64,000 nt of DNA from Pseudoclavibacter endophyticus (lineage in GTDB: Bacteria > Actinomycetota > Actinomycetes > Actinomycetales > Microbacteriaceae), in the NCBI RefSeq assembly GCF_008831085.1, contig NZ_WBJY01000001.1:62001-126000 (forward strand). The letters run 5' to 3'. Of this stretch, positions 1 through 64,000 are shown piece by piece (the stretch's first letter is position 1; every line of letters starts with the position of its first letter). Below the pieces are notes generated by a model. The model was not told the DNA's origin, did not search any database, and saw only the letters and a program-made list of their open reading frames with translations. A program made the position numbers and the translations under genes.

Positions 1-170
1 TGACCCTGGTCCTTGGTCCGCGTGGAGCGTCTGGTCCGCAGGGGTGGCGAGCGCGCCGTTCAATCGACGAGCGATCGACAATTCGCTGCCCTCTATGCGA
101 CGGGTCAGGGTACCTCGGCGCGAGGGCCGCCAACAGCACGAGGAGGCCGCGTACGAGAAGTTCGCGCGGG

Positions 171-186
171 TGTTCCACGTGAAACG
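171..186. other. parS: parS-like ParB binding site 1
   Basis: The 16-mer TGTTCCACGTGAAACG matches the bacterial parS consensus TGTTTCACGTGAAACA at 14 of 16 positions, including the whole CACGTGAAAC core. It lies about 1.5 kb upstream of parA, where origin-proximal ParB sites are normally clustered. Confidence 0.8.
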
Positions 187-623
187 GGAGCGAGCCGCTT
201 CGTGCCACGATGCGAGGGAACGCGACTCGCACAGTGCTGGTCTATCGCCGCGTCGAAGCCGCGAGGGTATCAACGTGCTTCACGCACTGCTCGAGCTGTG
301 TGAACGGCGGGGTCGAATGGCTCGGCTGTGGGTGTCCAGTCGGCGGTGCGTCGGGTCGGTCGTGTCCGGTCATCGTGGACATTGTGCTCGAGGAGGCCGA
401 GCCACGACGGTCCGGCCACGACGGTGGCCCGCCTCGACGGCCCCCAGATTCGATGGCGTCGCGTAGGGCCGCGCGGCGAATGACGCGGTCCCACCCCTCG
501 CTGACGCGACGCTCCCACGGACGCGACCCCTCGACCCCTACGTCCTGACGGGAAGTGACAGTGGCGTGCCGTTCAGCGTGCCGGTGGGGCGCGTTGCCGC
601 GCCGGATACGGTGCGCGGGAGGA

Positions 624-639
624 TGTTGCACGTGAAACA
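624..639. other. parS: parS-like ParB binding site 2
   Basis: TGTTGCACGTGAAACA matches the parS consensus at 15 of 16 positions, the best match in the window. It lies 22 bases before the rsmG start codon, so a bound ParB could cover the rsmG promoter region. Confidence 0.85.
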
Positions 640-661
640 CTTGGAAAGGAGGACAGTCGAT

Positions 662-1360
662 ATGAGCAATCACGAATCATCTGGCGCGGGAAAGCAACCG
701 TTCGCCGTGGAAGCCGAACCGCCGATCGCAGCGCAGCTCTTTGGCGACAACATCGTTCAGGCTCGGCGGTTCGCCGCCGACCTCGCTGAGGACGGCGAGC
801 TTCGGGGACTGATTGGACCATCGGAGTATCCCCGGCTCTGGACGCGACACATCGTCAACTCCGTACTTCTCGCTCCACTCCTCAGAGAGTCGGTCGCCGA
901 TGTCGGGTCAGGTGCCGGTCTCCCAGGAATCCCACTCGCGATCGCGAGGCCGGATGTGGCATTCACGCTGATCGAGCCGATGGAACGCCGGACAACGTGG
1001 CTCAATGACGTCGTGGAGCGGCTGGCGCTGAAGAACGTCACCATCCTCCGAGCGCGTGCGGAAGACGTCCATGACGACGTCGCGGTCCAGCAGGTGACTG
1101 CCCGCGCGGTATCCGCCATGTCCAAATTGATACCGCTGACGGCCCCGTTGGCGGTCGCGGGCGGGGAGCTACTCCTCTTGAAGGGGCGCGCCGCCGAGAC
1201 GGAGATCGACAAGGCATCCAAGGTGATTCGCAAGTATCGACTGAGCGAAGTCCGGGTCGAGGAACTCGGCGAAGGACTCGACACCGAGCCAACTCGGGTC
1301 GTCCGGGCGCTGGTCGACGCGGAGGTCGGGGCCAGCCAAGACCTCACCGAGGATCGCTGA
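662..1360 (+). CDS. rsmG: 16S rRNA (guanine-N7) methyltransferase RsmG
   Basis: RsmG (GidB) uses S-adenosylmethionine to methylate N7 of a conserved guanine in the 530 loop of 16S rRNA; loss gives low-level streptomycin resistance in other bacteria. The 232-residue product has a Rossmann-type SAM site, ADVGSGAGLPGIPLAIA, near residues 79-95, followed by IEPMERRTTWL. The reading frame is open upstream to 566, but the ATG at 662 is chosen because an AAAGGAGG-like ribosome site precedes it and the longer form would include parS site 2. Position left of parA-parB is the usual actinobacterial arrangement. Confidence 0.95.
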   Translation: MSNHESSGAGKQPFAVEAEPPIAAQLFGDNIVQARRFAADLAEDGELRGLIGPSEYPRLWTRHIVNSVLLAPLLRESVADVGSGAGLPGIPLAIARPDVAFTLIEPMERRTTWLNDVVERLALKNVTILRARAEDVHDDVAVQQVTARAVSAMSKLIPLTAPLAVAGGELLLLKGRAAETEIDKASKVIRKYRLSEVRVEELGEGLDTEPTRVVRALVDAEVGASQDLTEDR

Positions 1361-1392
1361 AGAAGGCGACTGCGGGCGACTCCGATTGCCCG

Positions 1393-1408
1393 CGTTCCAC
1401 GTGAAACG
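1393..1408. other. parS: parS-like ParB binding site 3
   Basis: CGTTCCACGTGAAACG keeps the CCACGTGAAAC core and matches the parS consensus at 13 of 16 positions. It is in the rsmG-parA gap and could also contribute to autoregulation of parAB by ParB. Confidence 0.65.
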
Positions 1409-1543
1409 CCAGCCTCAGCAATGAAGACCGCTGCCGGTCTGGCTGCGCGATGCGGACGTTGTCGGCGCGCCGCGCATCGCCCATGTAGGAGGCCGCCCGT
1501 GGCATCATTGACCCACCGCGTCGCGATGGTGCGTCGTCGGGGG

Positions 1544-1566
1544 CCTGCGGGAAAGCCGCCCGCAGG
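1544..1566. terminator. hairpin in rsmG-parA gap
   Basis: CCTGCGGG and CCCGCAGG form an 8-base-pair perfect stem around a 7-base loop, between rsmG and parA. No T tract follows, so it may be a weak terminator, an mRNA leader structure or neutral. Confidence 0.35.
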
Positions 1567-1649
1567 GAACATCCACAGCGAAGCTGTACTCGGCGCGCTG
1601 GGGCCGAAGATCAGGCAGAATGGGTGTTCAACGGCCGGAAAGGACTTGC

Positions 1650-2552
1650 GTGTCATCGGACAGTACTCGTACGGACAGCATTGAGGATTCGCCAATCGCG
1701 CGCGAGCTCTCGCAGCTGACCGATCGCAAGAAACGCCTGGTCAATGCGGAGTTCCCGCTTCCCGCGGAGACCCGAATCTTCACCATCTCCAATCAGAAGG
1801 GGGGAGTCGGGAAGACGACCACCACGGTCAACGTCGCGGCAGCGATGGCCACAATGGGCGCGCGAGTGCTCGTCATCGACCTGGACCCCCAGGGCAATGC
1901 CTCCACGGCGCTCGGTATTGATCACCGCGGTGACGTCGCAGGAATCTACGAAGCAATCCTCGATGATCAACCGATCTCCGAACTGATCTCCGAAAGCCCA
2001 GATGTCCCGGGGCTGTGGGGCGTTCCGGCCACGCTTGACCTTGCGGGCGCGGAGGTCGAGCTCGTGAACGTCGATCACCGCGAGTACCGGTTGCGGCGTG
2101 CCATCGCGGCCCTTCTGGTCGATGAGTCAGTCGACCGTTTCGACTACATCTTCATCGACTGCCCGCCGTCACTGGGTCTCCTCACCGTCAACGCGTTCGT
2201 CGCCGCGCGCGAGGTGCTGATCCCAATCCAGTGTGAGTACTACGCGCTCGAGGGGCTGAGTCAGCTCATCTCGAACGTGAACCGGCTCTCGGAGCACCTC
2301 AACCCCGATTTACGGCTCACCACGATCCTGTTGACCATGTACGACGGCCGCACCAACCTCTCGCAGCAGGTCGCGGCCGAAGTGCGAAAGCACTTCTCGG
2401 CAGAAACGCTGGGCGCCGTGATTCCGCGCTCGATCCGCGTCTCCGAGGCACCGAGCTACGGTCAAACGGTCATCAGCTACGACCCCAATTCCTCGGGAGC
2501 CATCTCGTATCGCGAGGCCGCGCTCGAGATCGGCACGAGAGGAGCACGCTGA
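1650..2552 (+). CDS. parA: chromosome partitioning ATPase ParA
   Basis: ParA-family ATPase that binds DNA non-specifically as an ATP dimer and positions ParB-parS complexes during origin segregation. The deviant Walker A motif QKGGVGKTTTTVNVA is near residues 48-62, Walker A' is VIDLDPQGNAST, and Walker B is IFIDCPPSLG. The frame is open from an ATG at 1620, but the GTG at 1650 is preferred because GGAAAGGA lies 5 bases before it; this gives 300 residues with a roughly 45-residue basic N-terminal tail before the ATPase domain. parB follows after one base, so the two are co-transcribed. Confidence 0.95.
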   Translation: MSSDSTRTDSIEDSPIARELSQLTDRKKRLVNAEFPLPAETRIFTISNQKGGVGKTTTTVNVAAAMATMGARVLVIDLDPQGNASTALGIDHRGDVAGIYEAILDDQPISELISESPDVPGLWGVPATLDLAGAEVELVNVDHREYRLRRAIAALLVDESVDRFDYIFIDCPPSLGLLTVNAFVAAREVLIPIQCEYYALEGLSQLISNVNRLSEHLNPDLRLTTILLTMYDGRTNLSQQVAAEVRKHFSAETLGAVIPRSIRVSEAPSYGQTVISYDPNSSGAISYREAALEIGTRGAR

Positions 2553-2553
2553 C

Positions 2554-3783
2554 ATGGCGGCGAAGAAGCGTACGGGTCTCGGTCGCGGGATCAGCTCGCT
2601 CATCCCATCGGGGACGGAGTCGAAAGAACGGCCGGTCGACGTGTTCTTCGGCAGCGCAACTGCCCAGGAGGCGACGAGTGTGCCCGAAAGCGACGCCGCC
2701 CAGGCGGGAGACGGGCGTGCTTCGGCGCCGGCCACGGCGGCCACGGCCGACTCTCCCGTCGACGGGTCCGGACGCGCCGCGCAGGGAGCAAACGCCGGTC
2801 TGGGCAACGCTGGGACAGCCGTGCCGGAGACCGGCATGCCCGTGACGGGCGCCCCCGAGACCGGGGCTGCCGTGCAGCCCAATGCCGCGAGCGAAGACGA
2901 GCGCCTTGTCCCGACGCCCGGAGCGAGGTTGGTGTACCTCCCGCCGGCGAGCATCGTGCCGAACGCGTGGCAGCCGCGACGCGAATTCGATCAGGAGGCC
3001 CTCGAGGAGCTTACGCACTCGGTACGGGAGTTCGGCGTCTTGCAGCCCATCATCGTTCGTCCGATCCCCGACGACCACCCGCTCGTCGGGGAAGCCGAGT
3101 ACGAGCTCATCATGGGCGAGCGACGACTCCGAGCGACGAAGGCTGCGGGACTCGACCGTATCCCGGCGATCCTCAAAGAGACGCCGAACGACGACATGCT
3201 TCGCGACGCGTTGCTCGAGAACCTGCACCGCAGCGAACTGAACCCCCTCGAAGAGGCGAGTGCGTATCAGCAGCTCCTCGATGACTTCGGCATCACGCAG
3301 GAGGAGCTCGCGCGGCGCATCGGGCGATCACGACCGCAGATCAGCAACACCATGCGGCTGCTGAAGCTGCCGATCGACGTGCAGCGGCGAGTCGCCGCCG
3401 GAGTGCTCTCGGCTGGGCACGCGCGCGCGATCCTCAGCGCCGGTGAGCCCGCCGCGATGACGCAACTGGCCGACAAGATCGTCAATGAAGATCTGTCAGT
3501 CCGCGCGGCGGAGGCCGCCGCCGGCAAGTCAGGCTCGCGCTCGACGACGGCGGGTACGAAGCCTCAAGCAGGAGGACTGACCGGGTACCTCGACGAGGTC
3601 AGCGAGCGGCTCGGCGATCGCCTGAATACTCGCGTGAAAGTGACGCTGCGTCGCACAAAAGGGCAGATCGTCGTCGACTTCGCATCGGTCGCCGATCTGA
3701 ACCGCATCCTTGTGGAACTCGGAGACGACCCCGCGGGCGGCCCGCGCACGGAGGCGGAGCCGGCGCCCCCGACCCGGCGCTAG
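2554..3783 (+). CDS. parB: chromosome partitioning protein ParB
   Basis: ParB is the CTP-dependent DNA clamp that loads at parS and spreads on flanking DNA. The 409-residue protein begins with MAAKKRTGLGRGISSLIP, the ParA-interacting N terminus. A variable Ala/Gly/Pro-rich linker (about 30-120) contains near-repeats of PETG. The ParB/sulfiredoxin domain (about 125-220) has GERRLRA near 188 and ENLHRSELNPLEEA near 222. A helix-turn-helix, TQEELARRIGRSRPQISN, is near 247-264, followed by the dimerisation domain. The gene starts one base after parA and ends four bases inside the convergent ligase gene. Confidence 0.96.
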   Translation: MAAKKRTGLGRGISSLIPSGTESKERPVDVFFGSATAQEATSVPESDAAQAGDGRASAPATAATADSPVDGSGRAAQGANAGLGNAGTAVPETGMPVTGAPETGAAVQPNAASEDERLVPTPGARLVYLPPASIVPNAWQPRREFDQEALEELTHSVREFGVLQPIIVRPIPDDHPLVGEAEYELIMGERRLRATKAAGLDRIPAILKETPNDDMLRDALLENLHRSELNPLEEASAYQQLLDDFGITQEELARRIGRSRPQISNTMRLLKLPIDVQRRVAAGVLSAGHARAILSAGEPAAMTQLADKIVNEDLSVRAAEAAAGKSGSRSTTAGTKPQAGGLTGYLDEVSERLGDRLNTRVKVTLRRTKGQIVVDFASVADLNRILVELGDDPAGGPRTEAEPAPPTRR

Positions 3784-4841
3784 CGATCGGGCGCCCCGGT
3801 ACTCCCCGGAACGCCGCCCTCCAACGCCGCGGCAGCATCCACCGCTGCCGTCGATGCCGGCTCTGTGGTCTCGGTGTTCTGCTCAACGTGACCCCGCGTC
3901 GCCGCGGCGCGCACGAGATCGGCGTAGACCGCTGTCAGGTCGAGACCGGCCGCCTCGATACCGAGGGGAACGATCGACGTCTCGGTGAGACCGGGAATGG
4001 GGTCAGCCTCGATGAACCACGGCTCGCCGGCATCGTCGACGATCATGTCGACGCGTGCCAGATCGCGCAGGCCGATGGTTTCGTACGCAGAACGGGCCAT
4101 CGCGGCGACCTTTGTGGCGACGTCCTCGTCGAGCCGGGCCGGCGCGTAGTACGTCGTCTCGCCGGCGTTGTACCGGGCGCCATAGTCGAACACGCCACCG
4201 TTCGGGACGACCTCGACCGCGGGAATCGCAAACGGTCCCTCACCGCGGTCGACGACGCCGACCATGACCTCCGTGCCTTCGATCTTGCGCTCGATCAGCG
4301 CGGTGTCGAAATAGGTCAACGCCGTCACGAGCGCCCCGCGGAAGTCGTCAAGGGTCTCGACGAACGACACCCCCTGTGCTGAACCGCCCTCGAGCGGCTT
4401 GACGACGGCCGGGAGCGTCAGGCCGGCGCCGATCGCGTCGATGACCGAGGATGCTCCCAGCTCACGGAAGACCGTGTTCGGGAGGACGATCGACTCCGGC
4501 GAGCGGAGTCCTGCGCGTTTCGCCATCACCTTGGCGGCACCCTTGTCCCACGCCAGCCTCGCCCCGCCGGGCTTGGCTCCGACGTAGGGCAGTCGGATCG
4601 CGCGGAGGAGCGAGTACAACGCACCATCCTCGCCGCTCGCGCCGTGCAGTACCGGCCAGACCACATCGGGGCGCGAATCGGCGAGGTGGCCGAGGAGGCC
4701 GGCATCCGGGTCGATGAGTTCGACCCTCATGCCGGCCCGTTGCAGCGCGTCGGTGACACGACGTCCCGACCGCAACGACACATCGCGTTCGTGCGAAATG
4801 CCGCCGGCGAGGACCACCACGTGCAGGTTCTGCTTGCTCAC
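3780..4841 (-). CDS. D-alanine--D-alanine ligase-like ATP-grasp protein
   Basis: Member of the Ddl branch of ATP-grasp ligases, which join two D-amino acids for peptidoglycan precursors. Seen are the N-terminal VVVLAGGISHERDVSLRSG, the glycine-rich LEGGSAQGVSFVE ATP loop and the C-terminal IEADPIPGLTETS. The last segment normally reads E-x-N with Asn as a magnesium ligand; here it is E-A-D. The GTG at 4841 is preferred because AAGGAG lies nine bases upstream; an in-frame GTG at 4865 lacks a good site. Product 353 residues. A Ddl homologue beside parB is often a paralogue, so its role as the main ligase is uncertain. Confidence 0.75.
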   Translation of the reverse strand: MSKQNLHVVVLAGGISHERDVSLRSGRRVTDALQRAGMRVELIDPDAGLLGHLADSRPDVVWPVLHGASGEDGALYSLLRAIRLPYVGAKPGGARLAWDKGAAKVMAKRAGLRSPESIVLPNTVFRELGASSVIDAIGAGLTLPAVVKPLEGGSAQGVSFVETLDDFRGALVTALTYFDTALIERKIEGTEVMVGVVDRGEGPFAIPAVEVVPNGGVFDYGARYNAGETTYYAPARLDEDVATKVAAMARSAYETIGLRDLARVDMIVDDAGEPWFIEADPIPGLTETSIVPLGIEAAGLDLTAVYADLVRAAATRGHVEQNTETTEPASTAAVDAAAALEGGVPGSTGAPDR

Positions 4842-4874
4842 GGTCTGGGGCTCCTTCGTCGTCACGGTGCGGGG

Positions 4875-6191
4875 TCAGCTGATGTCGGGCGGCGGCATTG
4901 TCACGCGGTCTTCGCCGCGGCTGCGGGCCGCCGTACCGAACGTTTCGAGGAGCTCGAGCTCGCCGTTGATCACGTTCGCCAGGCGGCGAACGCCGAGGCG
5001 GATGCGATCGGGCGTGGGGTAGCAGAACGAGAGCCGGATCTCCTGCTGCCCGCGGCCATCCGCATAGAACGCCGTGCCCGGCGTGTAGGCGACGAGCTCG
5101 GTGACCGCCCGCGGCAGCATCTCCTTCGAGTCGAGCTCGGGCGTGAGCCGGAGCCAGGTGAAGAACCCGCCGTCCGGGCTCGTCCACGACAGCTGGGGAA
5201 GGTGCTCGCGGAGCGCCTGGTCCATGGCATCCCGGCGCTCTTTGTACACCGCTCGGAAACCGGCGATCTGCTGCTGCCAGTCGCTCTGCCGGAGGTACTC
5301 CGTCACAACCCACTGATTGAACGTGGACGGCGAGAGGATCGACGATTCGACCGCCAATATGAGCTTCTCTCGAATGGCGTGTGGCGCAAGGGCCCAGCCG
5401 ACACGGAGACCGGGCGAGAGGATCTTTGAGAACGAGCCCAGGTAGATCACGTGCTCGGCGTCGAGCGACCGGATCGCGGGCGGTGCGGGCTCGCCGAAGT
5501 AGAGCAGCCCATACGGGTTGTCCTCGAGGATGAGGATGTGCTCGCGCTTGCAAATCTCGAGCACGCGGGCCCGTCGCTCGAGCGACATGGTGACGGCGGC
5601 AGGATTGTTGAAGTTTGGAATCGTGTAGAGGAACTTCAGCGTCTTGCCCTCCGCCCGCAGACGGGCGATGGACTGCTCGAGCGCTTCCGGGATGAGCCCG
5701 TCGTCGTCGAGGTCGACGTGCACGATCTGCGCCTGATAGCTGCGGAACGTGCCGATGGCGCCCACATAGCTCGGCGACTCGGCGAGCACGACATCGCCGG
5801 GGTCGAGGAAGAGTTTGGCGACGAGATCAAGGGCGTGCTGCGAGCCGGTCGTCGTCACGATGTCGTCCGGCGAGGCGTCGACGATGCCCTCGAGCGCCAT
5901 GATTTGCAGGATCTGCTCACGCACCTCGGGGATGCCCTGCCCACCGCCGTACTGCAGGGCTTCGCTGCCGTGCTCGCGCATCATGGCCCGGAACGCCGAG
6001 TCGATGAGCTCCTCCGGCAGCGCCTTGACGTACGGCATGCCCCCGGCGAGCGAGACGACCTCGGGGCGCGATGCCACCGCGAACAGTGCCCGGACCTCGC
6101 TCGCCGCGAGGCCCGCGGTACGTTCCGCGTAGCTCGAGTACCAGGGATCGAACGTGCGGCCGGTCTGTGGGCCGCGCTCTCCGGATGTCAC
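4875..6191 (-). CDS. PLP-dependent aminotransferase, class I/II (2-aminoadipate/MocR-like)
   Basis: Fold-type I aminotransferase of 438 residues, related to LysN/2-aminoadipate aminotransferases and the catalytic half of MocR regulators, but with no winged-helix domain. VVSLAGGMPYVKALP near residues 45-60 is the family's substrate-binding start, DIVTTTGSQHALDLVA the PLP phosphate region, IPNFNNPAA the loop before the catalytic domain, and YLGSFSKILSPGLRVGW carries the PLP lysine K256. Start GTG has GGAGGA six bases upstream. The true amino donor and acceptor cannot be read from sequence. It ends 33 bases before the ligase gene and is probably co-transcribed with it. Confidence 0.85.
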   Translation of the reverse strand: MTSGERGPQTGRTFDPWYSSYAERTAGLAASEVRALFAVASRPEVVSLAGGMPYVKALPEELIDSAFRAMMREHGSEALQYGGGQGIPEVREQILQIMALEGIVDASPDDIVTTTGSQHALDLVAKLFLDPGDVVLAESPSYVGAIGTFRSYQAQIVHVDLDDDGLIPEALEQSIARLRAEGKTLKFLYTIPNFNNPAAVTMSLERRARVLEICKREHILILEDNPYGLLYFGEPAPPAIRSLDAEHVIYLGSFSKILSPGLRVGWALAPHAIREKLILAVESSILSPSTFNQWVVTEYLRQSDWQQQIAGFRAVYKERRDAMDQALREHLPQLSWTSPDGGFFTWLRLTPELDSKEMLPRAVTELVAYTPGTAFYADGRGQQEIRLSFCYPTPDRIRLGVRRLANVINGELELLETFGTAARSRGEDRVTMPPPDIS

Positions 6192-6265
6192 GTGGGGTCC
6201 TCCGTGTCGTCGAAATGCCAGGGTACGCCGACTGAGGGCGCGGTGTTCGCTGCCGGGACAACTAC

Positions 6266-6299
6266 GAAGCCCGATGCCGCGGGTACGGCACCGGGCTTC
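6266..6299 (-). terminator. hairpin terminator after trxA
   Basis: Two 14-base arms (GAAGCCCGATGCCG and CGGCACCGGGCTTC) pair at 13 of 14 positions around a 6-base loop. It lies downstream of trxA on the minus strand and before the aminotransferase promoter. Only a weak T-rich tail follows. Confidence 0.7.
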
Positions 6300-6386
6300 G
6301 GTGGGTGATCTGTGCCGGCCACGCCCGCGACCCGACGGTGTCGGCGACCGGGGCGCGCACGCGCGCGGACCTCGAGGAACGCGGGC

Positions 6387-6707
6387 CTAGAGGAACGCGG
6401 CGAGCTCCTTCTCAATGACGGCCTTCGGGCGGGCCCCGACGAACTCGGTCACCTGCTCGCCGCCCTTGAAGACCTTCATGGCCGGAATCGAGGTGATGCC
6501 GTACTCCATGGCGAGCTGCTGTTCGGCATCCACGTCGACCTTGACGATCTTGAGGTTGTCGTGCTCGCCGGCCAGCTGGTCGAGCACGGGCGCGACCTGG
6601 CGGCAGGGGCCGCACCAGGCGGCCCAGAAGTCGACGAGAACGACCTTATCGGGCTCGTTGATCTCGTCTTTGAACGTGGCGGCGGTGGCGTTGACGGCGT
6701 TGCTCAC
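6387..6707 (-). CDS. trxA: thioredoxin
   Basis: Cytoplasmic disulfide reductase of 106 residues, standard thioredoxin length. The redox motif WCGPC gives cysteines 32 and 35, preceded by VVLVDFWAA and followed later by the cis-proline segment GITSIPAMKVFKGG. The frame stays open far upstream but the GTG at 6707 is chosen because GGAGAA precedes it by five bases and it gives the canonical N terminus. It follows trxB by 49 bases and is presumably transcribed from the same thiol-stress promoter; TrxB reduces it. Confidence 0.95.
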   Translation of the reverse strand: MSNAVNATAATFKDEINEPDKVVLVDFWAAWCGPCRQVAPVLDQLAGEHDNLKIVKVDVDAEQQLAMEYGITSIPAMKVFKGGEQVTEFVGARPKAVIEKELAAFL

Positions 6708-6756
6708 GGTGTTCTCCGTTCGTGGGTGGGACAGACAGGGGTGGATGTTCTGGGCG

Positions 6757-7860
6757 TTAGCGCTGCCCGCCGACGCCGGGGACCTCGATGGCCTCGAAGG
6801 CGAACGCGGGTGCGTTCGCGGGCTCGCCGATCTGCGGCGTGGACGACTCGACGGTGGCGCCCTCAGGGCCGACCGCCGCGTCATCGTCAGCGGCCGTGTC
6901 GACGACCTCGAGCTCGCCGACCCTCGCGAGGAGCTCGGCGGGGGCGGAGGCGAGGTAGTGCTCGGCGTCGATGGCCGCGATGCAGCCGGTACCAGCCGCC
7001 GTGACGGCCTGGCGGTACGTGGGGTCGATGACGTCGCCGCAGGCGAAGACGCCGGGAAGGCTCGTGCGCGACGACCGGCCTTCGACGGCGATGGTGCCCT
7101 CCGGCGTGATCGCCACCTGTTCGCGCACGAGGTCGATGCGGGGATCGTTGCCGATCGCGATGAAGACGCCCGTGACATCCAGCTGCGATTCCTCGCCAGT
7201 ACGCGTGTCCCGCAGGCGCAGCGACGAGACCTTGTCTTCGCCGATGATCTCTTCCACGGTCGCGAACGGGTGCCAGTCGATCTTGGGATTGGCCTTCGCA
7301 CGTTCGAGCATGATCGTCGATGCCCGGTAGTTGTCGGACCGGTGGATGATCGTCACCCGGTCTGCGAAGCGGGTCAGGAACGTCGCCTCCTCCATCGCCG
7401 AGTCGCCGCCGCCCACGACGGCGATGTGCTGCTCCCGGAAGAACGCGCCGTCACAGGTGGCGCACCAGCTGACGCCGTGGCCCGACAGGCGGTCCTCCGA
7501 ATCGAGCCCGAGGCGCCGGTACGCCGAACCGGTTGCGAGAATGACGGCGATCGCTTCGAATTCGCCCGAGTAGCTCGTGACAACGCGCTTGACGTCGCCG
7601 TCGAGGTGGAGCTCGGTGACGTCGTCGTAGACGAGCTCGGCGCCGAACCGCTCCGCCTGCTCCTGCAGCTTGGTCATGAGATCGGGGCCCATGATCCCTT
7701 CGGGGAAGCCGGGGAAGTTCTCGACATCGGTCGTGTTCATGAGCTCGCCGCCCACCTCGACGCTCGAAGTGATGACGACCGGCTTCAGCCCGGCCCGCGC
7801 CGCGTAGATGGCGGCCGTATAGCCGGCGGGGCCAGACCCCACGATGACGACGTTTCGCAT
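6757..7860 (-). CDS. trxB: thioredoxin reductase
   Basis: NADPH-dependent FAD enzyme that reduces thioredoxin. The FAD motif IVGSGPAGYTAA is at residues 6-17, the redox-active SWCATCDG places cysteines at 133 and 136, the NADPH motif VVGGGDSAMEEA follows, and the C-terminal FAD motif is GVFACGDVIDPTYRQAVTAA. The ATG at 7860 has CTGGAGGA upstream. At 367 residues it is about 50 longer than typical enzymes: an acidic, low-complexity tail begins near residue 315. Transcription most likely comes from the SigR/SigH-type promoter at 7891-7918. Confidence 0.95.
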   Translation of the reverse strand: MRNVVIVGSGPAGYTAAIYAARAGLKPVVITSSVEVGGELMNTTDVENFPGFPEGIMGPDLMTKLQEQAERFGAELVYDDVTELHLDGDVKRVVTSYSGEFEAIAVILATGSAYRRLGLDSEDRLSGHGVSWCATCDGAFFREQHIAVVGGGDSAMEEATFLTRFADRVTIIHRSDNYRASTIMLERAKANPKIDWHPFATVEEIIGEDKVSSLRLRDTRTGEESQLDVTGVFIAIGNDPRIDLVREQVAITPEGTIAVEGRSSRTSLPGVFACGDVIDPTYRQAVTAAGTGCIAAIDAEHYLASAPAELLARVGELEVVDTAADDDAAVGPEGATVESSTPQIGEPANAPAFAFEAIEVPGVGGQR

Positions 7861-7890
7861 TGATCCTCCAGCAGATCGGTACGTGGGCGA

Positions 7891-7918
7891 CAACGACTCG
7901 AGCCTATGTGGTATTCCC
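7891..7918 (-). promoter_or_regulatory. SigR/SigH-type (thiol stress) promoter of trxB-trxA
   Basis: On the minus strand the sequence reads GGGAAT, 18 bases, GTTG. This fits the GGAAT-N18/19-GTT consensus of the actinobacterial disulfide-stress sigma factors SigR (Streptomyces) and SigH (Mycobacterium), whose classic targets include trxB and trxA. The predicted start would lie near 7884, leaving a short leader with the trxB ribosome site. Confidence 0.75.
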
Positions 7919-8037
7919 ACCGGCGTCGCGTGAGGGGCCCCACCGCTTTCGAGGGGCGGAAAGCCGACTTCTGCGCGTGGCCTCGGGCTCGGTGGCGTCC
8001 GGCAACCGGATGCTGGAGGTGCGCACCTCGCCTGCCC

Positions 8038-8043
8038 TACGCT
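8038..8043 (+). promoter_or_regulatory. -10 box TACGCT, leaderless start of the NIPSNAP-like gene
   Basis: TACGCT ends seven bases before the ATG at 8051, and no ribosome site fits between. Transcription would begin at or next to the start codon. Confidence 0.6.
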
Positions 8044-8050
8044 TCGAGCC

Positions 8051-8350
8051 ATGACAACAACGCAGTTGCGCCGGTACGTGGTGAAGCCAGAACTGTTCGA
8101 CGAGTTCGTCGAGTGGTTCACGACGAGGCTGACGCCGGTCCGCGAGGCTGCCGGGTTCACCGTCGCTTTCGCCGCGGCGAACCGCGAGCGCTCGGAGTTC
8201 GTGTGGGCCGTGTCGGTCGATGGCGACCGCGACCGGTTCGACGCGATCGACGCCGCGTACGCGGCCTCACCCGAGCGCGCGGCGGCTTTCGAGGGCGTGC
8301 CCCAGTTCGCGAACGACATGCAGCTCGACTTCGTCGAACGCCTGAAGTAG
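8051..8350 (+). CDS. small NIPSNAP-like / dimeric alpha-beta barrel protein
   Basis: A 99-residue protein without signal peptide or membrane segment. The pattern RRYVVKPELFDEFVEWF, then RERSEFVWAVSVDG, then a helix rich in acidic residues and FANDMQLDFVERL is typical of NIPSNAP-type ferredoxin-like folds, small dimeric barrels of mostly unknown function. No catalytic residues can be named. The start fits a leaderless transcript. It stands alone between divergent trxB and serA. Function unknown. Confidence 0.7.
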   Translation: MTTTQLRRYVVKPELFDEFVEWFTTRLTPVREAAGFTVAFAAANRERSEFVWAVSVDGDRDRFDAIDAAYAASPERAAAFEGVPQFANDMQLDFVERLK

Positions 8351-8523
8351 GCCGGGCGGGTGAAGGGGTGAGAAAGCGGGAGGTCGTCGCGCCGGCGGCT
8401 GCGGCCATCGGCGCGTTCGAGCTCCTGGTCACGGTGCTCGGCTCCGATTCCCGTTCATCAATGCGGCCATGGGGTCCTGAGCCAGTGCGACCGGGGCCGT
8501 CACGGGGCAGGTGCGCGGCCCCA

Positions 8524-8529
8524 TAGACT
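8524..8529 (+). promoter_or_regulatory. -10 box TAGACT, leaderless start of serA
   Basis: TAGACT ends seven bases before the GTG at 8537. No ribosome site is present, so the GTG is probably at the transcript's 5' end. Confidence 0.65.
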
Positions 8530-8536
8530 TGGGCGA

Positions 8537-9748
8537 GTGAAAGCCCTGCTGCTCGAGAACATCCACTCCGACGCCGAAGCCCTGCTTCGGTCTCGCGGCT
8601 TCGAGATCGAGACCCGCAAGGGTGCCCTCGACACCGCAGAACTGATCGAGGCGCTCGACGGGGTCTCGGTACTCGGGATTCGCTCGAAGACCCAGCTCAC
8701 CCGCGAGGTCTTCGAGGGAGCCCCCGGCCTCGCCGCGGTCGGAGCGTTCAGTATCGGTACGAATCAGATCGACCTCGCGGCCGCCAGCGACCACGCCGTC
8801 GCGTGCTTCAACGCGCCGTACTCGAACACACGCAGCGTCGTCGAGCTCGCCATCGGCGAGATCATCATGATGGCGCGCCGGCTGAGCGAGAAGAACGCCG
8901 CGCTGCACGACGGCATCTGGGACAAGTCGGCGACGGGCGCCCACGAGGTGCGCGGCCGCACCCTCGGCATCGTCGGCTACGGCAACATCGGCTCGCAGCT
9001 GTCGGTCGTCGCCGAGTCGCTCGGCATGCGCGTGTACTTCTACGACATCGTCGACCGCCTCGTGCTCGGCAACGCGCAGCGATGCAACTCGCTCGAGGAG
9101 CTGCTCGAGACGGTCGAGACCGTCACGCTCCACGTCGACGGACGCGCCTCGAACACGGGCATGTTCGGCGCCGAGCAGTTCGCCAAGATGCGGCCGCGCT
9201 CGCTCTTCCTCAACCTGAGCCGCGGGCACCTCGTCGATCTCGACGCGCTCGCCGATGCGCTCCGCTCCGGCCACATCGCGGGCGCCGCGGTCGACGTCTT
9301 CCCGCACGAGCCCAAGAAGCAGGGCGACCCCTTCACCAATGTCCTGCAGGGCATCCCGAACGTGATCCTGACGCCGCACATCGGTGGCTCAACGGCCGAA
9401 GCGCAGAAGGACATCGGCCACTTCGTCGCCGGCAAGCTCGCCGACTACATGGGTGCGGGATCGACCAACCTGTCGGTGAACTTCCCGACCGTGCAGCTCG
9501 AGCCCGTCGAACACGGCGTTCGCCTGCTGCACCTCAACCAGAACGTGCCCGGCGTGCTCGTGAAGGTCAACGCGGTGTTCGGGAGCAAGGGCGTCAACAT
9601 CGACGCGCAGCAGTACGTCACGCGCGACCACCTCGGCTACGCGGTCACCGACGTCTCGGGGCTGACCCGAAGCGTCGTCCGCGAGATCCTCGCGCTGCCC
9701 GAGACCATTCGTCTCTCGACGATCGGAACCGTCGAGGAGGATGCATGA
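8537..9748 (+). CDS. serA: D-3-phosphoglycerate dehydrogenase
   Basis: First step of serine synthesis: NAD-dependent oxidation of 3-phosphoglycerate to 3-phosphohydroxypyruvate. The 403-residue protein has the short E. coli-like architecture: split substrate domain, NAD-binding domain with GIVGYGNIGSQL near 150-161, catalytic Arg in LNLSRGHLVD, Glu in FPHEPKKQG and His in TPHIGGSTAEAQ. A C-terminal ACT domain (VLVKVNAVFGSKGVNID) suggests serine feedback control. Start is a GTG next to a -10 box, with no ribosome site. Its stop overlaps the next start by ATGA, so the CitE-like gene is translationally coupled. Confidence 0.93.
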   Translation: MKALLLENIHSDAEALLRSRGFEIETRKGALDTAELIEALDGVSVLGIRSKTQLTREVFEGAPGLAAVGAFSIGTNQIDLAAASDHAVACFNAPYSNTRSVVELAIGEIIMMARRLSEKNAALHDGIWDKSATGAHEVRGRTLGIVGYGNIGSQLSVVAESLGMRVYFYDIVDRLVLGNAQRCNSLEELLETVETVTLHVDGRASNTGMFGAEQFAKMRPRSLFLNLSRGHLVDLDALADALRSGHIAGAAVDVFPHEPKKQGDPFTNVLQGIPNVILTPHIGGSTAEAQKDIGHFVAGKLADYMGAGSTNLSVNFPTVQLEPVEHGVRLLHLNQNVPGVLVKVNAVFGSKGVNIDAQQYVTRDHLGYAVTDVSGLTRSVVREILALPETIRLSTIGTVEEDA

Positions 9749-10605
9749 ACCCCGCTATCGCCCACGCCACGTCGGTGCCGGGCCATTCGGTACCGGCGGC
9801 CGACGCGCGTTCCTGGCTGCTCGTTCCGGGCACGAAGCCGGAGCGGTTCGCGCCGGCGACCGAGTCGCGTGCCGACGCCGTGCTGATCGATATTGAGGAT
9901 GCGGTCGACACGTCGCGCAAGCCCCAGGCGCGGCAGGATGCCGTCGACTTCCTCGAGACTGGCTCGGCGTGGGTGCGCGTCAACGACTGCACGACCGAGT
10001 TCTGGGCTGATGATCTCGAGGCGCTCGCGGATGCGCGGGGCCTTCGCGGCGTCATGCTCGCCAAGGCGGAGACACCCGAGCAGGTGGTGAACACGTTCCA
10101 CCGCCTCGGGGGGCGCGTGCCCGTCGTGCCGCTCGTCGAGTCGGCCCGAGGTCTCGAGGCCGCCGGCGCGATCGCCAAGGCCGAAGGGGCGTTCCGCCTC
10201 GCCTTCGGATCGGGCGATTTCCGCCGCGACACGGGCATGTGGGCGTCGCGCGAGGCGATGGCCTACGCGCGCTCCCGCCTCACGGTCGCGTCCCGCGCCG
10301 CAGGGCTGCCGGGCGCGATCGACGGCCCGACGACCGACGAGAGTTTGCGCACGCTGCGCGAGCAGTCGGAGTGGACCCTCGAGCACGGCATGACGGGCAA
10401 GCTGGCGCTGCGCGTCGAGCAGTGCGCCGTCATCAACGAGGTGATCTGCCCGCAGGCGAGCGACGTGCTCTGGGCGCAGTCGTTCCTGGAGGAGTTCGAG
10501 GCCGCCGGCGGCCAGATCCGCGACGGCTCCGATCCGCCTCGGCTCGGTCGCGCGCGTAAGATCCTGCGGCTGGCCGACGCCTTCGGGCTGCTCGTCGAGG
10601 CGTAG
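9745..10605 (+). CDS. CitE-like HpcH/HpaI aldolase family lyase
   Basis: A 286-residue TIM-barrel protein of the HpcH/HpaI family, CitE branch, which cleaves CoA esters such as citryl-CoA, malyl-CoA or citramalyl-CoA. Visible hallmarks are SWLLVPGTKPERF at the start, DAVLIDIEDAVD (acidic magnesium ligand), WVRVND, VPLVESARGLE (second metal ligand) and FGSGDFRRDTG. No citDF genes are near, so it is a stand-alone homologue, possibly a 3-methylmalyl- or citramalyl-CoA lyase or a thioesterase-type CitE. It overlaps serA by ATGA, an unusual pairing. Confidence 0.85.
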   Translation: MNPAIAHATSVPGHSVPAADARSWLLVPGTKPERFAPATESRADAVLIDIEDAVDTSRKPQARQDAVDFLETGSAWVRVNDCTTEFWADDLEALADARGLRGVMLAKAETPEQVVNTFHRLGGRVPVVPLVESARGLEAAGAIAKAEGAFRLAFGSGDFRRDTGMWASREAMAYARSRLTVASRAAGLPGAIDGPTTDESLRTLREQSEWTLEHGMTGKLALRVEQCAVINEVICPQASDVLWAQSFLEEFEAAGGQIRDGSDPPRLGRARKILRLADAFGLLVEA

Positions 10606-10660
10606 CGGGTCGCACCAGGGAGTCATCAGAGGGCAGGGTCGTCCCACGGCCCCGCTCGCG

Positions 10661-10698
10661 AGGCCGGGTGCCGGTTACCAGGCCGGGTGTCGGTTACC
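10661..10698. repeat. 19-bp tandem direct repeat, two copies
   Basis: AGGCCGGGTGCCGGTTACC (10661-10679) is followed at once by AGGCCGGGTGTCGGTTACC (10680-10698), 18 of 19 identical. The second copy contains the stop codon of the DUF3224 gene. It sits between convergent gene ends. Confidence 0.85.
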
Positions 10699-11167
10699 GA
10701 GGCTCTTCGAGCTCGCCCGCCGACTCGGCGACGACCTCGGCGTCGAAGGCCGCGTCATCGTCGGTGAACGCGATGTCGAGCACGAGCGAGTGCTCACCGT
10801 TGACCACGCGGATCTCGCCGGAGCCGGTGATGCCGGTTAGTCCGCCCGTACCCGAGTCCGGGACGATGCGGAGAATGCCGTCGTCGGCACCGGAGCGGCC
10901 GCGCGTCATGGTGTTGACGTGCCAGAAGTTGCACGTCCCGGTGCGGCCGAGCAGCTCGCCGTCGAACGCGTCGATGGCGACGTAGGTGCCGGAGCCGTGC
11001 TCCTCGGAGAACGCCCCCGCGAAGAGCACCTCCGCACGCCCCGTGATGTCCGGCCCCGTGAGGTCGCGAACGATGAACGCTCCGCCGAGCGGCGTGCCGG
11101 TCTCGACCCCGACCTCGCGGCCGTTCGCATCCCACGTCTCGATCGTGAAGTTTCCAATCGCGCGCAT
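10694..11167 (-). CDS. DUF3224 family protein
   Basis: A 157-residue soluble protein matching DUF3224: it begins MRAIGNFTIETWDANG, continues with DLTGPDITGRAEVLF and AIDAFDGELLG, and ends with TGSGEIRVVNGEHSLVLDI. The family forms a beta-barrel (allene-oxide-cyclase-like) fold and has no known function. The ATG at 11167 lies six bases after a TACCCT -10 box, supporting that start over the longer open frame. Single-gene unit. Confidence 0.75.
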   Translation of the reverse strand: MRAIGNFTIETWDANGREVGVETGTPLGGAFIVRDLTGPDITGRAEVLFAGAFSEEHGSGTYVAIDAFDGELLGRTGTCNFWHVNTMTRGRSGADDGILRIVPDSGTGGLTGITGSGEIRVVNGEHSLVLDIAFTDDDAAFDAEVVAESAGELEEPR

Positions 11168-11173
11168 GCCCTG

Positions 11174-11179
11174 AGGGTA
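11174..11179 (-). promoter_or_regulatory. -10 box TACCCT, leaderless start of DUF3224 gene
   Basis: On the minus strand TACCCT ends six bases before the ATG at 11167; no ribosome site lies between. Confidence 0.6.
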
Positions 11180-11258
11180 CCGAGCAGACCCGGGCGCCGC
11201 ATCGAAGGTGCGCCTGTCGCGATCGGGCGGACTGGCCTGGATGACGCGGGCGGCCGGA

Positions 11259-11999
11259 TCAGGCGGGTTCGAGCCCGAGCAGGCCCGGCAGCCGCGCGGG
11301 ATCGTCGACGACCGCGACCGAGCCGGCCTCTTCACCGACCGTGCCGTAGCCCCACGTCACGTAGACGCACGGGACGCCGTGCTGGGACGAGCCCTCGACG
11401 TCGTAGAAGCGGTCCCCGAGCATGATCACGTTGGAGAGGTCATGGCCCTGCGTCTCCAGCACACGGAGCGCTTCGGCGACGACGTCAGCCTTTGCGCTGC
11501 GGGAGTCGTCGGGCGTCGCGCCGACGACCGCGTCGAATGAGCGATGGAGCCCGAAGTGCTCGAGCACCCGAGCGGCTGACTCCTGGTTCTTGCTCGTGGC
11601 CGTCGACATGGGTATCCCGGCGTCGTGCACGGCGCGGATCACATCGGCCATGCCCGGATAAACCCGGCTGTTGGCCTCACCCTCCTCGCGGTAGATGTCG
11701 CGGTAGACGCCGAGCGCGTACTCGAGCTCGACGATCTCCCCGAGACCGTGCTCCCGGAACGAATCGAGAATGGGCGGGCCGATGTAACTCACCAGGTCGT
11801 CGTACGGCGGCACTTCGAGCCCGAGGACGGCGAGCATCTTCTGAATCGACGAGATGATGCCCGGGGCCGAATCGACGATGGTGCCGTCGAGATCCCACAG
11901 CACGGCGGTGAACGGGGGCCGTCCCGTTCCCCGTGGCAGGTCGACGAGCGCGGTCGTCGCGGTCGCGGCGGGCTGCGGTCGCGTCGCGCTCATGGTCAC
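11259..11999 (-). CDS. HAD-superfamily hydrolase, phosphoglycolate-phosphatase-like
   Basis: HAD phosphatase of 246 residues. Motif I is AVLWDLDGTIVDSAPG near residues 32-47 (nucleophile and acid Asp), motif II STATSK, motif III/IV KADVVAEAL with MLGDRFYDVEGSSQHG. The cap domain (YIGPPILDSFREHG) places it with Gph/PGMB-like phosphatases acting on small phosphoesters; substrate not predictable. The GTG at 11999 is chosen because it follows a TAGGCT -10 box by six bases; an ATG two codons in is the alternative. Confidence 0.85.
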   Translation of the reverse strand: MTMSATRPQPAATATTALVDLPRGTGRPPFTAVLWDLDGTIVDSAPGIISSIQKMLAVLGLEVPPYDDLVSYIGPPILDSFREHGLGEIVELEYALGVYRDIYREEGEANSRVYPGMADVIRAVHDAGIPMSTATSKNQESAARVLEHFGLHRSFDAVVGATPDDSRSAKADVVAEALRVLETQGHDLSNVIMLGDRFYDVEGSSQHGVPCVYVTWGYGTVGEEAGSVAVVDDPARLPGLLGLEPA

Positions 12000-12005
12000 C
12001 GGGGC

Positions 12006-12011
12006 AGCCTA
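12006..12011 (-). promoter_or_regulatory. -10 box TAGGCT, leaderless start of HAD gene
   Basis: TAGGCT on the minus strand ends six bases before the GTG at 11999. Confidence 0.6.
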
Positions 12012-12035
12012 CCGGGACGGATGCGACAGGGCCGA

Positions 12036-12731
12036 TCAGAACAGGCGCGTGTGACCGACGTCGACGCCGCGAAGCTCGTCGTAGTCGAGCACGACGCAGC
12101 GGATGCCACGATCTTCCGCGAGGGTGCGGGCCTGGGGCTTGATCTCCTGCGCCGCGAACACCCCCTGCACGGGCGCGAGCAGCGGGTCGCGGTTCAGAAG
12201 CTCCAGGTAGCGGGTGAGCTGCTCGACGCCGTCGATCTCACCGCGCCGCTTGATCTCGACGGCAACGGACGCCCCCGTGGCGTCGCGAACGAGCAGATCG
12301 ACGGGACCGATCGGCGTCTGGTACTCGCGGCGAACCAGCATGTGGCCGTCGCCCAGGACACTGACCTGCGCGGCGAGCAGCTCCTGCAGGTGGGCCTCGA
12401 CGCCGTCTTTCGTGAGGCCGGGGTCGACGCCGAGGTCGTACGACTCGTCGGAGAACACCTCGAAAATGCGCACGATCAGGGCATCGCCCGTCTTGCGCTG
12501 CGTCACCTTCCACACCTCGGTGACGCCGACCGAGGCCTGCGCCTCATCGGGCTCGATCGTCTCGAACGAGCACGGCGGGCTCATCCAGTTGAGCGGCTTG
12601 TAGCTGCCGCCGTCGGAGTGCACGAGCAGCGACCCGTCGGCCTTGAGCATGAGCAGGCGCCTGGCGGCCGGCAGGTGGGCGCTGAGTCGCCCCGCATAGT
12701 CGACAGAGCATTGAGCAACGACGAGTCTCAC
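12036..12731 (-). CDS. nucS: mismatch-specific endonuclease NucS (EndoMS)
   Basis: NucS/EndoMS replaces MutSL in most actinobacteria: it cuts both strands at mismatches and works with the sliding clamp. The 231-residue protein starts [21 protein letters not shown], has the mismatch-binding N domain with [11 protein letters not shown], and the RecB-like nuclease core [20 protein letters not shown], containing Asp, Glu and Lys of the active site. The extreme C terminus TRLF resembles a clamp-binding tail. The GTG at 12731 is chosen from a TAGGTT box six bases upstream and agreement with family N termini; GTG 12737 is the alternative. Confidence 0.95.
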
Positions 12732-12737
12732 GGGCAC

Positions 12738-12743
12738 AACCTA
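12738..12743 (-). promoter_or_regulatory. -10 box TAGGTT, leaderless start of nucS
   Basis: TAGGTT on the minus strand ends six bases before the GTG at 12731. Confidence 0.55.
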
Positions 12744-13059
12744 CCGATCCGCCACCCGTTCCACACACCTCAGCGGCCCGTGGCGGCCACGATCGTGCGC
12801 ACCGACTCCCGCCGATTTCTCATTCCGGATGGTCGCGGAGCGGATCCAGCCGATATCTCGGCCATCTCACCCTCGAATCGCCTATGCTCATTCCACCCGC
12901 GCACTCGAGCTGCGGGATCTACTGCACCTCCGGGAGTGTGAAGCCGCAAATGGACTCGTCCGCGAGCCCAGGGTCGTCACCCGACGACCCGAGTCATAGT
13001 CCGAGCCCGATCGAATTCCGCCGCCATGACGCGGCCGCATCGCACGAGGCGGGCACGCG
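12744..13059. other. non-coding gap between nucS and CNNM genes
   Basis: About 315 bases without a supported gene. It holds the divergent promoters of nucS and the CNNM pair and one hairpin at 12971-12990 (GGGTCGT, 6-base loop, ACGACCC). No tRNA-like cloverleaf or small coding region is apparent. Confidence 0.5.
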
Positions 13060-14469
13060 ATGATCGAGGCCCTGCTCACGCTCTTGCTCGGCGCCATCGC
13101 GATCCTCGCGATCATCGCCGTGAACGGGTACTTCGTCGCGCAGGAGTTCGCCTATATGTCGGTGAACCGCACGCGCCTCTCCGCACAGGCCAAGGCAGGC
13201 GACGCCGCGGCGGAGCGAGCCCTGCGCGTCACCCGTCGGACGTCGTTCATGCTTTCCGGCGCGCAGCTGGGGATCACGGTGACGGGCCTCATGGTCGGCT
13301 ACGTCGCAGAGCCGTTGATCGGCGAGTCGCTCGGCGAACTCCTGGGAGACGTCGGCGTGCCCCCGGCTGTGAGCATCTCGGTCGGCACCGTGCTGGCCCT
13401 GGTTGTCGCGACCGTCGTGCAGATGCTCTTCGGCGAGCTCTATCCCAAGAACCTCGCCATCGCGAATCCCGAGCCGCTCGCCCGCAGCCTGGCGCGCTCG
13501 ACGCTGGTGTACCTCACGGTGTTCGGCTGGCTCATCGCGGTATTCGATCGCGCGGCCAACGCACTTCTGCAGCTGCTGCGGATCGAACCCATCCATGACG
13601 TCGACACGAGCGCGACGCGCGAGGACCTCAAGCACGCGATCGCGGACTCCCGCGAGAGCGGGGATCTCCCGGCCGATCTCTCGCTGCTCATCGAGCGCGT
13701 GCTCGAGTTCCCCGAGCGCGACGTCGAGCACGCGACGATCCCGCGTGCCCGCGTCGACGTGATCCCCGCGGATGCGACGGTCAACGATGTGCGGGAGCGC
13801 ATGGCCCGCGGGCATTCGCGTTACCCGGTGGTGGATTCGAGTGGGCAGCCCGTCGGCGTCGTCGAACTCTCGTCCCTGCTGCGCGAGCATCACCCCGACG
13901 ACGCTCCCGTGCAATCGATCATGAGGGAGCCGCTGCTCGTACCGACCCTGATGCCACTCCCGGCCGTTCTGGGCGAGTTCGCCGAGACGGGTGATCAGCT
14001 CGCGTGCGTCATCGACGAATACGGCGGGTTCGCCGGGATCCTGACCCTCGAGGATCTGGCCGAGGAACTGGTTGGCGAAATCACTGACGAGCACGATCCT
14101 CAGCCGGCGCCGTTCGCCGAGGCGGTTGACGAGGTGACTTGGATCGTCGACGGGGATCTCGCGGTCGACGAGGCTGCGCGCGTGATCGGCCATGCCCTCC
14201 CGGAGGGTGATTACGAGACCGTCGCGGGCATGGTCATCGCGCACCTCGGGGCGCTGCTGGATGTGGGCGATCGCACGAGCGTGCCGCTGCCGGAGGACCC
14301 GTCCGAGTCCACGCTGACCGGCCCGCAGCACCGACGTCTCGACGTCGAGGCGCTCGCGGTGCAGCACCACGTGCCCAGCAGCCTGCGGATCACCCTCGCC
14401 GAGGGCCAACACGACGGGCCGGAACGGCCGATCGCGGACCGGCACGGGAATGGACGGGGCCAGCGATGA
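13060..14469 (+). CDS. CNNM/CorC family membrane protein with CBS pair (1)
   Basis: A 469-residue inner-membrane protein of the hemolysin C/CNNM family, linked in other bacteria to magnesium or divalent-cation efflux. The N-terminal DUF21 domain (about 1-190) has three to four hydrophobic helices, including the first at residues 4-24, and the conserved NGYFVAQEFAYMSVNRTRL and FGELYPKNLAI. Two CBS domains follow (about 215-335; ARGHSRYPVVDSSGQPVGVV and CVIDEYGGFAGILTLEDL), then the CorC_HlyC domain (VDGDLAVDEAARVIG) to the end. It overlaps the next gene by ATGA. Confidence 0.9.
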   Translation: MIEALLTLLLGAIAILAIIAVNGYFVAQEFAYMSVNRTRLSAQAKAGDAAAERALRVTRRTSFMLSGAQLGITVTGLMVGYVAEPLIGESLGELLGDVGVPPAVSISVGTVLALVVATVVQMLFGELYPKNLAIANPEPLARSLARSTLVYLTVFGWLIAVFDRAANALLQLLRIEPIHDVDTSATREDLKHAIADSRESGDLPADLSLLIERVLEFPERDVEHATIPRARVDVIPADATVNDVRERMARGHSRYPVVDSSGQPVGVVELSSLLREHHPDDAPVQSIMREPLLVPTLMPLPAVLGEFAETGDQLACVIDEYGGFAGILTLEDLAEELVGEITDEHDPQPAPFAEAVDEVTWIVDGDLAVDEAARVIGHALPEGDYETVAGMVIAHLGALLDVGDRTSVPLPEDPSESTLTGPQHRRLDVEALAVQHHVPSSLRITLAEGQHDGPERPIADRHGNGRGQR

Positions 14470-15479
14470 CTGAGGCACTTCTCGTAACGGCGGTCACGGT
14501 GTTCCTGATCGCGCTCAGCGCCTTCTTCGTCGTCATCGAGTTCGCGCTGCTCGGTGCGCGACGACACCGCCTCGAGGCCGAGGCCGCGTCGAGCGCCTCA
14601 GCGAGGGCCGCGCTGCGGGGCATCAACGAGCTGACGATCATGCTGGCGGTCGCGCAACTCGGGATCACCGCGTGCACCTTCGCGCTCGGCGCCGTCACCA
14701 AACCGGCCGTCGACGGGTGGCTCGGGCCCGTGTTCCACGCGATCGGCGCTCCGCCGTGGCTGGCGGACGGCGCCGCCTTCGGGATCTCGCTGGTGTTCGT
14801 GACGTTCCTCCACCTCGTCGTCGGCGAGATGGCGCCGAAGTCGTGGGCGATCGCTCATCCAGAGTTCGCCGCCAAGATCATCGCGCAGCCTGCGCGCGCC
14901 GTGGCGTGGGTGTTCCGGCCGCTCCTGCTCTGGATCAACGCGATGGCCAACCGGCTCGTCGCGGCGAGCGGCGTCACGCCGGTCGAGCGCGCGGCCGTGG
15001 GCGGGCAGGATGCCGATACCATCCGTCAGCTCGTCGAGCACTCCGCCTCCGTCGGCACGCTCGAGGAGTCATTCGGCCTGCAGCTGTCAGAGATCATCGA
15101 CCTGGCGCGCCTGACGGTGCGCGATCTCGTACCGGACGGGAGAGAGCTCACGGCGGTATCCGTCGACGGCACCGTCGCCGACGTGCAGCACGCGGCTGCG
15201 CGCTCGGGGCACATGCGCGTGCTCATCGGCGGCGACGCCCAGGTTCCCCGGGTCGTGCACGTGCGCGACACCCTGCTCGAGCCGGCAGACGCCCCGGCGC
15301 TTCGCCTCTCGCGTGCCGCGCGGACGATCGCGGACGATACGCCTGCCTACCACGCGCTCGCCCGGATGCGGCAGGGCGGCGAGCAACTCGCGGTCATCAC
15401 CAGCGAATCGCGCCGGCTCGGAGTGGTGACCATCGCCGACATCCTGAGGCACGTCCTGCCGCCGGCCGTACGCAACTGA
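14466..15479 (+). CDS. CNNM/CorC family membrane protein (2)
   Basis: Second CNNM homologue, 337 residues, translationally coupled to the first. The DUF21 membrane domain is complete (SAFFVVIEFALLGARRHRLE, AQLGITACTFALG, VGEMAPKSWAI). The cytosolic part carries a CBS pair (ISDLARLTVRDLV-type linker, then two degenerate CBS repeats) and ends soon after GVVTIADILRHVLP, so the CorC_HlyC domain seen in the upstream partner is missing. Tandem long-plus-short CNNM genes are common in actinobacteria and may form a heteromer. Confidence 0.9.
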   Translation: MTEALLVTAVTVFLIALSAFFVVIEFALLGARRHRLEAEAASSASARAALRGINELTIMLAVAQLGITACTFALGAVTKPAVDGWLGPVFHAIGAPPWLADGAAFGISLVFVTFLHLVVGEMAPKSWAIAHPEFAAKIIAQPARAVAWVFRPLLLWINAMANRLVAASGVTPVERAAVGGQDADTIRQLVEHSASVGTLEESFGLQLSEIIDLARLTVRDLVPDGRELTAVSVDGTVADVQHAAARSGHMRVLIGGDAQVPRVVHVRDTLLEPADAPALRLSRAARTIADDTPAYHALARMRQGGEQLAVITSESRRLGVVTIADILRHVLPPAVRN

Positions 15480-15560
15480 CGCCGCGAGCGCGGCGGGCAG
15501 CGAGCGCGGCGACGGTGCAGAGCGTCCCGCCGGAACGGCCCGTCTTGGGCTCGCGCCCGG

Positions 15561-15584
15561 GATCACCGGGTCGCGCCGGTGATC
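15561..15584. terminator. perfect hairpin between convergent CNNM and MATE genes
   Basis: GATCACCGG and CCGGTGATC form a 9-base-pair perfect stem with a 6-base loop. It overlaps the last codons and stop of the MATE gene and follows the second CNNM gene by about 80 bases. Good position for a two-way terminator, although no T tract is present. Confidence 0.55.
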
Positions 15585-16912
15585 ATCCAGTCGTCACCGC
15601 GTGATCGCCACCAGAGCGTGAGCGCCCGGGTGCCGAGAAAACCGCCGCCGAACACGGCCCACAGTGCGACGAGGGAGGTGGGCCCGTTCCACCCGAGGGC
15701 CGAGCCGAGCGCGATTACGGCCGCTTCGAGGGCGACGAGAACGACGAGCGGCACGACGCCGGCGATGGCGAGGTAGCGCGCATCCCCGGCCCCGATGAGG
15801 ATGCCGTCGAGCACGAAGACGTAGCCGGCCAGCGGCAGCGTGAGCGCGAGGGTTGCGACGCCCCACGGCAGCACGGCGAGCACGCCCACGTCGCTTGTGA
15901 ACACGCGGCCGAGCACGGGCGAGGCAGCGAGGAACGCGCACCCGAGGAGGGCGCCGAACCCCACGGCCCATCGAATCAGCCGGGTGGTGACGGCCCGCAC
16001 CTCATCCCGGTCGCCAGCCCCGAGGCCCCGGCCCACGAGCGCCTGCCCGGCGATCGCGAGTGCGTCGAGGGCGAAAGCCGTGAGGTTGTAGAGCGTGAAG
16101 AGCACCTGCAGCGCGGCGAGCTCGTCGACGCCGATGCGTCCGCCCATCCAGACGACCGTCACGAGCGATGCGCGGAGCGTGAGAGTGCGGAGGATCATCC
16201 AGCCCGATGCCCGCAGCGTCTCGCCGCGCCGTCCCAGCCCCGGCGCGAGCGACACCTCGTTGGCGCGGGCGGCGCGGACCGCGATGACCGCGTACACGAG
16301 GGCCATGCCCCACTGCACGGCGACGGTGCCGAGGGCCGCGCCGGCGATGCCGAGCCCGGCCGCGTAGATGAGCGCCGCGTTGGCGCCCGCGTTCACGGCG
16401 GCGCCGACGATCGACACGATGAGCGGCGTGCGCGTGTTCTGCAGGCCACGCAGCAGCCCAGTCGCGGCGATCACCACGAGCATCGCCGGCACACCGGCGA
16501 GGCTGATCAGCAGGTACGTCCACGCCTCGGCGCGCGCGGCGGGGTCGCCCGTGAAGAAGGAGATGAGCCACTCGCCCGCCGGCAGGCCCGCGGCGGCCAG
16601 CACGACGCCGACGCCGAGGCCGAACCACATGCCCTCGATGCCCGCGCGAATGGCCCCCGGCGTGTCGCCCGCCCCGAGCCGGCGCGCGACGATCGGCGTC
16701 GTGGTGTAGGCGAGAAACACCATGAGACCGATGGCTGTCTGCAGCACCGTCGAGGCCACGCCGAGACCGGCGAGCGTCTCGGAGCCCAGGTGGCCGACGA
16801 GCGCCGTGTCGGTCAGCAACAACAGGGGTTCTGCGATGAGTGCCCCGAGGGCCGGGACGGCGAGGGAGAGGATGCGCCGGCCCGGCGCCGGTCGCTTATC
16901 GGGCTCGGACAC
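15563..16912 (-). CDS. MATE family efflux transporter
   Basis: Twelve-helix MATE/DinF-type antiporter of about 449 residues, exporting cationic drugs or metabolites in exchange for sodium or protons. Seen are ILSLAVPALGALIAEPLLLLTDTALVGHLG at the start, split here as helix 1 with PALGALIAEP and then TDTALVGHLG, the GLLRGLQNTRTPL motif after helix 5, and QALVGRGLGAGD in the second half. The GTG at 16912 is chosen because GGGAGG lies just upstream; a GTG at 16924 is also in frame. Substrate cannot be inferred. Confidence 0.9.
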   Translation of the reverse strand: MSEPDKRPAPGRRILSLAVPALGALIAEPLLLLTDTALVGHLGSETLAGLGVASTVLQTAIGLMVFLAYTTTPIVARRLGAGDTPGAIRAGIEGMWFGLGVGVVLAAAGLPAGEWLISFFTGDPAARAEAWTYLLISLAGVPAMLVVIAATGLLRGLQNTRTPLIVSIVGAAVNAGANAALIYAAGLGIAGAALGTVAVQWGMALVYAVIAVRAARANEVSLAPGLGRRGETLRASGWMILRTLTLRASLVTVVWMGGRIGVDELAALQVLFTLYNLTAFALDALAIAGQALVGRGLGAGDRDEVRAVTTRLIRWAVGFGALLGCAFLAASPVLGRVFTSDVGVLAVLPWGVATLALTLPLAGYVFVLDGILIGAGDARYLAIAGVVPLVVLVALEAAVIALGSALGWNGPTSLVALWAVFGGGFLGTRALTLWWRSRGDDWMITGATR

Positions 16913-16993
16913 GGGACCTCCCACTTCAGCTCAGCTGCACACTAGCCACTCCCAGGCCCCGGCACTGTGCCCGCTCGTCCAGCGCGAGTCCAA

Positions 16994-16999
16994 TACGCT
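16994..16999 (+). promoter_or_regulatory. -10 box TACGCT, leaderless start of M13 peptidase gene
   Basis: TACGCT ends seven bases before the ATG at 17007, with no ribosome site between. Confidence 0.6.
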
Positions 17000-17006
17000 G
17001 GCGCGT

Positions 17007-18998
17007 ATGACTCGGGAAGACACTGCTGCATCGCAGGGCACGACAGGGCTGGTTTCGGGCATCGATCGCTCGGGGTTCGACGAGGCGGTGCGGCCGCAGG
17101 ATGACCTCTTCCGCCACGCCAACGGGGCGTGGCTGGCCACCACCGAGATCCCGGCGTCGCTGCCGTCGTACGGCACCTTCATGAAGCTGCATGAGGAGGC
17201 CGAGGTCGCCGTGCGGACGATCCTCGAGGAGGGCGCCTCGGCCCCGGAGGGCACCGAGACGAGGAAGGCCGCCGACGCCTACGCCGCCTACATGGACAAG
17301 GAACGGCTCACGACGCTCGGCATCGCCCCGATCGCCCCCGACCTTGCGCAGGCGCTCGCGGTCTCGAGCATCGACGAGCTGCTGCTCGTGCTCGGCCGGC
17401 ACGAGCGCCAGGGGCTCGCGGGTTTCACCTCGCGTTTCGTGTATCCCGACGCCGACGACCCCGAGCGGTACGCGCTCTATGTCGAGCAAGACGGCCTCGG
17501 CCTGCCCGACGAGAGCTACTACCGCGAAGAGCAGTACGCAGAATTGCGGGAACAGTACGTCGCGCACATCGGCCGGATGCTCGAGCTCGCCGACGTCACG
17601 AGCCCTGCGGAGCGTGCCGAGCGCGTCATGCTCCTCGAGACCGCGATCGCCGCACATCACTGGGACACCGTGACGACACGGGACGCCAACAAGACGCACA
17701 ATCCCCGGGCGTGGGCCGAGTTCGCAGCTCCGTTCGGAGGCATCGACCTCGAGGGCTGGCGCGCGGCGCTGGGCGCGCCGGCCGGCGCCTACGACCGGCT
17801 GATCGTGCGCGAGCCCAGTTACATCGAAGGCGTCGCGGGCCTGCTCGTCGACGACCGGCTCGACGAGTGGCGCGACTGGCTGCTGTGGCAGATCGTCGCG
17901 CAGAGCGCGTCGCTGTTGAGCCCGGAGCTCTCTGCCGCGAACTTCGACTTCTACGGCAAGACCCTGCAGGGCACGCCGGAGCAGAAGGAGCGCTGGAAGC
18001 GCGGTGTCGCGCACGCGCAGTCGATCGTGCCCCACGCGATCGGAAAGGTGTACGTCGAGCGCCACTTCGCCCCCGAGGGCAAGGCCCGAATGCTGGAACT
18101 CGTGGGCAATCTGCTCGAGGCGTACCGCGCATCCATTTCCACGCTCGACTGGATGACCCCGGCGACGCGTGGCCGTGCGCTCGACAAGCTCGAGAAATTC
18201 GTGACGAAGATCGGCTATCCCGACCGGTGGCGCGACTACGGCGACCTCGAGGTGTCGCCGCTCGACCTCTTCGGCAACGCGCGCCGATCGAGCGTGTTCG
18301 AGGCGGACTACGAGTACGGCAAGCTCGGCGGTCCCGTGCGTCGCGACGAGTGGCTCATGCCGCCGCAGATGGTGAACGCGTATTACTCGCCCGGGGAGAA
18401 CGAGATCGTGTTTCCCGCCGCGATCCTGCAGCCCCCGTTCTTCGACCTCACTGCTGACGACGCAGCGAACTACGGCGCGATCGGGGCCGTCATCGGCCAT
18501 GAGATCGGGCATGGATTCGACGACCAGGGCTCGAAGCGCGACGGTGACGGTCGGCTCGTGGACTGGTGGACCGACGAGGACCGTGCCGCCTTCGAGGCGC
18601 GAACGGGCTCACTCATCGAGCAGTATTCGGAGCTGTCGCCCGAGGGCGCCGACGGCGCGACCGTCAACGGCGAGTTCACGATCGGCGAGAACATCGGCGA
18701 CCTCGGCGGGCTCGGCATCGCGTGGAAGGCCTACCAGGCGTCACTCGATGGCGGTGAGGCGCCCGTGATCGATGGGCTCACCGGCGCTCAGCGCTTCTTC
18801 TACGCCTGGGGGCAGGCGTGGCGCACGAAGACGCGCCCCGAGTTCGCCAAGCTGCTGCTGCAGGTCGACCCGCACTCCCCGGCCGAGTTCCGCTGCAACC
18901 AGATCGTGCGCAACATGGACGCCTTCGCCGAGGCGTTCGACCTGCGCGAGGGCGATGCCCTCTGGCTCGACCCGGAGCAGCGCGTCAGCATCTGGTAG
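17007..18998 (+). CDS. M13 family zinc metallopeptidase (neprilysin/PepO-like)
   Basis: A 663-residue M13 endopeptidase. The zinc motif is VIGHEIGHGFDDQGSKRD with His498, Glu499 and His502; the third ligand is Glu561 in GENIGDLGGL. Other family marks are NAYYSPGENEIVFPAAILQPPFF (substrate-binding N-A-Y), AEFRCNQIVRNMDAFAEAF and the C-terminal SIW. There is no signal peptide or membrane anchor, so it is cytoplasmic, as for lactococcal PepO, and probably degrades small peptides. The upstream open frame is not used; the ATG fits a leaderless transcript. Confidence 0.93.
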   Translation: MTREDTAASQGTTGLVSGIDRSGFDEAVRPQDDLFRHANGAWLATTEIPASLPSYGTFMKLHEEAEVAVRTILEEGASAPEGTETRKAADAYAAYMDKERLTTLGIAPIAPDLAQALAVSSIDELLLVLGRHERQGLAGFTSRFVYPDADDPERYALYVEQDGLGLPDESYYREEQYAELREQYVAHIGRMLELADVTSPAERAERVMLLETAIAAHHWDTVTTRDANKTHNPRAWAEFAAPFGGIDLEGWRAALGAPAGAYDRLIVREPSYIEGVAGLLVDDRLDEWRDWLLWQIVAQSASLLSPELSAANFDFYGKTLQGTPEQKERWKRGVAHAQSIVPHAIGKVYVERHFAPEGKARMLELVGNLLEAYRASISTLDWMTPATRGRALDKLEKFVTKIGYPDRWRDYGDLEVSPLDLFGNARRSSVFEADYEYGKLGGPVRRDEWLMPPQMVNAYYSPGENEIVFPAAILQPPFFDLTADDAANYGAIGAVIGHEIGHGFDDQGSKRDGDGRLVDWWTDEDRAAFEARTGSLIEQYSELSPEGADGATVNGEFTIGENIGDLGGLGIAWKAYQASLDGGEAPVIDGLTGAQRFFYAWGQAWRTKTRPEFAKLLLQVDPHSPAEFRCNQIVRNMDAFAEAFDLREGDALWLDPEQRVSIW

Positions 18999-19035
18999 CT
19001 GTCGGAGGGCACGGAACGGCCTTCGGAGGGGCGCG

Positions 19036-19077
19036 ACGCGGGGGCGCCGTCCGGCTACGCGGGGGCGCCGTCCAGCT
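19036..19077. repeat. 21-bp tandem direct repeat, two copies
   Basis: Copies at 19036-19056 and 19057-19077 share 20 of 21 bases (ACGCGGGGGCGCCGTCC then G or A, then GCT). The second copy reaches into the hemA stop codon. As at 10661, the duplication lies between convergent gene ends. Confidence 0.85.
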
Positions 19078-20518
19078 AGGCGGCGGCGTGCGGGCAGCGC
19101 GGGGCGCGGACCGCCGGTCCGCCGGCGAGCGACATGGCCGTATCGTCGGCGCTCGTGTGGCTGGCGCAGACACTGCCGGATGCGCATGCAACTGCCGACG
19201 AGACGCTCACCTCGTGCGACGTGGCCGCGAGAGAGGCGAGATAGGGACAGGCCTGTGCCTCTGGCCGCTGGGCGGCGCCGGGCTCGAGCTCGGGCACGGT
19301 CACGCCGAAGAGCAGCTCGATGGCGTCGACGAACTCCTGGCCGCGCCCCTCGCGCGCGAGCTGCTTCGCCCGGGCAGACGGCTGGTGCAGGATCTGGTTG
19401 GCGAGGCGGCGCAAGGCCAGCGCGCCCTCGTCGCCGAGGCGGTCGCCGACCCGTTCGACCTCGCGCTCGGCGATGTCGACGACGTGCGAGCGGAACGCCG
19501 TGATGGCGTGGTGCACCTCGGCCTCTGCCTCGCTCGCGCGGAACTCGGCGGCGGCGCGAGCCACGATGCAGCGGGCCTCGTCTGCGGCCGTGAGCTCATC
19601 GAGCGGCGCGTGGCGCCGGATCGTCTCGAGGTCGAGCAGGTCGACGCCGTCGAGCCGGCCGACCATCGGGTCGACGTTCCGGGGCATGCCGAGGTCGATG
19701 ACCAGCGTTGAGAGGGCGCGTCCGGGTGCCATGCGCGCAGCCTGCATACCGGCGTGGTCGAGCACGGGCTCCTCGACGTTCGAGCAGGTCACGATGAGGT
19801 CTGCGCTCGCGGCGGCCTCGAGGTAGGCGCTGTCGCTGACCGCGTCGACGCCCTGCCGCTCCGCAAACCGGTTGGCGCGGCCGGAGGGCGAATAGGTGCC
19901 GACGTGCTGCACGCCGCGATCGCGCAGCGCCTTGAGCGATGCCGCTGCGTAGTTGCCGGTGCCGACGAGGAGCACGCGTGCGCGTGACCAGTCGGTGATC
20001 TGAGACTCGGCGAGATCGAGCGCGAGGCGCACGAGCGAGCGGCCCGCGGTCTGCAGGCCGGTGCCGTGCTTCACGCTTCGCGACGTGGTCGATGCGCGCT
20101 GGAACAGCTGCTCGAGGCGCGACGTGGTGAGCGAGGCGCCGCGAGCGTCGTCGAGGGCCCGACGTACCTGGCCCGAGATCTCACCCTCGCCGACGACGAC
20201 CGACTCGAGTCCGCTCGTGACCGAGAAGAGGTATTCGGGCACGTGGTCGCCGCGAACGACGGCGAGTTGATCCCGAAGCGTCCCGACGGGAGCGCCCAGC
20301 ACGCGCGAGAGCTCCGTGTAGAGCCGCGGCATGAGCTCGTCGGCGTCGGACACCTCGAGGTAGAGCTCGAAGCGGTTGCAGGTCGAGAGCACGACGCCGC
20401 CGTCGATGCCGTCGACCGACGACAGCAGACGGTCGACCGACGTTCGGTCGGCCGCGGACAGCTTCTCGAGCACCGAGAAGTCGGCGCTCCGGTGGCTCGC
20501 ACTCAGACACAGCAGCAT
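19076..20518 (-). CDS. hemA: glutamyl-tRNA reductase with CP-motif C-terminal extension
   Basis: Committed step of C5 heme synthesis: NADPH reduction of glutamyl-tRNA to glutamate-1-semialdehyde. Catalytic Cys47 lies in VVLSTCNRFELYLE; SGLESVVVGEGEISGQVRRA, VLLVGTGNYAAASLKALRDRG (NADPH domain) and VIDLGMPRNVDP follow. The ATG at 20518 matches family starts; ATG 20530 is possible. At 480 residues it is about 60 longer than usual. The extra tail after residue 420 has ACPYLAS (Cys424), two more cysteines (445, 451) and RCPH (Cys475): Cys-Pro pairs like heme regulatory motifs of ALA synthase. Divergent from the hemE operon. Confidence 0.95.
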   Translation of the reverse strand: MLLCLSASHRSADFSVLEKLSAADRTSVDRLLSSVDGIDGGVVLSTCNRFELYLEVSDADELMPRLYTELSRVLGAPVGTLRDQLAVVRGDHVPEYLFSVTSGLESVVVGEGEISGQVRRALDDARGASLTTSRLEQLFQRASTTSRSVKHGTGLQTAGRSLVRLALDLAESQITDWSRARVLLVGTGNYAAASLKALRDRGVQHVGTYSPSGRANRFAERQGVDAVSDSAYLEAAASADLIVTCSNVEEPVLDHAGMQAARMAPGRALSTLVIDLGMPRNVDPMVGRLDGVDLLDLETIRRHAPLDELTAADEARCIVARAAAEFRASEAEAEVHHAITAFRSHVVDIAEREVERVGDRLGDEGALALRRLANQILHQPSARAKQLAREGRGQEFVDAIELLFGVTVPELEPGAAQRPEAQACPYLASLAATSHEVSVSSAVACASGSVCASHTSADDTAMSLAGGPAVRAPRCPHAAA

Positions 20519-20528
20519 GATGCGGCCC

Positions 20529-20534
20529 ATTCTA
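20529..20534 (-). promoter_or_regulatory. -10 box TAGAAT of hemA
   Basis: TAGAAT on the minus strand ends ten bases before the hemA ATG at 20518, predicting an untranslated leader of only a few bases. Confidence 0.5.
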
Positions 20535-20559
20535 CGACGCATCGAAGTCGGTGGGATTC

Positions 20560-20571
20560 GGCCGATCGGCC
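20560..20571. promoter_or_regulatory. perfect palindrome between hemA and hemE
   Basis: GGCCGATCGGCC is a 12-base perfect palindrome in the middle of the 93-base divergent hemA-hemE promoter region. It could be an operator for a shared heme regulator; no regulator gene is adjacent, so this is only positional evidence. Confidence 0.35.
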
Positions 20572-20599
20572 ACACGTTCGGATCGGAGGGCGGGTGCGC

Positions 20600-20605
20600 G
20601 AGAAT
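20600..20605 (+). promoter_or_regulatory. -10-like box GAGAAT, possible leaderless start of hemE
   Basis: GAGAAT ends six bases before the ATG at 20612. It keeps A at position 2 and T at position 6 of TANNNT and has the spacing seen at the other leaderless starts here. Confidence 0.4.
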
Positions 20606-20611
20606 GGGCGG

Positions 20612-21853
20612 ATGCTCGACACCGCTGGGAACGACACCGCCGCCATCAACGCCGCAGCCGCCGGCGCTCCCGCAGCCGGATCGGCGGCAGCGCTGCCGAG
20701 CCGGCCGGAGCACCCGGCCCACGAGCTGGCGCCGCTCGATCTCGCGCACCCGCTCGCCTCGGGGGCGACGGCCGAGGCGCCGTTGATCCGCGCGGCCCGC
20801 GGCGAGCGGAGCGAACGCTTGCCGATCTGGTTCATGCGGCAGGCCGGCCGCTCGCTGCCGGAGTACCGTCGCGTGCGCGAGGGCGTCTCGATGCTCGACT
20901 CGTGCCTCCGCCCCGAACTCGCGGCCGAGATCACGCTGCAGCCCGTGCGGCGGCACGGCGTCGATGGGGCCGTCTTCTTCTCGGACATCGTCGTGCCCCT
21001 CAAGCTTGCCGGCGAGCAGGTCGAAATCGTGCCGGGGCGTGGACCGGTGTTCGCCACCCCCATCCGCACCTCGGCCGAGGCGCACGACTTCGCCGCCCGC
21101 GTGCGCGACCGCATCGCTCCCGAGCTCTTCGCGCCCATCAGCGAGGCCGTCGCGCTCACGGTCGCCGAGCTCGGCTCGACGCCGCTCATCGGCTTCGCCG
21201 GCGCCCCGTTCACGGTCGCCGCGTACATCGTCGAGGGCGGCCCGAGCAAAGACCACCTCCGTGCCCGCGCCCTCATGCGTGCCGACCCCGAGGCCTGGCA
21301 CGCCGTCGCCGGTGCGATCGCCGAGCTGTCGGGCGCCTTCCTCGAGGCGCAGGTCCGCGCGGGCGCCAGCATCGTGCAGCTGTTCGACTCGTGGGCGGGC
21401 TCGCTGAGCGTCGAGCAATACCGTCGGTCGGTCGGCCCGTCGAGTGCGGCCGCGCTCGAGCGCGTTCGGTCGCTGCGCACCCCCGGGGGCGAGCGGGTGC
21501 GCACGATCCACTTTGGCGTGGGCACGGCCGAACTCCTGCGCGACCTGCACGCGGTCGGCGCCGACGTGCAGGGCGTCGACGACCGCATCCCCCTCGACGA
21601 GGCGTCGCGGCGACTCGGCGGCGAGGTGCCGCTGCAGGGCAATATCGACCCCGCCGCGCTCGGGGCAGGGCAGTCGCTGCTCGAGCAGCACGCGCTCGAC
21701 GTCGTGCGCCGAGGGTTCTCGGCGCCCGCCCACATCGTGAACCTGGGCCACGGCGTGCCGCCCGAGACCGATCCCGACGTGCTCACCGGCCTCGTCGCGT
21801 TCGTGCACGGCCTCGACGGCCGCACGCCGCCCGAGCCGGACCGGCAGGAATGA
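20612..21853 (+). CDS. hemE: uroporphyrinogen III decarboxylase
   Basis: Removes four carboxyl groups from uroporphyrinogen III to give coproporphyrinogen III. Hallmarks are LPIWFMRQAGRSLPEYR near residues 70-86, the substrate-binding Asp in DGAVFFSDIVVPLKL, GFAGAPFTVAAYIVEGG, and NLGHGVPPETDPD near the end. The 413-residue protein has an Ala-rich N-terminal extension of about 60 residues not found in typical 350-residue enzymes; no better internal start with a ribosome site is evident. First gene of the rightward heme cluster; its TGA overlaps the cgoX ATG. Confidence 0.95.
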   Translation: MLDTAGNDTAAINAAAAGAPAAGSAAALPSRPEHPAHELAPLDLAHPLASGATAEAPLIRAARGERSERLPIWFMRQAGRSLPEYRRVREGVSMLDSCLRPELAAEITLQPVRRHGVDGAVFFSDIVVPLKLAGEQVEIVPGRGPVFATPIRTSAEAHDFAARVRDRIAPELFAPISEAVALTVAELGSTPLIGFAGAPFTVAAYIVEGGPSKDHLRARALMRADPEAWHAVAGAIAELSGAFLEAQVRAGASIVQLFDSWAGSLSVEQYRRSVGPSSAAALERVRSLRTPGGERVRTIHFGVGTAELLRDLHAVGADVQGVDDRIPLDEASRRLGGEVPLQGNIDPAALGAGQSLLEQHALDVVRRGFSAPAHIVNLGHGVPPETDPDVLTGLVAFVHGLDGRTPPEPDRQE

Positions 21854-23550
21854 CCGTGGCGGCGAGCGCCGACAGCGCCGACCTCGTCGTGGTCGGCGGG
21901 GGCATCGCCGGGCTCGCGGCGGCGCGGCGCGCGGCGCTCTCGGGCGCACGGGTCGTCGTGCTCGAGGCGGGTGACCGCGTGGGTGGGATGCTGCGGGCGG
22001 CCACCCTCGGCACCGGTGGCGGTGCCGGTGACAACGCCCCGGAGCTCGTGGTCGACATCGGCGCCGAGGCATTCGCGGTCCGCGGCGGCGCGGTCGAGCG
22101 CTGGCTCGGCGAGCTCGGCCTCGCCGGCGAGACCGTCGAGCCTTTGGCGCGAGGGTCGTGGGGGTACGCGGACGGCGAGGCGTATCCGCTGCCGAAGACG
22201 GGGCTGCTCGGCATCCCGGCGCACGCGGGCGCACCCGACGTGCGCGCTGCGCTCGGCGTCGAGGGGGCCGCGAGGGCCGCCGCCGACGCGATGCTGACGC
22301 CCGACGTCGGCTCGCAGGCCGGGTCGCTCGCCGAGCTCGCGCGCGTCCGGATGGGCGATCTCGTCGTCGACCGGCTCGTCGCGCCCGTCGCGCGCGGCGT
22401 CTACTCGACCGATCCCGCGCTGCTCGACCACCGACGCATCGCGCCGGGCCTCGCCGACGCCATCGCCACGGCGGGCACGCTCGGGCTCGCCGTCGCCGGA
22501 CTTCGCTCGGCGGCCCCCCCGGGCGCCGCCGTTCGCGGGTTCCGCGGCGGCATGTGGCGCATCGTGGGCGCGCTCGCCGAAGAGCTCTCCCGGCTTGGCG
22601 CCGACGTGCGGACCGGCACGCGCGTCGCGTCGCTGCGTCGCCTCGATCACACGTGGAACATCGACCTGGCGGACGGTGGCCGGCTCCGCGCCGACGCCGT
22701 GCTGCTCACGGTGGACCCGGCCGCCAACGGTATCGACGTCGACGGGCTCGGCGTCCCGACGGGCGATCGCGTCGGAACGGCCGATCAGGCGACGGCGGGG
22801 GCGCCCATCGGAGACGGTGGCGCGGAATCGCTGCGCGCCGGCGAACCGATCACGCCCGCTGAGGTCGTCGCCGTCGCCGTCGAGGCGCCTGAGCTCGACG
22901 CCTTCCCGCGCGGCACGGGCGTGCTCGTGGGCGATCCGCCCGGCGAGGTCTCTGCAAAGGCGCTCACGCACGTGACGGCGAAGTGGGACTGGCTCGCCGA
23001 ACGGGTGCCGGCCGGCATGCACGTGCTGCGGCTCTCGTACGGATCAGGGCTGCCGCGCCACGTCGCGAGACGACCCAGGCGCACGAGTTCGAGCGCGGCG
23101 AGCGATTCGGCCGCGGCGGTGTTCCCGGCGCGGGGCGCGGCCGGATTCGGAGGTGGATCAGGCACTTTTGCCGGCTCCGGGACCGCGCGTCGGGCGAGCG
23201 GGGCGGACGCGCGCGAAGACGCCGCTCCGCTCACGAGGGGGCTTGGCGGTGACGAGCTGGCCGACCTCGCTCTCCGTGACGCCTCGGAGCTGCTCGACGT
23301 GCCGCTGGAACGCACCCGCCTGCGCGCGCTCGCTCGGCGGGAGTGGCGCATCCCGTACCCCGCCGCGCGCATCGGTCGCGCCGACGAACTCGACGCACTG
23401 CGCGATCGCGCCGCAGACCTTCCGGCCTTCGGCGTCGCCGGCACGTGGATCGACGGCACGGGCCTCGCGACCGTCGTACCCGCGGCCGAGCGCGCCGCCG
23501 AGGCACTGCTGGGCCCGTCGAGTGAAGGGCCCGCGCGCGAGACCGCCTGA
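21850..23550 (+). CDS. cgoX: coproporphyrinogen III oxidase (CgoX/HemY type)
   Basis: FAD enzyme of the PPO/HemY family. In Gram-positive bacteria it oxidises coproporphyrinogen III to coproporphyrin III using oxygen. The FAD motif VVVGGGIAGLAAARRAALSG is at residues 13-32 with VLEAGDRVGGML; FRGGMWRIVGALAEEL and the C-terminal AGTWIDGTGLATVV are family marks. It has 566 residues, longer than the usual 450-480: a Ser/Ala/Gly-rich, unstructured-looking insert spans about 400-450. ATGA overlap with hemE indicates coupled translation. Confidence 0.92.
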   Translation: MTVAASADSADLVVVGGGIAGLAAARRAALSGARVVVLEAGDRVGGMLRAATLGTGGGAGDNAPELVVDIGAEAFAVRGGAVERWLGELGLAGETVEPLARGSWGYADGEAYPLPKTGLLGIPAHAGAPDVRAALGVEGAARAAADAMLTPDVGSQAGSLAELARVRMGDLVVDRLVAPVARGVYSTDPALLDHRRIAPGLADAIATAGTLGLAVAGLRSAAPPGAAVRGFRGGMWRIVGALAEELSRLGADVRTGTRVASLRRLDHTWNIDLADGGRLRADAVLLTVDPAANGIDVDGLGVPTGDRVGTADQATAGAPIGDGGAESLRAGEPITPAEVVAVAVEAPELDAFPRGTGVLVGDPPGEVSAKALTHVTAKWDWLAERVPAGMHVLRLSYGSGLPRHVARRPRRTSSSAASDSAAAVFPARGAAGFGGGSGTFAGSGTARRASGADAREDAAPLTRGLGGDELADLALRDASELLDVPLERTRLRALARREWRIPYPAARIGRADELDALRDRAADLPAFGVAGTWIDGTGLATVVPAAERAAEALLGPSSEGPARETA

Positions 23551-23652
23551 CCGGCGAGGGACTGGGAGAGGCCTGCGTGAGCGGAATGGCTGAGGAGAAG
23601 GCCCGTCGGCCGAGACGTGCGTGCACCCCCGGCAACGTCCAGCACAACGACG

Positions 23653-23682
23653 GTGTCACACACAGATTCGTGGCACTAGCCT
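23653..23682 (+). promoter_or_regulatory. candidate promoter of the small envelope genes
   Basis: GTGTCA, 18 bases, TAGCCT lies 50 bases before the ATG of the first small gene in a 181-base gap after cgoX. Suggests a separate transcription unit inside the heme locus. Confidence 0.4.
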
Positions 23683-23731
23683 TGAAGCGTCGTCCGGGCA
23701 AGGCGGACGCACCATCGCTGATCGGAGTGTC

Positions 23732-23995
23732 ATGAAGAAGCTCGTGTTCATCATCGGTCTCATCGTCGGATACGTCTTGGGGGCGCGTGCGGGCCGCAGG
23801 CGGTACGACCAGATCGCCGAGAAGGCAAAGAACGTCTGGGAGTCGACGTCCGTGCAGCACCAGGTCGGCAAGGCCGAGGAGAGCCTCAAGACGGTCGCCG
23901 GGATGGCTGGCGACGCCGCGCTCGACGGCGTGAAGAACCTCACCAACCGCGTCATCGACTCGAAGAAGTCGTTGCGCGAGCCATCGGCGAAGTAG
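23732..23995 (+). CDS. small single-pass membrane protein, YtxH-like
   Basis: An 87-residue protein beginning MKKLVFIIGLIVGYVLGARAGRRR, split as one N-terminal membrane helix followed by a basic stop-transfer patch, then an amphipathic helical region (YDQIAEKAKNVWESTS). This resembles YtxH/general-stress small membrane proteins. GGAGTGT precedes the start. It is followed after 38 bases by the holin-X gene. Function unknown; association with envelope stress is an inference from relatives. Confidence 0.7.
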   Translation: MKKLVFIIGLIVGYVLGARAGRRRYDQIAEKAKNVWESTSVQHQVGKAEESLKTVAGMAGDAALDGVKNLTNRVIDSKKSLREPSAK

Positions 23996-24033
23996 CCGCG
24001 GCACGCCACGCGCGTGCGGAGGAGAGGGAGCCC

Positions 24034-24600
24034 ATGAGCAACTATTCGACGCCAGGAGCCGACAACCGCCTCGGCGCGGCCGCGTACGGTGCCGCCGGCG
24101 GCAACACCGCGCCGGGCGGGCCGGCCGCGGGACACACGCCGCCAGATCCGGACCGCGAGCCACTGCGCGCGCCGTTCCCCAGGCCGGGGTTCGCTGGCAG
24201 GCGCAACCCCAAGGAGCGGGTGTCGCTCGGCACGCTCCTTGCCGACACGCCACGTCTGTTCGTGCAGCTCGCGAAGGACGAGCTCGAGCGGGCTAAGCGT
24301 GAGCTCACGGCAAAGGGCAAGAAGCTCGTCACCGGTGCCGCGCTCCTCGCCGCGGCCGCCTTCTTCGCGCTCACGATGTGGGCGGTACTCGTCACGGCCG
24401 CGATCCTCGGCCTCAACGAGGCCTTCGCCCCGTGGCTCTCGGCGCTCATCGTCGCCGGTGTTTTCCTCATCTTCGTGCTCGGACTCGTGCTCTTCGGAGT
24501 CCTAGCGATCAAGCGCAGCCTGCCGCTGACGCCGGAGGAGACGCTCGACAGCGTGAAGCGCGACGTCAACGCCGTGAAGGGACTCGGTCGGTATGAGTAA
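24034..24600 (+). CDS. holin-X family (DUF1469) membrane protein
   Basis: A 188-residue protein often named phage holin family, but chromosomal and common in actinobacteria. A Gly/Pro-rich N-terminal tail (about 1-60) precedes a charged helix (LFVQLAKDELERAKRELTAK) and two membrane helices (about 98-122 and 130-155), then a cytosolic tail with LTPEETLDSVKRDVNAVK. No phage genes are nearby. GGAGAGGG lies upstream. Its end overlaps the next gene by eight bases. Confidence 0.8.
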   Translation: MSNYSTPGADNRLGAAAYGAAGGNTAPGGPAAGHTPPDPDREPLRAPFPRPGFAGRRNPKERVSLGTLLADTPRLFVQLAKDELERAKRELTAKGKKLVTGAALLAAAAFFALTMWAVLVTAAILGLNEAFAPWLSALIVAGVFLIFVLGLVLFGVLAIKRSLPLTPEETLDSVKRDVNAVKGLGRYE

Positions 24601-24952
24601 TGGTCAGCAGACGGCTCCCGGCTACGGGCATCCCGTGCTGCCGCCGCGCACTATGAAATCCGAGAAGGCCGACGAGCCGAAGCCGGAGAAGGCGAAGGAT
24701 ACGCGCAGCGACAGCGATCTGGGCCACGACATCGAGCGCGTGCGGGACGAGCTTGCGCAGACCCTCGACGCGCTCGAATACAAGCTCGACCTCCGCGCGC
24801 GCGGGCAGGAGTACCTCGAGGCGACGAAGCGGAGGCTCGCAAAGCAGTGGGACGACAACCCGCTTCTCGTGGGCGGCATCGCGGCCGGCGGGGTCCTCGC
24901 GCTCGCTGGGGCCCTCGTCGGCGGAGTGGTGCTGGCACGTCGGGGGCGCTGA
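24593..24952 (+). CDS. DUF3618 family membrane protein
   Basis: A 119-residue protein. The middle, SDLGHDIERVRDELAQTLDALEYKLD, is the DUF3618 signature helix, and the C terminus has one membrane helix (LLVGGIAAGGVLALAGALVGGVVLA region, about 91-115). DUF3618 genes regularly follow YtxH and holin-X genes in actinobacteria. Overlaps the preceding gene by eight bases, so the three are co-expressed. Function unknown. Confidence 0.8.
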   Translation: MSNGQQTAPGYGHPVLPPRTMKSEKADEPKPEKAKDTRSDSDLGHDIERVRDELAQTLDALEYKLDLRARGQEYLEATKRRLAKQWDDNPLLVGGIAAGGVLALAGALVGGVVLARRGR

Positions 24953-25045
24953 GCGACCGCGACGACGCCGACAACGATTCAGGCACGGATGCTCGATCGG
25001 GGGCATCCGTGCCTCGCGCACGTGCGCCACCGCAAGGAAGGTTCA

Positions 25046-25051
25046 TAGACT
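25046..25051 (+). promoter_or_regulatory. -10 box TAGACT, internal leaderless promoter of chdC
   Basis: TAGACT ends seven bases before the ATG at 25059, the same sequence and spacing as the serA start. It would give the downstream heme genes their own promoter. Confidence 0.6.
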
Positions 25052-25058
25052 AAAGGCC

Positions 25059-25814
25059 ATGACTCACAGCGATCCCGCAGCCACCGCCGCCCCCGCCGGT
25101 GCCGAAGCAGCCACCGCCGCACCCGCCGGTGGTGATCTGCCGCTCACGCAGTACGCGATGTACGCGGTCTTCCGTCGAGACACCCGCAACGACCTCGAGC
25201 TCTCTCGGCGCGACATCGAGCGCGCGATCGAGTCGGTCGACGGAGTGACGGCCGAGGCGGCGGAGATCGGGGTGACCCTGCGCGGCATCTACGACATCTC
25301 CGGGTTCCGGCATGACGGCGAGGTGCTGCTGTGGCTGCACGGTGAGACGCCGGAGAACCTGCAGTGGACCCTTCGGCAGTACCGCCGGCTCGACCTTTTC
25401 CACCCGCTCGTGCCGACCTGGCAGGCCGTCGGCGTGCACCGCGCGGCTGAGTTCAACCCGCGCCACATGCCGGCCTACATGCTCGGCAAGGAGCCCAAGC
25501 AGTGGGTCACGGTGTACCCGTTCGTGCGCTCGTACGAGTGGTACCTCCTCCCGGAGGAGGAGCGTCGCACGATGCTGGCCGACCACGGCCGGCGGGGGGC
25601 CGCGTTCACGTCGACGCTCGCCAACACGATCGCGTCGTTCGGCATCAGCGACTACGAATGGCTGCTGGCCCTCGAGGACGACGAACTCATCAACCTCGTC
25701 GACATGATGCGCGACCTGCGCCAGACCGAGGCGCGCCTGCACGTGCGCGAAGAAGTGCCGTTCTATACGGGCCGCCGCATCACCTCGGCCGAACTGATCG
25801 AGGTCCTGCAGTAA
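25059..25814 (+). CDS. chdC: coproheme decarboxylase (HemQ)
   Basis: Chlorite-dismutase-like enzyme that converts iron-coproporphyrin III (coproheme) to heme b with peroxide, the last step of the Gram-positive pathway. The 251-residue protein starts with an Ala-rich tail, then YAMYAVFRRD, LRGIYDISGFRHDGEVLLWLH-type strands, and YPFVRSYEWYLLPEEERR containing the catalytic Tyr region. LADHGRRG is where actinobacterial ChdC carries its proximal heme-ligand His, and IASFGISDYEWLLALE is the conserved second-half signature. The TAATG junction couples it to cpfC. Confidence 0.93.
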   Translation: MTHSDPAATAAPAGAEAATAAPAGGDLPLTQYAMYAVFRRDTRNDLELSRRDIERAIESVDGVTAEAAEIGVTLRGIYDISGFRHDGEVLLWLHGETPENLQWTLRQYRRLDLFHPLVPTWQAVGVHRAAEFNPRHMPAYMLGKEPKQWVTVYPFVRSYEWYLLPEEERRTMLADHGRRGAAFTSTLANTIASFGISDYEWLLALEDDELINLVDMMRDLRQTEARLHVREEVPFYTGRRITSAELIEVLQ

Positions 25815-27070
25815 TGTCGCCGCGCGGCATCAAGCCTGCGCCGGCCACCTCGGCGCCCCTCGAACCGGGGGCCCTGGTGAGCGCGGCCACCGAGCCCGCG
25901 CAGTCGGGCGACCCGCACATCGAGTCGCCGGTCGCGTACGACGGCATCCTGCTGGCGTCGTTCGGCGGACCGGAAGGCCAAGACGACGTGTTGCCCTTCC
26001 TGCGCAACGTGACTCGCGGCCGCGGCATCCCGGACGAGCGCCTCGAAGAGGTCGCCGTCCACTACCGGCACCACGGCGGCGTCAGCCCCATCAACGACCA
26101 GAACCGCGAGCTCAAGATGGCGCTCGAGGCCGAGCTCGCGCGGCGCGGCGTCGACCTGCCCGTGTTCTGGGGCAATCGCAACTGGAATCCCTACCTGAAC
26201 GATGCCCTCCACGAGGCGTACGCCGCGGGGTGCACCAAGCTGATCGCGTTGGCGACGAGCGCCTACTCGTCGTACTCATCGTGCCGCCAGTACCGCGAAG
26301 ACTTCGCGGACGCCCTTGAGGACACGGGCCTCCAGGGCGTCGTGCAGGTCGACAAGGTGCGGCAGTTCTTCGACCACCCCGGCTTCGTGACGCCGTTCAT
26401 CGACGGTCTCCGCGACGACCTCGCGAGTCTCCTCGCGGCTGACGAGACGCTGGCGCTCGCCGACGTGGAGGTGCTCTTCACGACGCACTCGGTGCCGACC
26501 GACGATGCGCTCCGCTCTGGCGCCCGTGACGTCGACTACGGCGAGGGCGGAGCGTACGCGGCGCAGCACCTGGCGGTCGCCGAGGTCGTCGCGGTGTCGG
26601 CGCTCAGGTCGCTGGCGGAGCGCGACGACGTGGTCGCCCGCGGCCTGCCGGATCGGCTGAACTCGCAGCTCGTCTATCAGTCGCGGTCGGGCCCGCCCAC
26701 GCAGCCGTGGCTCGAGCCCGACATCAACGACGTCATCGAGGGCCTGCCCTCGCACGGCCGCCGCGCCGTCGTGGTCGTGCCGATCGGGTTCGTGTCCGAC
26801 CACATGGAGGTGCTCTGGGACCTCGACAACGAGGCGAAGCAGTCCGCCGCGGAGGCCGGGCTCGCCTTCCGGCGCTCGGCGACCCCCGGGGTGCACGCGA
26901 GCTATGTTGCCGGCCTCGTCGACCTCGTGCTCGAGCGACGCGACGGCGTGCCCGTCTCGGAGCGCCCCGCACTGACGCAGCTCGGCCCCTGGTTCGACGT
27001 GTGCCGGCCCGGATGCTGCGAGAACGTCCGTCTCGGGTTCAAACCGGCCACGGCGGGGCTGCAACCGTGA
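25814..27070 (+). CDS. cpfC: coproporphyrin ferrochelatase
   Basis: Inserts ferrous iron into coproporphyrin III. The 418-residue protein has GILLASFGGPEG near residue 44, WGNRNWNPYL, ATSAYSSYSSCRQY, FTTHSVPTDD and VVVPIGFVSDHMEVLWDLDNEA, the last two holding the metal-site His and Glu regions. PWFDVCRPGCCENVR at the C terminus together with the Cys of SSCRQY is the pattern of actinobacterial [2Fe-2S] ferrochelatases. The first 40 residues are a low-complexity tail. ATG overlaps the chdC stop; its own stop overlaps the hemC GTG. Confidence 0.94.
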   Translation: MSPRGIKPAPATSAPLEPGALVSAATEPAQSGDPHIESPVAYDGILLASFGGPEGQDDVLPFLRNVTRGRGIPDERLEEVAVHYRHHGGVSPINDQNRELKMALEAELARRGVDLPVFWGNRNWNPYLNDALHEAYAAGCTKLIALATSAYSSYSSCRQYREDFADALEDTGLQGVVQVDKVRQFFDHPGFVTPFIDGLRDDLASLLAADETLALADVEVLFTTHSVPTDDALRSGARDVDYGEGGAYAAQHLAVAEVVAVSALRSLAERDDVVARGLPDRLNSQLVYQSRSGPPTQPWLEPDINDVIEGLPSHGRRAVVVVPIGFVSDHMEVLWDLDNEAKQSAAEAGLAFRRSATPGVHASYVAGLVDLVLERRDGVPVSERPALTQLGPWFDVCRPGCCENVRLGFKPATAGLQP

Positions 27071-28014
27071 GCGCCGGCGCGAACGTGAGCATCCGGATCG
27101 GCACGCGGGGCAGCGCGCTCGCCGTCGCGCAGACGAGCACGGTCGCCGACCGGCTCGGCGACCTCGCCGGGCGCGACACCGAGCTCGTGCGGGTCACGAC
27201 GCACGGTGATGTCTCGCGCGCCTCGCTCAGCAGCCTCGGCGGCACGGGCGTGTTCGCCGCCGAGCTGCGCTCCACGCTGCTCGAAGGCGGATGCGACGTG
27301 GCCGTGCACTCGCTGAAGGACCTGCCGACGGCGCCGGCGGGTGGCCTCGAAATCGCTGCGTACCCGCCGCGCGAGGATGCTCGCGACGCCCTGTGCTCAG
27401 CCGGGGGTGGCGCAGGCTCTCGGCTCTCGGAGCTGCCCGCCGGTGCGAAGGTTGGCACAGGCTCGCCGCGCAGGGCCGCACAGCTGCGCGTGAGGCGCCC
27501 GGACCTCGACGTGCGCGATATTCGCGGCAACATCGAGACCCGGCTGCGCTTCGTGACGGATGGCGAGCTCGATGCCGTCGTGCTCGCGTGCGCGGGCCTC
27601 GACCGGCTCGGCCTTGCTGGCGTCATCACGGAGCGGTTCGAGCTCGATGAGTGGCCGACCGCGCCGGGTCAAGGATGCCTCGCCGTCGAGGTGCGGGCGG
27701 GCGAGGCGATCGCCGGCGTCGCAGACCTCGACGACCCCGCGACGCGGGCGGCCGTGACCGCCGAGCGGCTCGTGCTCGCGGCGCTCGAGGCCGGTTGTGC
27801 CGCGCCCGTCGGCGCGACCGCCCGGCTGGCCAACGGTGAACTGCGGTGCTCGGCTAGCGTTTATGCCGTCGACGGCTCGAACGTGCTCACCGCCTCAGCC
27901 TCGCGGTCCGTCGACGGCGAGAACGCCGCCCTCGCGGCGGCCGTGACGCTGGCGTCCGAGGTGAGCGAGGCGCTGCTCGCGCAGGGTGCGGCCGACCTCG
28001 TCGCATCGGCGTAA
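27067..28014 (+). CDS. hemC: hydroxymethylbilane synthase
   Basis: Polymerises four porphobilinogen units into hydroxymethylbilane. IRIGTRGSALAVAQT is at the start, GVFAAELRSTLLEGGCDVAVHSLKDLP holds the substrate-binding lysine region, GTGSPRRAAQL and DIRGNIETRL contain the conserved arginines and EAGCAAPVGA carries Cys244, which binds the dipyrromethane cofactor. 315 residues. The GTG at 27067 overlaps the cpfC stop; a GTG at 27085 is an alternative start. Confidence 0.95.
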   Translation: MSAGANVSIRIGTRGSALAVAQTSTVADRLGDLAGRDTELVRVTTHGDVSRASLSSLGGTGVFAAELRSTLLEGGCDVAVHSLKDLPTAPAGGLEIAAYPPREDARDALCSAGGGAGSRLSELPAGAKVGTGSPRRAAQLRVRRPDLDVRDIRGNIETRLRFVTDGELDAVVLACAGLDRLGLAGVITERFELDEWPTAPGQGCLAVEVRAGEAIAGVADLDDPATRAAVTAERLVLAALEAGCAAPVGATARLANGELRCSASVYAVDGSNVLTASASRSVDGENAALAAAVTLASEVSEALLAQGAADLVASA

Positions 28015-28053
28015 CGTGAAGCGCAGAGTGCCTTCGGGTTTCCAGGGAGAGTG

Positions 28054-28980
28054 ATGATCAAACCGCTCCAGGGGTGGAAGATCCTGGTGCCGCGCGGCGG
28101 CACCTGGGGCAATGACGTCGCCGACGCGGTGAACGCCCGGGGCGCTTTCCCGATCGTCGCGCCGCTCATCAACTTCGCCAACCCGTCTCCGGAAGACGCG
28201 CGCATCCTCAGCGCGTCGCTCGAGCGCCTGCAGGCCGGCGCCTACGACTGGGTCGTCGCGACGAGCGCGACGGCGGTCGACGTGCTCCTCTCCCACGGCG
28301 TCACGATTCCCGACTCGACGCTCGTCGCAGCGGTGGGCGAGACGACGGCGGCCGGCCTCGGCGCCGGCGGTTACCGGGTCGACTTCGTGCCGACGCACGA
28401 CAACTCCGCGAAGGGCATGCTCAGCGAATGGGTCGAGGCGCGGCGCGGCATGCCGTCGCTCCGGGTGCTGTGGTTGCGCAGCGAGATCGCCAAGCCCGTC
28501 GTCGCCCAGGGACTGCGCCGCCGTGGCCACCAGGTCGACTCGGTCGTCGCCTACCGCACCGTCGGCGTTCCCGTCGCCGAGAGCATCCGATACGACATCT
28601 CGCACGGCCGCATCCGCGGCATCCTCGTGACCTCCGGGTCGGTGGCCGGGCAGATCCACGGGCAGTTCAGCCCACTGCCCCCCGAGGTGAAGCTGGCCGC
28701 GATCGGCCCCCGCACGGCCAAGGACGCGCGCGAGCTCGGCCTGCGGATCGACGTGATCGCGCAGCAGCGCACGGTCGCGTCCCTCCTCGATGGGCTCGAG
28801 TGGCTCGCCCTCGGCGGCGCCATGCCCGCGACCGCCGCGGTCGACATCAGCGAGCTCATGGAAATCGAGCGATCGCACGCCGAGTCGGCGAACGGCGAGG
28901 ACGAGCACCGTGCGGACGAAGGCGACGAGGACGACGACGCGCGAGGGGACACCGACGCGCAGGACGCCGCAAAGGAGTGA
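28054..28980 (+). CDS. hemD: uroporphyrinogen III synthase
   Basis: Closes and inverts ring D of hydroxymethylbilane. The two-domain HemD fold is recognisable from [65 protein letters not shown] and [12 protein letters not shown]. Family sequence conservation is low, but position between hemC and hemB supports the call. The last 40 residues are extremely acidic (many Asp/Glu) and look disordered. ATG at 28054 follows AGGGAGAG; a GTG one codon earlier is possible. 308 residues. Confidence 0.92.
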
Positions 28981-28984
28981 CCGA

Positions 28985-29956
28985 ATGCCAGTGATCCGCC
29001 CCCGCCGCCTGCGGCAGACGCCCGCGTTCCGCGCCATTGCGCGCCAGACGCGCGTGCACCCGAACGAGCTGATCCTGCCCGCGTTCGTGCGCGAGGGCAT
29101 CGGCGCGCCCGTCGAGATCTCGTCGATGCCAGGGGTCGTGCAGCACACGCTCGATTCGCTGCGCCGAGCGGCCGTCGACGCCGCGGACGCCGGCGTCGGC
29201 GGCATCATGCTGTTCGGCGTGCCGGCCGTGCGCGACGCGATGGGGACGGGCGCGACCGATCCCGACGGCATCCTCAACGTCGCGACAGCGGCGGTCGTCG
29301 CGGAGGTCGGCGATGCACTCGTGGTGCAGACCGATCTGTGCCTCGACGAGTTCACCGACCACGGGCACTGCGGCGTGCTGGATGCCCGCGGTCACGTCGA
29401 CAACGACGCGACACTCGAGCGGTACGCCGACATGGCCATCGCGCAGGCCGAGGCCGGAAGCCGGCTCGTCGGCATGTCGGGCATGATGGACGGCCAGGTC
29501 GCGGTCGCGCGCGAGGCGCTCGACGCGGCCGGGCACCAGGGGATTGCGATCCTGGCGTACTCGGCGAAGTACGCCTCGGCGTTCTACGGGCCGTTCCGCG
29601 AGGCCGTCGACTCGCAGCTGCAGGGCGACCGGCGCACGTACCAGCTCGATCCGGCTAACGGGCGCGAGGGGCTGCGTGAGGCCGCGCTCGACCTCGCCGA
29701 GGGCGCCGACGTCGTCATGGTCAAGCCGGCAATGCCCTATCTCGACGTGCTCGCGGGCGTGGCGGCGAGCTCGCCCGTGCCCGTGTGGGCGTACCAGGTG
29801 TCCGGCGAGTACGCGATGCTGGAGGCCGCCGCACGCAATGGCTGGATCGACCGCGACGCCGCCATCGCCGAGGCCGTGCTCGGCATCCGCCGGGCGGGCG
29901 CCGACGCCGTGCTGACCTACCACGCGACCGAACTGGCGCTCGCGCTGCGGGGGTAG
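28985..29956 (+). CDS. hemB: delta-aminolevulinic acid dehydratase (porphobilinogen synthase)
   Basis: Condenses two 5-aminolevulinates to porphobilinogen. Schiff-base lysines are K195 ([16 protein letters not shown]) and K247 ([12 protein letters not shown]). The metal loop reads [15 protein letters not shown]: the zinc-type three-cysteine site is replaced by acidic residues, as in magnesium/potassium-dependent enzymes. 323 residues, normal length. It starts four bases after hemD, preceded by AAAGGAG within the hemD end. Confidence 0.96.
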
Positions 29957-30021
29957 GCGCAGCATCCCGGCCCCGCGCGGGCCGGCGTACCCGCACACCT
30001 GCCCGCACCGAGGAGGCCACG

Positions 30022-31383
30022 ATGACCCTTTCCCAGCCGCAGTCGACGGCCTGGTTCGAGCGCGCCTGCGCCGTGACGCCGGGCGGCGTGAACTCGCCCG
30101 TGCGGGCGTACGGCGCAGTCGGCGGGGTGCCCCCGTTCATCGAGTCGGCGTCGGGGCCCTATGTGCGCGACATCGACGGCAACGAGTACGTCGACCTCGT
30201 GTGCGGATGGGGGCCGATGCTGCTCGGCCACGCGCATCCCGCCGTCATCGACGCCGTCCGCGAGACGGCGGCGCGAGGCCTGTCGTTCGGCGCGCCCTCG
30301 ACGGGCGAGGTCGAGCTCGCTACCGAGATCGCGGGCCGCGTCGGGCCGGTCGAGCAGGTGCGGCTCGTCTCGACGGGCACCGAGGCCACCATGACCGCGC
30401 TTCGTCTCGCCCGCGGTGTGACGGGGCGCGACCTCGTCATCAAGTTCGAGGGCTGTTACCACGGCCACTCCGACGGGCTGCTGGCCTCGGCCGGTTCGGG
30501 CCTCGCGACGCTCGCGCTGCCGGGGTCGGCCGGCGTGCCCGAGGCCGTCGCCGCCCAGACCATCCTGGTGCCGTACAACGACCTCGAGGCCGTGCGCGCG
30601 GCCTTCGAGTCGCACCCGGGTCGCGTCGCCGCCGTCATCACCGAGGCCGCACCGGCCAACATGGGCGTCGTGCCGCCGTCAGCGGGGTTCAACGCGGGGC
30701 TCGCCGCACTCTGCCACGAGCAGGGTGCACTGCTCGTGTGCGACGAGGTGCTCACGGGCTTCCGCACGGGCCCGGCCGGCTGGTGGGGGGTCGAACAGGG
30801 CCGAGCGGGCGCCGACGCCCGCTGGGCCGCCGACATCTTCACCTTCGGCAAGGTCATCGGGGGCGGCATGCCGGTCGCGGGCCTCGGCGCGTCGGCCTCG
30901 ATCATGGCGCACCTCGCACCGCAGGGCCCCGTATATCAGGCGGGCACGCTGTCGGGGAACCCGGTCGCCGTCGCGGCCGGCCTGGCGACGCTCCGTTCGG
31001 CGGATGCCGCGGCCTATTCTGCCGTCGACGCGGCGGCCGAGCGCGTGATCGCGATGACGACCGAGGCCTTCGCGGCGGCCGGCGTCGCGCATGCCGTGCA
31101 GCGCGTCGGCAACCTGTTCTCGTTCGCCTTCGGCGACGGGGCCGCCCTCGGGTGGACGGGCGCGAACGGCGGCCCCGCGAACGAGGCCCAGGTGAAGCGC
31201 CAGGAGGCGTGGCGCTGGCCGGCGTTCTTCCGCTCGATGCTCGAGGGCGGCGTGAACCTGCCCCCGAGCGTGTTCGAAGCCTGGTTCCTGTCGGCGGCGC
31301 ACGACGACGCGGCGCTCGACCGCATCGCGTCGGCGCTGCCGGCGGCCGCCGCCGCCGCGGCGGCCGCGCCCCGGCCCGAGTAG
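30022..31383 (+). CDS. hemL: glutamate-1-semialdehyde 2,1-aminomutase
   Basis: PLP enzyme that isomerises glutamate-1-semialdehyde to 5-aminolevulinate, acting directly after HemA. Family marks are [17 protein letters not shown] near residues 19-35, [39 protein letters not shown] and the PLP lysine K277 in [14 protein letters not shown]. The 453-residue protein ends in a run of alanines followed by PRPE. GAGGAGG precedes the start by seven bases. Last gene of the heme cluster; a hairpin follows. Confidence 0.96.
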
Positions 31384-31394
31384 GTGGCCGCCCT

Positions 31395-31421
31395 CCTCGC
31401 TGAGACCCCGGCGGGGCGAGG
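31395..31421. terminator. hairpin between convergent hemL and iclR genes
   Basis: CCTCG pairs with CGAGG and the inner CCCC with GGGG around GGC, with a 6-base bulge on one side. It lies in the 62 bases between two converging genes, so it may stop transcription from both sides. No T tract. Confidence 0.5.
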
Positions 31422-31445
31422 ACGCCGCGCGACGGAGTTCCGTCG

Positions 31446-32300
31446 TCAGGGTGCCCCGAGGGCTGCCGAGAGCTCCGCGCCGACGCGCGCGATGTAAACC
31501 CCGAGCCGGGTCGCGTCTGAACCGAGGCGGGAGATCGGGGCGCTGACGTTGATGGCGGCAACAACTGCGCCCGAGAAGTCGGAGATCGGTGTCGATGCCG
31601 CGACGATGCCCCGCTCGAGCTCTTCGACGGACAGCGCGTAGCGGCGCTCACGGATTCTCGTGATCTCCGCGACCAGGCTCTCGTAGTCGCGCACCTGGTC
31701 GGGGCCCGTCGGCGGCTCGTCGATCACGGCGAACGGCGACGACAGCAACCCTGCATGCGCGCGGCCGATGACGGGCGACTCGGCCGCGTGCTCTTCGAAC
31801 CACGCCCGCAGTGAGATCTCGTCCCAATCGCTCAGCAGAGCCCGGCCGGATGGCGTGCGCCAGGCCGAGGTCGTCACCCCCTCCCACCCCGTCGCCCGGA
31901 ACTCGTGGGGGCTGAGCTCGCTCATGACGGTGAGCACGTGACCGCCGCGCAGCACGTTGAGGCTGGCCGTCTCGCGCGTCTCTCGTGCGATGCGCCGGAG
32001 CGTCGGACTCGCGGCCGACGTGAGACGCGCCTCGCGCGTGTGCGCCGCGAGCGCGTAGATGCGGGCACCAAGGCGGTACGCCTGGGTCGCGGGATCGCGC
32101 TCGACGAAGCCCGCCTCGGCGAGAGTGGCGAGCGACCGAGAGACGACGGCCTTGTCCCGCCCTGTGAGTTCAGCGACGCGAACGACGCCGAGCCCGTCGG
32201 CGCGCAGGGACTCGGGCGAGCCGAGCACATCGAGCAGTTCGACGTCGCGGGCCAGCCCTGACGCGTTTCGCCGCGCGGGCTTGGGAGTCGTATCGGGCAT
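31446..32300 (-). CDS. IclR family transcriptional regulator
   Basis: A 284-residue IclR-type regulator. The N-terminal winged helix (about 18-80) includes VAELTGRDKAVVSRSLATLAEAGFVERD, read in two parts as the recognition helix region and wing. The C-terminal effector domain (about 95-280) has the family patterns ETASLNVLRGGHVLTV, RTPSGRALLSDWD and SVEELERGIVAASTPISDFSGAVVAAINVS. It is divergent from the ABC-Fae-kinase operon, which it most likely controls; an inverted repeat at 32320-32355 is a candidate operator. The start fits a TAGCGT box six bases upstream. Confidence 0.88.
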   Translation of the reverse strand: MPDTTPKPARRNASGLARDVELLDVLGSPESLRADGLGVVRVAELTGRDKAVVSRSLATLAEAGFVERDPATQAYRLGARIYALAAHTREARLTSAASPTLRRIARETRETASLNVLRGGHVLTVMSELSPHEFRATGWEGVTTSAWRTPSGRALLSDWDEISLRAWFEEHAAESPVIGRAHAGLLSSPFAVIDEPPTGPDQVRDYESLVAEITRIRERRYALSVEELERGIVAASTPISDFSGAVVAAINVSAPISRLGSDATRLGVYIARVGAELSAALGAP

Positions 32301-32306
32301 GACTAC

Positions 32307-32312
32307 ACGCTA
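32307..32312 (-). promoter_or_regulatory. -10 box TAGCGT, leaderless start of iclR gene
   Basis: TAGCGT on the minus strand ends six bases before the ATG at 32300. The adjacent inverted repeat begins eight bases further upstream. Confidence 0.6.
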
Positions 32313-32319
32313 GCCCAAG

Positions 32320-32355
32320 TTGCCATAGTGACAACACCCATTGTGAAAATGGAAA
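32320..32355. promoter_or_regulatory. inverted repeat, candidate IclR operator
   Basis: TTGCCATAGTGACAA (32320-32334) and TTGTGAAAATGGAAA (32341-32355) are inverted copies matching at 11 of 15 positions with a 6-base spacer. The block is markedly AT-rich against its surroundings and lies between the two divergent starts, covering the region just upstream of the iclR -10 box. Confidence 0.55.
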
Positions 32356-32429
32356 CTCGGTCGTAGCGTTGTCGGAACGACGGGCGCTCCCCACCGACGC
32401 GGAGCGACGCATCGGAGGTGAGGTGCGGC

Positions 32430-33092
32430 ATGGACGGCTTCGACGTCGAGGGATTCTTCGTGTTCATCGGCCGGCGCTGGGAGGAGATCCTGACGCTTGC
32501 GGGCGAGCACCTGGCGGTCGTACTGCTCTCCGTGGCGATCGCGGCGGTCATCGGCATCGGGCTCGGCATGATCGTGTGGGATCGGCCCGCGGCTCGCAGC
32601 GCCGCCGTCACGACCGCGGCCATCGCCATCACGGTGCCATCGCTCGCCCTGCTGGCGCTGCTCAGCCCCGTACTCGGTCTCGGGTGGGGCGCGACCATCG
32701 TGGCGCTCGTGGTCTACGCCTTGTTGCCGATCGTGCGCAACACGGCCGTCGGGCTCGGCGAGGTTCCTCGTCACGTGCTCGAGGCCGCCAGCGGCGTCGG
32801 GATGTCGCGCACCCGCATCCTGGTGTCGATGCAGTTGCCGATCGCGTGGCCCGTCATTCTGACCGGGATGCGCGTGGCGACGCAGCTGTCCGTCGGCGTC
32901 GCCGCGATCGCCGCGTACGTGGCCGGGCCCGGCCTCGGCACCTACATTTTCCGCGGGCTCGCGACCCTCGGCTCCAAGAACGCCCTCAACTTCGCGCTCG
33001 TCGGCACGCTCGCGACCATCGTCATCGCCCTGCTGCTCGATGCCCTGTTCGTGCTCCTCGCCCGCTCCACGACCTCAAAGGGACTTCGATGA
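32430..33092 (+). CDS. ABC transporter permease, OpuCB/ProW-like (1)
   Basis: A 220-residue inner-membrane permease of the glycine betaine/carnitine/choline (OpuC/ProU) group. About five to six helices are visible: helix at 20-45 (LAVVLLSVAIAAVIGIGLGM), VPSLALLALLSPVLGLGW, and the EAA coupling loop VPRHVLEAASGVGMSRTRILVSMQLP near 116-141. The ATG at 32430 has GGAGGTGAG seven bases upstream; a GTG at 32418 would place that ribosome site inside the gene. First gene of a nine-gene operon; overlaps the ATPase gene by ATGA. Confidence 0.88.
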   Translation: MDGFDVEGFFVFIGRRWEEILTLAGEHLAVVLLSVAIAAVIGIGLGMIVWDRPAARSAAVTTAAIAITVPSLALLALLSPVLGLGWGATIVALVVYALLPIVRNTAVGLGEVPRHVLEAASGVGMSRTRILVSMQLPIAWPVILTGMRVATQLSVGVAAIAAYVAGPGLGTYIFRGLATLGSKNALNFALVGTLATIVIALLLDALFVLLARSTTSKGLR

Positions 33093-34189
33093 ACGCCCCC
33101 ACTCGCAGTGCGACCACCACGACGTCCGGCACCGACGCCATCCGGGCCATCGCCGACGCGACCTCCGGCGTCGGCATCGAGCTCGACCGGGTCACCAAGC
33201 AGTACCCCGGCCAGGAGCGCCCCGCCGTCGAGGACTTCAGCATGACCGTCAGGCCCGGAGAACTGGTCATGTTCGTCGGTCCGTCCGGGTGCGGCAAGAC
33301 CACGACCATGAAGATGATCAACCGCATCATCGAGCCCACTTCCGGGTCGATCCGCATCGCCGGACACGACGTGCTCTCGCTCGAGCCCAACGAGCTGCGA
33401 CGCCACATCGGTTACGTCATCCAGCAGATCGGGCTCTTCCCGCATCTCACGATCCACGAGAACGTGGCGACGGTGCCGAAGCTGCTCGGCTGGTCGAAGG
33501 CACGGATCGACGAGCGCGTCGATGAGCTGCTGCGCGTCGTCGATCTCGATCCCGGCGTGTACGCGCGGCGCTTCCCCAAGCAGCTCTCCGGCGGTCAGCA
33601 GCAACGGGTTGGGGTCGCGCGGGCGCTGGCAGCCGACCCGCCCGTCATGCTCATGGACGAGCCCTTCGGCGCGACCGACCCGATCACGCGGGAAAGCCTG
33701 CAGGCCGAGTTCCTCCGGCTCCAGGAAGACATCGGCAAGACGATCATCTTCGTGACCCACGACTTTGATGAGGCCATCAAACTCGGCGATCGGATCGCCG
33801 TGCTCAGCCAGCGAAGCCAGATCGAGCAGTTCGACACGCCCTCGAACATCCTCGCGTCACCGGCGAACGACTACGTCTCGTCGTTCATCGGCAAGGGAAC
33901 GGCGCTCAAGCGGCTGGCGCTCGTCGACCTGACGCACGTCGACCTGATCGACGCGACCACCGCCACGTCATCGCTCGAGGTCGACCAGCGCGACACCCTT
34001 CGCGACGCCCTCGACATGCTCGTCCGCTCGGGCGCCTCGAGCGTGCGGGTCACGCGCGACGGCCGGGCCGTCGGTGCGATCGACTTCGACACGATCTCCG
34101 CGTACCTCGACGGGCAGGGCGTTCGAGGGGCGACGCCGGCGGGCGACGAGGCCCGTGAGCTCGGTCCGGATACGGAGGCACGGCTATGA
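33089..34189 (+). CDS. ABC transporter ATP-binding protein, OpuCA/ProV-like
   Basis: Energises the importer. Walker A is GPSGCGKTTTMKMINR near residues 69-84, Q-loop YVIQQIGLFPHLT, signature LSGGQQQRVGVARALA, Walker B VMLMDEPFGATDP and the switch His in IIFVTHDFDEA. After the ATPase domain comes a CBS-like segment (about 290-345; DALDMLVRSGASSVRVTRDG), as in OpuA/OpuCA ionic-strength sensors, but only one CBS unit is evident. 366 residues with a 25-residue Thr-rich head. Coupled to both permease genes by ATGA overlaps. Confidence 0.9.
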   Translation: MNAPTRSATTTTSGTDAIRAIADATSGVGIELDRVTKQYPGQERPAVEDFSMTVRPGELVMFVGPSGCGKTTTMKMINRIIEPTSGSIRIAGHDVLSLEPNELRRHIGYVIQQIGLFPHLTIHENVATVPKLLGWSKARIDERVDELLRVVDLDPGVYARRFPKQLSGGQQQRVGVARALAADPPVMLMDEPFGATDPITRESLQAEFLRLQEDIGKTIIFVTHDFDEAIKLGDRIAVLSQRSQIEQFDTPSNILASPANDYVSSFIGKGTALKRLALVDLTHVDLIDATTATSSLEVDQRDTLRDALDMLVRSGASSVRVTRDGRAVGAIDFDTISAYLDGQGVRGATPAGDEARELGPDTEARL

Positions 34190-34992
34190 CCGGCACGCAC
34201 GTCGCGGAATCGGCGACGACCATCGTCGACCTATCCGCCACGACGCCCGGCGACGAGCCGCGCGGGGGAGCCGCCAGGTGGTTTCGACGGCTCGCCCCGC
34301 TCATCGCCGTCGTGATCGTCCTCGCCCTGCTCGCCCTGTGGATCTCGTCGCGCGAGCTCGACTCCATCGAGCAGCGCACGCTCAACTGGGATTACCTGCT
34401 CGCCCGCACGCGTGAGCACCTGGTGCTCACGTTCGTGGCGTCGGCGCTCGTCGCGGCGCTCGCGATCCCAATCGGCATCGCGGTGTCGCGCTCGACCTCG
34501 CGCATCTTCCGCGGAATGGTCGGCGCCATCGCGAACATCGGACAGGCGACGCCTGCGGTGGGTCTCATCATCCTGCTCGCGATCGCATGGCAGACCGGCT
34601 TCACGACGGCCCTCGTGGGTATCGTGGCCTACTCGTTCCTGCCAGTGCTGCGCAACACCGTCGCAGGGCTCGACCAGATCGAGCCGAGCGTGCGCGAGTC
34701 CGCCCGCGGAATGGGCATGACATCGGGCCAATCCCTCTGGCGCATCGAGCTCCCACTGGCGTCGCCGGTCATCATCGCCGGGCTCCGCACAGCCCTCGTC
34801 TTCGCCGTCGGCGTCGCGACGGTCGCGACGTTCATCAATGCCGGCGGCCTCGGCGACATGATCGTCAACGGCCTCAAGCTCCAGCGTTACCCCGTCGTGG
34901 TCGTCGGGGCCGTCCTCGTCGCGGCCATCGCCGTGCTCATCGACTGGTTCGCCGGGCTCGTCGAGGAGCTCGTGAAACCGAAGGGCCTCTGA
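34186..34992 (+). CDS. ABC transporter permease, OpuCD/ProW-like (2)
   Basis: Second permease of the importer, 268 residues. One helix at about 42-62 (LAPLIAVVIVLALLALWIS region) precedes the permease core, which has NWDYLLARTREHLVLTFV, NIGQATPAVGLIILLAIAW and the EAA loop IEPSVRESARGMGMTSGQSLWRIELP, read in two pieces. Homologous to the first permease, so the channel is a heterodimer as in OpuC systems. Confidence 0.88.
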   Translation: MTGTHVAESATTIVDLSATTPGDEPRGGAARWFRRLAPLIAVVIVLALLALWISSRELDSIEQRTLNWDYLLARTREHLVLTFVASALVAALAIPIGIAVSRSTSRIFRGMVGAIANIGQATPAVGLIILLAIAWQTGFTTALVGIVAYSFLPVLRNTVAGLDQIEPSVRESARGMGMTSGQSLWRIELPLASPVIIAGLRTALVFAVGVATVATFINAGGLGDMIVNGLKLQRYPVVVVGAVLVAAIAVLIDWFAGLVEELVKPKGL

Positions 34993-35057
34993 CCCCAGAC
35001 GCGCCCGACCGCGGAAGCGCCCCCGCGCATCCGCCCATCCCACCGAAAGGAACGACC

Positions 35058-35981
35058 ATGAAGAAGACGTGGAGCGCGCTCGCGCTCGTCGCCGCCTCGG
35101 GCCTCGCCCTCACCGGATGCTCGGGAGGAGGCGCCGCCAGCGGCTCGCAGGGCGATGAGCTCGAAGGACTCACGGGCGTCATCGGCGCGAAGGACTTCGC
35201 CGAGCAGTATGTCCTCGCCTACATCACCACGGAGCTCTTCAACGCGCACGGCGCCGACGTCGAGGCGAACATCGAGCTCGTCGGATCGACGAACGTGCGC
35301 CAGGCCCTCGAGAACGACCAGTTCCTGGGCTACTGGGAGTACACCGGCACGGGGTGGATCACCTACCTCGGCGAGACCGAGCCAGTGCAGGGCGCCGAGG
35401 AGCAGTACCAGGCGGTCGCCGAGGCCGACCTCGACGAGAACGGCATCGCCTGGCTCGAGCCGGCGCCGCTGAACAATACGTATGCGTTCGCAGCACTCAC
35501 GGAGACGGCCGAGGAGCTCGGTGTCACGACGCTGAGCGACGTCGCGGCGCTGCCGGAGGACCAGCAGACGTTCTGCATCGAGAGCGAGTTCTCGACGCGC
35601 GACGACGGCTGGCCCGGCCTCCGCGACACATACGGCTTCGCCGACAACACGGCGATGCTCGACACCGGTGTCATCTATACGGCGACGGCGGCCGGTGACG
35701 ATTGCACGTTCGGGGAGGTCTTCGAGACGGACGGGCGTATCCCCGGCCTCGGCCTGACGGTGCTCGAGGACGACCTCGAGTTCTTCCCCAACTACCAGGG
35801 CTCGTTCACGCTCAAGCAGACGACCCTCGACGAGTACCCCGCGATCGCCGACGTGATCGGACTCGTGGCGCCGCTGCTCACGACCGAGGTGATGCAGCAG
35901 CTCAACAGTCAGGTCGACGTCGAGGGCGAAGACCCACAAGATGTCGCGATCGACTGGCTCACCGAGCAGGGGCTCATCTGA
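35058..35981 (+). CDS. ABC substrate-binding lipoprotein, OpuCC/OsmX-like
   Basis: Extracytoplasmic receptor of 307 residues. The lipoprotein signal is MKKTWSALALVAASGLALTGC with Cys21 as the lipid anchor (shown here in full as the leader plus lipobox LTGC). The mature protein has GVIGAKDFAEQYVLAY, ELVGSTNVRQALENDQFLG, and YWEYTGTGW, the segment that in OpuCC/ChoX-like receptors supplies aromatic residues for binding quaternary ammonium groups. This points to a cationic ligand, but the linked genes suggest catabolism rather than osmoprotection. GAAAGGAA precedes the start. Confidence 0.86.
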   Translation: MKKTWSALALVAASGLALTGCSGGGAASGSQGDELEGLTGVIGAKDFAEQYVLAYITTELFNAHGADVEANIELVGSTNVRQALENDQFLGYWEYTGTGWITYLGETEPVQGAEEQYQAVAEADLDENGIAWLEPAPLNNTYAFAALTETAEELGVTTLSDVAALPEDQQTFCIESEFSTRDDGWPGLRDTYGFADNTAMLDTGVIYTATAAGDDCTFGEVFETDGRIPGLGLTVLEDDLEFFPNYQGSFTLKQTTLDEYPAIADVIGLVAPLLTTEVMQQLNSQVDVEGEDPQDVAIDWLTEQGLI

Positions 35982-36514
35982 TGGCGGCCGCGCTCGAACT
36001 CGGCGAGTCTTTCATCGGCGACGGCGTGAATGCCGCGCACATCAACACGGTCCTCGGGCCGCGTGACGGCGCCGCCGGCACCGCCTGGGCGACGGCGCTC
36101 GCATCGCCGAGCGCCGGCCACGTGCCGTTCGTGGCGGTGCTACGCCCGTCGCTGCCCGTCAAGCCCCTGACGCTCTTCGTCTCGAAGTCCGCCCCGATCG
36201 ACGACCGGCACGGCGAACTGATCTGGGGGCCCGCGCAGGCGGGCGTCGCGGCCGGGGTGGCCGACGCCCTCGCGCGCGGATCCATCCCCGATGAGGCCTC
36301 CGACACGCACGTCGTCATCGCCGCCGTCTGGGTCAACCCTGGCGCCGACGACGCCGACACCGTGTACCGCAACAACCGAGAGGCCACACGCCGTGCCATC
36401 GAGGCCGGTGCGGCGAGGCTTCCCGCAAACGCAGACGTCGTCGAGGCGCGGCAGGCACCCGTCAACCCCTTCTACACGGCACCACCTCTGAAAGGCGACC
36501 CGAATGACCGCTAA
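35981..36514 (+). CDS. formaldehyde-activating enzyme (Fae) homologue
   Basis: A 177-residue Fae-family protein. Fae joins formaldehyde to tetrahydromethanopterin in methylotrophs. The match covers the length: LGESFIGDGVNAAHINTVLG (canonical GDG-x-x-x-AHID), PFVAVLRPSLPVKPLTLF, IWGPAQAGVAAGVADAL, and YRNNREATRRAIE. His20 is at the position of the conserved catalytic His. The Asp after AHI is Asn here. No methanopterin genes are in the window, so cofactor and substrate are open. The start overlaps the lipoprotein stop (TGATG); the end overlaps the next gene by 11 bases. Confidence 0.85.
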   Translation: MAAALELGESFIGDGVNAAHINTVLGPRDGAAGTAWATALASPSAGHVPFVAVLRPSLPVKPLTLFVSKSAPIDDRHGELIWGPAQAGVAAGVADALARGSIPDEASDTHVVIAAVWVNPGADDADTVYRNNREATRRAIEAGAARLPANADVVEARQAPVNPFYTAPPLKGDPNDR

Positions 36515-37514
36515 CCGCCCGACGGTCGGGTTCATCGGACTCGGCAACATGGGCGCGGGCATGTCCCGCAACCTGCTGCACCACGGCTTCCCCCTCGTCG
36601 TCACCGACGCCCGCGCCGAAGCCGGCGCCGCCCTGCTGGCCGCCGGCGCATCCTGGGCCGGAACGCCCGCCGATGTCGCGGCCCGCAGTGACCTCGTCAT
36701 CACCATGTTGCCGACCCCGCCCATCGTCCGCGGCGTCGCCCTCGGGCCGGGCGGAATCCTCGAAGGGATCCGCGACGGAGGCACCTGGATCGACATGTCG
36801 ACCTCGGTGCCCGAGGTCGCCGACGAGGTGCGGGCCTTCGCGGACGAACGCGGCATCACGATCGTCGACGCCCCCGTCAGCGGCATGTCCGTCGGAGCCG
36901 CGAACGGCACCCTCCAGATCTTCGTCGGGGCGGACGCAGACGACTTCCGGCGCATCCTGCCCGTTCTCGAGGCGATGGGTGACCCGCAGCGGATCTTGAA
37001 CGTGGGCGGCCCCGGTGCCGGCTATGCCGTCAAGCTGCTCATCAATCAGCTGTGGTTCTCGCAGCTCGTCGCGACGGCCGAGGTGCTGGCCGTGGGCGCG
37101 CGGGCCGGCGTCGACCTCGAGGTGCTGCGCCAGGCGCTCATCGCCAGCCCTGCCAACAGCGCCTTCGTCGAGCGCGACGTGCTGTCGGTGCTCGACTCGG
37201 GCGACTACGACGAGGGATTCGCGATCGCCCTCGCCTGCAAGGACCTCGGGTTGTCGGTCGACCTCGCGCGCAGCGTCGGGGTGCCGGTCGAGCTCTCGTC
37301 GCTCGTCGAGCAGGTGTACCGGCGCGCCCGGGCCGCCTACGGCGATGCGGCAGGCGAAATGACGCCGATGCGCCTCTACGAGGACCTCATCGGCGCCCCG
37401 CTGCGACGCGTTCCGCCGAGCGACCCCATGCCGCCGAGCGGCGCGGTCTCGCCGAGCGACACGGTCCAGCCGAGCGGCGCGCTGCCGCAGGGGCCGACGC
37501 CGGTCGCCGCGTGA
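36504..37514 (+). CDS. 3-hydroxyisobutyrate dehydrogenase-like oxidoreductase
   Basis: Beta-hydroxyacid dehydrogenase of 336 residues. NAD(P) motif VGFIGLGNMGAGMSRNLL is at residues 8-25, the substrate-binding DAPVSGMSVGAANGTL near 122-137, and catalytic Lys in GAGYAVKLLINQL near 178. After the normal end (about residue 295) is a proline/serine tail made by an 18-bp tandem repeat. The family oxidises hydroxyisobutyrate, tartronate semialdehyde, threonine-like or sugar acids; the operon does not decide. Overlaps the Fae gene by 11 bases. Confidence 0.87.
   Translation: MTANRPTVGFIGLGNMGAGMSRNLLHHGFPLVVTDARAEAGAALLAAGASWAGTPADVAARSDLVITMLPTPPIVRGVALGPGGILEGIRDGGTWIDMSTSVPEVADEVRAFADERGITIVDAPVSGMSVGAANGTLQIFVGADADDFRRILPVLEAMGDPQRILNVGGPGAGYAVKLLINQLWFSQLVATAEVLAVGARAGVDLEVLRQALIASPANSAFVERDVLSVLDSGDYDEGFAIALACKDLGLSVDLARSVGVPVELSSLVEQVYRRARAAYGDAAGEMTPMRLYEDLIGAPLRRVPPSDPMPPSGAVSPSDTVQPSGALPQGPTPVAA
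37413..37484 (+). repeat. 18-bp in-frame tandem repeat, four copies
   Basis: Four 18-base units, each with CCGAGCG, at 37413, 37431, 37449 and 37467. They encode a six-residue period around PPSD/PPSG in the C-terminal tail of the dehydrogenase-like protein. In frame, so copy-number change would only alter tail length. Confidence 0.85.
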
Positions 37515-37626
37515 CCGGAGCGTGGCCGCGCGTCGATGTCACGCGGCCACGCGCCGCTCCCGTGAACCCACCGCACCCACGATCGTGGCAACCGCGACCG
37601 TGCCCATGACCAAGAAGGACCACCGC

Positions 37627-38403
37627 GTGGAGATCACCGACTTCTCACTCGCCAGCTTCTCGCTCGAGGGCCGAACGGCCATCGTGACCGGCGGCAACAG
37701 CGGTCTTGGCCAGGCGTTCACGCTGGCACTCGCCGCGGCGGGCGCGAACGTGTTCGTGCCGAGCGTCCACGACGACGGGGGCGAGACGGCCGAGCTCGTC
37801 GCGGAAGCCGGGGCGGAGCACGCGGGCATGCTGGCTGATCTGACGGCGCCCGGCGGGCCCGAACGGGTCATGGCGGGGGCCGTGGATGCCTTCGGTCGCG
37901 TCGATGTCCTCGTCAACTCGGCCGGCATCAACGTCGTGGCACCCTGGCGCGACTTCGGGCGCGCCGAATGGGATCGCATGCTCGCCGTCAACCTCACCGC
38001 CGCATTCGAGCTCGGACGGCTTGCCGCCCAGCACATGAGCGACCGCGGCTCGGGCAAGATCATCAACATCGCGTCGCTCTACTCGTTCCTCGGCGGTCTC
38101 GGCTCGCCCGCCTACGCCGCGACGAAGCACGGCATCGTCGGCTTCACGCGCGCCTATGCCGACGAGCTCGGCCCGTGCGGCGTGCAGGTCAACGCCATCG
38201 CGCCCGGCTATTTCGAGACGGCGCTGACGGCGGCGACGCGCTCCGAGCCCGAGACCAGCCGGCGCATCCTCGAGCACGTACCGTCCGGGCGATGGGGTGA
38301 GCGGGCCGACCTCATGGGCGCCGTCGTGTTCCTCGCGAGCCGAGCCTCCGACTACATCACGGGCCAGGTGCTCACCGTCGACGGGGGCTACCTCGTGCGC
38401 TGA
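37627..38403 (+). CDS. short-chain dehydrogenase/reductase, KduD-like
   Basis: Classical SDR of 258 residues. TGGNSGLGQAF near residues 19-29 is the cofactor motif, LVNSAGIN the NNAG-equivalent, and Ser in INIASLYSF with YAATKHG gives the Ser-Tyr-Lys triad. The opening FSLEGRTAIVTGGNSGLGQ resembles 2-deoxy-D-gluconate 3-dehydrogenase (KduD), suggesting a sugar or polyol substrate. The GTG at 37627 is preferred because AAGAAGGA lies eight bases upstream; the ATG at 37606 lacks a site. Confidence 0.88.
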   Translation: MEITDFSLASFSLEGRTAIVTGGNSGLGQAFTLALAAAGANVFVPSVHDDGGETAELVAEAGAEHAGMLADLTAPGGPERVMAGAVDAFGRVDVLVNSAGINVVAPWRDFGRAEWDRMLAVNLTAAFELGRLAAQHMSDRGSGKIINIASLYSFLGGLGSPAYAATKHGIVGFTRAYADELGPCGVQVNAIAPGYFETALTAATRSEPETSRRILEHVPSGRWGERADLMGAVVFLASRASDYITGQVLTVDGGYLVR

Positions 38404-38521
38404 GCTCCCGCCGCGTCCCGCGCCTCCGCCGCTGCATTTGCTGCGCGGCCGCAGCCGCGGCATCCGTGCCCGCAGCATCCACCACGCCATCACCACGCAC
38501 CGCGAACGAAACGAGGACCAC

Positions 38522-39997
38522 ATGGTCGTGCCCACCTTCACCCGGCCGACGCCGACGATCGACCGCGACGCCATCGTCGACCGGCTCACCGAGCTGCTCG
38601 GCGCCGAGCAGGTCGACACCGACGAACAGCGCCTCCGCGAGGCGAGCGTCGACCGATTCCACAAGTACGAGGCCGCCCACGGCATCTTCGATGGGCCGAT
38701 CCCCGCTGCCATCGCCTACGCGGCGTCGACCGAGCAGGTGCGCGACGTGCTCACGTTCGCTGACCGGCACCGCGTCAACGTCGTGCCCCGCACCGGCCGC
38801 ACGGGCACAGAGGGCGGGCTCGAGACAGCCGCGCACGACACGATCGTGCTCGACTGCTCCCGCATGGACCGGGTCATCGAGATCGACGAGCAGAACATGA
38901 TGGCGACCGTGCAGTGCGGGGTGCCGCTGCAGCGGCTCGACGACGAGCTCCGCGCCCGCGGGCTCACGACGGCGCACTCGCCGCAGTCGAAGCCGCTCGC
39001 TCAGTTCGGCGGGCTCGTCGCGACACGTTCGATCGGCCAGCTCTCGACGCTCTACGGGGGCATCGAGGACATGGTCGTCGGCCTCGAGGCCGTCTTCCCC
39101 GACGGCAGCATCACGCGCATCAAGAACGTGCCCCGCCGTGCGGCCGGCCCCGATATCCGCCATGTCGTCATCGGCAACGAGGGTGCTCTGTGCGTCGTAA
39201 CCGAGGTCACCGTCAAGCTGTTCCCGTACGAACCGCAGAACCGGCGCGCGCTCGGTTACATCGTCGACCGCTTCGCCGACGGCATCGAGGGCCTGCGCCG
39301 TGTCGTGCAAGCCGGCTACCGGCCGAGCGTGTGCCGCGTGTACTCGGAAGACGACGCGGCCCAGCACTTCAGCGACGTCGCGGAGGGCAAGCCGGTCGTG
39401 GTCGTCGTGGCCGACGGGCCCAGGCGTCTCGCCGACGCGACGGCCGAGGGCGTCGTCGAGGTGTTCGAGGGAATTCCGCACCGCGCGCTCGAGCCGTCCT
39501 ACGTCGAGCACTGGCTCGACCATCTCAACTGGGGGCCCGAGAAGATCGACGCCGAGCGGCGCGACATGCTCGAGCACCGGCGCCTCGGCTACACAACCGA
39601 GGTCGCGATCGACTGGTCGCGCACCAACGAGCTCTACGAGTGCGTTATGCGGCGCATCCAAACCGAATTCGCCCGGGCCGACGACCTCTTCCTGCTCGGC
39701 GCGCATTCCTCGCACAGCTACCAGACGGGCACGAACCTGTACTTCGTGTACGACTACCGCATCAACTGCGAGCCCCGCGACGAACTGCACGAGTACCACG
39801 AGCCCATCAACGCGATCATCGTCGACGAGGCGCTCCGGCTCGGCGGCTCGATGGTGCATCACCACGGCATCGGCAAGTACCGCACGCCCTGGACGAAGCA
39901 GGAGCACGGCAGCGCTTACCGCATCCTGGCTGGGCTCAAGCGGGAATTCGATCCCAACGGGGTCATGAACGCGGGCACGATCTACCCGGTCGAGTGA
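38522..39997 (+). CDS. FAD-linked oxidase, alkyl-DHAP-synthase/glycolate-oxidase-like
   Basis: A 491-residue flavoprotein with an FAD_binding_4 (PCMH) domain (about 60-240; VVPRTGRTGTEGGLE, GLTTAHSPQSKPLAQFGGLVAT in part) and a C-terminal FAD-oxidase domain ending HHHGIGKYRTPW and FDPNGVMNAGTIYP. The HHHGIGK motif is typical of alkyldihydroxyacetonephosphate synthase-like proteins and related D-2-hydroxyacid dehydrogenases. With an FGGY kinase next door, oxidation of a glycerol-, lactate- or polyol-like compound is plausible. Located 118 bases after the SDR gene; no terminator visible between. Confidence 0.87.
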   Translation: MVVPTFTRPTPTIDRDAIVDRLTELLGAEQVDTDEQRLREASVDRFHKYEAAHGIFDGPIPAAIAYAASTEQVRDVLTFADRHRVNVVPRTGRTGTEGGLETAAHDTIVLDCSRMDRVIEIDEQNMMATVQCGVPLQRLDDELRARGLTTAHSPQSKPLAQFGGLVATRSIGQLSTLYGGIEDMVVGLEAVFPDGSITRIKNVPRRAAGPDIRHVVIGNEGALCVVTEVTVKLFPYEPQNRRALGYIVDRFADGIEGLRRVVQAGYRPSVCRVYSEDDAAQHFSDVAEGKPVVVVVADGPRRLADATAEGVVEVFEGIPHRALEPSYVEHWLDHLNWGPEKIDAERRDMLEHRRLGYTTEVAIDWSRTNELYECVMRRIQTEFARADDLFLLGAHSSHSYQTGTNLYFVYDYRINCEPRDELHEYHEPINAIIVDEALRLGGSMVHHHGIGKYRTPWTKQEHGSAYRILAGLKREFDPNGVMNAGTIYPVE

Positions 39998-41517
39998 TCG
40001 TGGTGTCGCGCGGGGACGATGCGGGCTCGGGGAGCGGCGGGCCCCTGCTCCTCTCCATCGACAACGGCTCGCAGAGCACCAAGGTCACGATCGTGGATGC
40101 CGCGGGCGGCGTGGTCGCGCGCGGTCGGGCGAGCCTGCGCCCGCCGGAGCATCCGGCACCGGGCCGGGTGGAGCATCCGGACGACGATCTCTGGGACTCG
40201 ATCGTCGACGCGTGCCGTCAGGCCATGGCGGCGTACGGTGGAGATCCCTCGCGCATCGTCGCGGCAGGGCTGTGCACGATCCGCTTCTGCCGCGTACTGC
40301 TCGATGCGAGCGGCGCGCTCGCGGCGCCGGTGATCAGCTGGATGGATGAACGACTCGCCCGTCCATACGAGCACCGCGACGACCGGGTCGCCTACGTGTC
40401 GACCTCGACCGGCTACATCGCCGGCCGGCTGACCGGCCGGCTCACGGATGCCGCCGGCAACACCGAGGGCCGGTGGCCCGTCGACCACGACGCGTGGCGG
40501 TGGAGCGCCGACGACGCGGTCATCGCCAGCGAGGGGCTGCGGCGGGAGCAATTGTTGCCGCTCTTGCTGCCTGGCGAGCTGCACGGGCGCGTGACGGCCG
40601 CGGCCGCGGCCGCTAGCGGGCTGCCGGAAGGCCTGCCCGTCTACGCGACCTCGAACGACAAGGCGGTCGAGGCCCTCGGGTCGGGTCTCCTCGACGGCGG
40701 CGAGTTGCTGCTGTCGCTCGGCACCTACGTGGCGACGATGACGCCGGGCGAGCGCGACTTCGCCCCGCAGCGCGTGCAGGGCGTCTGGCGCAACTTCGGC
40801 GCGGTGCCGGGCGGTACCTACTACGAGAGCGCCGGCGTGCGCCGGGGCATGTGGACGGTCAGCTGGCTCCGCGACCTCGTGCTCGGGCCGCGGGCGGGGG
40901 AGACGGCAGCACCCTTGGGTGGCGCTGACGGCGAGCGGGAACGCGTGCTCGACGCGGAGGCGATGGATGCGCCACCTGGCGCGGGCGGGCTCGTGACGGT
41001 GCTCGACTGGCTCGCGCCGCCCGACGAGCCGTGGCGGCGCGGAGCCATGGTGGGCTTCGACGGGTCGCAGGGCCGCGGGCACCTCTATCGATCCGTGCTC
41101 GAGGCGCTCGCCCTCACGACGGCCGATGCGGCGACCGAGCTGCTGCGCGAGCTCGGACGTACGCCCCGCGCGCTTATCGTCGCGGGCGGTGGGGCCCGGT
41201 CCGACCTCATGCTGCGCATCCTTGCTGCGACCTACGGGGTGCCCGTGCGCCGCACCCGCTTCGCCGACGGCGCCGGCATGGGCGCGGCCATCGCGGCCGC
41301 GGTCGGCGCCGGCGTGCATGAAACGTGGGATGACGCCGTCGACGCGATGGTGCACGTGGCCGACGTCGTAGAGCCCGAGCCGGCGCTCGTCGAGGCCTAC
41401 CGAGACATCGCGGCCCGCCACCGCGCGATCCGCGCGGGGGTGCGGGGGATGCTCGACGACATGGCGCATCGAGGTTCAGGCCCGGGCCTGGGCAAGGAGC
41501 TCGAGACCGACGGGTGA
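39994..41517 (+). CDS. FGGY family carbohydrate kinase
   Basis: ATP-dependent sugar/polyol kinase of 507 residues in the xylulokinase/glycerol kinase family. LLSIDNGSQSTKVTIVDAAG near residues 17-36 is the phosphate-1 motif, ISWMDERLARPYEH the substrate region (usually WxDxR), LSLGTYVATMTPG the phosphate-2 motif, and LIVAGGGARSDLMLRILAA the adenosine motif. The GTG at 39994 overlaps the FAD oxidase stop; GTG 40003 is the alternative. Last gene of the operon; substrate unknown. Confidence 0.88.
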   Translation: MIVVSRGDDAGSGSGGPLLLSIDNGSQSTKVTIVDAAGGVVARGRASLRPPEHPAPGRVEHPDDDLWDSIVDACRQAMAAYGGDPSRIVAAGLCTIRFCRVLLDASGALAAPVISWMDERLARPYEHRDDRVAYVSTSTGYIAGRLTGRLTDAAGNTEGRWPVDHDAWRWSADDAVIASEGLRREQLLPLLLPGELHGRVTAAAAAASGLPEGLPVYATSNDKAVEALGSGLLDGGELLLSLGTYVATMTPGERDFAPQRVQGVWRNFGAVPGGTYYESAGVRRGMWTVSWLRDLVLGPRAGETAAPLGGADGERERVLDAEAMDAPPGAGGLVTVLDWLAPPDEPWRRGAMVGFDGSQGRGHLYRSVLEALALTTADAATELLRELGRTPRALIVAGGGARSDLMLRILAATYGVPVRRTRFADGAGMGAAIAAAVGAGVHETWDDAVDAMVHVADVVEPEPALVEAYRDIAARHRAIRAGVRGMLDDMAHRGSGPGLGKELETDG

Positions 41518-41533
41518 GCGACTCGAGCGCCGG

Positions 41534-41545
41534 GCCCCGCGGGGC
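41534..41545. terminator. palindrome after the FGGY kinase gene
   Basis: GCCCCGCGGGGC is a perfect 12-base palindrome 17 bases past the operon's last stop, nested inside a longer CCGGGC/GCCCGG inverted repeat. Candidate operon terminator without T tract. Confidence 0.35.
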
Positions 41546-41622
41546 GTCCGCAACGCCCGGGATGCGAGCGCCGGACGGAGCGGTCACGAGCGGTCACCAG
41601 GGCGCGGACGGCAGCGCGGGCA

Positions 41623-41628
41623 TAGGGT
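41623..41628 (+). promoter_or_regulatory. -10 box TAGGGT, leaderless start of DMT transporter gene
   Basis: TAGGGT ends six bases before the GTG at 41635, selecting it over the in-frame GTG at 41632. Confidence 0.55.
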
Positions 41629-41634
41629 CGTGTG

Positions 41635-42612
41635 GTGACCACGTCGAACACGCCAGAGGCCGCGGCGCCGCCGCCGCGATCGCGTCGCGTGGCCGTGGTG
41701 GTCTGGACTGCCGCCGTCGTGTTTGGCGGATCGCTCATGGGCGTGCAGGCGCGCATGAACGGCGAGCTCGCGACCGTGAGCGGCGACTGGTCGTGGGCGG
41801 CGCTCGTGTCGTTCGGCGGCGGGCTCATGCTGCTCGCGTTCGCCGCAATGACATCGAAGCGCCGCGCGCTCGCGCTCCCTCGCATCGTCGCGGCCGTTCG
41901 CCAGGGACGGCTCGCGTGGTGGCACACGATCGCTGGCCTGAGCGGGGCGCTCTTCGTCGTCGTGCAGGCCACAGTGGCACCGGTGCTCGGCGTCGCCATC
42001 CTCACGATCGCCTTCGTCGCGGGCCAGACGATCGGCGGCCTCGCAGCCGACAGGTTCGGTTTCGGGGCCGGCGGCGTGGAGCGGATCTCCGTCCCGCGCC
42101 TCGCCGGCGGCGCGCTCGTGGTGGTCGCCGTGCTCGTGTCGGTCGCGGGGCGCCTCGAGGGCGGATTCGCGTGGTGGCTGCTGATCCTGCCCGTCATCTC
42201 GGGCTTCTTCGTCGCGTTCCAGCAGGCGTTCAACGGTCGCGTTCGCGTGCAGACCGACGTCTTCGCGGCCACCCTGGGCAATTTCTTCATCGGCACGATG
42301 GCGCTTGCGCTCGTGTTTGCCGTGCACGGTGCCCTCGTGGCCGGCCCGTTCGACTGGTTCGGCGCACCCTGGTACGTCTATCTCGGCGGCGTGGCCGGCG
42401 TCATCGGCGTGCCGATCGCAGCCGTCGCCGTTGGCACGATCGGCGTGCTGCGCCTCGCCCTCGCGCTCGTGACGGGGCAGCTCGTCGGCTCGCTCGTGCT
42501 CGATCTCACCCTGCCCCTCGCGACGACGGCCGTCACCGCGTGGACCTACGTGGGCCTCGCGCTCGCCTTCGTCGCGATCGTCATCACTTCGGTGCGCTGG
42601 GGCCGCCGCTGA
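41635..42612 (+). CDS. DMT family transporter (DUF606/YdcZ-like)
   Basis: A 325-residue integral membrane protein of about ten helices, built as two homologous DUF606 halves. The first has VFGGSLMGVQARMNGELA and AGLSGALFVVVQATVAPVLG; the second has LPVISGFFVAFQQAFNGRV, FFIGTMALALVF and GGVAGVIGVPIAAVAVG. The repeated Q-A-x-x-N-G motif in both halves supports an internal duplication. Substrate unknown. Start fits a leaderless transcript. Confidence 0.82.
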   Translation: MTTSNTPEAAAPPPRSRRVAVVVWTAAVVFGGSLMGVQARMNGELATVSGDWSWAALVSFGGGLMLLAFAAMTSKRRALALPRIVAAVRQGRLAWWHTIAGLSGALFVVVQATVAPVLGVAILTIAFVAGQTIGGLAADRFGFGAGGVERISVPRLAGGALVVVAVLVSVAGRLEGGFAWWLLILPVISGFFVAFQQAFNGRVRVQTDVFAATLGNFFIGTMALALVFAVHGALVAGPFDWFGAPWYVYLGGVAGVIGVPIAAVAVGTIGVLRLALALVTGQLVGSLVLDLTLPLATTAVTAWTYVGLALAFVAIVITSVRWGRR

Positions 42613-42674
42613 GGCGAGGGGCGTATCCGGACCCTGGCGCTCGGGATTGGCGATTCGGCGCGTCCGCGTGCCGC

Positions 42675-42680
42675 TACGAT
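42675..42680 (+). promoter_or_regulatory. -10 box TACGAT upstream of lipoprotein gene
   Basis: TACGAT lies eight bases before an in-frame ATG at 42689 and 68 bases before the chosen ATG at 42749. Its use decides whether the lipoprotein has an extra 20-residue head. Confidence 0.45.
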
Positions 42681-42748
42681 CTGACGGAATGCCGGTCGAC
42701 GGCGCCCGCGCGAGCGGTACCTGCGAGCAGAATCGTGAACACCTCTCA

Positions 42749-43297
42749 ATGAAGAACCTTCGGAGCGCCGCGATCGTCGGCACCGCTGCCCTCATGCTGT
42801 TGCTTACGGGCTGCTCGTCGGACGCCCAGCCGCTCGGAGCGGCGCAGGAACTCGAGGTGTCGGACGACGCAACCTCGGCAACGCTGGCGATCAGCGTTAC
42901 GGCGGTCGAGCAGGAGGCCGGCGACTTCCTGGCCGGATACGACCTCGACGCGGAAGAGGCGGCCATGACGCCGTACCTCGTGCACTACGAGGTCGAGCTC
43001 GTCGACGGGTCGATCGATGAGGGGTTTTCGTTCACGCCGGTCATGAGCTTCGGCGACGAGCCCGTGCTCGGCGCGAAGGATGCTGACGGGGGCGACGCCC
43101 TCGCGATGCACCTCATCGCCGGGGTCGGCCTCGGGGCAGACGACGCCGCGACGGAGCGCTGCCTGAGCCTCAACGAGGAGCTGTCGGCGCTCGCGGTCGG
43201 CGAGTCGGCGACGCGGTGCACCGTGATGCTCGCGGAGAGCGACGCGGGCCTGTCGGAGGTCACGATCGGCGAGCTGGCCTGGGGCGTCGAGGCCTAG
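42749..43297 (+). CDS. predicted lipoprotein of unknown function
   Basis: A 182-residue secreted lipoprotein. [19 protein letters not shown] is followed by the lipobox LTGC with Cys22. The mature part is acidic and beta-rich ([32 protein letters not shown]), with a second cysteine pair ([20 protein letters not shown]) that may form a disulfide. No family recognised. There is no ribosome site before ATG 42749; an in-frame ATG at 42689 next to a -10 box would add 20 residues before the signal peptide. The end overlaps convergent trhO by four bases. Confidence 0.7.
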
Positions 43298-44325
43298 TTC
43301 GGGGCTGGGCGCGGGGTCGCTCGGCCCGGGCGTCGGCCTTCGCGGGCGCCGCATGAGGCGCCGGACGCTCGGCGCTGGGTCTCTGCGGCCGAGTGCTCGG
43401 CGCATCTGAGCGCGCGTCGCCGCTCGTCGTCGAGCGACGGGTCGAGCGCGCCGTCGGAGCCGCAGTTGTCGCAGGCGACGAGCCGGCCGTGGCATGACGG
43501 GTCGGCGCAGTTCTGGATGCGGCTGGTCGCGGCCCCGCAGGCGCGGCACCGTCCGATGGTGGCCGCGTTGCCCGGCACGCCGAACTCGACGCGCTCGCGG
43601 CCGTCGAACACCGCGAGCGAGCCCTCCCACAGCCCCTCGTTGCCGTACGCCTCGCCGTAGCGGACGATGCCGCCCTCGAGCTGGTACACCTCGCGGAAAC
43701 CGCGCGCGATCATGTGCGCCGACAGCACTTCGCAGCGGATGCCGCCCGTGCAGTACGTCACGACGGGCTTGTCCTTCAGGTCGTCGTACCGGCCCGAGTC
43801 GAGCTCGTCGATGAAGTCGCGAGTCGTGGCGGTGTCGGGCACGACGGCGTCCGAGAAACGGCCGATCTCGGCCTCGACGGCGTTGCGGCCGTCGAAGAAC
43901 ACGACGTCATCCCCGCGCTCGTCGACGAGCTCGTGCAGCTCGCGCGGCGTGAGGTGCCGGCCTCCACCGACCACACCGTTCTCGTCGACGCGCACCTCGC
44001 CCGGCGCTCCGAACGTGACGAGCTCGTCGCGCACCTTCACGCTGAGCTTCGGAAAGTCGAGGGAGCGGCCCTCGGCGTCGAGGCCCGTGCCGTCAGACCA
44101 CTTCATGTCGACGCCGCGGAACGGCTCGTAGCCCTTGAAGCGCCGAACGTAGCGCTTCAGCGCGCCGATCTCGCCCCCGAGGGTGCCGTTGACGCCGTGC
44201 GGCGACACGATGATGCGGCCGCGCAGCCCCTCGCGCTCGCACGCCTCCCGCTGCCAGAGGCGCACGGCATCCGGGTCGGAGAGGGGAGCGAACACGTAGA
44301 ACAGAATGATCTTCGCGACGGCCAC
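43294..44325 (-). CDS. trhO: tRNA uridine(34) hydroxylase TrhO (rhodanese-like)
   Basis: TrhO (YceA, UPF0176) makes 5-hydroxyuridine at tRNA position 34 using oxygen. The N-terminal acylphosphatase-like domain has [21 protein letters not shown] and [16 protein letters not shown]; the rhodanese domain carries the catalytic Cys in [20 protein letters not shown]-terminal zinc-binding-like region, [19 protein letters not shown] and CDNCG, is present as in longer family members. 343 residues. GTG start six bases after a TACGAT box. Confidence 0.9.
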
Positions 44326-44331
44326 CCAGCG

Positions 44332-44337
44332 ATCGTA
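44332..44337 (-). promoter_or_regulatory. -10 box TACGAT, leaderless start of trhO
   Basis: TACGAT on the minus strand ends six bases before the GTG at 44325. Confidence 0.55.
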
Positions 44338-44412
44338 GTCGTGCGCTCCGCCCCCGCTCTTCGTGAGCCTCGTTCGTCGGCTCGCCCGGGGCGGGGGCGG
44401 CGCGCCTCGTTC

Positions 44413-46044
44413 CTATTCCGGCTTCGCGCCGCCCCTCTTACCCTTCGGCTGCTCGTCGAGCGGGTCGACATAGGCCGCGTCGTCACGGCTCGCATCGGTG
44501 CGCTCGAGGATCTCGCCGCGGAAGAATGCGGGCTTCATCCGGGAGTACACGAGCATCAACACGATGCCGACCGCGAAGACGACGATGCTGAGGATGCCGA
44601 CGAGTCCGATGCCGAAGAACTCGCTGCCCGAGCCGAAGGCCGGGTCCATGCTGTCGACGAGCGTCTGCACGAACACGATCAGCAGCATGACGCCGCCGAT
44701 GCCGGGGAGCACGAGCTTCATGATCACTGAGCGCACGCCTTCGCGCCCGGCGGTGCGGCGGAAGTACCACGTGCTCGCGAGCGCGGTCATGCCGTAGTAG
44801 AAGCAGACCATGAGGCTGAGCGCCGTGATCGTGTCCCACAGCGCATCCTCGCTGATGAAGCGCATGATGGCGTAGAACACCGAGGCGACGATCGTCGACG
44901 CGAGCAGGGCCGCCGACGGCGACTTGTACTTGGGGTGGATGCGCTTGAGGCCCTTCGGCACGGCCCCGTAGTGGGCCATTGCGAGCAGGGTGCGCGCGGG
45001 TGAGATGGCGGTCGAGTTGATCGACGCCATGGCGCTGATGAGGATCGCCGACGAGAGCAGCGCGGCGGCCGGCCCCATGACCGGGTGCGCGAGGGCCGCG
45101 AACACGTTCTCCGCGATCGCCGGGTTGCCGAGGCCGGTGCCCGTGTCGCCGAGCCCCGCATAGGCAACGGTCGCGGCGGCGATGCCGACGTAGAGGGTCA
45201 CGAGCAGCAGGATGAGGATGGTCGCGGCCTTGCTCTCGACTGACAGCTTGCCCTTCGACCGCTTCGTCTCCTCGCCCATCGTGAGCACCGTGTCCCAGCC
45301 CCAGTACACGAAGATCGACACGGCGATGCCGGCGGAGAAGGCGCTGAAGCTGTCGACCTCGAACGGGTTGAACCACGCGAGCTCCGGCGCCGACGCGGCG
45401 GTGTTCGCCGGGTTGGCGGCGCCCATCACGAGCGCGATGAAGAACCACGCGAGCATGCCGACCTGGAACGCGACCGTCAAGTACTGGAAGATCTTCGTCG
45501 CCGTCAGGCCGCGATACGAGATAACGGTCGCGATCGCCATGAAGCCGAGGCACACGGCAACGTTGATGAACGGGTTCCCGGCGAGATCGGAGATGCCGGG
45601 ATTGTTCGAGACGATCGCGATGGTCTCGAAGAGGAAGTCGACCGCGATTCCGGCGAGGTTGGAGAGCACGAGCACGGTCGAGGCGATGAGGCCCCATCCC
45701 GTGATCCAGCCGATCCACGGCCCGAAGGCGCGCGTCGCCCAGGTGAACGAGGTGCCAGAGTCGGGCATGACCGTGTTGAGGGCCCGGTACCCGAGGGCGA
45801 CGAGCAGCATCGGCAGGAAGCCCACGAGGAAGATCGCGGGGGTCTGAAACCCGACCTCGCTCGCGGCGGGGCCGACTGCCGAGGTGAGCGTGTATGCGGG
45901 GGCGCAGGTCGAGATGCCGATGACGAGGGCCCCGAGCACGCCCACCTGGCCCTGCGGGAGGCCCTTCCTGCTGATGCCGCTCACGGAGTCGAGCGTGCGG
46001 GTCGCGGGCGTGCCGCCGGCGAGGTCGTATGGATGATTGCTCAT
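44413..46044 (-). CDS. APC family amino acid/polyamine permease
   Basis: A 543-residue permease with about twelve helices. GQVGVLGALVIGISTCAPAYTL near residues 32-53 is the APC helix-1 region with the unwound G-[IS]-S segment, and EVGFQTPAIFLVGFLPMLL, SIFVYWGWDTVLTMGEET and ISAMASINSTAISPARTL are family marks. Related actinobacterial permeases move amino acids or polyamines. It lies beside amidase and agmatine-deiminase genes on the same strand with a 112-base gap, so it is the likely uptake system for their substrate. Confidence 0.85.
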   Translation of the reverse strand: MSNHPYDLAGGTPATRTLDSVSGISRKGLPQGQVGVLGALVIGISTCAPAYTLTSAVGPAASEVGFQTPAIFLVGFLPMLLVALGYRALNTVMPDSGTSFTWATRAFGPWIGWITGWGLIASTVLVLSNLAGIAVDFLFETIAIVSNNPGISDLAGNPFINVAVCLGFMAIATVISYRGLTATKIFQYLTVAFQVGMLAWFFIALVMGAANPANTAASAPELAWFNPFEVDSFSAFSAGIAVSIFVYWGWDTVLTMGEETKRSKGKLSVESKAATILILLLVTLYVGIAAATVAYAGLGDTGTGLGNPAIAENVFAALAHPVMGPAAALLSSAILISAMASINSTAISPARTLLAMAHYGAVPKGLKRIHPKYKSPSAALLASTIVASVFYAIMRFISEDALWDTITALSLMVCFYYGMTALASTWYFRRTAGREGVRSVIMKLVLPGIGGVMLLIVFVQTLVDSMDPAFGSGSEFFGIGLVGILSIVVFAVGIVLMLVYSRMKPAFFRGEILERTDASRDDAAYVDPLDEQPKGKRGGAKPE

Positions 46045-46156
46045 TGTGGGGTATCAGTGCTCCCTGGCGCGGCGGTACGCGCATCGGTGCGCGGTGGCGG
46101 GCCGGGATCGGCCCGTCGCCATGCGTGTCGGTCGGTGGCGGATGCCTCGTGCGACG

Positions 46157-47884
46157 TCATGCGTCACCGAGCGCGGGGGTGCGTGGTGGTGTCGTGCGTC
46201 GGTGACCGGTTGCCTCGAAGGCTGCGGCGAGGCGCAGCAGCGCGGCGTCGTCGTAGGCGCGGCCGGCGAAGGTGAGCCCGACGGGCATGCCGATGTCGCG
46301 CATCGTGCCCATTGGCACCGTCACGGTCGGCACGCCGAGGTGGCGGATCGCGAGGTTGCCGTTTGCGACCCACACGCCGTTGCGCCAGCCGAGATCGGCC
46401 GATGCGGGGTTCACGTCCATGTCGGCGGGCCCGATGTCGGCCATCGCCGGGTAGATCACGGCGTCGAGGCCGAGCTCGTCGAGCCACTGTTCGAGGTCGA
46501 TGCGGCGCGTCTCCTCCAGCCCGCGCAGCCCGGCTTCGAGGTGGGGGATGCTCAGGGGATCGTCGATCGGGTGCTCGGCGAGGTAGGCGGGGTACGCCGC
46601 GATGTCGTCGTCGAAGCCCGTGTAGCGGTCGGGCAGGGCCCCCTCGGGGTGGGGGAAGATGCGGCTGCCGTCGACGCCGGCAAGCCGGTTCAGCTTCGGG
46701 TCACCGTTGGCGCGGAGGAAGTCATCCCATGACCAGGCCGAGAGCGCCCAGATTTCGCTCTGGAGGTACTCGGGCGTCACGAGTCCGCGCGTGGCGATGG
46801 TCGGAGCGTCCGGCCGGTCGCCCTCATAGTTGGTGACGAGCGGGAATTCGACCTCAACCACTTCCGCGCCGGCCGCCTCGAGGTCCGCTCGCGCCCGGCG
46901 CCAGAGCTCCATGACCGATTCACGGGTCTCGATGCGCTGCCCCGTGGAGCCGCCGATGCCCGGGTTGACGGCGGTCCCGGCGTCGGGATCGGCGCCTATG
47001 TACATGCGGGGGACGCCGAAGCGCTTTCCGCGCAGCGCGGCGGCCGCCTCGCCGGCGCTCGCGGGCGCGAGGGCTGGGTAGACGTCGGGGCGGACGGCGC
47101 TCGCCGCGGGGAGCTCGACCCAGGGCTGCACGCGCCAGAAGTCGCCGCGGGTCTCCGGGTCGTCGGCGACCACGGCGTCGAGCACCTCGAGCAGATCCGC
47201 CATGGTGCGGGCGGTCGGCACGACCACGTCCATGGTCGGCACGAGCGGCCAGTTGCCGCGCACCGAGATGACGCCGCGCGACGGGGTGTAGGCACACAGC
47301 GCGTTGCACGACGCGGGAGCACGGCCGCTCGACCAGGTTTCCTCGCTCAGCCCGAACGCCGCGAAGCTTGCCGCGGTCGCGGTTCCCGAGCCGTTCGACG
47401 AGCCCGAGGCGAACGCCGACGTGAGGTAGTCGGCGTTGTAGGGGCTCTCGGCTCGGCCGTAGAGCCCACGCTGCATGCCGCCGTTGGCCATCGGCGGCAT
47501 GTTCGTCAGCCCGAGGCAGATCGCGCCGGCCGAGCGGAGGCGCTCGACCGTGAAGGCGTCACGCTGCGCGACGAGCTCCGCGAAGGCTGGGCTGCCGGCC
47601 GCCGCCGTGAGGCCCCGAACGAGGTAGCTGTCCTTCGCCGTGTAGGGGATGCCATCGAGCGGGCCCAGCGTCTCGCCGGTCGCGCGCCGGGCATCCGAGG
47701 CCGCGGCCTCGTCGAGTGCGGCAAGGTTCGGGACCACGACGGCATTGAGCCTCGTCGCGGTCTCGGGCCCGTCGTAGGCCTCGATCCGGCGCAGATAGGC
47801 TCGCGTGAGGTCGACGGAGGTGGCGCGGCCATCCTCGAGGGCCGCGCGCAGCTCCGCGATCGACGCCTCGTGCACCTCGATCAT
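46157..47884 (-). CDS. amidase signature family hydrolase
   Basis: A 575-residue amidase. Lys84 in IPYTAKDSY is the catalytic lysine; AFASGSSNGSGTATAA at about 157-172 carries the cis-Ser; the nucleophile segment, normally TGGSIR-x-PAS, reads ETWSSGRAPAS. Substrate cannot be read from motifs. Its start overlaps the deiminase stop by four bases, so the two are coupled. Position after an agmatine-deiminase-like enzyme suggests it may hydrolyse N-carbamoylputrescine or a related amide, a step usually done by a nitrilase-family enzyme. Confidence 0.85.
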   Translation of the reverse strand: MIEVHEASIAELRAALEDGRATSVDLTRAYLRRIEAYDGPETATRLNAVVVPNLAALDEAAASDARRATGETLGPLDGIPYTAKDSYLVRGLTAAAGSPAFAELVAQRDAFTVERLRSAGAICLGLTNMPPMANGGMQRGLYGRAESPYNADYLTSAFASGSSNGSGTATAASFAAFGLSEETWSSGRAPASCNALCAYTPSRGVISVRGNWPLVPTMDVVVPTARTMADLLEVLDAVVADDPETRGDFWRVQPWVELPAASAVRPDVYPALAPASAGEAAAALRGKRFGVPRMYIGADPDAGTAVNPGIGGSTGQRIETRESVMELWRRARADLEAAGAEVVEVEFPLVTNYEGDRPDAPTIATRGLVTPEYLQSEIWALSAWSWDDFLRANGDPKLNRLAGVDGSRIFPHPEGALPDRYTGFDDDIAAYPAYLAEHPIDDPLSIPHLEAGLRGLEETRRIDLEQWLDELGLDAVIYPAMADIGPADMDVNPASADLGWRNGVWVANGNLAIRHLGVPTVTVPMGTMRDIGMPVGLTFAGRAYDDAALLRLAAAFEATGHRRTTPPRTPALGDA

Positions 47885-48963
47885 GCGCCCGGCCCCCTCA
47901 GGGGCGCGCCGCCGTCGTGCGCCTCGAGTTCCGCGACCGTCAAGGGCTGCTGCTGTGTGATGCAGTGAATGCCGCCACCGCGCGCGAAGATCTCTCGCGC
48001 GTCGACCGTGGTCACCTCACGGCCCGGGTAGGCGGCGGCGAGCACGTCGCGCGCCCGTGCGTCGGCGTCGGGCTCGCCGAAGCCGCAGGCGACGACACCG
48101 CCGTTGACGACGAGGTGGTTCACGTAGCTCCAGTCGACGACGCCCTCGTCGTCGCGAAGCGTCGCCGGGGCCGGCAGGCCGATCACCTCGAAGGAGCGGC
48201 CACGAGCGTCGGTCTGGCCGGCGAAGAACTCGCGCAGCTCGCGACACACGGCGTGGTCGGGGTGCCCGGGGTCGCGCTGGTCGTGCAGCAGCACGCGGCC
48301 CGGCGAGACGATGGTGGCGACGATGTCGACGTGACCGCGCGTGCCGAACTCCTCGTAGTCGCGGGTGAGTCCGCGGGGGAGCCAGACGACCGTTGTCGCC
48401 CTGAGCGTGCGGACGAGCTCGGCCTCGATGGCGGCCTTGTCCAGGCCTGGGTTGCGGCCGGGGTCGAGCTGCACCGTCTCCGTCGCGAGCACGGTGCCCT
48501 CACCGTCGACGTGGATGCCGCCGCCCTCGTTCACGAGCGTCGAGGCGACCAGCGTGGCGCCCGCGGCCTCGGCGATGATGCGCTTGAGGCCGGCCGAGCG
48601 GCCCCATTCAGCCCATTCCTGGCCACCCCAGCCGTTGAACGTCCAGTCGATCGCGCCGAGGGCATCCGGTCGCTCGTCGTCAAGCACGAACGTGGGGCCG
48701 ACGTCGCGCATCCAGAACTCGTCGATGGGCGCTTCGACGACCTCGATGTGCGAGCCGAGCATGCGGCGTGCCCGCTCGCGCTCGGTCGGGTCGACGACCA
48801 TCGTGACGGGCTCGAACTCGGCGATGGCGTGCGCGGTGGCCGTCCAGGCCTCATAGCCCGCTCGACGGTCGGCGTCGGTGTCGCCGAGCGTGAAGCCCTC
48901 GCGGGGAAACGCCATCCACGTGCGTCGCTGGGGTGCCGTCTCTGCAGGCATCAACCAGGCCAT
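47881..48963 (-). CDS. agmatine deiminase family protein
   Basis: Guanidine-modifying (penteins) enzyme of 360 residues. WMAFPREGFTLG near residue 16, DEFWMRDVGPTFVLDD, LVNEGGGIHVDGEGTVLATE, TRGHVDIVATIVSPGRVLL with the catalytic His, and the C-terminal ARGGGIHCITQQQP with nucleophile Cys334 are family marks. Agmatine deiminase turns agmatine into N-carbamoylputrescine and ammonia. AAAGGAG lies six bases before the ATG. It is divergent from a TetR gene and separated from it by a 20-base inverted repeat that likely controls both. Confidence 0.88.
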   Translation of the reverse strand: MAWLMPAETAPQRRTWMAFPREGFTLGDTDADRRAGYEAWTATAHAIAEFEPVTMVVDPTERERARRMLGSHIEVVEAPIDEFWMRDVGPTFVLDDERPDALGAIDWTFNGWGGQEWAEWGRSAGLKRIIAEAAGATLVASTLVNEGGGIHVDGEGTVLATETVQLDPGRNPGLDKAAIEAELVRTLRATTVVWLPRGLTRDYEEFGTRGHVDIVATIVSPGRVLLHDQRDPGHPDHAVCRELREFFAGQTDARGRSFEVIGLPAPATLRDDEGVVDWSYVNHLVVNGGVVACGFGEPDADARARDVLAAAYPGREVTTVDAREIFARGGGIHCITQQQPLTVAELEAHDGGAPLRGPGA

Positions 48964-48979
48964 CGGCGCTCCTTTGCGG

Positions 48980-48999
48980 TATTTATCAAGTGATCAATA
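48980..48999. promoter_or_regulatory. inverted repeat, candidate TetR operator
   Basis: TATTTATCA and TGATCAATA, separated by AG, are inverted at 8 of 9 positions. The element is AT-rich in a GC-rich context, lies 17 bases upstream of the deiminase ATG and 15 bases upstream of the TetR gene's -10 box, so a bound dimer could block both promoters. Confidence 0.65.
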
Positions 49000-49013
49000 G
49001 GAGAATGGTGGGC

Positions 49014-49019
49014 TACGGT
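49014..49019 (+). promoter_or_regulatory. -10 box TACGGT, leaderless start of TetR gene
   Basis: TACGGT ends seven bases before the GTG at 49027. Confidence 0.55.
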
Positions 49020-49026
49020 AATCGCT

Positions 49027-49782
49027 GTGTCAAGAGGCGGCGGCGGCGAAGGAGCACGGGCGGCGACCCCGGCGGTCCGGACGAGCGATGGATCGGGTTC
49101 GGCCGACTCGTCGGGGGCCTCCGGTGCCGCGTCGGGCGCCGAGAACAAGGTCCCTCGCGTGCGCCGCTCGCCGACCGAGCGCCGGGCCCAGATCGCGTTG
49201 GCCGCCGAGGCCATCGCCAAAGAGGAGGGCCTCGATGCGGTGACGCTCCGTGCTGTCGCCGGTCGGGCGGGGATGACGCCCGCCCTCGTCGCGCATCACT
49301 CGGAGAGCATGGATGCCCTCGTCGCGACCACCTTCACGGCGGTCGTCAGCGTGGAGCTCGCCGAGATGCAGGAGCTCGCGCGCAGCGACGAGCACGCGAG
49401 TGTCGCCGAGGCGCTCGTCGCAGTCTTGGACGGTTCGATCGACGTGACGCGCGCCGACGTGGACCTCGTCTGGGTCCACGCGTGGGCGCTTGGCGCGCGC
49501 AATCCGCTGCTCGCGCAGGCGGTGCGCGAGCAGAGTGACGCGTGGCGCGAGTTCCTGACCACGCTCATCCAGCGCGGCGTCGCGGCGGGCGAGTTCGCGT
49601 GCGCCGATCCGCGGAGCGTCGCGGCGCAGGTGCTGAGCATGATCGACGGCCTCAACGCGCACCTGCTCGTCTCGTGGCAGGAGAGCGATCAGCGCCTGTT
49701 CCTGCTCGCCCGGTCGGTCGAGGCGCTCGTCGAGGCTCCGCAGGGCACGCTCACGAGCCTCCTGCACCGGGGCGGCGTCTAG
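49027..49782 (+). CDS. TetR family transcriptional regulator
   Basis: A 251-residue regulator. A Gly/Ser-rich head of about 45 residues precedes RRSPTERRAQIALAAEAIAKE and the helix-turn-helix VTLRAVAGRAGMTPALVAHH; the ligand domain ends with LSMIDGLNAHLLVSW, similar to TetR_C regulators such as BetI-like proteins. Divergence from the deiminase-amidase-permease genes and the shared inverted repeat suggest it represses that operon and itself until a polyamine or related ligand is present. Ligand not known. Confidence 0.88.
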   Translation: MSRGGGGEGARAATPAVRTSDGSGSADSSGASGAASGAENKVPRVRRSPTERRAQIALAAEAIAKEEGLDAVTLRAVAGRAGMTPALVAHHSESMDALVATTFTAVVSVELAEMQELARSDEHASVAEALVAVLDGSIDVTRADVDLVWVHAWALGARNPLLAQAVREQSDAWREFLTTLIQRGVAAGEFACADPRSVAAQVLSMIDGLNAHLLVSWQESDQRLFLLARSVEALVEAPQGTLTSLLHRGGV

Positions 49783-49794
49783 CCGCACCGCTTC

Positions 49795-49815
49795 GAGGCC
49801 GTGCGAGGCGGCCTC
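49795..49815. terminator. perfect hairpin between convergent TetR and PucR genes
   Basis: GAGGCCG and CGGCCTC form a 7-base-pair perfect stem around a 7-base loop in the 42-base gap between two converging genes. Likely a two-way terminator, without T tract. Confidence 0.6.
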
Positions 49816-49824
49816 CGCGCGCCG

Positions 49825-51012
49825 TTACGGCAGCGCCCGTAACGCGGCCCACAGCTCGGCACGCGTCGCGAACGATCCGAGGTCACGCCCGAGCAGTCGC
49901 TGCGCGAGGTCGAGGCGGGCACGCACCGTGTGGCGGTGCACGCCGAGGGCACGGGCCGTGCCGTCGTTCGAGCAGTCCGCGTCGAGCCAGGCGCGCAGCG
50001 TCGGCACGAGCCTGGTCGCCCGGGCCTCGTCGTGCTCGACGAGGGGCGCGAGCTGTCGACGGGCGAGCACGAGCGCGCGCTCGCCGTCGAGCGCGGTCAG
50101 CACGTCGGCGGTGTCGGTACGTGCGCCGAGATGCGGCGCACCGTCGCGGACGACACCCGTCAGGCCCGACACGGATGCGTCGTCGCGCGCACGCCGTGCG
50201 CGGTCGAGCGCGCGCCCGAGGTCGCGGTAGCGGTCGGCCTCGGCCGCGCCCACCGTGAGCCCGAACGCCTCGGCGAGCTCGTCGAGCGCGCCCGCCTCCG
50301 CGGCGTCGGTCAGGACCACGAGTTCCTCGCCGAGCCGCGCGAAGAACACCGCCTGAGGGGCGTCGTCGGCTCGCTCGTCGAGCCAGTCGGTCGCCGGATG
50401 CGGCGACCGAGTGCCGACTCGTGCCGTCGCCACGGCGACCGGGGCGGGTGGAAGGGACTCCTGGAGCTCGCGGGCCGCGCGGTGCGTGAGCTCGGCGTCG
50501 GGTGTCGTGAGCAGTTCGGCGACGGCGGCGCGGAGCCTCGCGCCGGCCTGCCCGAGCCGATGCCGGCGGGCGAGGGCGAGACTCGCCATGGCCGCGACCG
50601 TGGCCGCGACCATGCGCTGTTCCGGCGTGAGCCCGTCGGAGGCGATCGCGAGCACGCCCCGAAGCTGTCGCCCGTCGCCCAGGGTCTGGAGCGAAACGGG
50701 GGTCCCACCCGCGCGGACCGTCGTGGCGACGCGAGCGCCGCGACGAAGCACGGCATCGACTTCGTCGCGCAGTGCGTCCGCGGCGTCGGCCGGCAGTCCG
50801 CCTGGATGCTGGCGGCGCGTGCGCCCCGTCGCGTCGATGAGCGCGACCCAGGCGCCGAGCCGACGAGCGAGTTCGACGATCACCGACTCGATGCCGCCCG
50901 GCCGCCCGGCCGCCCGCGTCACGGCCTGAATCGCCTCGATGGTCCAGGCGTCCCTGCCGCCGTCGTCGGCCCTGGCGGCGCCGTCGCTCTCGCGCGAATG
51001 TGAACCGCTCAT
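49825..51012 (-). CDS. PucR/CdaR-type transcriptional regulator
   Basis: A 395-residue regulator. The N-terminal half (about 20-150) looks like a GAF-type sensory domain (LGAWVALIDATGRTR, GVLAIASDGLTPEQRMVAATVAAMASLALA in part). A GGDEF-like middle follows, and the C terminus has the PucR helix-turn-helix ADCSNDGTARALGVHRHTVRARLDLAQRLLG, read in two parts. Such regulators control use of nitrogen compounds. It is divergent from the amine oxidase-aldehyde dehydrogenase pair and probably activates it. The ATG fits a TACGCT box seven bases upstream; an ATG at 51045 is also in frame. Confidence 0.85.
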   Translation of the reverse strand: MSGSHSRESDGAARADDGGRDAWTIEAIQAVTRAAGRPGGIESVIVELARRLGAWVALIDATGRTRRQHPGGLPADAADALRDEVDAVLRRGARVATTVRAGGTPVSLQTLGDGRQLRGVLAIASDGLTPEQRMVAATVAAMASLALARRHRLGQAGARLRAAVAELLTTPDAELTHRAARELQESLPPAPVAVATARVGTRSPHPATDWLDERADDAPQAVFFARLGEELVVLTDAAEAGALDELAEAFGLTVGAAEADRYRDLGRALDRARRARDDASVSGLTGVVRDGAPHLGARTDTADVLTALDGERALVLARRQLAPLVEHDEARATRLVPTLRAWLDADCSNDGTARALGVHRHTVRARLDLAQRLLGRDLGSFATRAELWAALRALP

Positions 51013-51019
51013 GCGGCCA

Positions 51020-51025
51020 AGCGTA
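51020..51025 (-). promoter_or_regulatory. -10 box TACGCT, leaderless start of PucR-type gene
   Basis: TACGCT on the minus strand ends seven bases before the ATG at 51012. Confidence 0.55.
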
Positions 51026-51085
51026 TGTCCATGCTGGCAGATCATGCAGCGGGGCTGTACATCTCGGCGAGTGCGCGGCGAGCCC

Positions 51086-51149
51086 TGCATCCATAGAATC
51101 CTTGTGATCACTCGCAGGGGGAGGCGCAGGGCGTCGCGTCCTGGATGCA
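51086..51149. promoter_or_regulatory. distant inverted repeat in PucR-amine oxidase gap
   Basis: TGCATCCA (51086-51093) and TGGATGCA (51142-51149) are exact inverted copies 48 bases apart in the 235-base divergent gap. They may be two half-sites for the PucR-type regulator. Positional evidence only. Confidence 0.35.
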
Positions 51150-51247
51150 AACTATTGAGCAGGTGAACGACAGTCGCGCTCTCGCGATTGCTCGCATCGG
51201 CTCGACGAGTGCGAATCACGTCCGCCGCGCCAACGTAAGGAATCTCC

Positions 51248-52627
51248 GTGACCGAACTCGTCCGAGACGTCGTCATCATCGGGGCCGGAGCGACCGGCCT
51301 GACGGCTGCGACCACGCTGAAGAAGGCCGGCGCCTCCGTCGCGGTGCTCGAGGCCCGCGACCGTGTCGGCGGCCGCCTGTGGACCGACGACATCGAGGGC
51401 GCGATGCTCGAGATCGGCGGCCAGTGGGTCTCGCCGGACCAGTCGGCGCTCATCGAGACCCTCGACGAGCTCGGCCTCGAGACGTTCAGCCGCTATCGCG
51501 AGGGCGAGAGCGTCTACGTCGATGCCGCGGGTCAGCGACGCCGGTTCACGGGCGACATCTTCCCCGTGGCCCCCGAGACCGAGCGAATCATGAACGAGCT
51601 GATCGAACGGCTCGACGCGATGGTCGCCGAGATCGACCCCGATGCGCCCTGGGAGCATCCGAATGCCCGCGAGTGGGACAAGATCTCATGGGAGGCGTGG
51701 CTCGAGCAGCAGACCGATGACGCCGAAGCACTCGCCAACATCGCGATGTTCACGGGCGCCGCCATGCTCACGAAGCCCGCGCACGCGTTCTCGCTGCTGC
51801 AGTCGCTGCTGATGGCGGCGAGTGCCGGCAGCTTCACGCACCTCGTCGACGCCGACTTCATCCTCGACAAGCGCGTCATCGGCGGGCTGCAGCAGGTGCC
51901 GATTCGCCTGGCCGAGCGGCTCGGCGACGACCTCTTCCTCGAGCAACCGGTGCTGCGCCTCGAGCACGGCGATGACGGCGTCGTCGCCCATGGCCGCAGC
52001 GTCACGGTCCGCGCGAAGCGGGCCATCCTCGCCCTCGCGCCGACGCTCTACCACCGCATCTCGTTCGAGCCCGCTCTCCCGCGCATCCCCCAGCAGATGC
52101 ACCAGCACCTCTCGATGGGCTTCGTCATCAAGGTGCACGCCGTCTACGAGCGGCCGTTCTGGCGGGATGCGGGGCTTTCGGGAACCGCGTTCAGCCCGTT
52201 CCAGCTCGTGCACGAGGCGTACGACAACACGAACCACGGCGACGAGCGCGGCACCCTCGTCGGCTTCGTCTCCGACCAGAACGCCGACGACGTCTTCCGG
52301 CTCTCGGATGAGGAACGCAGGACGAGCATCCTCGAATCACTCGCGACCTACTACGGCGACGAGGCAAAGCATCCGGTCGTCTACTACGAGAGCGACTGGG
52401 GTGCGGAAGAGTGGACGCGCGGCGCTTACGCCGCCAGCTTCGACCTCGGTGGCCTGCAGCGGTACGGCGCCGACCTGCGCCGGCCGATCGGACCGATCCA
52501 CTTCGCGTGCAGCGACATGGCGGGGGCCGGCTACCAGCACGTCGACGGCGCGATCCGCATGGGGCGGCTCGTCGCCGCGCAGATCGCGGAACAGGACGCC
52601 AAGGGCGCGCAGGGCCCGCGGGCCTAG
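51248..52627 (+). CDS. flavin monoamine oxidase, putrescine-oxidase-like
   Basis: FAD amine oxidase of 459 residues. VVIIGAGATGLTAATTLKKAG near residues 8-28 and VLEARDRVGGRLWT bind FAD; GGQWVSPDQSALIETLDELG follows, and the C-terminal FACSDMAGAGYQHVDGAI closes the flavin site. The closest described group is actinobacterial putrescine oxidase, which turns putrescine into 4-aminobutanal, ammonia and peroxide. Context supports this: PucR-type regulator upstream, aldehyde dehydrogenase 39 bases downstream, agmatine deiminase nearby. Start GTG has TAAGGAAT upstream. Confidence 0.88.
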   Translation: MTELVRDVVIIGAGATGLTAATTLKKAGASVAVLEARDRVGGRLWTDDIEGAMLEIGGQWVSPDQSALIETLDELGLETFSRYREGESVYVDAAGQRRRFTGDIFPVAPETERIMNELIERLDAMVAEIDPDAPWEHPNAREWDKISWEAWLEQQTDDAEALANIAMFTGAAMLTKPAHAFSLLQSLLMAASAGSFTHLVDADFILDKRVIGGLQQVPIRLAERLGDDLFLEQPVLRLEHGDDGVVAHGRSVTVRAKRAILALAPTLYHRISFEPALPRIPQQMHQHLSMGFVIKVHAVYERPFWRDAGLSGTAFSPFQLVHEAYDNTNHGDERGTLVGFVSDQNADDVFRLSDEERRTSILESLATYYGDEAKHPVVYYESDWGAEEWTRGAYAASFDLGGLQRYGADLRRPIGPIHFACSDMAGAGYQHVDGAIRMGRLVAAQIAEQDAKGAQGPRA

Positions 52628-52666
52628 GGTCGAGTCCACGAGGAAACGTGCCATGAAGGAGATGCA

Positions 52667-54031
52667 ATGAGCGACTACGCCGTCACCAATCCCGCCACCG
52701 GCGAGCGTGTGAGCGACTACCCGACGGCGACCGACGCCGAGATCGCCGCCGCCATCAACCGCAGCCACGCCGCATTCCCCGAGTGGCGTGCCACGAGCCC
52801 CGCTGATCGCGCGGCCGGACTGCGCCGGGTCGCCGAGCTGCACCGCGAGCGTCGCGACGAGCTCGCCCGCATCATCGTGCGCGAGATGGGCAAGCCGCTC
52901 GAGGCGGCCGTGGGCGAGGTCGACTTCGCTGCCGAGATCACCGAGTACTACGCCGACCACATCGATGAAATCACGGGCGACGAGCCGCTTGCGATCCAGG
53001 GCGAGGGCACGGCGGTCGTGCGCCGCGCCCCCCTCGGGGTGCTGTTCGGCATCATGCCGTGGAACTTTCCCTACTACCAGGTGGCCCGGTTCGCGGCACC
53101 GAACCTGGCCGTCGGCAACACGATCGTGCTGAAGCACGCGCCCCAGTGCCCTGAATCGGCGGCGGCCATCGCGGCGATGTATCGCGACGCGGGGTTGCCG
53201 GAGGGCGCCTACGAGAACGTGTACGCGACCAACGAACAGGCGGCCGACATCGTCGCCGACCCGCGCGTGCAGGGCGTGTCGGTCACGGGCTCGGAGCGTG
53301 CCGGCGCGGCGGTCGCCGAGGTGGCCGGCCGCAACCTCAAGAAGGTCGCGCTCGAGCTCGGTGGCTCCGACCCGTTCATCGTGCTGTCGGCGGACGACCT
53401 GGACGCCGTGGTCGCGGCCGCCGTCGACGCCCGGCTCGACAACAACGGCCAGGCCTGCAACGGGGCAAAGCGCTTCATCGTGGTCGACGACCTGTACGAC
53501 GCGTTCCTCGAGAAGTTCGCCGCGGCGATGGAGGCCGCCAAGGTCGGCGACCCGCTCGCCGACGACACGGTGCTCGGCCCCCTCTCGTCGCTCGCCGCCG
53601 CCGAGCGCCTGCAGGCGCAGATCGACCGCGCCGTCGAGCAAGGTGCCACGGTCGTCGTGGGCGGCACGCGCGACGGCGCCTATGTGCCGGGCACGGTGCT
53701 GACCGGTGTGACGCCCGAGATGGATGCCTACCGCGAAGAGTTCTTCGGGCCCGTCGGGGCCGTCTACCGGGTTGCTGATGAGGCCGAAGCCGTGCGTCTC
53801 GCCAACGACACGCCGTTCGGGCTCGGCTCGTATGTCTTCACGACCGACGCCGAGCAAGCCCAGCGCGTCGCCGATCAGATCGAAGCCGGAATGGTCTTCA
53901 TCAATGCCGTGCTGGCCGACGAGGCCGCGCTGCCCTTCGGTGGCGTAAAGCGCTCGGGCACGTCGCGCGAGCTCGGGCTGCTGGCGGCCGACGAGTTCGT
54001 CAACAAGAAGGTGATCCGCGTCGGGGCGTAG
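52667..54031 (+). CDS. NAD(P)-dependent aldehyde dehydrogenase (succinate-semialdehyde/4-aminobutanal type)
   Basis: ALDH-superfamily enzyme of 454 residues. FGIMPWNFPYYQVARFAAPN near residue 125, Glu230 in ALELGGSDPF as base, and the nucleophile Cys264 in NNGQACNGAKRF. The short length and the opening YAVTNPATGERVSDYPTAT resemble GabD/YneI succinate-semialdehyde dehydrogenases. Next to the amine oxidase it may oxidise 4-aminobutanal to GABA or succinate semialdehyde to succinate. AAGGAGATG precedes the start. Confidence 0.9.
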   Translation: MSDYAVTNPATGERVSDYPTATDAEIAAAINRSHAAFPEWRATSPADRAAGLRRVAELHRERRDELARIIVREMGKPLEAAVGEVDFAAEITEYYADHIDEITGDEPLAIQGEGTAVVRRAPLGVLFGIMPWNFPYYQVARFAAPNLAVGNTIVLKHAPQCPESAAAIAAMYRDAGLPEGAYENVYATNEQAADIVADPRVQGVSVTGSERAGAAVAEVAGRNLKKVALELGGSDPFIVLSADDLDAVVAAAVDARLDNNGQACNGAKRFIVVDDLYDAFLEKFAAAMEAAKVGDPLADDTVLGPLSSLAAAERLQAQIDRAVEQGATVVVGGTRDGAYVPGTVLTGVTPEMDAYREEFFGPVGAVYRVADEAEAVRLANDTPFGLGSYVFTTDAEQAQRVADQIEAGMVFINAVLADEAALPFGGVKRSGTSRELGLLAADEFVNKKVIRVGA

Positions 54032-54066
54032 CCCCGAGGCGCCGGGGAAGTCGCGGCCGTCGCGAC
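54032..54066 (+). terminator. two consecutive hairpins after aldehyde dehydrogenase gene
   Basis: CCCCG/CGGGG around AGGCGC (54032-54047) begins at the base after the stop codon; GTCGCG/CGCGAC around GCCGT (54050-54066) follows. Together they are a plausible intrinsic stop for the oxidase-dehydrogenase transcript. Confidence 0.5.
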
Positions 54067-54145
54067 GGACGGTGCATCGACGTCCCCCCGGTTGCGGTCC
54101 GCGGTCGTTGGGGCTTCGCCGAGTCTTGCCTCGGAGAGCCCGCCC

Positions 54146-55354
54146 TCAGATCTGCGGGAGCGTTACTCGGTCGCTGTCTTGACCCTTGTGGTCCGCACGC
54201 ATGCCGAGCCCACGTGCGCGTGGTGCCCAGATGGCGAAGGCGGCGGCACCCAGCGGAAGGACGAAGGACACGAGGGGCGCGAGAAGCATGCCCTGGAGCG
54301 CGGTGTAGCAGATGCCGACGGCGACGGCGATTGCGACGCGTGCTCCGACCGATCCGGCCAGGCGGGTCACCAACCACCAGGCGATGGCTGCTCCGGTCAA
54401 GGCGGAGCCAGCGATGAAACCGGGGGACATTCGGTCCCAGGACGGCGCGCCGAGATAGCTCAGAGCGACCGCGAGGAACGCCAGCCCGAGCAGCAGCGTC
54501 GGGCCCCACGTGTGCGCGGGCGAACGTCGAGAGTGGGCCGTTGTCACAATGCCGACGGCCGTCAAGAACGGCAACACGGCGATGAGCGCGGTCATGGTTC
54601 CCCACCCCATGGCCGCTGTGGCGTCGGTCGTGCCGATGGGCCAGTGCGCACCGGTGAGCGCGAAGACGAGACCGACTGCGCCGCCAGTCGCGGCCAGCCA
54701 TGCAAGCGCGCACGACCAACGTCGACTGGTGAGGCTGAGAGGCCGTCCGTTCGACGCGGGAGGAGCAGGGGCGGTCGGCGCGGTGCGTTCCGATGGCAAC
54801 GGCACCAAGGAGAGAACTCCGATCCCGGCAGCCGCAATTGGCGCCACAGGGGGAATGAGTTGGATCCCACCGATGATCGGCGCGGCGACCATCCCGATCA
54901 GCAGTGCAATGCCTGCAGCTGCGACTGGATGCAGGCGGGTCCGCCCGACAAATCCCATCAGGCACACCGTGACCGCAGACGCACCCAGTACCCAGGCCGC
55001 AGGGATGAGCCATGCCCAGGCGTCGGAGAACCAATTGCCGGGCATATTGGTGTTCGCCGTCTCCCACGCGACGGACCATGAAACTGCCGCCAACCCCGCG
55101 ATCACGAAACCCGGCCCTGCCAAGATGAGCACCAGTAGGGAGCGGGACTCCGAGAGCCACTCCCGGTGTCGGATGAGAGCGACCGCCGCGACCGACACGA
55201 GTGCCGGGCAGACAGCCGCACTCAGCACCGCGGCTCCCCAGTGCACCGCATCCTCAGGAAGGACGGAAGACAGCCACTCCCGCACGGGACTCGCTTGGAC
55301 GGCTCCGACGAGCGCGGCGATCAGCAGTGCGGAAACCGCGCACGCCAACGCCAT
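54146..55354 (-). CDS. polytopic membrane protein of unknown function
   Basis: A 402-residue protein with about ten hydrophobic helices, starting MALACAVSALLIAALVGAV, split here from a short Ala-rich loop rich in Pro/Ser near the middle (APTAPAPPASNGRP). No family marks recognised. It overlaps the small upstream gene by 34 bases, an arrangement seen where a PadR regulator, a small WRERNGE-type protein and a membrane protein form a unit. ATG 55402 would lengthen it by 16 residues. Codon use is slightly less GC-biased than in neighbours. Confidence 0.65.
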   Translation of the reverse strand: MALACAVSALLIAALVGAVQASPVREWLSSVLPEDAVHWGAAVLSAAVCPALVSVAAVALIRHREWLSESRSLLVLILAGPGFVIAGLAAVSWSVAWETANTNMPGNWFSDAWAWLIPAAWVLGASAVTVCLMGFVGRTRLHPVAAAGIALLIGMVAAPIIGGIQLIPPVAPIAAAGIGVLSLVPLPSERTAPTAPAPPASNGRPLSLTSRRWSCALAWLAATGGAVGLVFALTGAHWPIGTTDATAAMGWGTMTALIAVLPFLTAVGIVTTAHSRRSPAHTWGPTLLLGLAFLAVALSYLGAPSWDRMSPGFIAGSALTGAAIAWWLVTRLAGSVGARVAIAVAVGICYTALQGMLLAPLVSFVLPLGAAAFAIWAPRARGLGMRADHKGQDSDRVTLPQI

Positions 55355-55542
55355 GTGCGGTCCAGCCGGGCGCCCAAGCCGTGCACGACGGCTGAGCGCC
55401 ATTCCGCAGCTGTCGGCCGATCGCGCCCATTCCGTTCGGCCTCGTCGAGCATCGCGCCGAGCAGCACCTCGCCGTTGCGTTCTCGCCAACCTTTCGGATA
55501 CCAGCGCAGGAGCCGGGCAAACCGCGCCCGCCCCACCGTCAT
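55321..55542 (-). CDS. small cytosolic protein with YPKGWRERNGE motif
   Basis: A 73-residue protein: RARFARLLRWYPKGWRERNGEVLL, read as an arginine-rich helix with the conserved R-Y-P-x-x-W-R-x-R-x-G-E pattern, then LDEAERNGRDRPTAAEWRSAVVHGLGAR. Such short proteins usually follow a PadR regulator and precede a membrane protein. ATG 55542 has GGAGGA three bases upstream. Here the residues before and just after the start (GGRTMTVG) look like a leftover PadR N terminus. Function unknown. Confidence 0.7.
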   Translation of the reverse strand: MTVGRARFARLLRWYPKGWRERNGEVLLGAMLDEAERNGRDRPTAAEWRSAVVHGLGARLDRTWRWRARFPHC

Positions 55543-55615
55543 AGTCCTCCCGCCATCCGAAGCCTCGCGCATGATCTCGTATCCATGCCGACGGCCGGTC
55601 ATCACATCAATAGCC
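55543..55615 (-). pseudogene. remnant of a PadR family regulator N terminus
   Basis: Reading leftward in the frame of the small downstream gene, codons between the MshB-like stop and ATG 55542 give AIDVMTGRRHGYEIMREASD followed by GGRT. This matches the start of PadR winged-helix proteins (L-x-x-x-PRHGYEIM-x-x-x-x-x-x-GG). No start region or remainder of PadR exists, so about 25 codons survive. The small protein's own first residues (MTVG) may be the end of this remnant. Confidence 0.5.
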
Positions 55616-56422
55616 CTACACGATGCGGGTGAGACCGACCCCGACTGGCACCTCGTGGGAGAACCCGTCTTCGTGCTGAACGCGCCCGTCGGGGCGCATG
55701 ATGAGCTGCGAGCGGTACTGCTCCAGGCCTGAGCGGATGCGGTCGGCCTGATGGGGAAGGTCGAACCACACGTCGGCGTCGGTGACCCGCCGCGCCGCAG
55801 GGTCGCCCGCGATCGCCCACACCTGTGCGCCGGTCGCGCGGCCCACCGCGACGGAGATCAAGTGCGCCCGCACGTGGTCGGGGTGGCCGTAGCCGCCGTT
55901 GGCGTCGTACGTGATGATCACGTCGGGCGTGCGCGCGGCCGCGAAGGCCGCCAGGTCCGCTGTCGCTTCATCCATGGGTGCCGAGGTGAAACAGCGGAGG
56001 TCGGCGGCCGCCTCGAGGTCGGGCCCGGCCACGCCCTCCGTGACCCACCGCATCCCGGAGTCGCGGTACTCGCGATCGGGCAGACCGGCCGCGCGTGCCG
56101 GCGCGGTGCCCAGCCACGCGTGGTCCGTGACCCCGAGCCGTTCGAGCGATGCCTCGAGTTCGCGCGCGCGGTGCGGCCCGAGCGAGTCGGTGCCGAAGAC
56201 GTGCGCGAGCTCCGGGTCGACGACCTGCCCGAGCTCGCCGCGGTTGGTCGTGACGAGCGACACCCGCGCGCCCCGATCGACGAGCTCTGCCATGAGGTTG
56301 CCGGCCCACAGCGTCTCGTCGTCGGGATGCGCGTGTACGAAGAGCACGCGGCGAGCGAATGCGAAGAACTCGTCGGGCGTGACCCGTGCAGAGGGGCGGT
56401 CGGATGCTTCGGGCGCTGCCAT
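55616..56422 (-). CDS. mshB: PIG-L deacetylase, MshB-like
   Basis: Zinc-dependent LmbE/PIG-L deacetylase of 268 residues. FVHAHPDDETLWAGNLMAEL near residues 28-47 has the His32-Pro-Asp-Asp35-Glu motif; the second His is in GGYGHPDHVRAH. In actinobacteria MshB removes acetyl from GlcNAc-inositol during mycothiol synthesis, and SLVTTNRGELGQV plus SLGPHRARELEASLERLGV match that group. The ATG at 56422 follows a TACCAT box by six bases. Mca or another GlcNAc deacetylase is the alternative. Confidence 0.8.
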   Translation of the reverse strand: MAAPEASDRPSARVTPDEFFAFARRVLFVHAHPDDETLWAGNLMAELVDRGARVSLVTTNRGELGQVVDPELAHVFGTDSLGPHRARELEASLERLGVTDHAWLGTAPARAAGLPDREYRDSGMRWVTEGVAGPDLEAAADLRCFTSAPMDEATADLAAFAAARTPDVIITYDANGGYGHPDHVRAHLISVAVGRATGAQVWAIAGDPAARRVTDADVWFDLPHQADRIRSGLEQYRSQLIMRPDGRVQHEDGFSHEVPVGVGLTRIV

Positions 56423-56428
56423 GCGGGC

Positions 56429-56434
56429 ATGGTA
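56429..56434 (-). promoter_or_regulatory. -10 box TACCAT, leaderless start of mshB
   Basis: TACCAT on the minus strand ends six bases before the ATG at 56422. Confidence 0.55.
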
Positions 56435-56515
56435 GCCGCGCATTGGGGGCGAGGATGCGCTGGGCCCAGCCGAACAGCCGAACAGCCGAACCGGCGCGCC
56501 GGACGCCCGCCCTGA

Positions 56516-56521
56516 GATGAT
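56516..56521 (+). promoter_or_regulatory. -10-like box GATGAT, possible leaderless start of prpD
   Basis: GATGAT ends six bases before the ATG at 56528; no ribosome site is present. First base deviates from TANNNT. Confidence 0.35.
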
Positions 56522-56527
56522 GACCCC

Positions 56528-58060
56528 ATGCAGCAGCACGACGTTCGCGTTCACCCTTCGGCCGACGACCTCGGGCGCGAAGATCAGCTGGCCTGGAAGA
56601 TCGCCCGGGTTGCCACCGACCCCGTTGAGATTGAACCCCAGGTGACCGACATGGTCATCAACCGCGTCATCGACAACGCCGCAGTCGCCGCCGCGTCGCT
56701 GGGCCGCTCGCCCGTCGTGGCGGCGCGCGGCCAGGCGCTCGCGCATGCCGCGAGCGCGAACGGTGCGGGCGCGACCGTTTTCGGCGAGCCGATGAGCACG
56801 CGGACGAGCCCCGAGTGGGCCGCATGGGTCAACGGGGTCGCGGTGCGCGAGCTCGACTTCCACGACACGTTCCTGGCGGCCGACTACTCGCACCCCGGCG
56901 ACAACATTCCGCCGATCATCGCGGTGGCCCAGCACCTCGCCGCCGCGCGGCGGCTGTCTGGCCGCGATCTTGTGCGCGGCATCGCCACCGGCTACGAGAT
57001 CCAGGTGGACCTCGTGAAGGCGATCTGCCTCCATAAGCACAAGATCGACCACGTCGCCCACCTGGGGCCCTCGGCCGCGGCGGGCATCGGCACGCTGCTG
57101 GGGCTCGACGAGGAGACCATCTTCCAGGCCGTCGGGCAGGCCCTCCACACGACGACCGCGACGCGCCAATCGCGCAAGGGCGAGATCTCGACGTGGAAGG
57201 CTCATGCACCCGCGTTCGCCGGCAAGATGGCCGTTGAGGCGGTCGACCGCGCCATGCGCGGACAGACGAGTCCCGTGCCCGTCTACGAGGGCGAAGACGG
57301 CGTCATCGCGTGGATGCTCGACGGCCCCGGTGCGCGGTACACGGTGCCGCTGCCGGGCCCGGGCGAGCCGAAACGAGCGATCCTCGACACGTACACCAAG
57401 GAACACTCGGCCGAGTACCAGGCGCAAGCCTGGATCGACCTTGCACGGAAACTGCACTTCGAGCATCCCGCCCTCGTCGTCGAGCCCTCGCGCATCGCCG
57501 AGATCGTGCTCCACACATCGCACCACACGCACGTGGTGATCGGTTCCGGCGCAGGCGACCCGCAAAAGTACGACCCCGCGGCGTCACGCGAGACGCTCGA
57601 CCACTCGATCCCCTACATCTTCACCGTGGCCCTGCAAGACGGGGGATGGCACCACGTCGAGTCGTATGCGCCCGAGCGCGCTGCACGCCCCGATACGGTC
57701 GAGCTGTGGCAGAAGGTCACGACCGTTGAAGACCCCGAGTGGACGCGCCGCTACCACTCGCGCGACGTCGCGGAGAAGGCCTTCGGCGGGGCCATCGTGA
57801 TCACGCTCGACGACGGCACCGAGATTCGCGACGAGATCGCGGTGGCCGACGCCCACCCGCTCGGCGCGCGACCCTTCGGGCGTGAACAGTATGTGCGGAA
57901 GTTCCGCGCGCTCGCGGGCGACGTGCTCGATTCGAGCGAGATCGAGCGATTCCTCGAGGTGGCGCAGCGACTGCCAGACCTGCGGCCCGCCGAGCTCCCC
58001 GAGCTCACCATCATCGCCCCGCACGGCTCGCTGCTGCCCGCGCCCGTCGGGCTGTTCTAG
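56528..58060 (+). CDS. prpD: 2-methylcitrate dehydratase
   Basis: MmgE/PrpD enzyme of 510 residues that dehydrates 2-methylcitrate in propionate breakdown. [21 protein letters not shown] near residues 43-63, [29 protein letters not shown] with the catalytic Asp/His region, [30 protein letters not shown] and [22 protein letters not shown] are full-length PrpD marks. Eight bases separate it from prpB. Its promoter region is shared with divergent mshB. Confidence 0.94.
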
Positions 58061-58068
58061 GGGGCACC

Positions 58069-58968
58069 GTGCTGTACGCCACCACCACGCCGGTCGACAA
58101 GCGGCGCGCCTTCCGGAAGCTGCTCGCGTCGGGCGAACTGCTGCGATTCCCGGGCGCCTTCAACCCGCTCTCGGCGCGGCTCATCGAGCGCAAGGGCTTC
58201 GACGGCGTCTACATCTCGGGAGCCGTGCTCGCGGCCGACCTGGGACTACCCGACATCGGTCTCACAACGCTCAGCGAGATCGCCGGCCGTGGTCGGCAGA
58301 TCGCCCGCATGACCGAGTTGCCGGCGATCATCGACGCCGACACCGGCTTCGGCGAGTCGATGAACGTCGCGCGGACCGTGCAGGAGCTCGAGGATGCCGG
58401 GCTCGCCGGCCTTCACATCGAGGACCAGGTCAACCCCAAGCGGTGCGGGCATCTCGACGGGAAAGAAGTCGTCGACACCGACACGGCGATCAAGCGCATC
58501 CGGGCAGCCGTGGATGCGCGGCGCGACCCGAACTTCCTCGTCATGGCGCGCACCGACATCCGAGCCGCAGAGGGACTCGACGCCGCGCTCGATCGCGCAC
58601 GCCGGCTCGTCGATGCCGGGGCGGACGCAATCTTCCCCGAAGCCATGCGCACCCTGGACGAGTTCGCGGCCATGCGGGCCGCCGTCGACGTACCGCTGCT
58701 CGCCAACATGACGGAGTTCGGCAAGAGCGACCTCTTCAGCGTGCAGCAACTCGCCGACGTCGGCATGAACATCGTGATCTGGCCGGTCTCCATGCTGCGC
58801 CTCGCGATGGGCGCGACGGGCCGCGCGCTTGATCACCTGAACGCCGAGGGCCATCTGACCGGGCTCCTCGACGCCATGCAGCACCGCGCCGACCTCTACG
58901 ACCTCGTCGACTACGAGGCCTACAACCACTTCGACACCTCCGTGTTCAACTTCACGGTCGAGCGATAG
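58069..58968 (+). CDS. prpB: methylisocitrate lyase
   Basis: Isocitrate-lyase-family enzyme of 299 residues that splits 2-methylisocitrate to pyruvate and succinate. FDGVYISGAVLAADLGLPDIG, PAIIDADTGFGESMNVARTV with magnesium ligands, the catalytic loop NPKRCGHLDGKEVV and MARTDIRAAEGLDAALDRA are typical. GTG start after GGGGGCACC. Middle gene of prpDBC. Confidence 0.95.
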   Translation: MLYATTTPVDKRRAFRKLLASGELLRFPGAFNPLSARLIERKGFDGVYISGAVLAADLGLPDIGLTTLSEIAGRGRQIARMTELPAIIDADTGFGESMNVARTVQELEDAGLAGLHIEDQVNPKRCGHLDGKEVVDTDTAIKRIRAAVDARRDPNFLVMARTDIRAAEGLDAALDRARRLVDAGADAIFPEAMRTLDEFAAMRAAVDVPLLANMTEFGKSDLFSVQQLADVGMNIVIWPVSMLRLAMGATGRALDHLNAEGHLTGLLDAMQHRADLYDLVDYEAYNHFDTSVFNFTVER

Positions 58969-59054
58969 CCTGCGGGCGGGGGTCGGCCACCGAAACGGTG
59001 GGCCACCGGTGCCCCGCAGGCAGTGACGACCGTCGATGACGAGTAAGGATGCTC

Positions 59055-60170
59055 ATGAACGATCAGCCCGAGATCCACAAGGGCCTTGCCGGGGTTCCGG
59101 TCGACTACACCGCCGTCTCGAAGGTCAATCCCGAGACCAACTCATTGCTGTATCGCGGGTACCCCGTGCAGGAGCTCGCCGAGAAGTGCAGTTTCGAAGA
59201 GGTGGCGCTGCTGCTGTGGAACGGCGACCTGCCGAACGCCACCGAGCTCGCCTCGTTCGTGGCGTTCGAGCGCTCGCACCGCAGGCTCGACCCAGGCCTC
59301 CGCCTCGTGATCGACGCCCTGCCCGTTTCTGCCCACCCGATGGACGTCGTGCGCACCGCTGTTTCGATCATGGGCGCCAACGACCTCGCCTCCGGCACCG
59401 TCTCACCCGAGGCCGACCTCGAGAAGGCCAAGCGGCTGTTCGCGGCGCTCCCCGCGGTCATCGCCTACGACCAGCGACGCCGCCGCGGGGAGGGACTCGT
59501 CGAACCGCGCGACGACCTCGACTACTCGCAGAACTTCCTTTGGATGACGTTCGGCGACGAGGCCGCGCCGGAGGTCGTCGACGCCTTCCGCGTGTCGATG
59601 GTGCTCTATGCCGAGCACTCGTTCAATGCGTCGACGTTCACGGCCCGCGTCATCACATCGACGCTCGCCGACCTCTACTCGGCCGTCACGGGGGCGATCG
59701 GGGCGCTCAAAGGGCCGCTGCACGGCGGCGCCAACGAGGCGGTCATGCAAACGTTCACCGAGATCGGCACGGCCGATCGCGTCGTGCCCTGGCTCGACGA
59801 CGCCCTCGCGAATAAGAAGAAGATCATGGGCTTCGGCCACCGCGTCTACAAGAACGGCGACTCGCGCGTGCCCACGATGCGCGCCGCGCTTGAGCGCATG
59901 ATCGCGCACTACGGTCGCGAGGACATGCTGGAGCTCTACGACACGCTCGAGCGCGAGTTCGGCGAGCGCAAGAGCATCAAGCCCAACCTCGACTACCCGG
60001 CCGGGCCGACGTACCACCTCATGGGCTTCGATACGCCGACGTTCACGCCGCTCTTCGTGGCGTCACGAGTGACCGGCTGGACGGCCCACATTCGCGAGCA
60101 AGCGGCGGCGAACTCGCTCATCCGCCCGCTGTCGGTCTACAACGGACACGACGAGCGGCACGTGCCGTAG
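59055..60170 (+). CDS. prpC: 2-methylcitrate synthase
   Basis: Citrate-synthase-family enzyme of 371 residues joining propionyl-CoA and oxaloacetate. IHKGLAGVPVDYTAVSKV at the start, YRGYPVQELAEKCSFEEVA, catalytic His in GPLHGGANEAVM, His in MGFGHRVYKNGD and Asp in NLDYPAGPTYHLMGFD, and C-terminal RIREQ-like HIREQAAANSLIRP. Actinobacterial PrpC length; some activity as citrate synthase is possible. ATG 59055 is chosen for its GTAAGGA six bases upstream over ATG 59049. Confidence 0.93.
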   Translation: MNDQPEIHKGLAGVPVDYTAVSKVNPETNSLLYRGYPVQELAEKCSFEEVALLLWNGDLPNATELASFVAFERSHRRLDPGLRLVIDALPVSAHPMDVVRTAVSIMGANDLASGTVSPEADLEKAKRLFAALPAVIAYDQRRRRGEGLVEPRDDLDYSQNFLWMTFGDEAAPEVVDAFRVSMVLYAEHSFNASTFTARVITSTLADLYSAVTGAIGALKGPLHGGANEAVMQTFTEIGTADRVVPWLDDALANKKKIMGFGHRVYKNGDSRVPTMRAALERMIAHYGREDMLELYDTLEREFGERKSIKPNLDYPAGPTYHLMGFDTPTFTPLFVASRVTGWTAHIREQAAANSLIRPLSVYNGHDERHVP

Positions 60171-60288
60171 GGCGCACCCGCCGTCGGGCGCGCTTGGCGG
60201 AGGGGCGCGGCTGCGCTGGCCGCGAACCGATTCGACGTAGCGCGGCCCCGGGCGGAAGATGGAAGGACGCCCGCAAAGGAGCCCCGCA

Positions 60289-61206
60289 ATGGCCCGCATC
60301 ACTCAGAAGCTTCGTGTGCTGAAACTGCACGCGGACGGCACTCAGCGCCGCCGCGAAGATGTGCTCGCGGCCGAGGAGCCGCTCGAGATTCGCGTCAACG
60401 GCACGTCGTTCAGCGTGACGATGCGCACACCGGGTGACGACTTCGATCTGGTCGCCGGTTTCCTCGTCTCTGAGGGCGTCGTCTCGACGGCCGAGCACCT
60501 GTCGCGCATGATCGTCTGCGAGGGCGAGCCCGGCCAAGAGAACACGTACAACGTCATCGATGCAACGCTCGGAGCCGGGGCCGAACCGCCCGACACCTCG
60601 CTCGAGCGCCACGTGTACACGACGAGCTCGTGCGGCATCTGCGGCACGGCCTCGATCGAGGCCGTGCGCAAGTCGTCCGCTTTCCTTCGGCCTGCGGCGC
60701 CGGATGCTCCCCGGGTCCAGCTCGCGACCTTGCTCTCGCTGCCCGATCGCCTCCGCGACGAGCAGGCCCTCTTCGACCGAACCGGCGGCGTCCACGCCGC
60801 CGGGCTCTTCACGCTCGACGGCGAGCTGCTCTGCCTCCGAGAAGACGTCGGCCGCCACAACGCCGTCGACAAGGTCGTCGGCTGGGCCCTGCGCGACGGC
60901 CGGCTGCCGCTGCGCGACGCGGTCCTGCAGGTGTCGGGACGGGCATCCTTCGAACTCGTGCAGAAGTGCGTCATGGCGGGCATCCCCATCATGTCGGCGG
61001 TGAGCGCCCCCTCATCGCTCGCCGTGGAGATGGCGCGGGATACCGGGATCACCCTCGCGGGTTTCTCGCGCGGTGAGACCGTGAACGTCTATGCGGGGGC
61101 GCAGCGCATCGACCTGACGAAGACCGACGGAACCGACACCCGCGGCATGGATGACCGCGGAACCGATGCCGCCGTGAAGGCACCCGAGCGCGCCACCGCT
61201 CTGTGA
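60289..61206 (+). CDS. fdhD: formate dehydrogenase accessory sulfurtransferase FdhD
   Basis: FdhD moves sulfur from a cysteine desulfurase to the molybdenum cofactor of formate dehydrogenases. VYTTSSCGICGTASIEAV contains the essential C-x-x-C pair, and CLREDVGRHNAVDKVVGWAL is the family signature; QVSGRASFELVQKCVMAGIP follows. 305 residues. ATG 60289 is chosen because AAAGGAG precedes it; ATG 60259 is in frame but lacks a site. It lies 99 bases before the molybdoenzyme gene it would serve. Confidence 0.95.
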   Translation: MARITQKLRVLKLHADGTQRRREDVLAAEEPLEIRVNGTSFSVTMRTPGDDFDLVAGFLVSEGVVSTAEHLSRMIVCEGEPGQENTYNVIDATLGAGAEPPDTSLERHVYTTSSCGICGTASIEAVRKSSAFLRPAAPDAPRVQLATLLSLPDRLRDEQALFDRTGGVHAAGLFTLDGELLCLREDVGRHNAVDKVVGWALRDGRLPLRDAVLQVSGRASFELVQKCVMAGIPIMSAVSAPSSLAVEMARDTGITLAGFSRGETVNVYAGAQRIDLTKTDGTDTRGMDDRGTDAAVKAPERATAL

Positions 61207-61305
61207 CGCGTGTGGCCGTCACGTGTACGGCACCGCACCGGCTGTCCCCATGGCTACGCGGAAACGGATAAGCTGGACCGTTGACGTTCGACTCTGGAGG
61301 CGAAA

Positions 61306-63678
61306 ATGGCAGTACGGAGCAAGCCACCTCGCGGCCTCGGCGGCCGCCCGGCGCCCGTGCGCGACATCGATGAAGATGCCGTCAAGATCACCGAGCCCGA
61401 GACCCACGCCGCTGGTGTGACCGGCGTCCTGGTCGCCCTCGAGCGCGGCATCGCGCAAGCGGGTGTCGCCCGCACGGCGGCCTCGATGCTGCGCGTCAAC
61501 CAGCGTGGCGGGTTCGACTGCCCCGGCTGCGCCTGGCCGGAGTCGGATGGAAAGCGCAAGACGGCCGAGTTCTGCGAGAACGGCGCCAAGGCGATCGCCG
61601 AAGAGAACACGCTCCGCACGGTGGGGCCCGAGTTCTGGGCCGAGCACTCGATCGAGGACCTGCGAGACAAGACCGAGTACTGGCTCGGGAACCAGGGCCG
61701 CATCACGCAGCCCGTGGTGATCCGGCCGGGCGAGACCCACTACTCGCCGATCTCGTGGAGCGACGCATTCGAGCTCGTCGGCGAGCGCATCCGGAACACG
61801 ACGCCTGATCGCTGCGTCTTTTACACGTCCGGGCGCACGGCCAACGAGACGGCCTTCATGTACCAGCTGTTCGCGCGCTCGATCGGCACGAACAACCTGC
61901 CGGACTGCTCCAACATGTGCCACGAATCGTCGGGGTCGGCGATGAATCCCACGATCGGCATCGGCAAGGGCACGGTGTCGCTCGAAGACATCCACCAGTC
62001 GAAGCTCGTGTTCGTGGTCGGCCAGAACCCCGGCACGAACCACCCGCGAATGCTCTCGGCACTCAAGGAGTGCAAGGAGAACGGCGGCACGGTCGTCGCG
62101 GTCAATCCGCTTCCCGAGGCGGGCCTGCTCAACTTCCGCGACCCGCAGACGCCGTCCGGCGTCGTCGGCGGCGGCACCGAGATCGCCGACGAGTTCGTGC
62201 AGATCAAGGTGGGTGGCGATCTCGCGCTCTTCCAGGCGTTCGGCCACCTGCTCCTCGCCGAAGAGGCCCGCAACCCGGGAACCGTCGTCGACCGCGAGTT
62301 CGTCGACACCAACACCGACGGCTTCGAGGCCTACGCGGAGGCGCGGGCGAGCATCGATTGGGATGAGACCGAGCACGCGACGGGCCTCGCCCGCGTACAG
62401 ATCGAGCGGGTTGCGCAGCTGCTCATCGAAAGCCCCGCGACCACCTTCTGCTGGGCGCTCGGCATCACGCAGCAGCCGCACTCGGTCGACACGATCAAAG
62501 AGATCATCAACCTGCTCCTCCTGCAGGGCAATTTCGGCAAGCCGGGCGCCGGGGCCTGCCCCGTGCGCGGCCACTCGAACGTGCAGGGCGACCGCACGAT
62601 GGGCATCTACGAGAAGCCCGGCGAGGCGCTGCTCGCGAGCCTCGACAGGGAGTTCAGCATCACCGCGCCTCGCGAGTGGGGTTACGACTCGGTCGAGACC
62701 GTCGCCGCCTTCGAGCGCGGCGACGTCGACGTGTTCGTGTCGATGGGCGGCAACTTCGCGCTCGCCTGCTCCGACACGGAGGCCCTCGAGGCCGGCATGC
62801 AACGTGCAGGGCTCACAGTGCACATCTCGACGAAGCCGAACCGTTCGCACGTCGTGCACGGGCAGACCTCGCTGATCCTGCCGACGCTGGGCCGAACCGA
62901 CGCGGACGACAAGCACGAGGCCGGCGCGCAGTTCCTTTCGGTCGAGGACTCGATGTCGATGGTGCACAGCACGCAGGGCCGCCTGCGCCCCGTGTCGGAG
63001 CACCTGCTCGCCGAACCGGTGATCGTGGCCCGCATGGCCGAGGCGGCCCTCGGCCCCGACCACCCCGTCGACTGGCGGGCCATGGCCGAAGACTACGACG
63101 TCATCCGCGATCACATCGCACGCACCCTGCCCGGGTTCGAAGCGTTCAACCGGCGCGTGCGCGAGCGCAACGGGTTCCAGCTGCCGAGCCCGCCGCGCGA
63201 CAGCCGCTCGTTCGCGACGTCGATCGGCCGCGGCATCTTCACGGTGAGCCCGCTCGAGTACCTCGACCCGCCGGCCGGCCACCTGATCCTGCAGACCGTG
63301 CGCAGCCATGACCAGTACAACACCACGTTCTACGGGCTCGACGACCGCTACCGGGGCGTGAAGGACGGCCGTCGCGTCATCCTGATCCACCCCGACGACC
63401 TCCACCGCCTCGAGCTCGAAGACCGGCAGCTCGTCGATGTGATCTCGGTGTTCAACGGCACCGAGCGTCGCGCCGATCGCTTCCGCCTCGTTTCGTACCC
63501 CACCGCGCGACAGTGTGCGGCGGCGTACTTCCCGGAGGCCAATGCCCTCGTCCACCGCGAGAACGTGGCCCGGGAGTCGAACACACCGGGCTACAAGGCC
63601 ATGTACGTGCGGTTCGTGCCGCATGACGAGAGCCGCGAGCAGCGCGAGACGGCGTTCACACCCGGCCGACGCGACTAG
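61306..63678 (+). CDS. FdhF/YdeP family molybdopterin oxidoreductase (formate dehydrogenase-like)
   Basis: A 790-residue molybdopterin enzyme. The N-terminal FDCPGCAWP and AEFCENG give Cys72, Cys75 and Cys90. The molybdenum ligand is Cys205 in DCSNMCHESSGSAM. Dinucleotide-binding stretches VFVVGQNPGTNHPRML, ALGITQQPHSV and CPVRGHSNVQGDRTMG follow, and the C-terminal domain has SHDQYNTTFYGLDDRYRG. YdeP relatives act as formate dehydrogenases or have unknown function; no beta or gamma subunit is next to it. GGAGGCGAAA precedes the ATG. Confidence 0.88.
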   Translation: MAVRSKPPRGLGGRPAPVRDIDEDAVKITEPETHAAGVTGVLVALERGIAQAGVARTAASMLRVNQRGGFDCPGCAWPESDGKRKTAEFCENGAKAIAEENTLRTVGPEFWAEHSIEDLRDKTEYWLGNQGRITQPVVIRPGETHYSPISWSDAFELVGERIRNTTPDRCVFYTSGRTANETAFMYQLFARSIGTNNLPDCSNMCHESSGSAMNPTIGIGKGTVSLEDIHQSKLVFVVGQNPGTNHPRMLSALKECKENGGTVVAVNPLPEAGLLNFRDPQTPSGVVGGGTEIADEFVQIKVGGDLALFQAFGHLLLAEEARNPGTVVDREFVDTNTDGFEAYAEARASIDWDETEHATGLARVQIERVAQLLIESPATTFCWALGITQQPHSVDTIKEIINLLLLQGNFGKPGAGACPVRGHSNVQGDRTMGIYEKPGEALLASLDREFSITAPREWGYDSVETVAAFERGDVDVFVSMGGNFALACSDTEALEAGMQRAGLTVHISTKPNRSHVVHGQTSLILPTLGRTDADDKHEAGAQFLSVEDSMSMVHSTQGRLRPVSEHLLAEPVIVARMAEAALGPDHPVDWRAMAEDYDVIRDHIARTLPGFEAFNRRVRERNGFQLPSPPRDSRSFATSIGRGIFTVSPLEYLDPPAGHLILQTVRSHDQYNTTFYGLDDRYRGVKDGRRVILIHPDDLHRLELEDRQLVDVISVFNGTERRADRFRLVSYPTARQCAAAYFPEANALVHRENVARESNTPGYKAMYVRFVPHDESREQRETAFTPGRRD

Positions 63679-64000
63679 CTACAGCGGGAAGTACGTCGCG
63701 TCCGCCTCGGCGAACGTGAAGCGAGCCCAGGTGCCCGGCTCCAGGTCGAGGTCGGCCACGACGGAGGGCGAGACGTCGGCGGCGATCGCGCCCGCGTGGA
63801 TCCGGATGCCGTCGTCGCGGGGTTCCAGATCGTTCACGATCCCGCTGATCGCGTTTTCCCCGGAGGTCGACGCGAAGGCGGAAGCGGGCGGATCGCTCCA
63901 CACGGCGACGCGCGACGGCCGCACCGCGACGCCGACGCGGCTCCCCGGAGCGGAGCCCTCGGCGCCGGCGGACGGCGCAGCGCGCAGGAGGTCACCGGTG
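63679..64000 (-). CDS. molybdate-type ABC transporter ATP-binding protein, C-terminal part (partial)
   Basis: Only the last 106 codons are inside the window; the gene begins to the right. The visible part is a TOBE-like domain: GSRVGVAVRPSRVAVWSD, ISGIVNDLEPRDDGIRIHAG and PGTWARFTFAEADATYFPL. This is the C-terminal region of ModC-type ABC ATPases. Position next to a molybdoenzyme and fdhD supports molybdate import. The stop lies directly after the molybdoenzyme stop, on the other strand. Confidence 0.7.
   Translation of the reverse strand, partial: TGDLLRAAPSAGAEGSAPGSRVGVAVRPSRVAVWSDPPASAFASTSGENAISGIVNDLEPRDDGIRIHAGAIAADVSPSVVADLDLEPGTWARFTFAEADATYFPL

Follow-up and report, generated by a model that had tools for sequence, protein, structure and literature searches.

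A conserved, probably IclR-controlled operon with an OpuC-type importer and a Fae homologue: a tentative route for glyceryl-betaine breakdown

We analyzed a nine-gene operon within a 64,000-nucleotide stretch of Pseudoclavibacter endophyticus DNA (the window) and found that the gene core around its Fae homologue recurs in numerous actinobacteria and across many genera, more often than expected by chance. Judging from domains and conserved residues, the operon probably imports a quaternary-ammonium compound and degrades it, as a catabolic unit that is probably under IclR control. As to the compound itself, we tentatively suggest a betaine ether-linked to glycerol, with glyceryl-N,N,N-trimethylhomoserine, the water-soluble head released on deacylation of the betaine lipid DGTS, as the best candidate substrate.

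Operon layout and conservation

Nine plus-strand genes, all with start, stop and frame intact, occupy positions 32430-41517, with junctions of -4, -4, 65, -1, -11, 91, 118 and 5 bases, that is, four overlaps. The original prediction had described this same-strand, tightly packed arrangement and its single gap of about 120 bases correctly, as ORF coordinates and junction lengths confirmed. Pfam assigned OpuAC, ABC_tran, two BPD_transp_1, Fae, NAD_binding_2/11, adh_short, FAD_binding_4/FAD-oxidase_C and FGGY_N/C domains, in addition to the divergent IclR protein. The features are as follows.

31446-32300, minus strand: divergent IclR-family regulator (IclR_C, HTH_IclR); orthologue in 73/80 related loci
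32319-32335, plus strand: putative, conserved IclR operator GTTGCCATAGTGACAAC; GTTGCCATN5CAAC in 38/72 IclR-upstream regions
32338-32352, no strand: perfect inverted repeat CCATTGTGAAAATGG; perfect in the window alone among 72 regions
32430-33092, plus strand: OpuC/ProW-type permease 1 (BPD_transp_1); ProW/choline permease models best, below cut-offs
33089-34189, plus strand: OpuCA/ProV-type ATPase (ABC_tran); ProV subfamily model TIGR01186, 323.6 bits, just under the cut-off of 326.6
34186-34992, plus strand: OpuC/ProW-type permease 2 (BPD_transp_1)
35058-35981, plus strand: OpuCC-type substrate-binding lipoprotein with a putative choline/betaine-type aromatic site
35981-36514, plus strand: Fae-family protein; PF08714, 168.5 bits (cut-off 27); TIGR03126, 145.1 bits (cut-off 118.05)
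36504-37514, plus strand: 3-hydroxyisobutyrate-dehydrogenase-family oxidoreductase (HIBADH; NAD_binding_2, NAD_binding_11); in 73/80 loci
37606-38403, plus strand: SDR, KduD-like (adh_short); KduD models best, below cut-off
38522-39997, plus strand: FAD enzyme, apparently alkyl-DHAP synthase-like at its active site (sequence, residue and structure comparisons)
40003-41517, plus strand: FGGY-family kinase (FGGY_N, FGGY_C); XylB model best, 143.5 bits, below the cut-off of 380.25

Conservation was counted across the 80 closest Fae-homologue loci from public genomes, with 326 further Fae-homologue stretches lying outside the counts. The search for co-occurrence that the original prediction had proposed revealed a conserved core, with the IclR gene in 73, HIBADH in 73 and the binding protein in 72 of these loci. 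Importer, Fae homologue and HIBADH remained linked even where the gene order differs (L013, L026, L084, L085). Gene swaps among loci preserved the apparent roles: L102 carries a Zn-ADH and no HIBADH match, two Zn-ADHs adjoin the enolase in L139, L140 and L142, and MFS or Opp-like importers are found in loci lacking OpuC. Clustering of 2912 unassigned ORFs pointed to no further gene common to many loci among the first 45 clusters, the largest of which covered 7 loci from one Microbacterium group, while a six-locus cluster represented an MFS transporter.

The gap next to the IclR gene contains an element shared with relatives, GTTGCCAT-N5-CAAC, which was present in 38 of 72 IclR-upstream regions, compared to a mean of 0.0 in 20 base-shufflings. 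GTTGCCATN5CAAC occurs a single time in the window, and the form GTTGCCATWN4CAAC a single time in the organism's own genome. The previously noticed inverted repeat between IclR gene and operon is indeed present and perfect (CCATT-N5-AATGG), but was rejected as the operator, as it is perfect in no other of the 72 regions; the better conserved element at 32319-32335 is the candidate operator. A simple scan for a sigma-70-like promoter returned none (0; mean of 0.5 in shuffles).

These data bear on the possibility that an osmoprotectant importer merely lies beside an unrelated sugar-acid operon as a chance neighbor. Osmoprotection is a common function of OpuC-type importers, and loci without OpuC contain an MFS protein. 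However, the linkage of importer, Fae homologue and HIBADH across many genera, also under changed gene order, together with the putative operator shared among loci, renders this explanation very improbable. The conserved core and the common upstream element instead favor a catabolic unit over a mere osmoprotectant importer, in line with the initial proposal.

Importer and binding site

According to Pfam and junction lengths, a single gene string encodes the OpuAC-domain binding protein, both BPD permeases and the ATPase. An excerpt of a sensor study (PMC8820738) describes cation-pi contacts of Tyr65 and Tyr357 with acetylcholine, choline and nicotinic ligands. Counted by eye on printed alignments, these residues align with Y95 and Y142 of the window lipoprotein, both of which were invariant in 19 binding proteins (51-78% identity to the window lipoprotein) taken from loci of both enzyme-set types described below; importers beside either set thus have these binding residues in common. 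The lipoprotein therefore appears to retain the choline/betaine cation-pi tyrosines, and, together with the OpuAC, BPD and ABC_tran domains, this agrees with the quaternary-amine-type importer originally suggested.

Two alternative enzyme sets

The middle section of the operon exists in two versions. The SDR, FAD enzyme and FGGY kinase found in the window are present in 37 of the 80 closest loci, and a set consisting of an enolase-superfamily enzyme, an ALDH and an Fe-ADH in 29, with no locus carrying both sets complete. Many independent swaps between the sets were considered and rejected, since the trees need just two and three changes. An SSADH gene lies inside the operon in most relatives. 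Since only one of the two sets includes the kinase, the phosphorylation step of the original prediction would not be a general one.

In the relatives' enolase (39 rows), positions with D, E, E and D/H are conserved, and we take these to be the metal ligands and the His-Asp pair; for the L014 protein, the talarate/galactarate dehydratase model scored best, with 127.7 bits against a cut-off of 500. Neither the FGGY kinase nor HIBADH, whose best equivalog model reached 209.2 bits (cut-off 397), passed any equivalog cut-off.

Active site of the FAD enzyme

Alkyl-DHAP synthase (AGPS) was the best PDB sequence match of the FAD enzyme (2.7e-46). At the positions matching R419, Y578 and HHH, residues were identical in 42 out of 42 FAD-enzyme rows bearing the residue (43 rows, one gapped); the only other own-genome match spanning this region (L154) has GEHGIG. 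The Dictyostelium counterparts of R419 and Y578, R352 and Y508, matter for catalysis according to an excerpt of PMC3509576. At the position of R515 (Dictyostelium R447), also important for catalysis, the window enzyme has Arg, which is shared by only 23 of the 43 rows. By alignment, the enzyme thus seems to retain two out of the three catalytic residues of alkyl-DHAP synthase as well as its triple-His motif, and we refer to it as ADPS-like rather than ADPS because Arg515 is not conserved. Its AlphaFold model does not favor AGPS over D-lactate dehydrogenase, the latter being nearest by fold.

This fold result also fits a second reading that we regard as a serious, if uncertain, possibility, namely that the substrate is another quaternary-ammonium or sulfonium compound with a polyol or sugar-acid part and no glycerol ether. 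In that case the FAD enzyme would be a 2-hydroxyacid dehydrogenase and act, like the SDR and the kinase, in ordinary sugar-acid fashion, and HIBADH, SSADH and the Fae homologue would act on the other part. The below-cut-off resemblances of the SDR to KduD and of the kinase to XylB, the enolase's best model and the position of the SDR, FAD enzyme and kinase trio beside a ChvE-type sugar-binding protein and LacI in L020 are consistent with such chemistry. In contrast, the triple-His motif and the R419/Y578 equivalents match alkyl-DHAP synthase and not the aligned glycolate-oxidase/lactate-dehydrogenase example, and the first 45 ORF clusters (at most 7 loci each) contain no widely common extra gene.

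A Fae homologue apparently without a methanopterin link

The original prediction had a one-carbon unit released and passed to the Fae homologue. Methanopterin cyclohydrolase (MCH), the sole methanopterin-pathway marker used, was not found in the 26 genomes and two plasmids searched (0/10 genomes or records, the plasmids among them, and 0/18 genomes). On this basis, we consider the protein not to act in the textbook role and file it as Fae-family only. Its H20, K69 and Q86 positions, presumably active-site residues of textbook Fae, were retained in 88 of 88 rows, while the D24 position is N in 88/88 and the T73 position A in 82/88; we take the latter two to be pterin-binding positions. Pfam identified no demethylase among the ten window proteins. 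The failure to find MCH, two altered putative pterin positions and no Pfam demethylase together speak against the one-carbon step.

Formaldehyde could nevertheless be released and captured by the Fae homologue on tetrahydrofolate or mycothiol, with the other enzymes using the remainder. The score above the TIGR03126 cut-off and the three retained positions favor this route, as do eight loci in which the Fae gene follows a gene for a HalD-like Fe/2OG oxygenase that could demethylate, and the L102 Zn-ADH, whose similarity to NDMA-dependent and S-(hydroxymethyl)mycothiol dehydrogenases stays under the model cut-offs; formaldehyde would likewise arise if the cell degraded trimethylamine by other enzymes. 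Given that no MCH was found, the Asn and Ala replacements, and a set of ten window proteins in which Pfam recognizes no demethylase or oxygenase (the FAD enzyme being a conceivable exception), we judge it unlikely.

Proposed pathway

Returning to the glycerol-ether substrate, we infer the compound, each reaction and the reaction order from the observed gene content, conservation, alternative sets and residue conservation. The OpuC importer would take in the glyceryl-betaine ether via its ammonium and carboxylate groups, after which the SDR would oxidize the glycerol moiety at its central carbon and the FGGY kinase phosphorylate its terminal carbon. The ADPS-like enzyme could then cleave the ether by running its exchange reaction backwards, which would release DHAP and leave the betaine alcohol free. 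Relatives would instead use Fe-ADH and ALDH to produce a glycerate ether, from which the mandelate-racemase-type dehydratase may eliminate the alcohol to leave pyruvate. HIBADH would convert the betaine alcohol to the semialdehyde, and SSADH, presumably a distant GabD-like gene in the window's genome, the semialdehyde to the acid. The Fae homologue would most likely perform elimination or aldehyde chemistry on the betaine, for example trimethylamine loss, and we propose it as an amine lyase. DGTS and DGTA heads are inseparable by sequence comparison. The full proposal, in which the operon is the missing degradation pathway for a betaine-lipid head (DGTS or DGTA), using reversed plasmalogen-type flavin chemistry or dehydratase elimination and a Fae-fold amine lyase that releases trimethylamine, is unlikely to hold in its entirety.

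Among membrane lipids that contain no phosphorus, betaine lipids are widespread, occurring in algae, lower plants and fungi as well as in bacteria starved of phosphate. If true, the pathway would provide marker genes for betaine-lipid flux, a biological means of cutting a glycerol ether and a new Fae-fold role outside methylotrophy. Even with another substrate, an operon that is conserved yet varies in its middle section, and that encodes a Fae homologue in cells without detectable MCH, represents a well-defined, testable gap. The original prediction knew of no described pathway with this gene set; likewise, we recognized no description of the operon or of DGTS-head breakdown in the open full-text literature, judged by titles and abstract starts and with subscription journals mostly outside its coverage.

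Comparison with known systems

Known routes for carnitine, choline-O-sulfate, trigonelline, DMSP and sulfonates (DHPS) were compared with the domain and model scores and set aside, as the expected enzymes are absent from the ten window proteins or the importer type does not fit. Sulfolactaldehyde reductase and related sulfo-pathway dehydrogenases resemble the operon family in combining HIBADH-family and SSADH-family enzymes, but the corresponding model scored 181.4 bits (cut-off 348) and the operon importer is not of the sulfonate type. The proline-betaine/hydroxyproline-betaine pathways with HpbD pair a betaine importer with an enolase-superfamily enzyme, as do relatives of the operon; the ten window proteins, however, include no Rieske demethylase, and the relatives' enolase is nearest to sugar-acid dehydratase models. 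Compared to OpuC/OpuB/ProX-type importers (EgtU, OpuBC, Archaeoglobus ProX), the window importer differs by its catabolic operon with an IclR regulator and its ATPase just under the TIGR01186 cut-off.

Fae of M. extorquens (1y5y) belongs to the same family by sequence over near full length, with the His/Lys/Gln positions kept, whereas the homologues show Asp-to-Asn and Thr-to-Ala changes and come from searched genomes with no detected MCH. AGPS, finally, is the closest solved enzyme to the FAD enzyme by sequence, with equivalents of H300, R419, Y578 and HHH present and R515 not conserved in the FAD enzyme's family; AGPS makes an ether, whereas the operon enzyme is proposed to cleave one.

Operon architecture and conservation

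The nine-gene operon in the window is real and conserved. Coordinates and Pfam assignments bore out the original prediction of its gene content, junctions and divergent IclR gene: two permeases, an ATPase, an OpuAC lipoprotein, a Fae (formaldehyde-activating-enzyme family) homologue, a HIBADH (3-hydroxyisobutyrate-dehydrogenase family) enzyme, an SDR, an FAD enzyme and an FGGY kinase are encoded, with successive junctions of -4, -4, 65, -1, -11, 91, 118 and 5 bases.

31446-32300, divergent from the operon, IclR gene (Pfam)
32319-32335, conserved GTTGCCAT-type element
32430-41517, + strand, nine-gene operon

By eye, ORFs upstream (28790-31383) look like haem genes (porphobilinogen synthase, glutamate-1-semialdehyde aminotransferase), and one past the kinase (41632-42612) like a DMT-type membrane protein.

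Fae protein matches occurred in 10 of 149 genomes searched, namely the operon's own genome, seven with strong (66-75% identity) and two with weak matches; a search for the kinase at E <= 1e-60 gave matches in 7 of 99. The system is scattered across the phylum, since FAD-enzyme orthologues (E <= 1e-100) were present in 3 of 396 genomes phylum-wide and Fae of the type in locus L102 in 17 of 396, own genome included. A named-genome collection held 406 stretches encoding a Fae relative, of which we took the best 80 (55-78% best-segment identity), so that locus counts describe close relatives. Among these 80, IclR was present in 73, the binding protein in 72, HIBADH in 73 and SSADH in 67, at score cut-offs of our choosing, with several loci ending at contig ends and some redundancy (L042, L090 and L094 match stretches L015, L016 and L018). 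Genera represented in the 80 include Microbacterium, Cryobacterium, Subtercola, Agromyces, Arthrobacter, Leucobacter, Lentzea, Umezawaea, Amycolatopsis and Nocardioides, and a Streptomyces clavuligerus plasmid carries importer, Fae, HIBADH and SSADH. Plasmid records from Caballeronia and Burkholderia (L023, L024) place a Fae homologue near SSADH and an MFS transporter, with an aldo/keto reductase in L023.

A putative operator

Of 72 regions upstream of IclR genes, 38 contain the element GTTGCCAT-N5-CAAC and 53 the looser TTGCCAT-N5-CA, against means of 0.0 and 0.15 after shuffling. The looser form is present in the window, in 33/33 loci with the window's SDR-FAD-FGGY trio (type II), in 16/30 with an enolase-superfamily, ALDH and Fe-ADH set (type I) and in 3/8 others. 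Five of ten genomes carried GTTGCCATWN4CAAC, G539 in two copies and G000, G006, G538 and G540 in a single copy; the reversed pattern, used as a control, gave two matches, both of them in G019.

Two alternative enzyme sets and variant loci

At the chosen cut-offs, 36 of the best 80 loci carried the complete trio without any enolase-set gene and 29 the complete enolase set without any trio gene; L085 combined the trio with an enolase, and neither set was complete in 14, some of them short stretches. None of these 80 contained both complete sets, and no gene of either was seen in L030, L072, L086, L093 or L100. An enolase gene also follows the importer in L084, where it is incomplete and hence fell under the cut-off, and in L013, beyond which a 12 kb stretch (L157) gave no ALDH1 or Fe-ADH match. 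Set labels require two changes on the binding-protein tree and three on the HIBADH tree, both read with long-branch warnings; the distribution of the sets therefore tracks clades and does not demonstrate frequent swapping. Nineteen binding proteins spanning both types share their binding residues.

Variant loci show which parts are interchangeable. L102 joins IclR, Zn-ADH, Fae, SDR, FAD and FGGY genes to an Opp-like importer and an SSADH-like ALDH; L139, L140 and L142 combine an Opp-like importer with enolase, Fae and two Zn-ADHs, and in L141 only enolase and Fae matched. MFS transporters of one cluster lie near Fae in L017, L023, L024, L086, L093 and L099, all loci with no OpuC importer detected close to Fae, and L130 has a related transporter. 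In L127, GABA aminotransferase and agmatinase adjoin Fae, enolase, ALDH, Fe-ADH and SSADH; L129 resembles it without enolase, ALDH and Fe-ADH, its neighbours being assigned by eye except a sodium:solute symporter. In eight loci (L100, L131, L132, L133, L135, L136, L137, L138) a HalD-like Fe/2OG oxygenase, assigned by Pfam scan in three and by BLAST match to these in the others, directly precedes Fae in a two-gene unit; its HxD motif makes it hydroxylase-like. The trio occurs without a nearby Fae match in L020, L021, L125 and L126, adjoining LacI and a ChvE-type sugar-binding protein in L020.

Role of the Fae homologue

The homologue scores above the curated Fae cut-off, and its alignment to the M. 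extorquens protein covers residues 5-165. Of the positions we take to be its active site, H20, K69 and Q86 are kept in 88/88 aligned rows; Asp24 is replaced by Asn in 88/88 and Thr73 by Ala in 82/88. As the only marker of the methanopterin pathway we used methenyl-H4MPT cyclohydrolase (MCH, PF02289), which was found in 0/10 genomes or records (two being plasmids) and 0/18 further genomes, with the control matching three archaea each time; the 18 include the genomes of seven oxygenase-Fae loci (L100 left out). The negative MCH search and the two changed positions make a methanopterin-dependent textbook role unlikely.

Proposed substrate

The operon likely serves catabolism of a quaternary ammonium compound. 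The two alternative sets with common HIBADH, SSADH and Fae would be explained by a substrate X-O-CH2-CHOH-CH2OH, in which an ether joins X to a glycerol end, and the importer type would demand that X be a betaine. SDR, kinase and the FAD enzyme, which resembles alkyl-DHAP synthase, would convert the glycerol end to DHAP; in the other set, a lactaldehyde-reductase-like Fe-ADH, ALDH and a dehydratase-type enolase would yield pyruvate. HIBADH, SSADH and Fae would process X-OH. X may be trimethylhomoserine, from the head of the betaine lipid DGTS, or its DGTA isomer, whose alcohol would suit HIBADH and semialdehyde SSADH. Operon-type SSADH is absent from the own genome, where the best candidate is 56% identical (C3:15091, one TAG counted within the matched stretch); an enolase search there at E <= 1e-10 gave a single match, of 38% identity. 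Three points speak against this mechanism or are unexplained by it: the presence of enolase in three type II loci, the occurrence of the trio next to a sugar transporter, and the step of Fae. We infer substrate and reactions throughout, holding the glycerol-ether betaine as a tentative minority reading and the full lipid-head account as less probable still.

Searches of an open-licence library gave, judged by titles and abstract openings, no description that we recognised as covering this gene set or DGTS-head degradation, which does not prove absence; DGTS is mentioned among lipids formed under phosphate starvation (PMC10132767). The catabolic operon is probably one so far undescribed.
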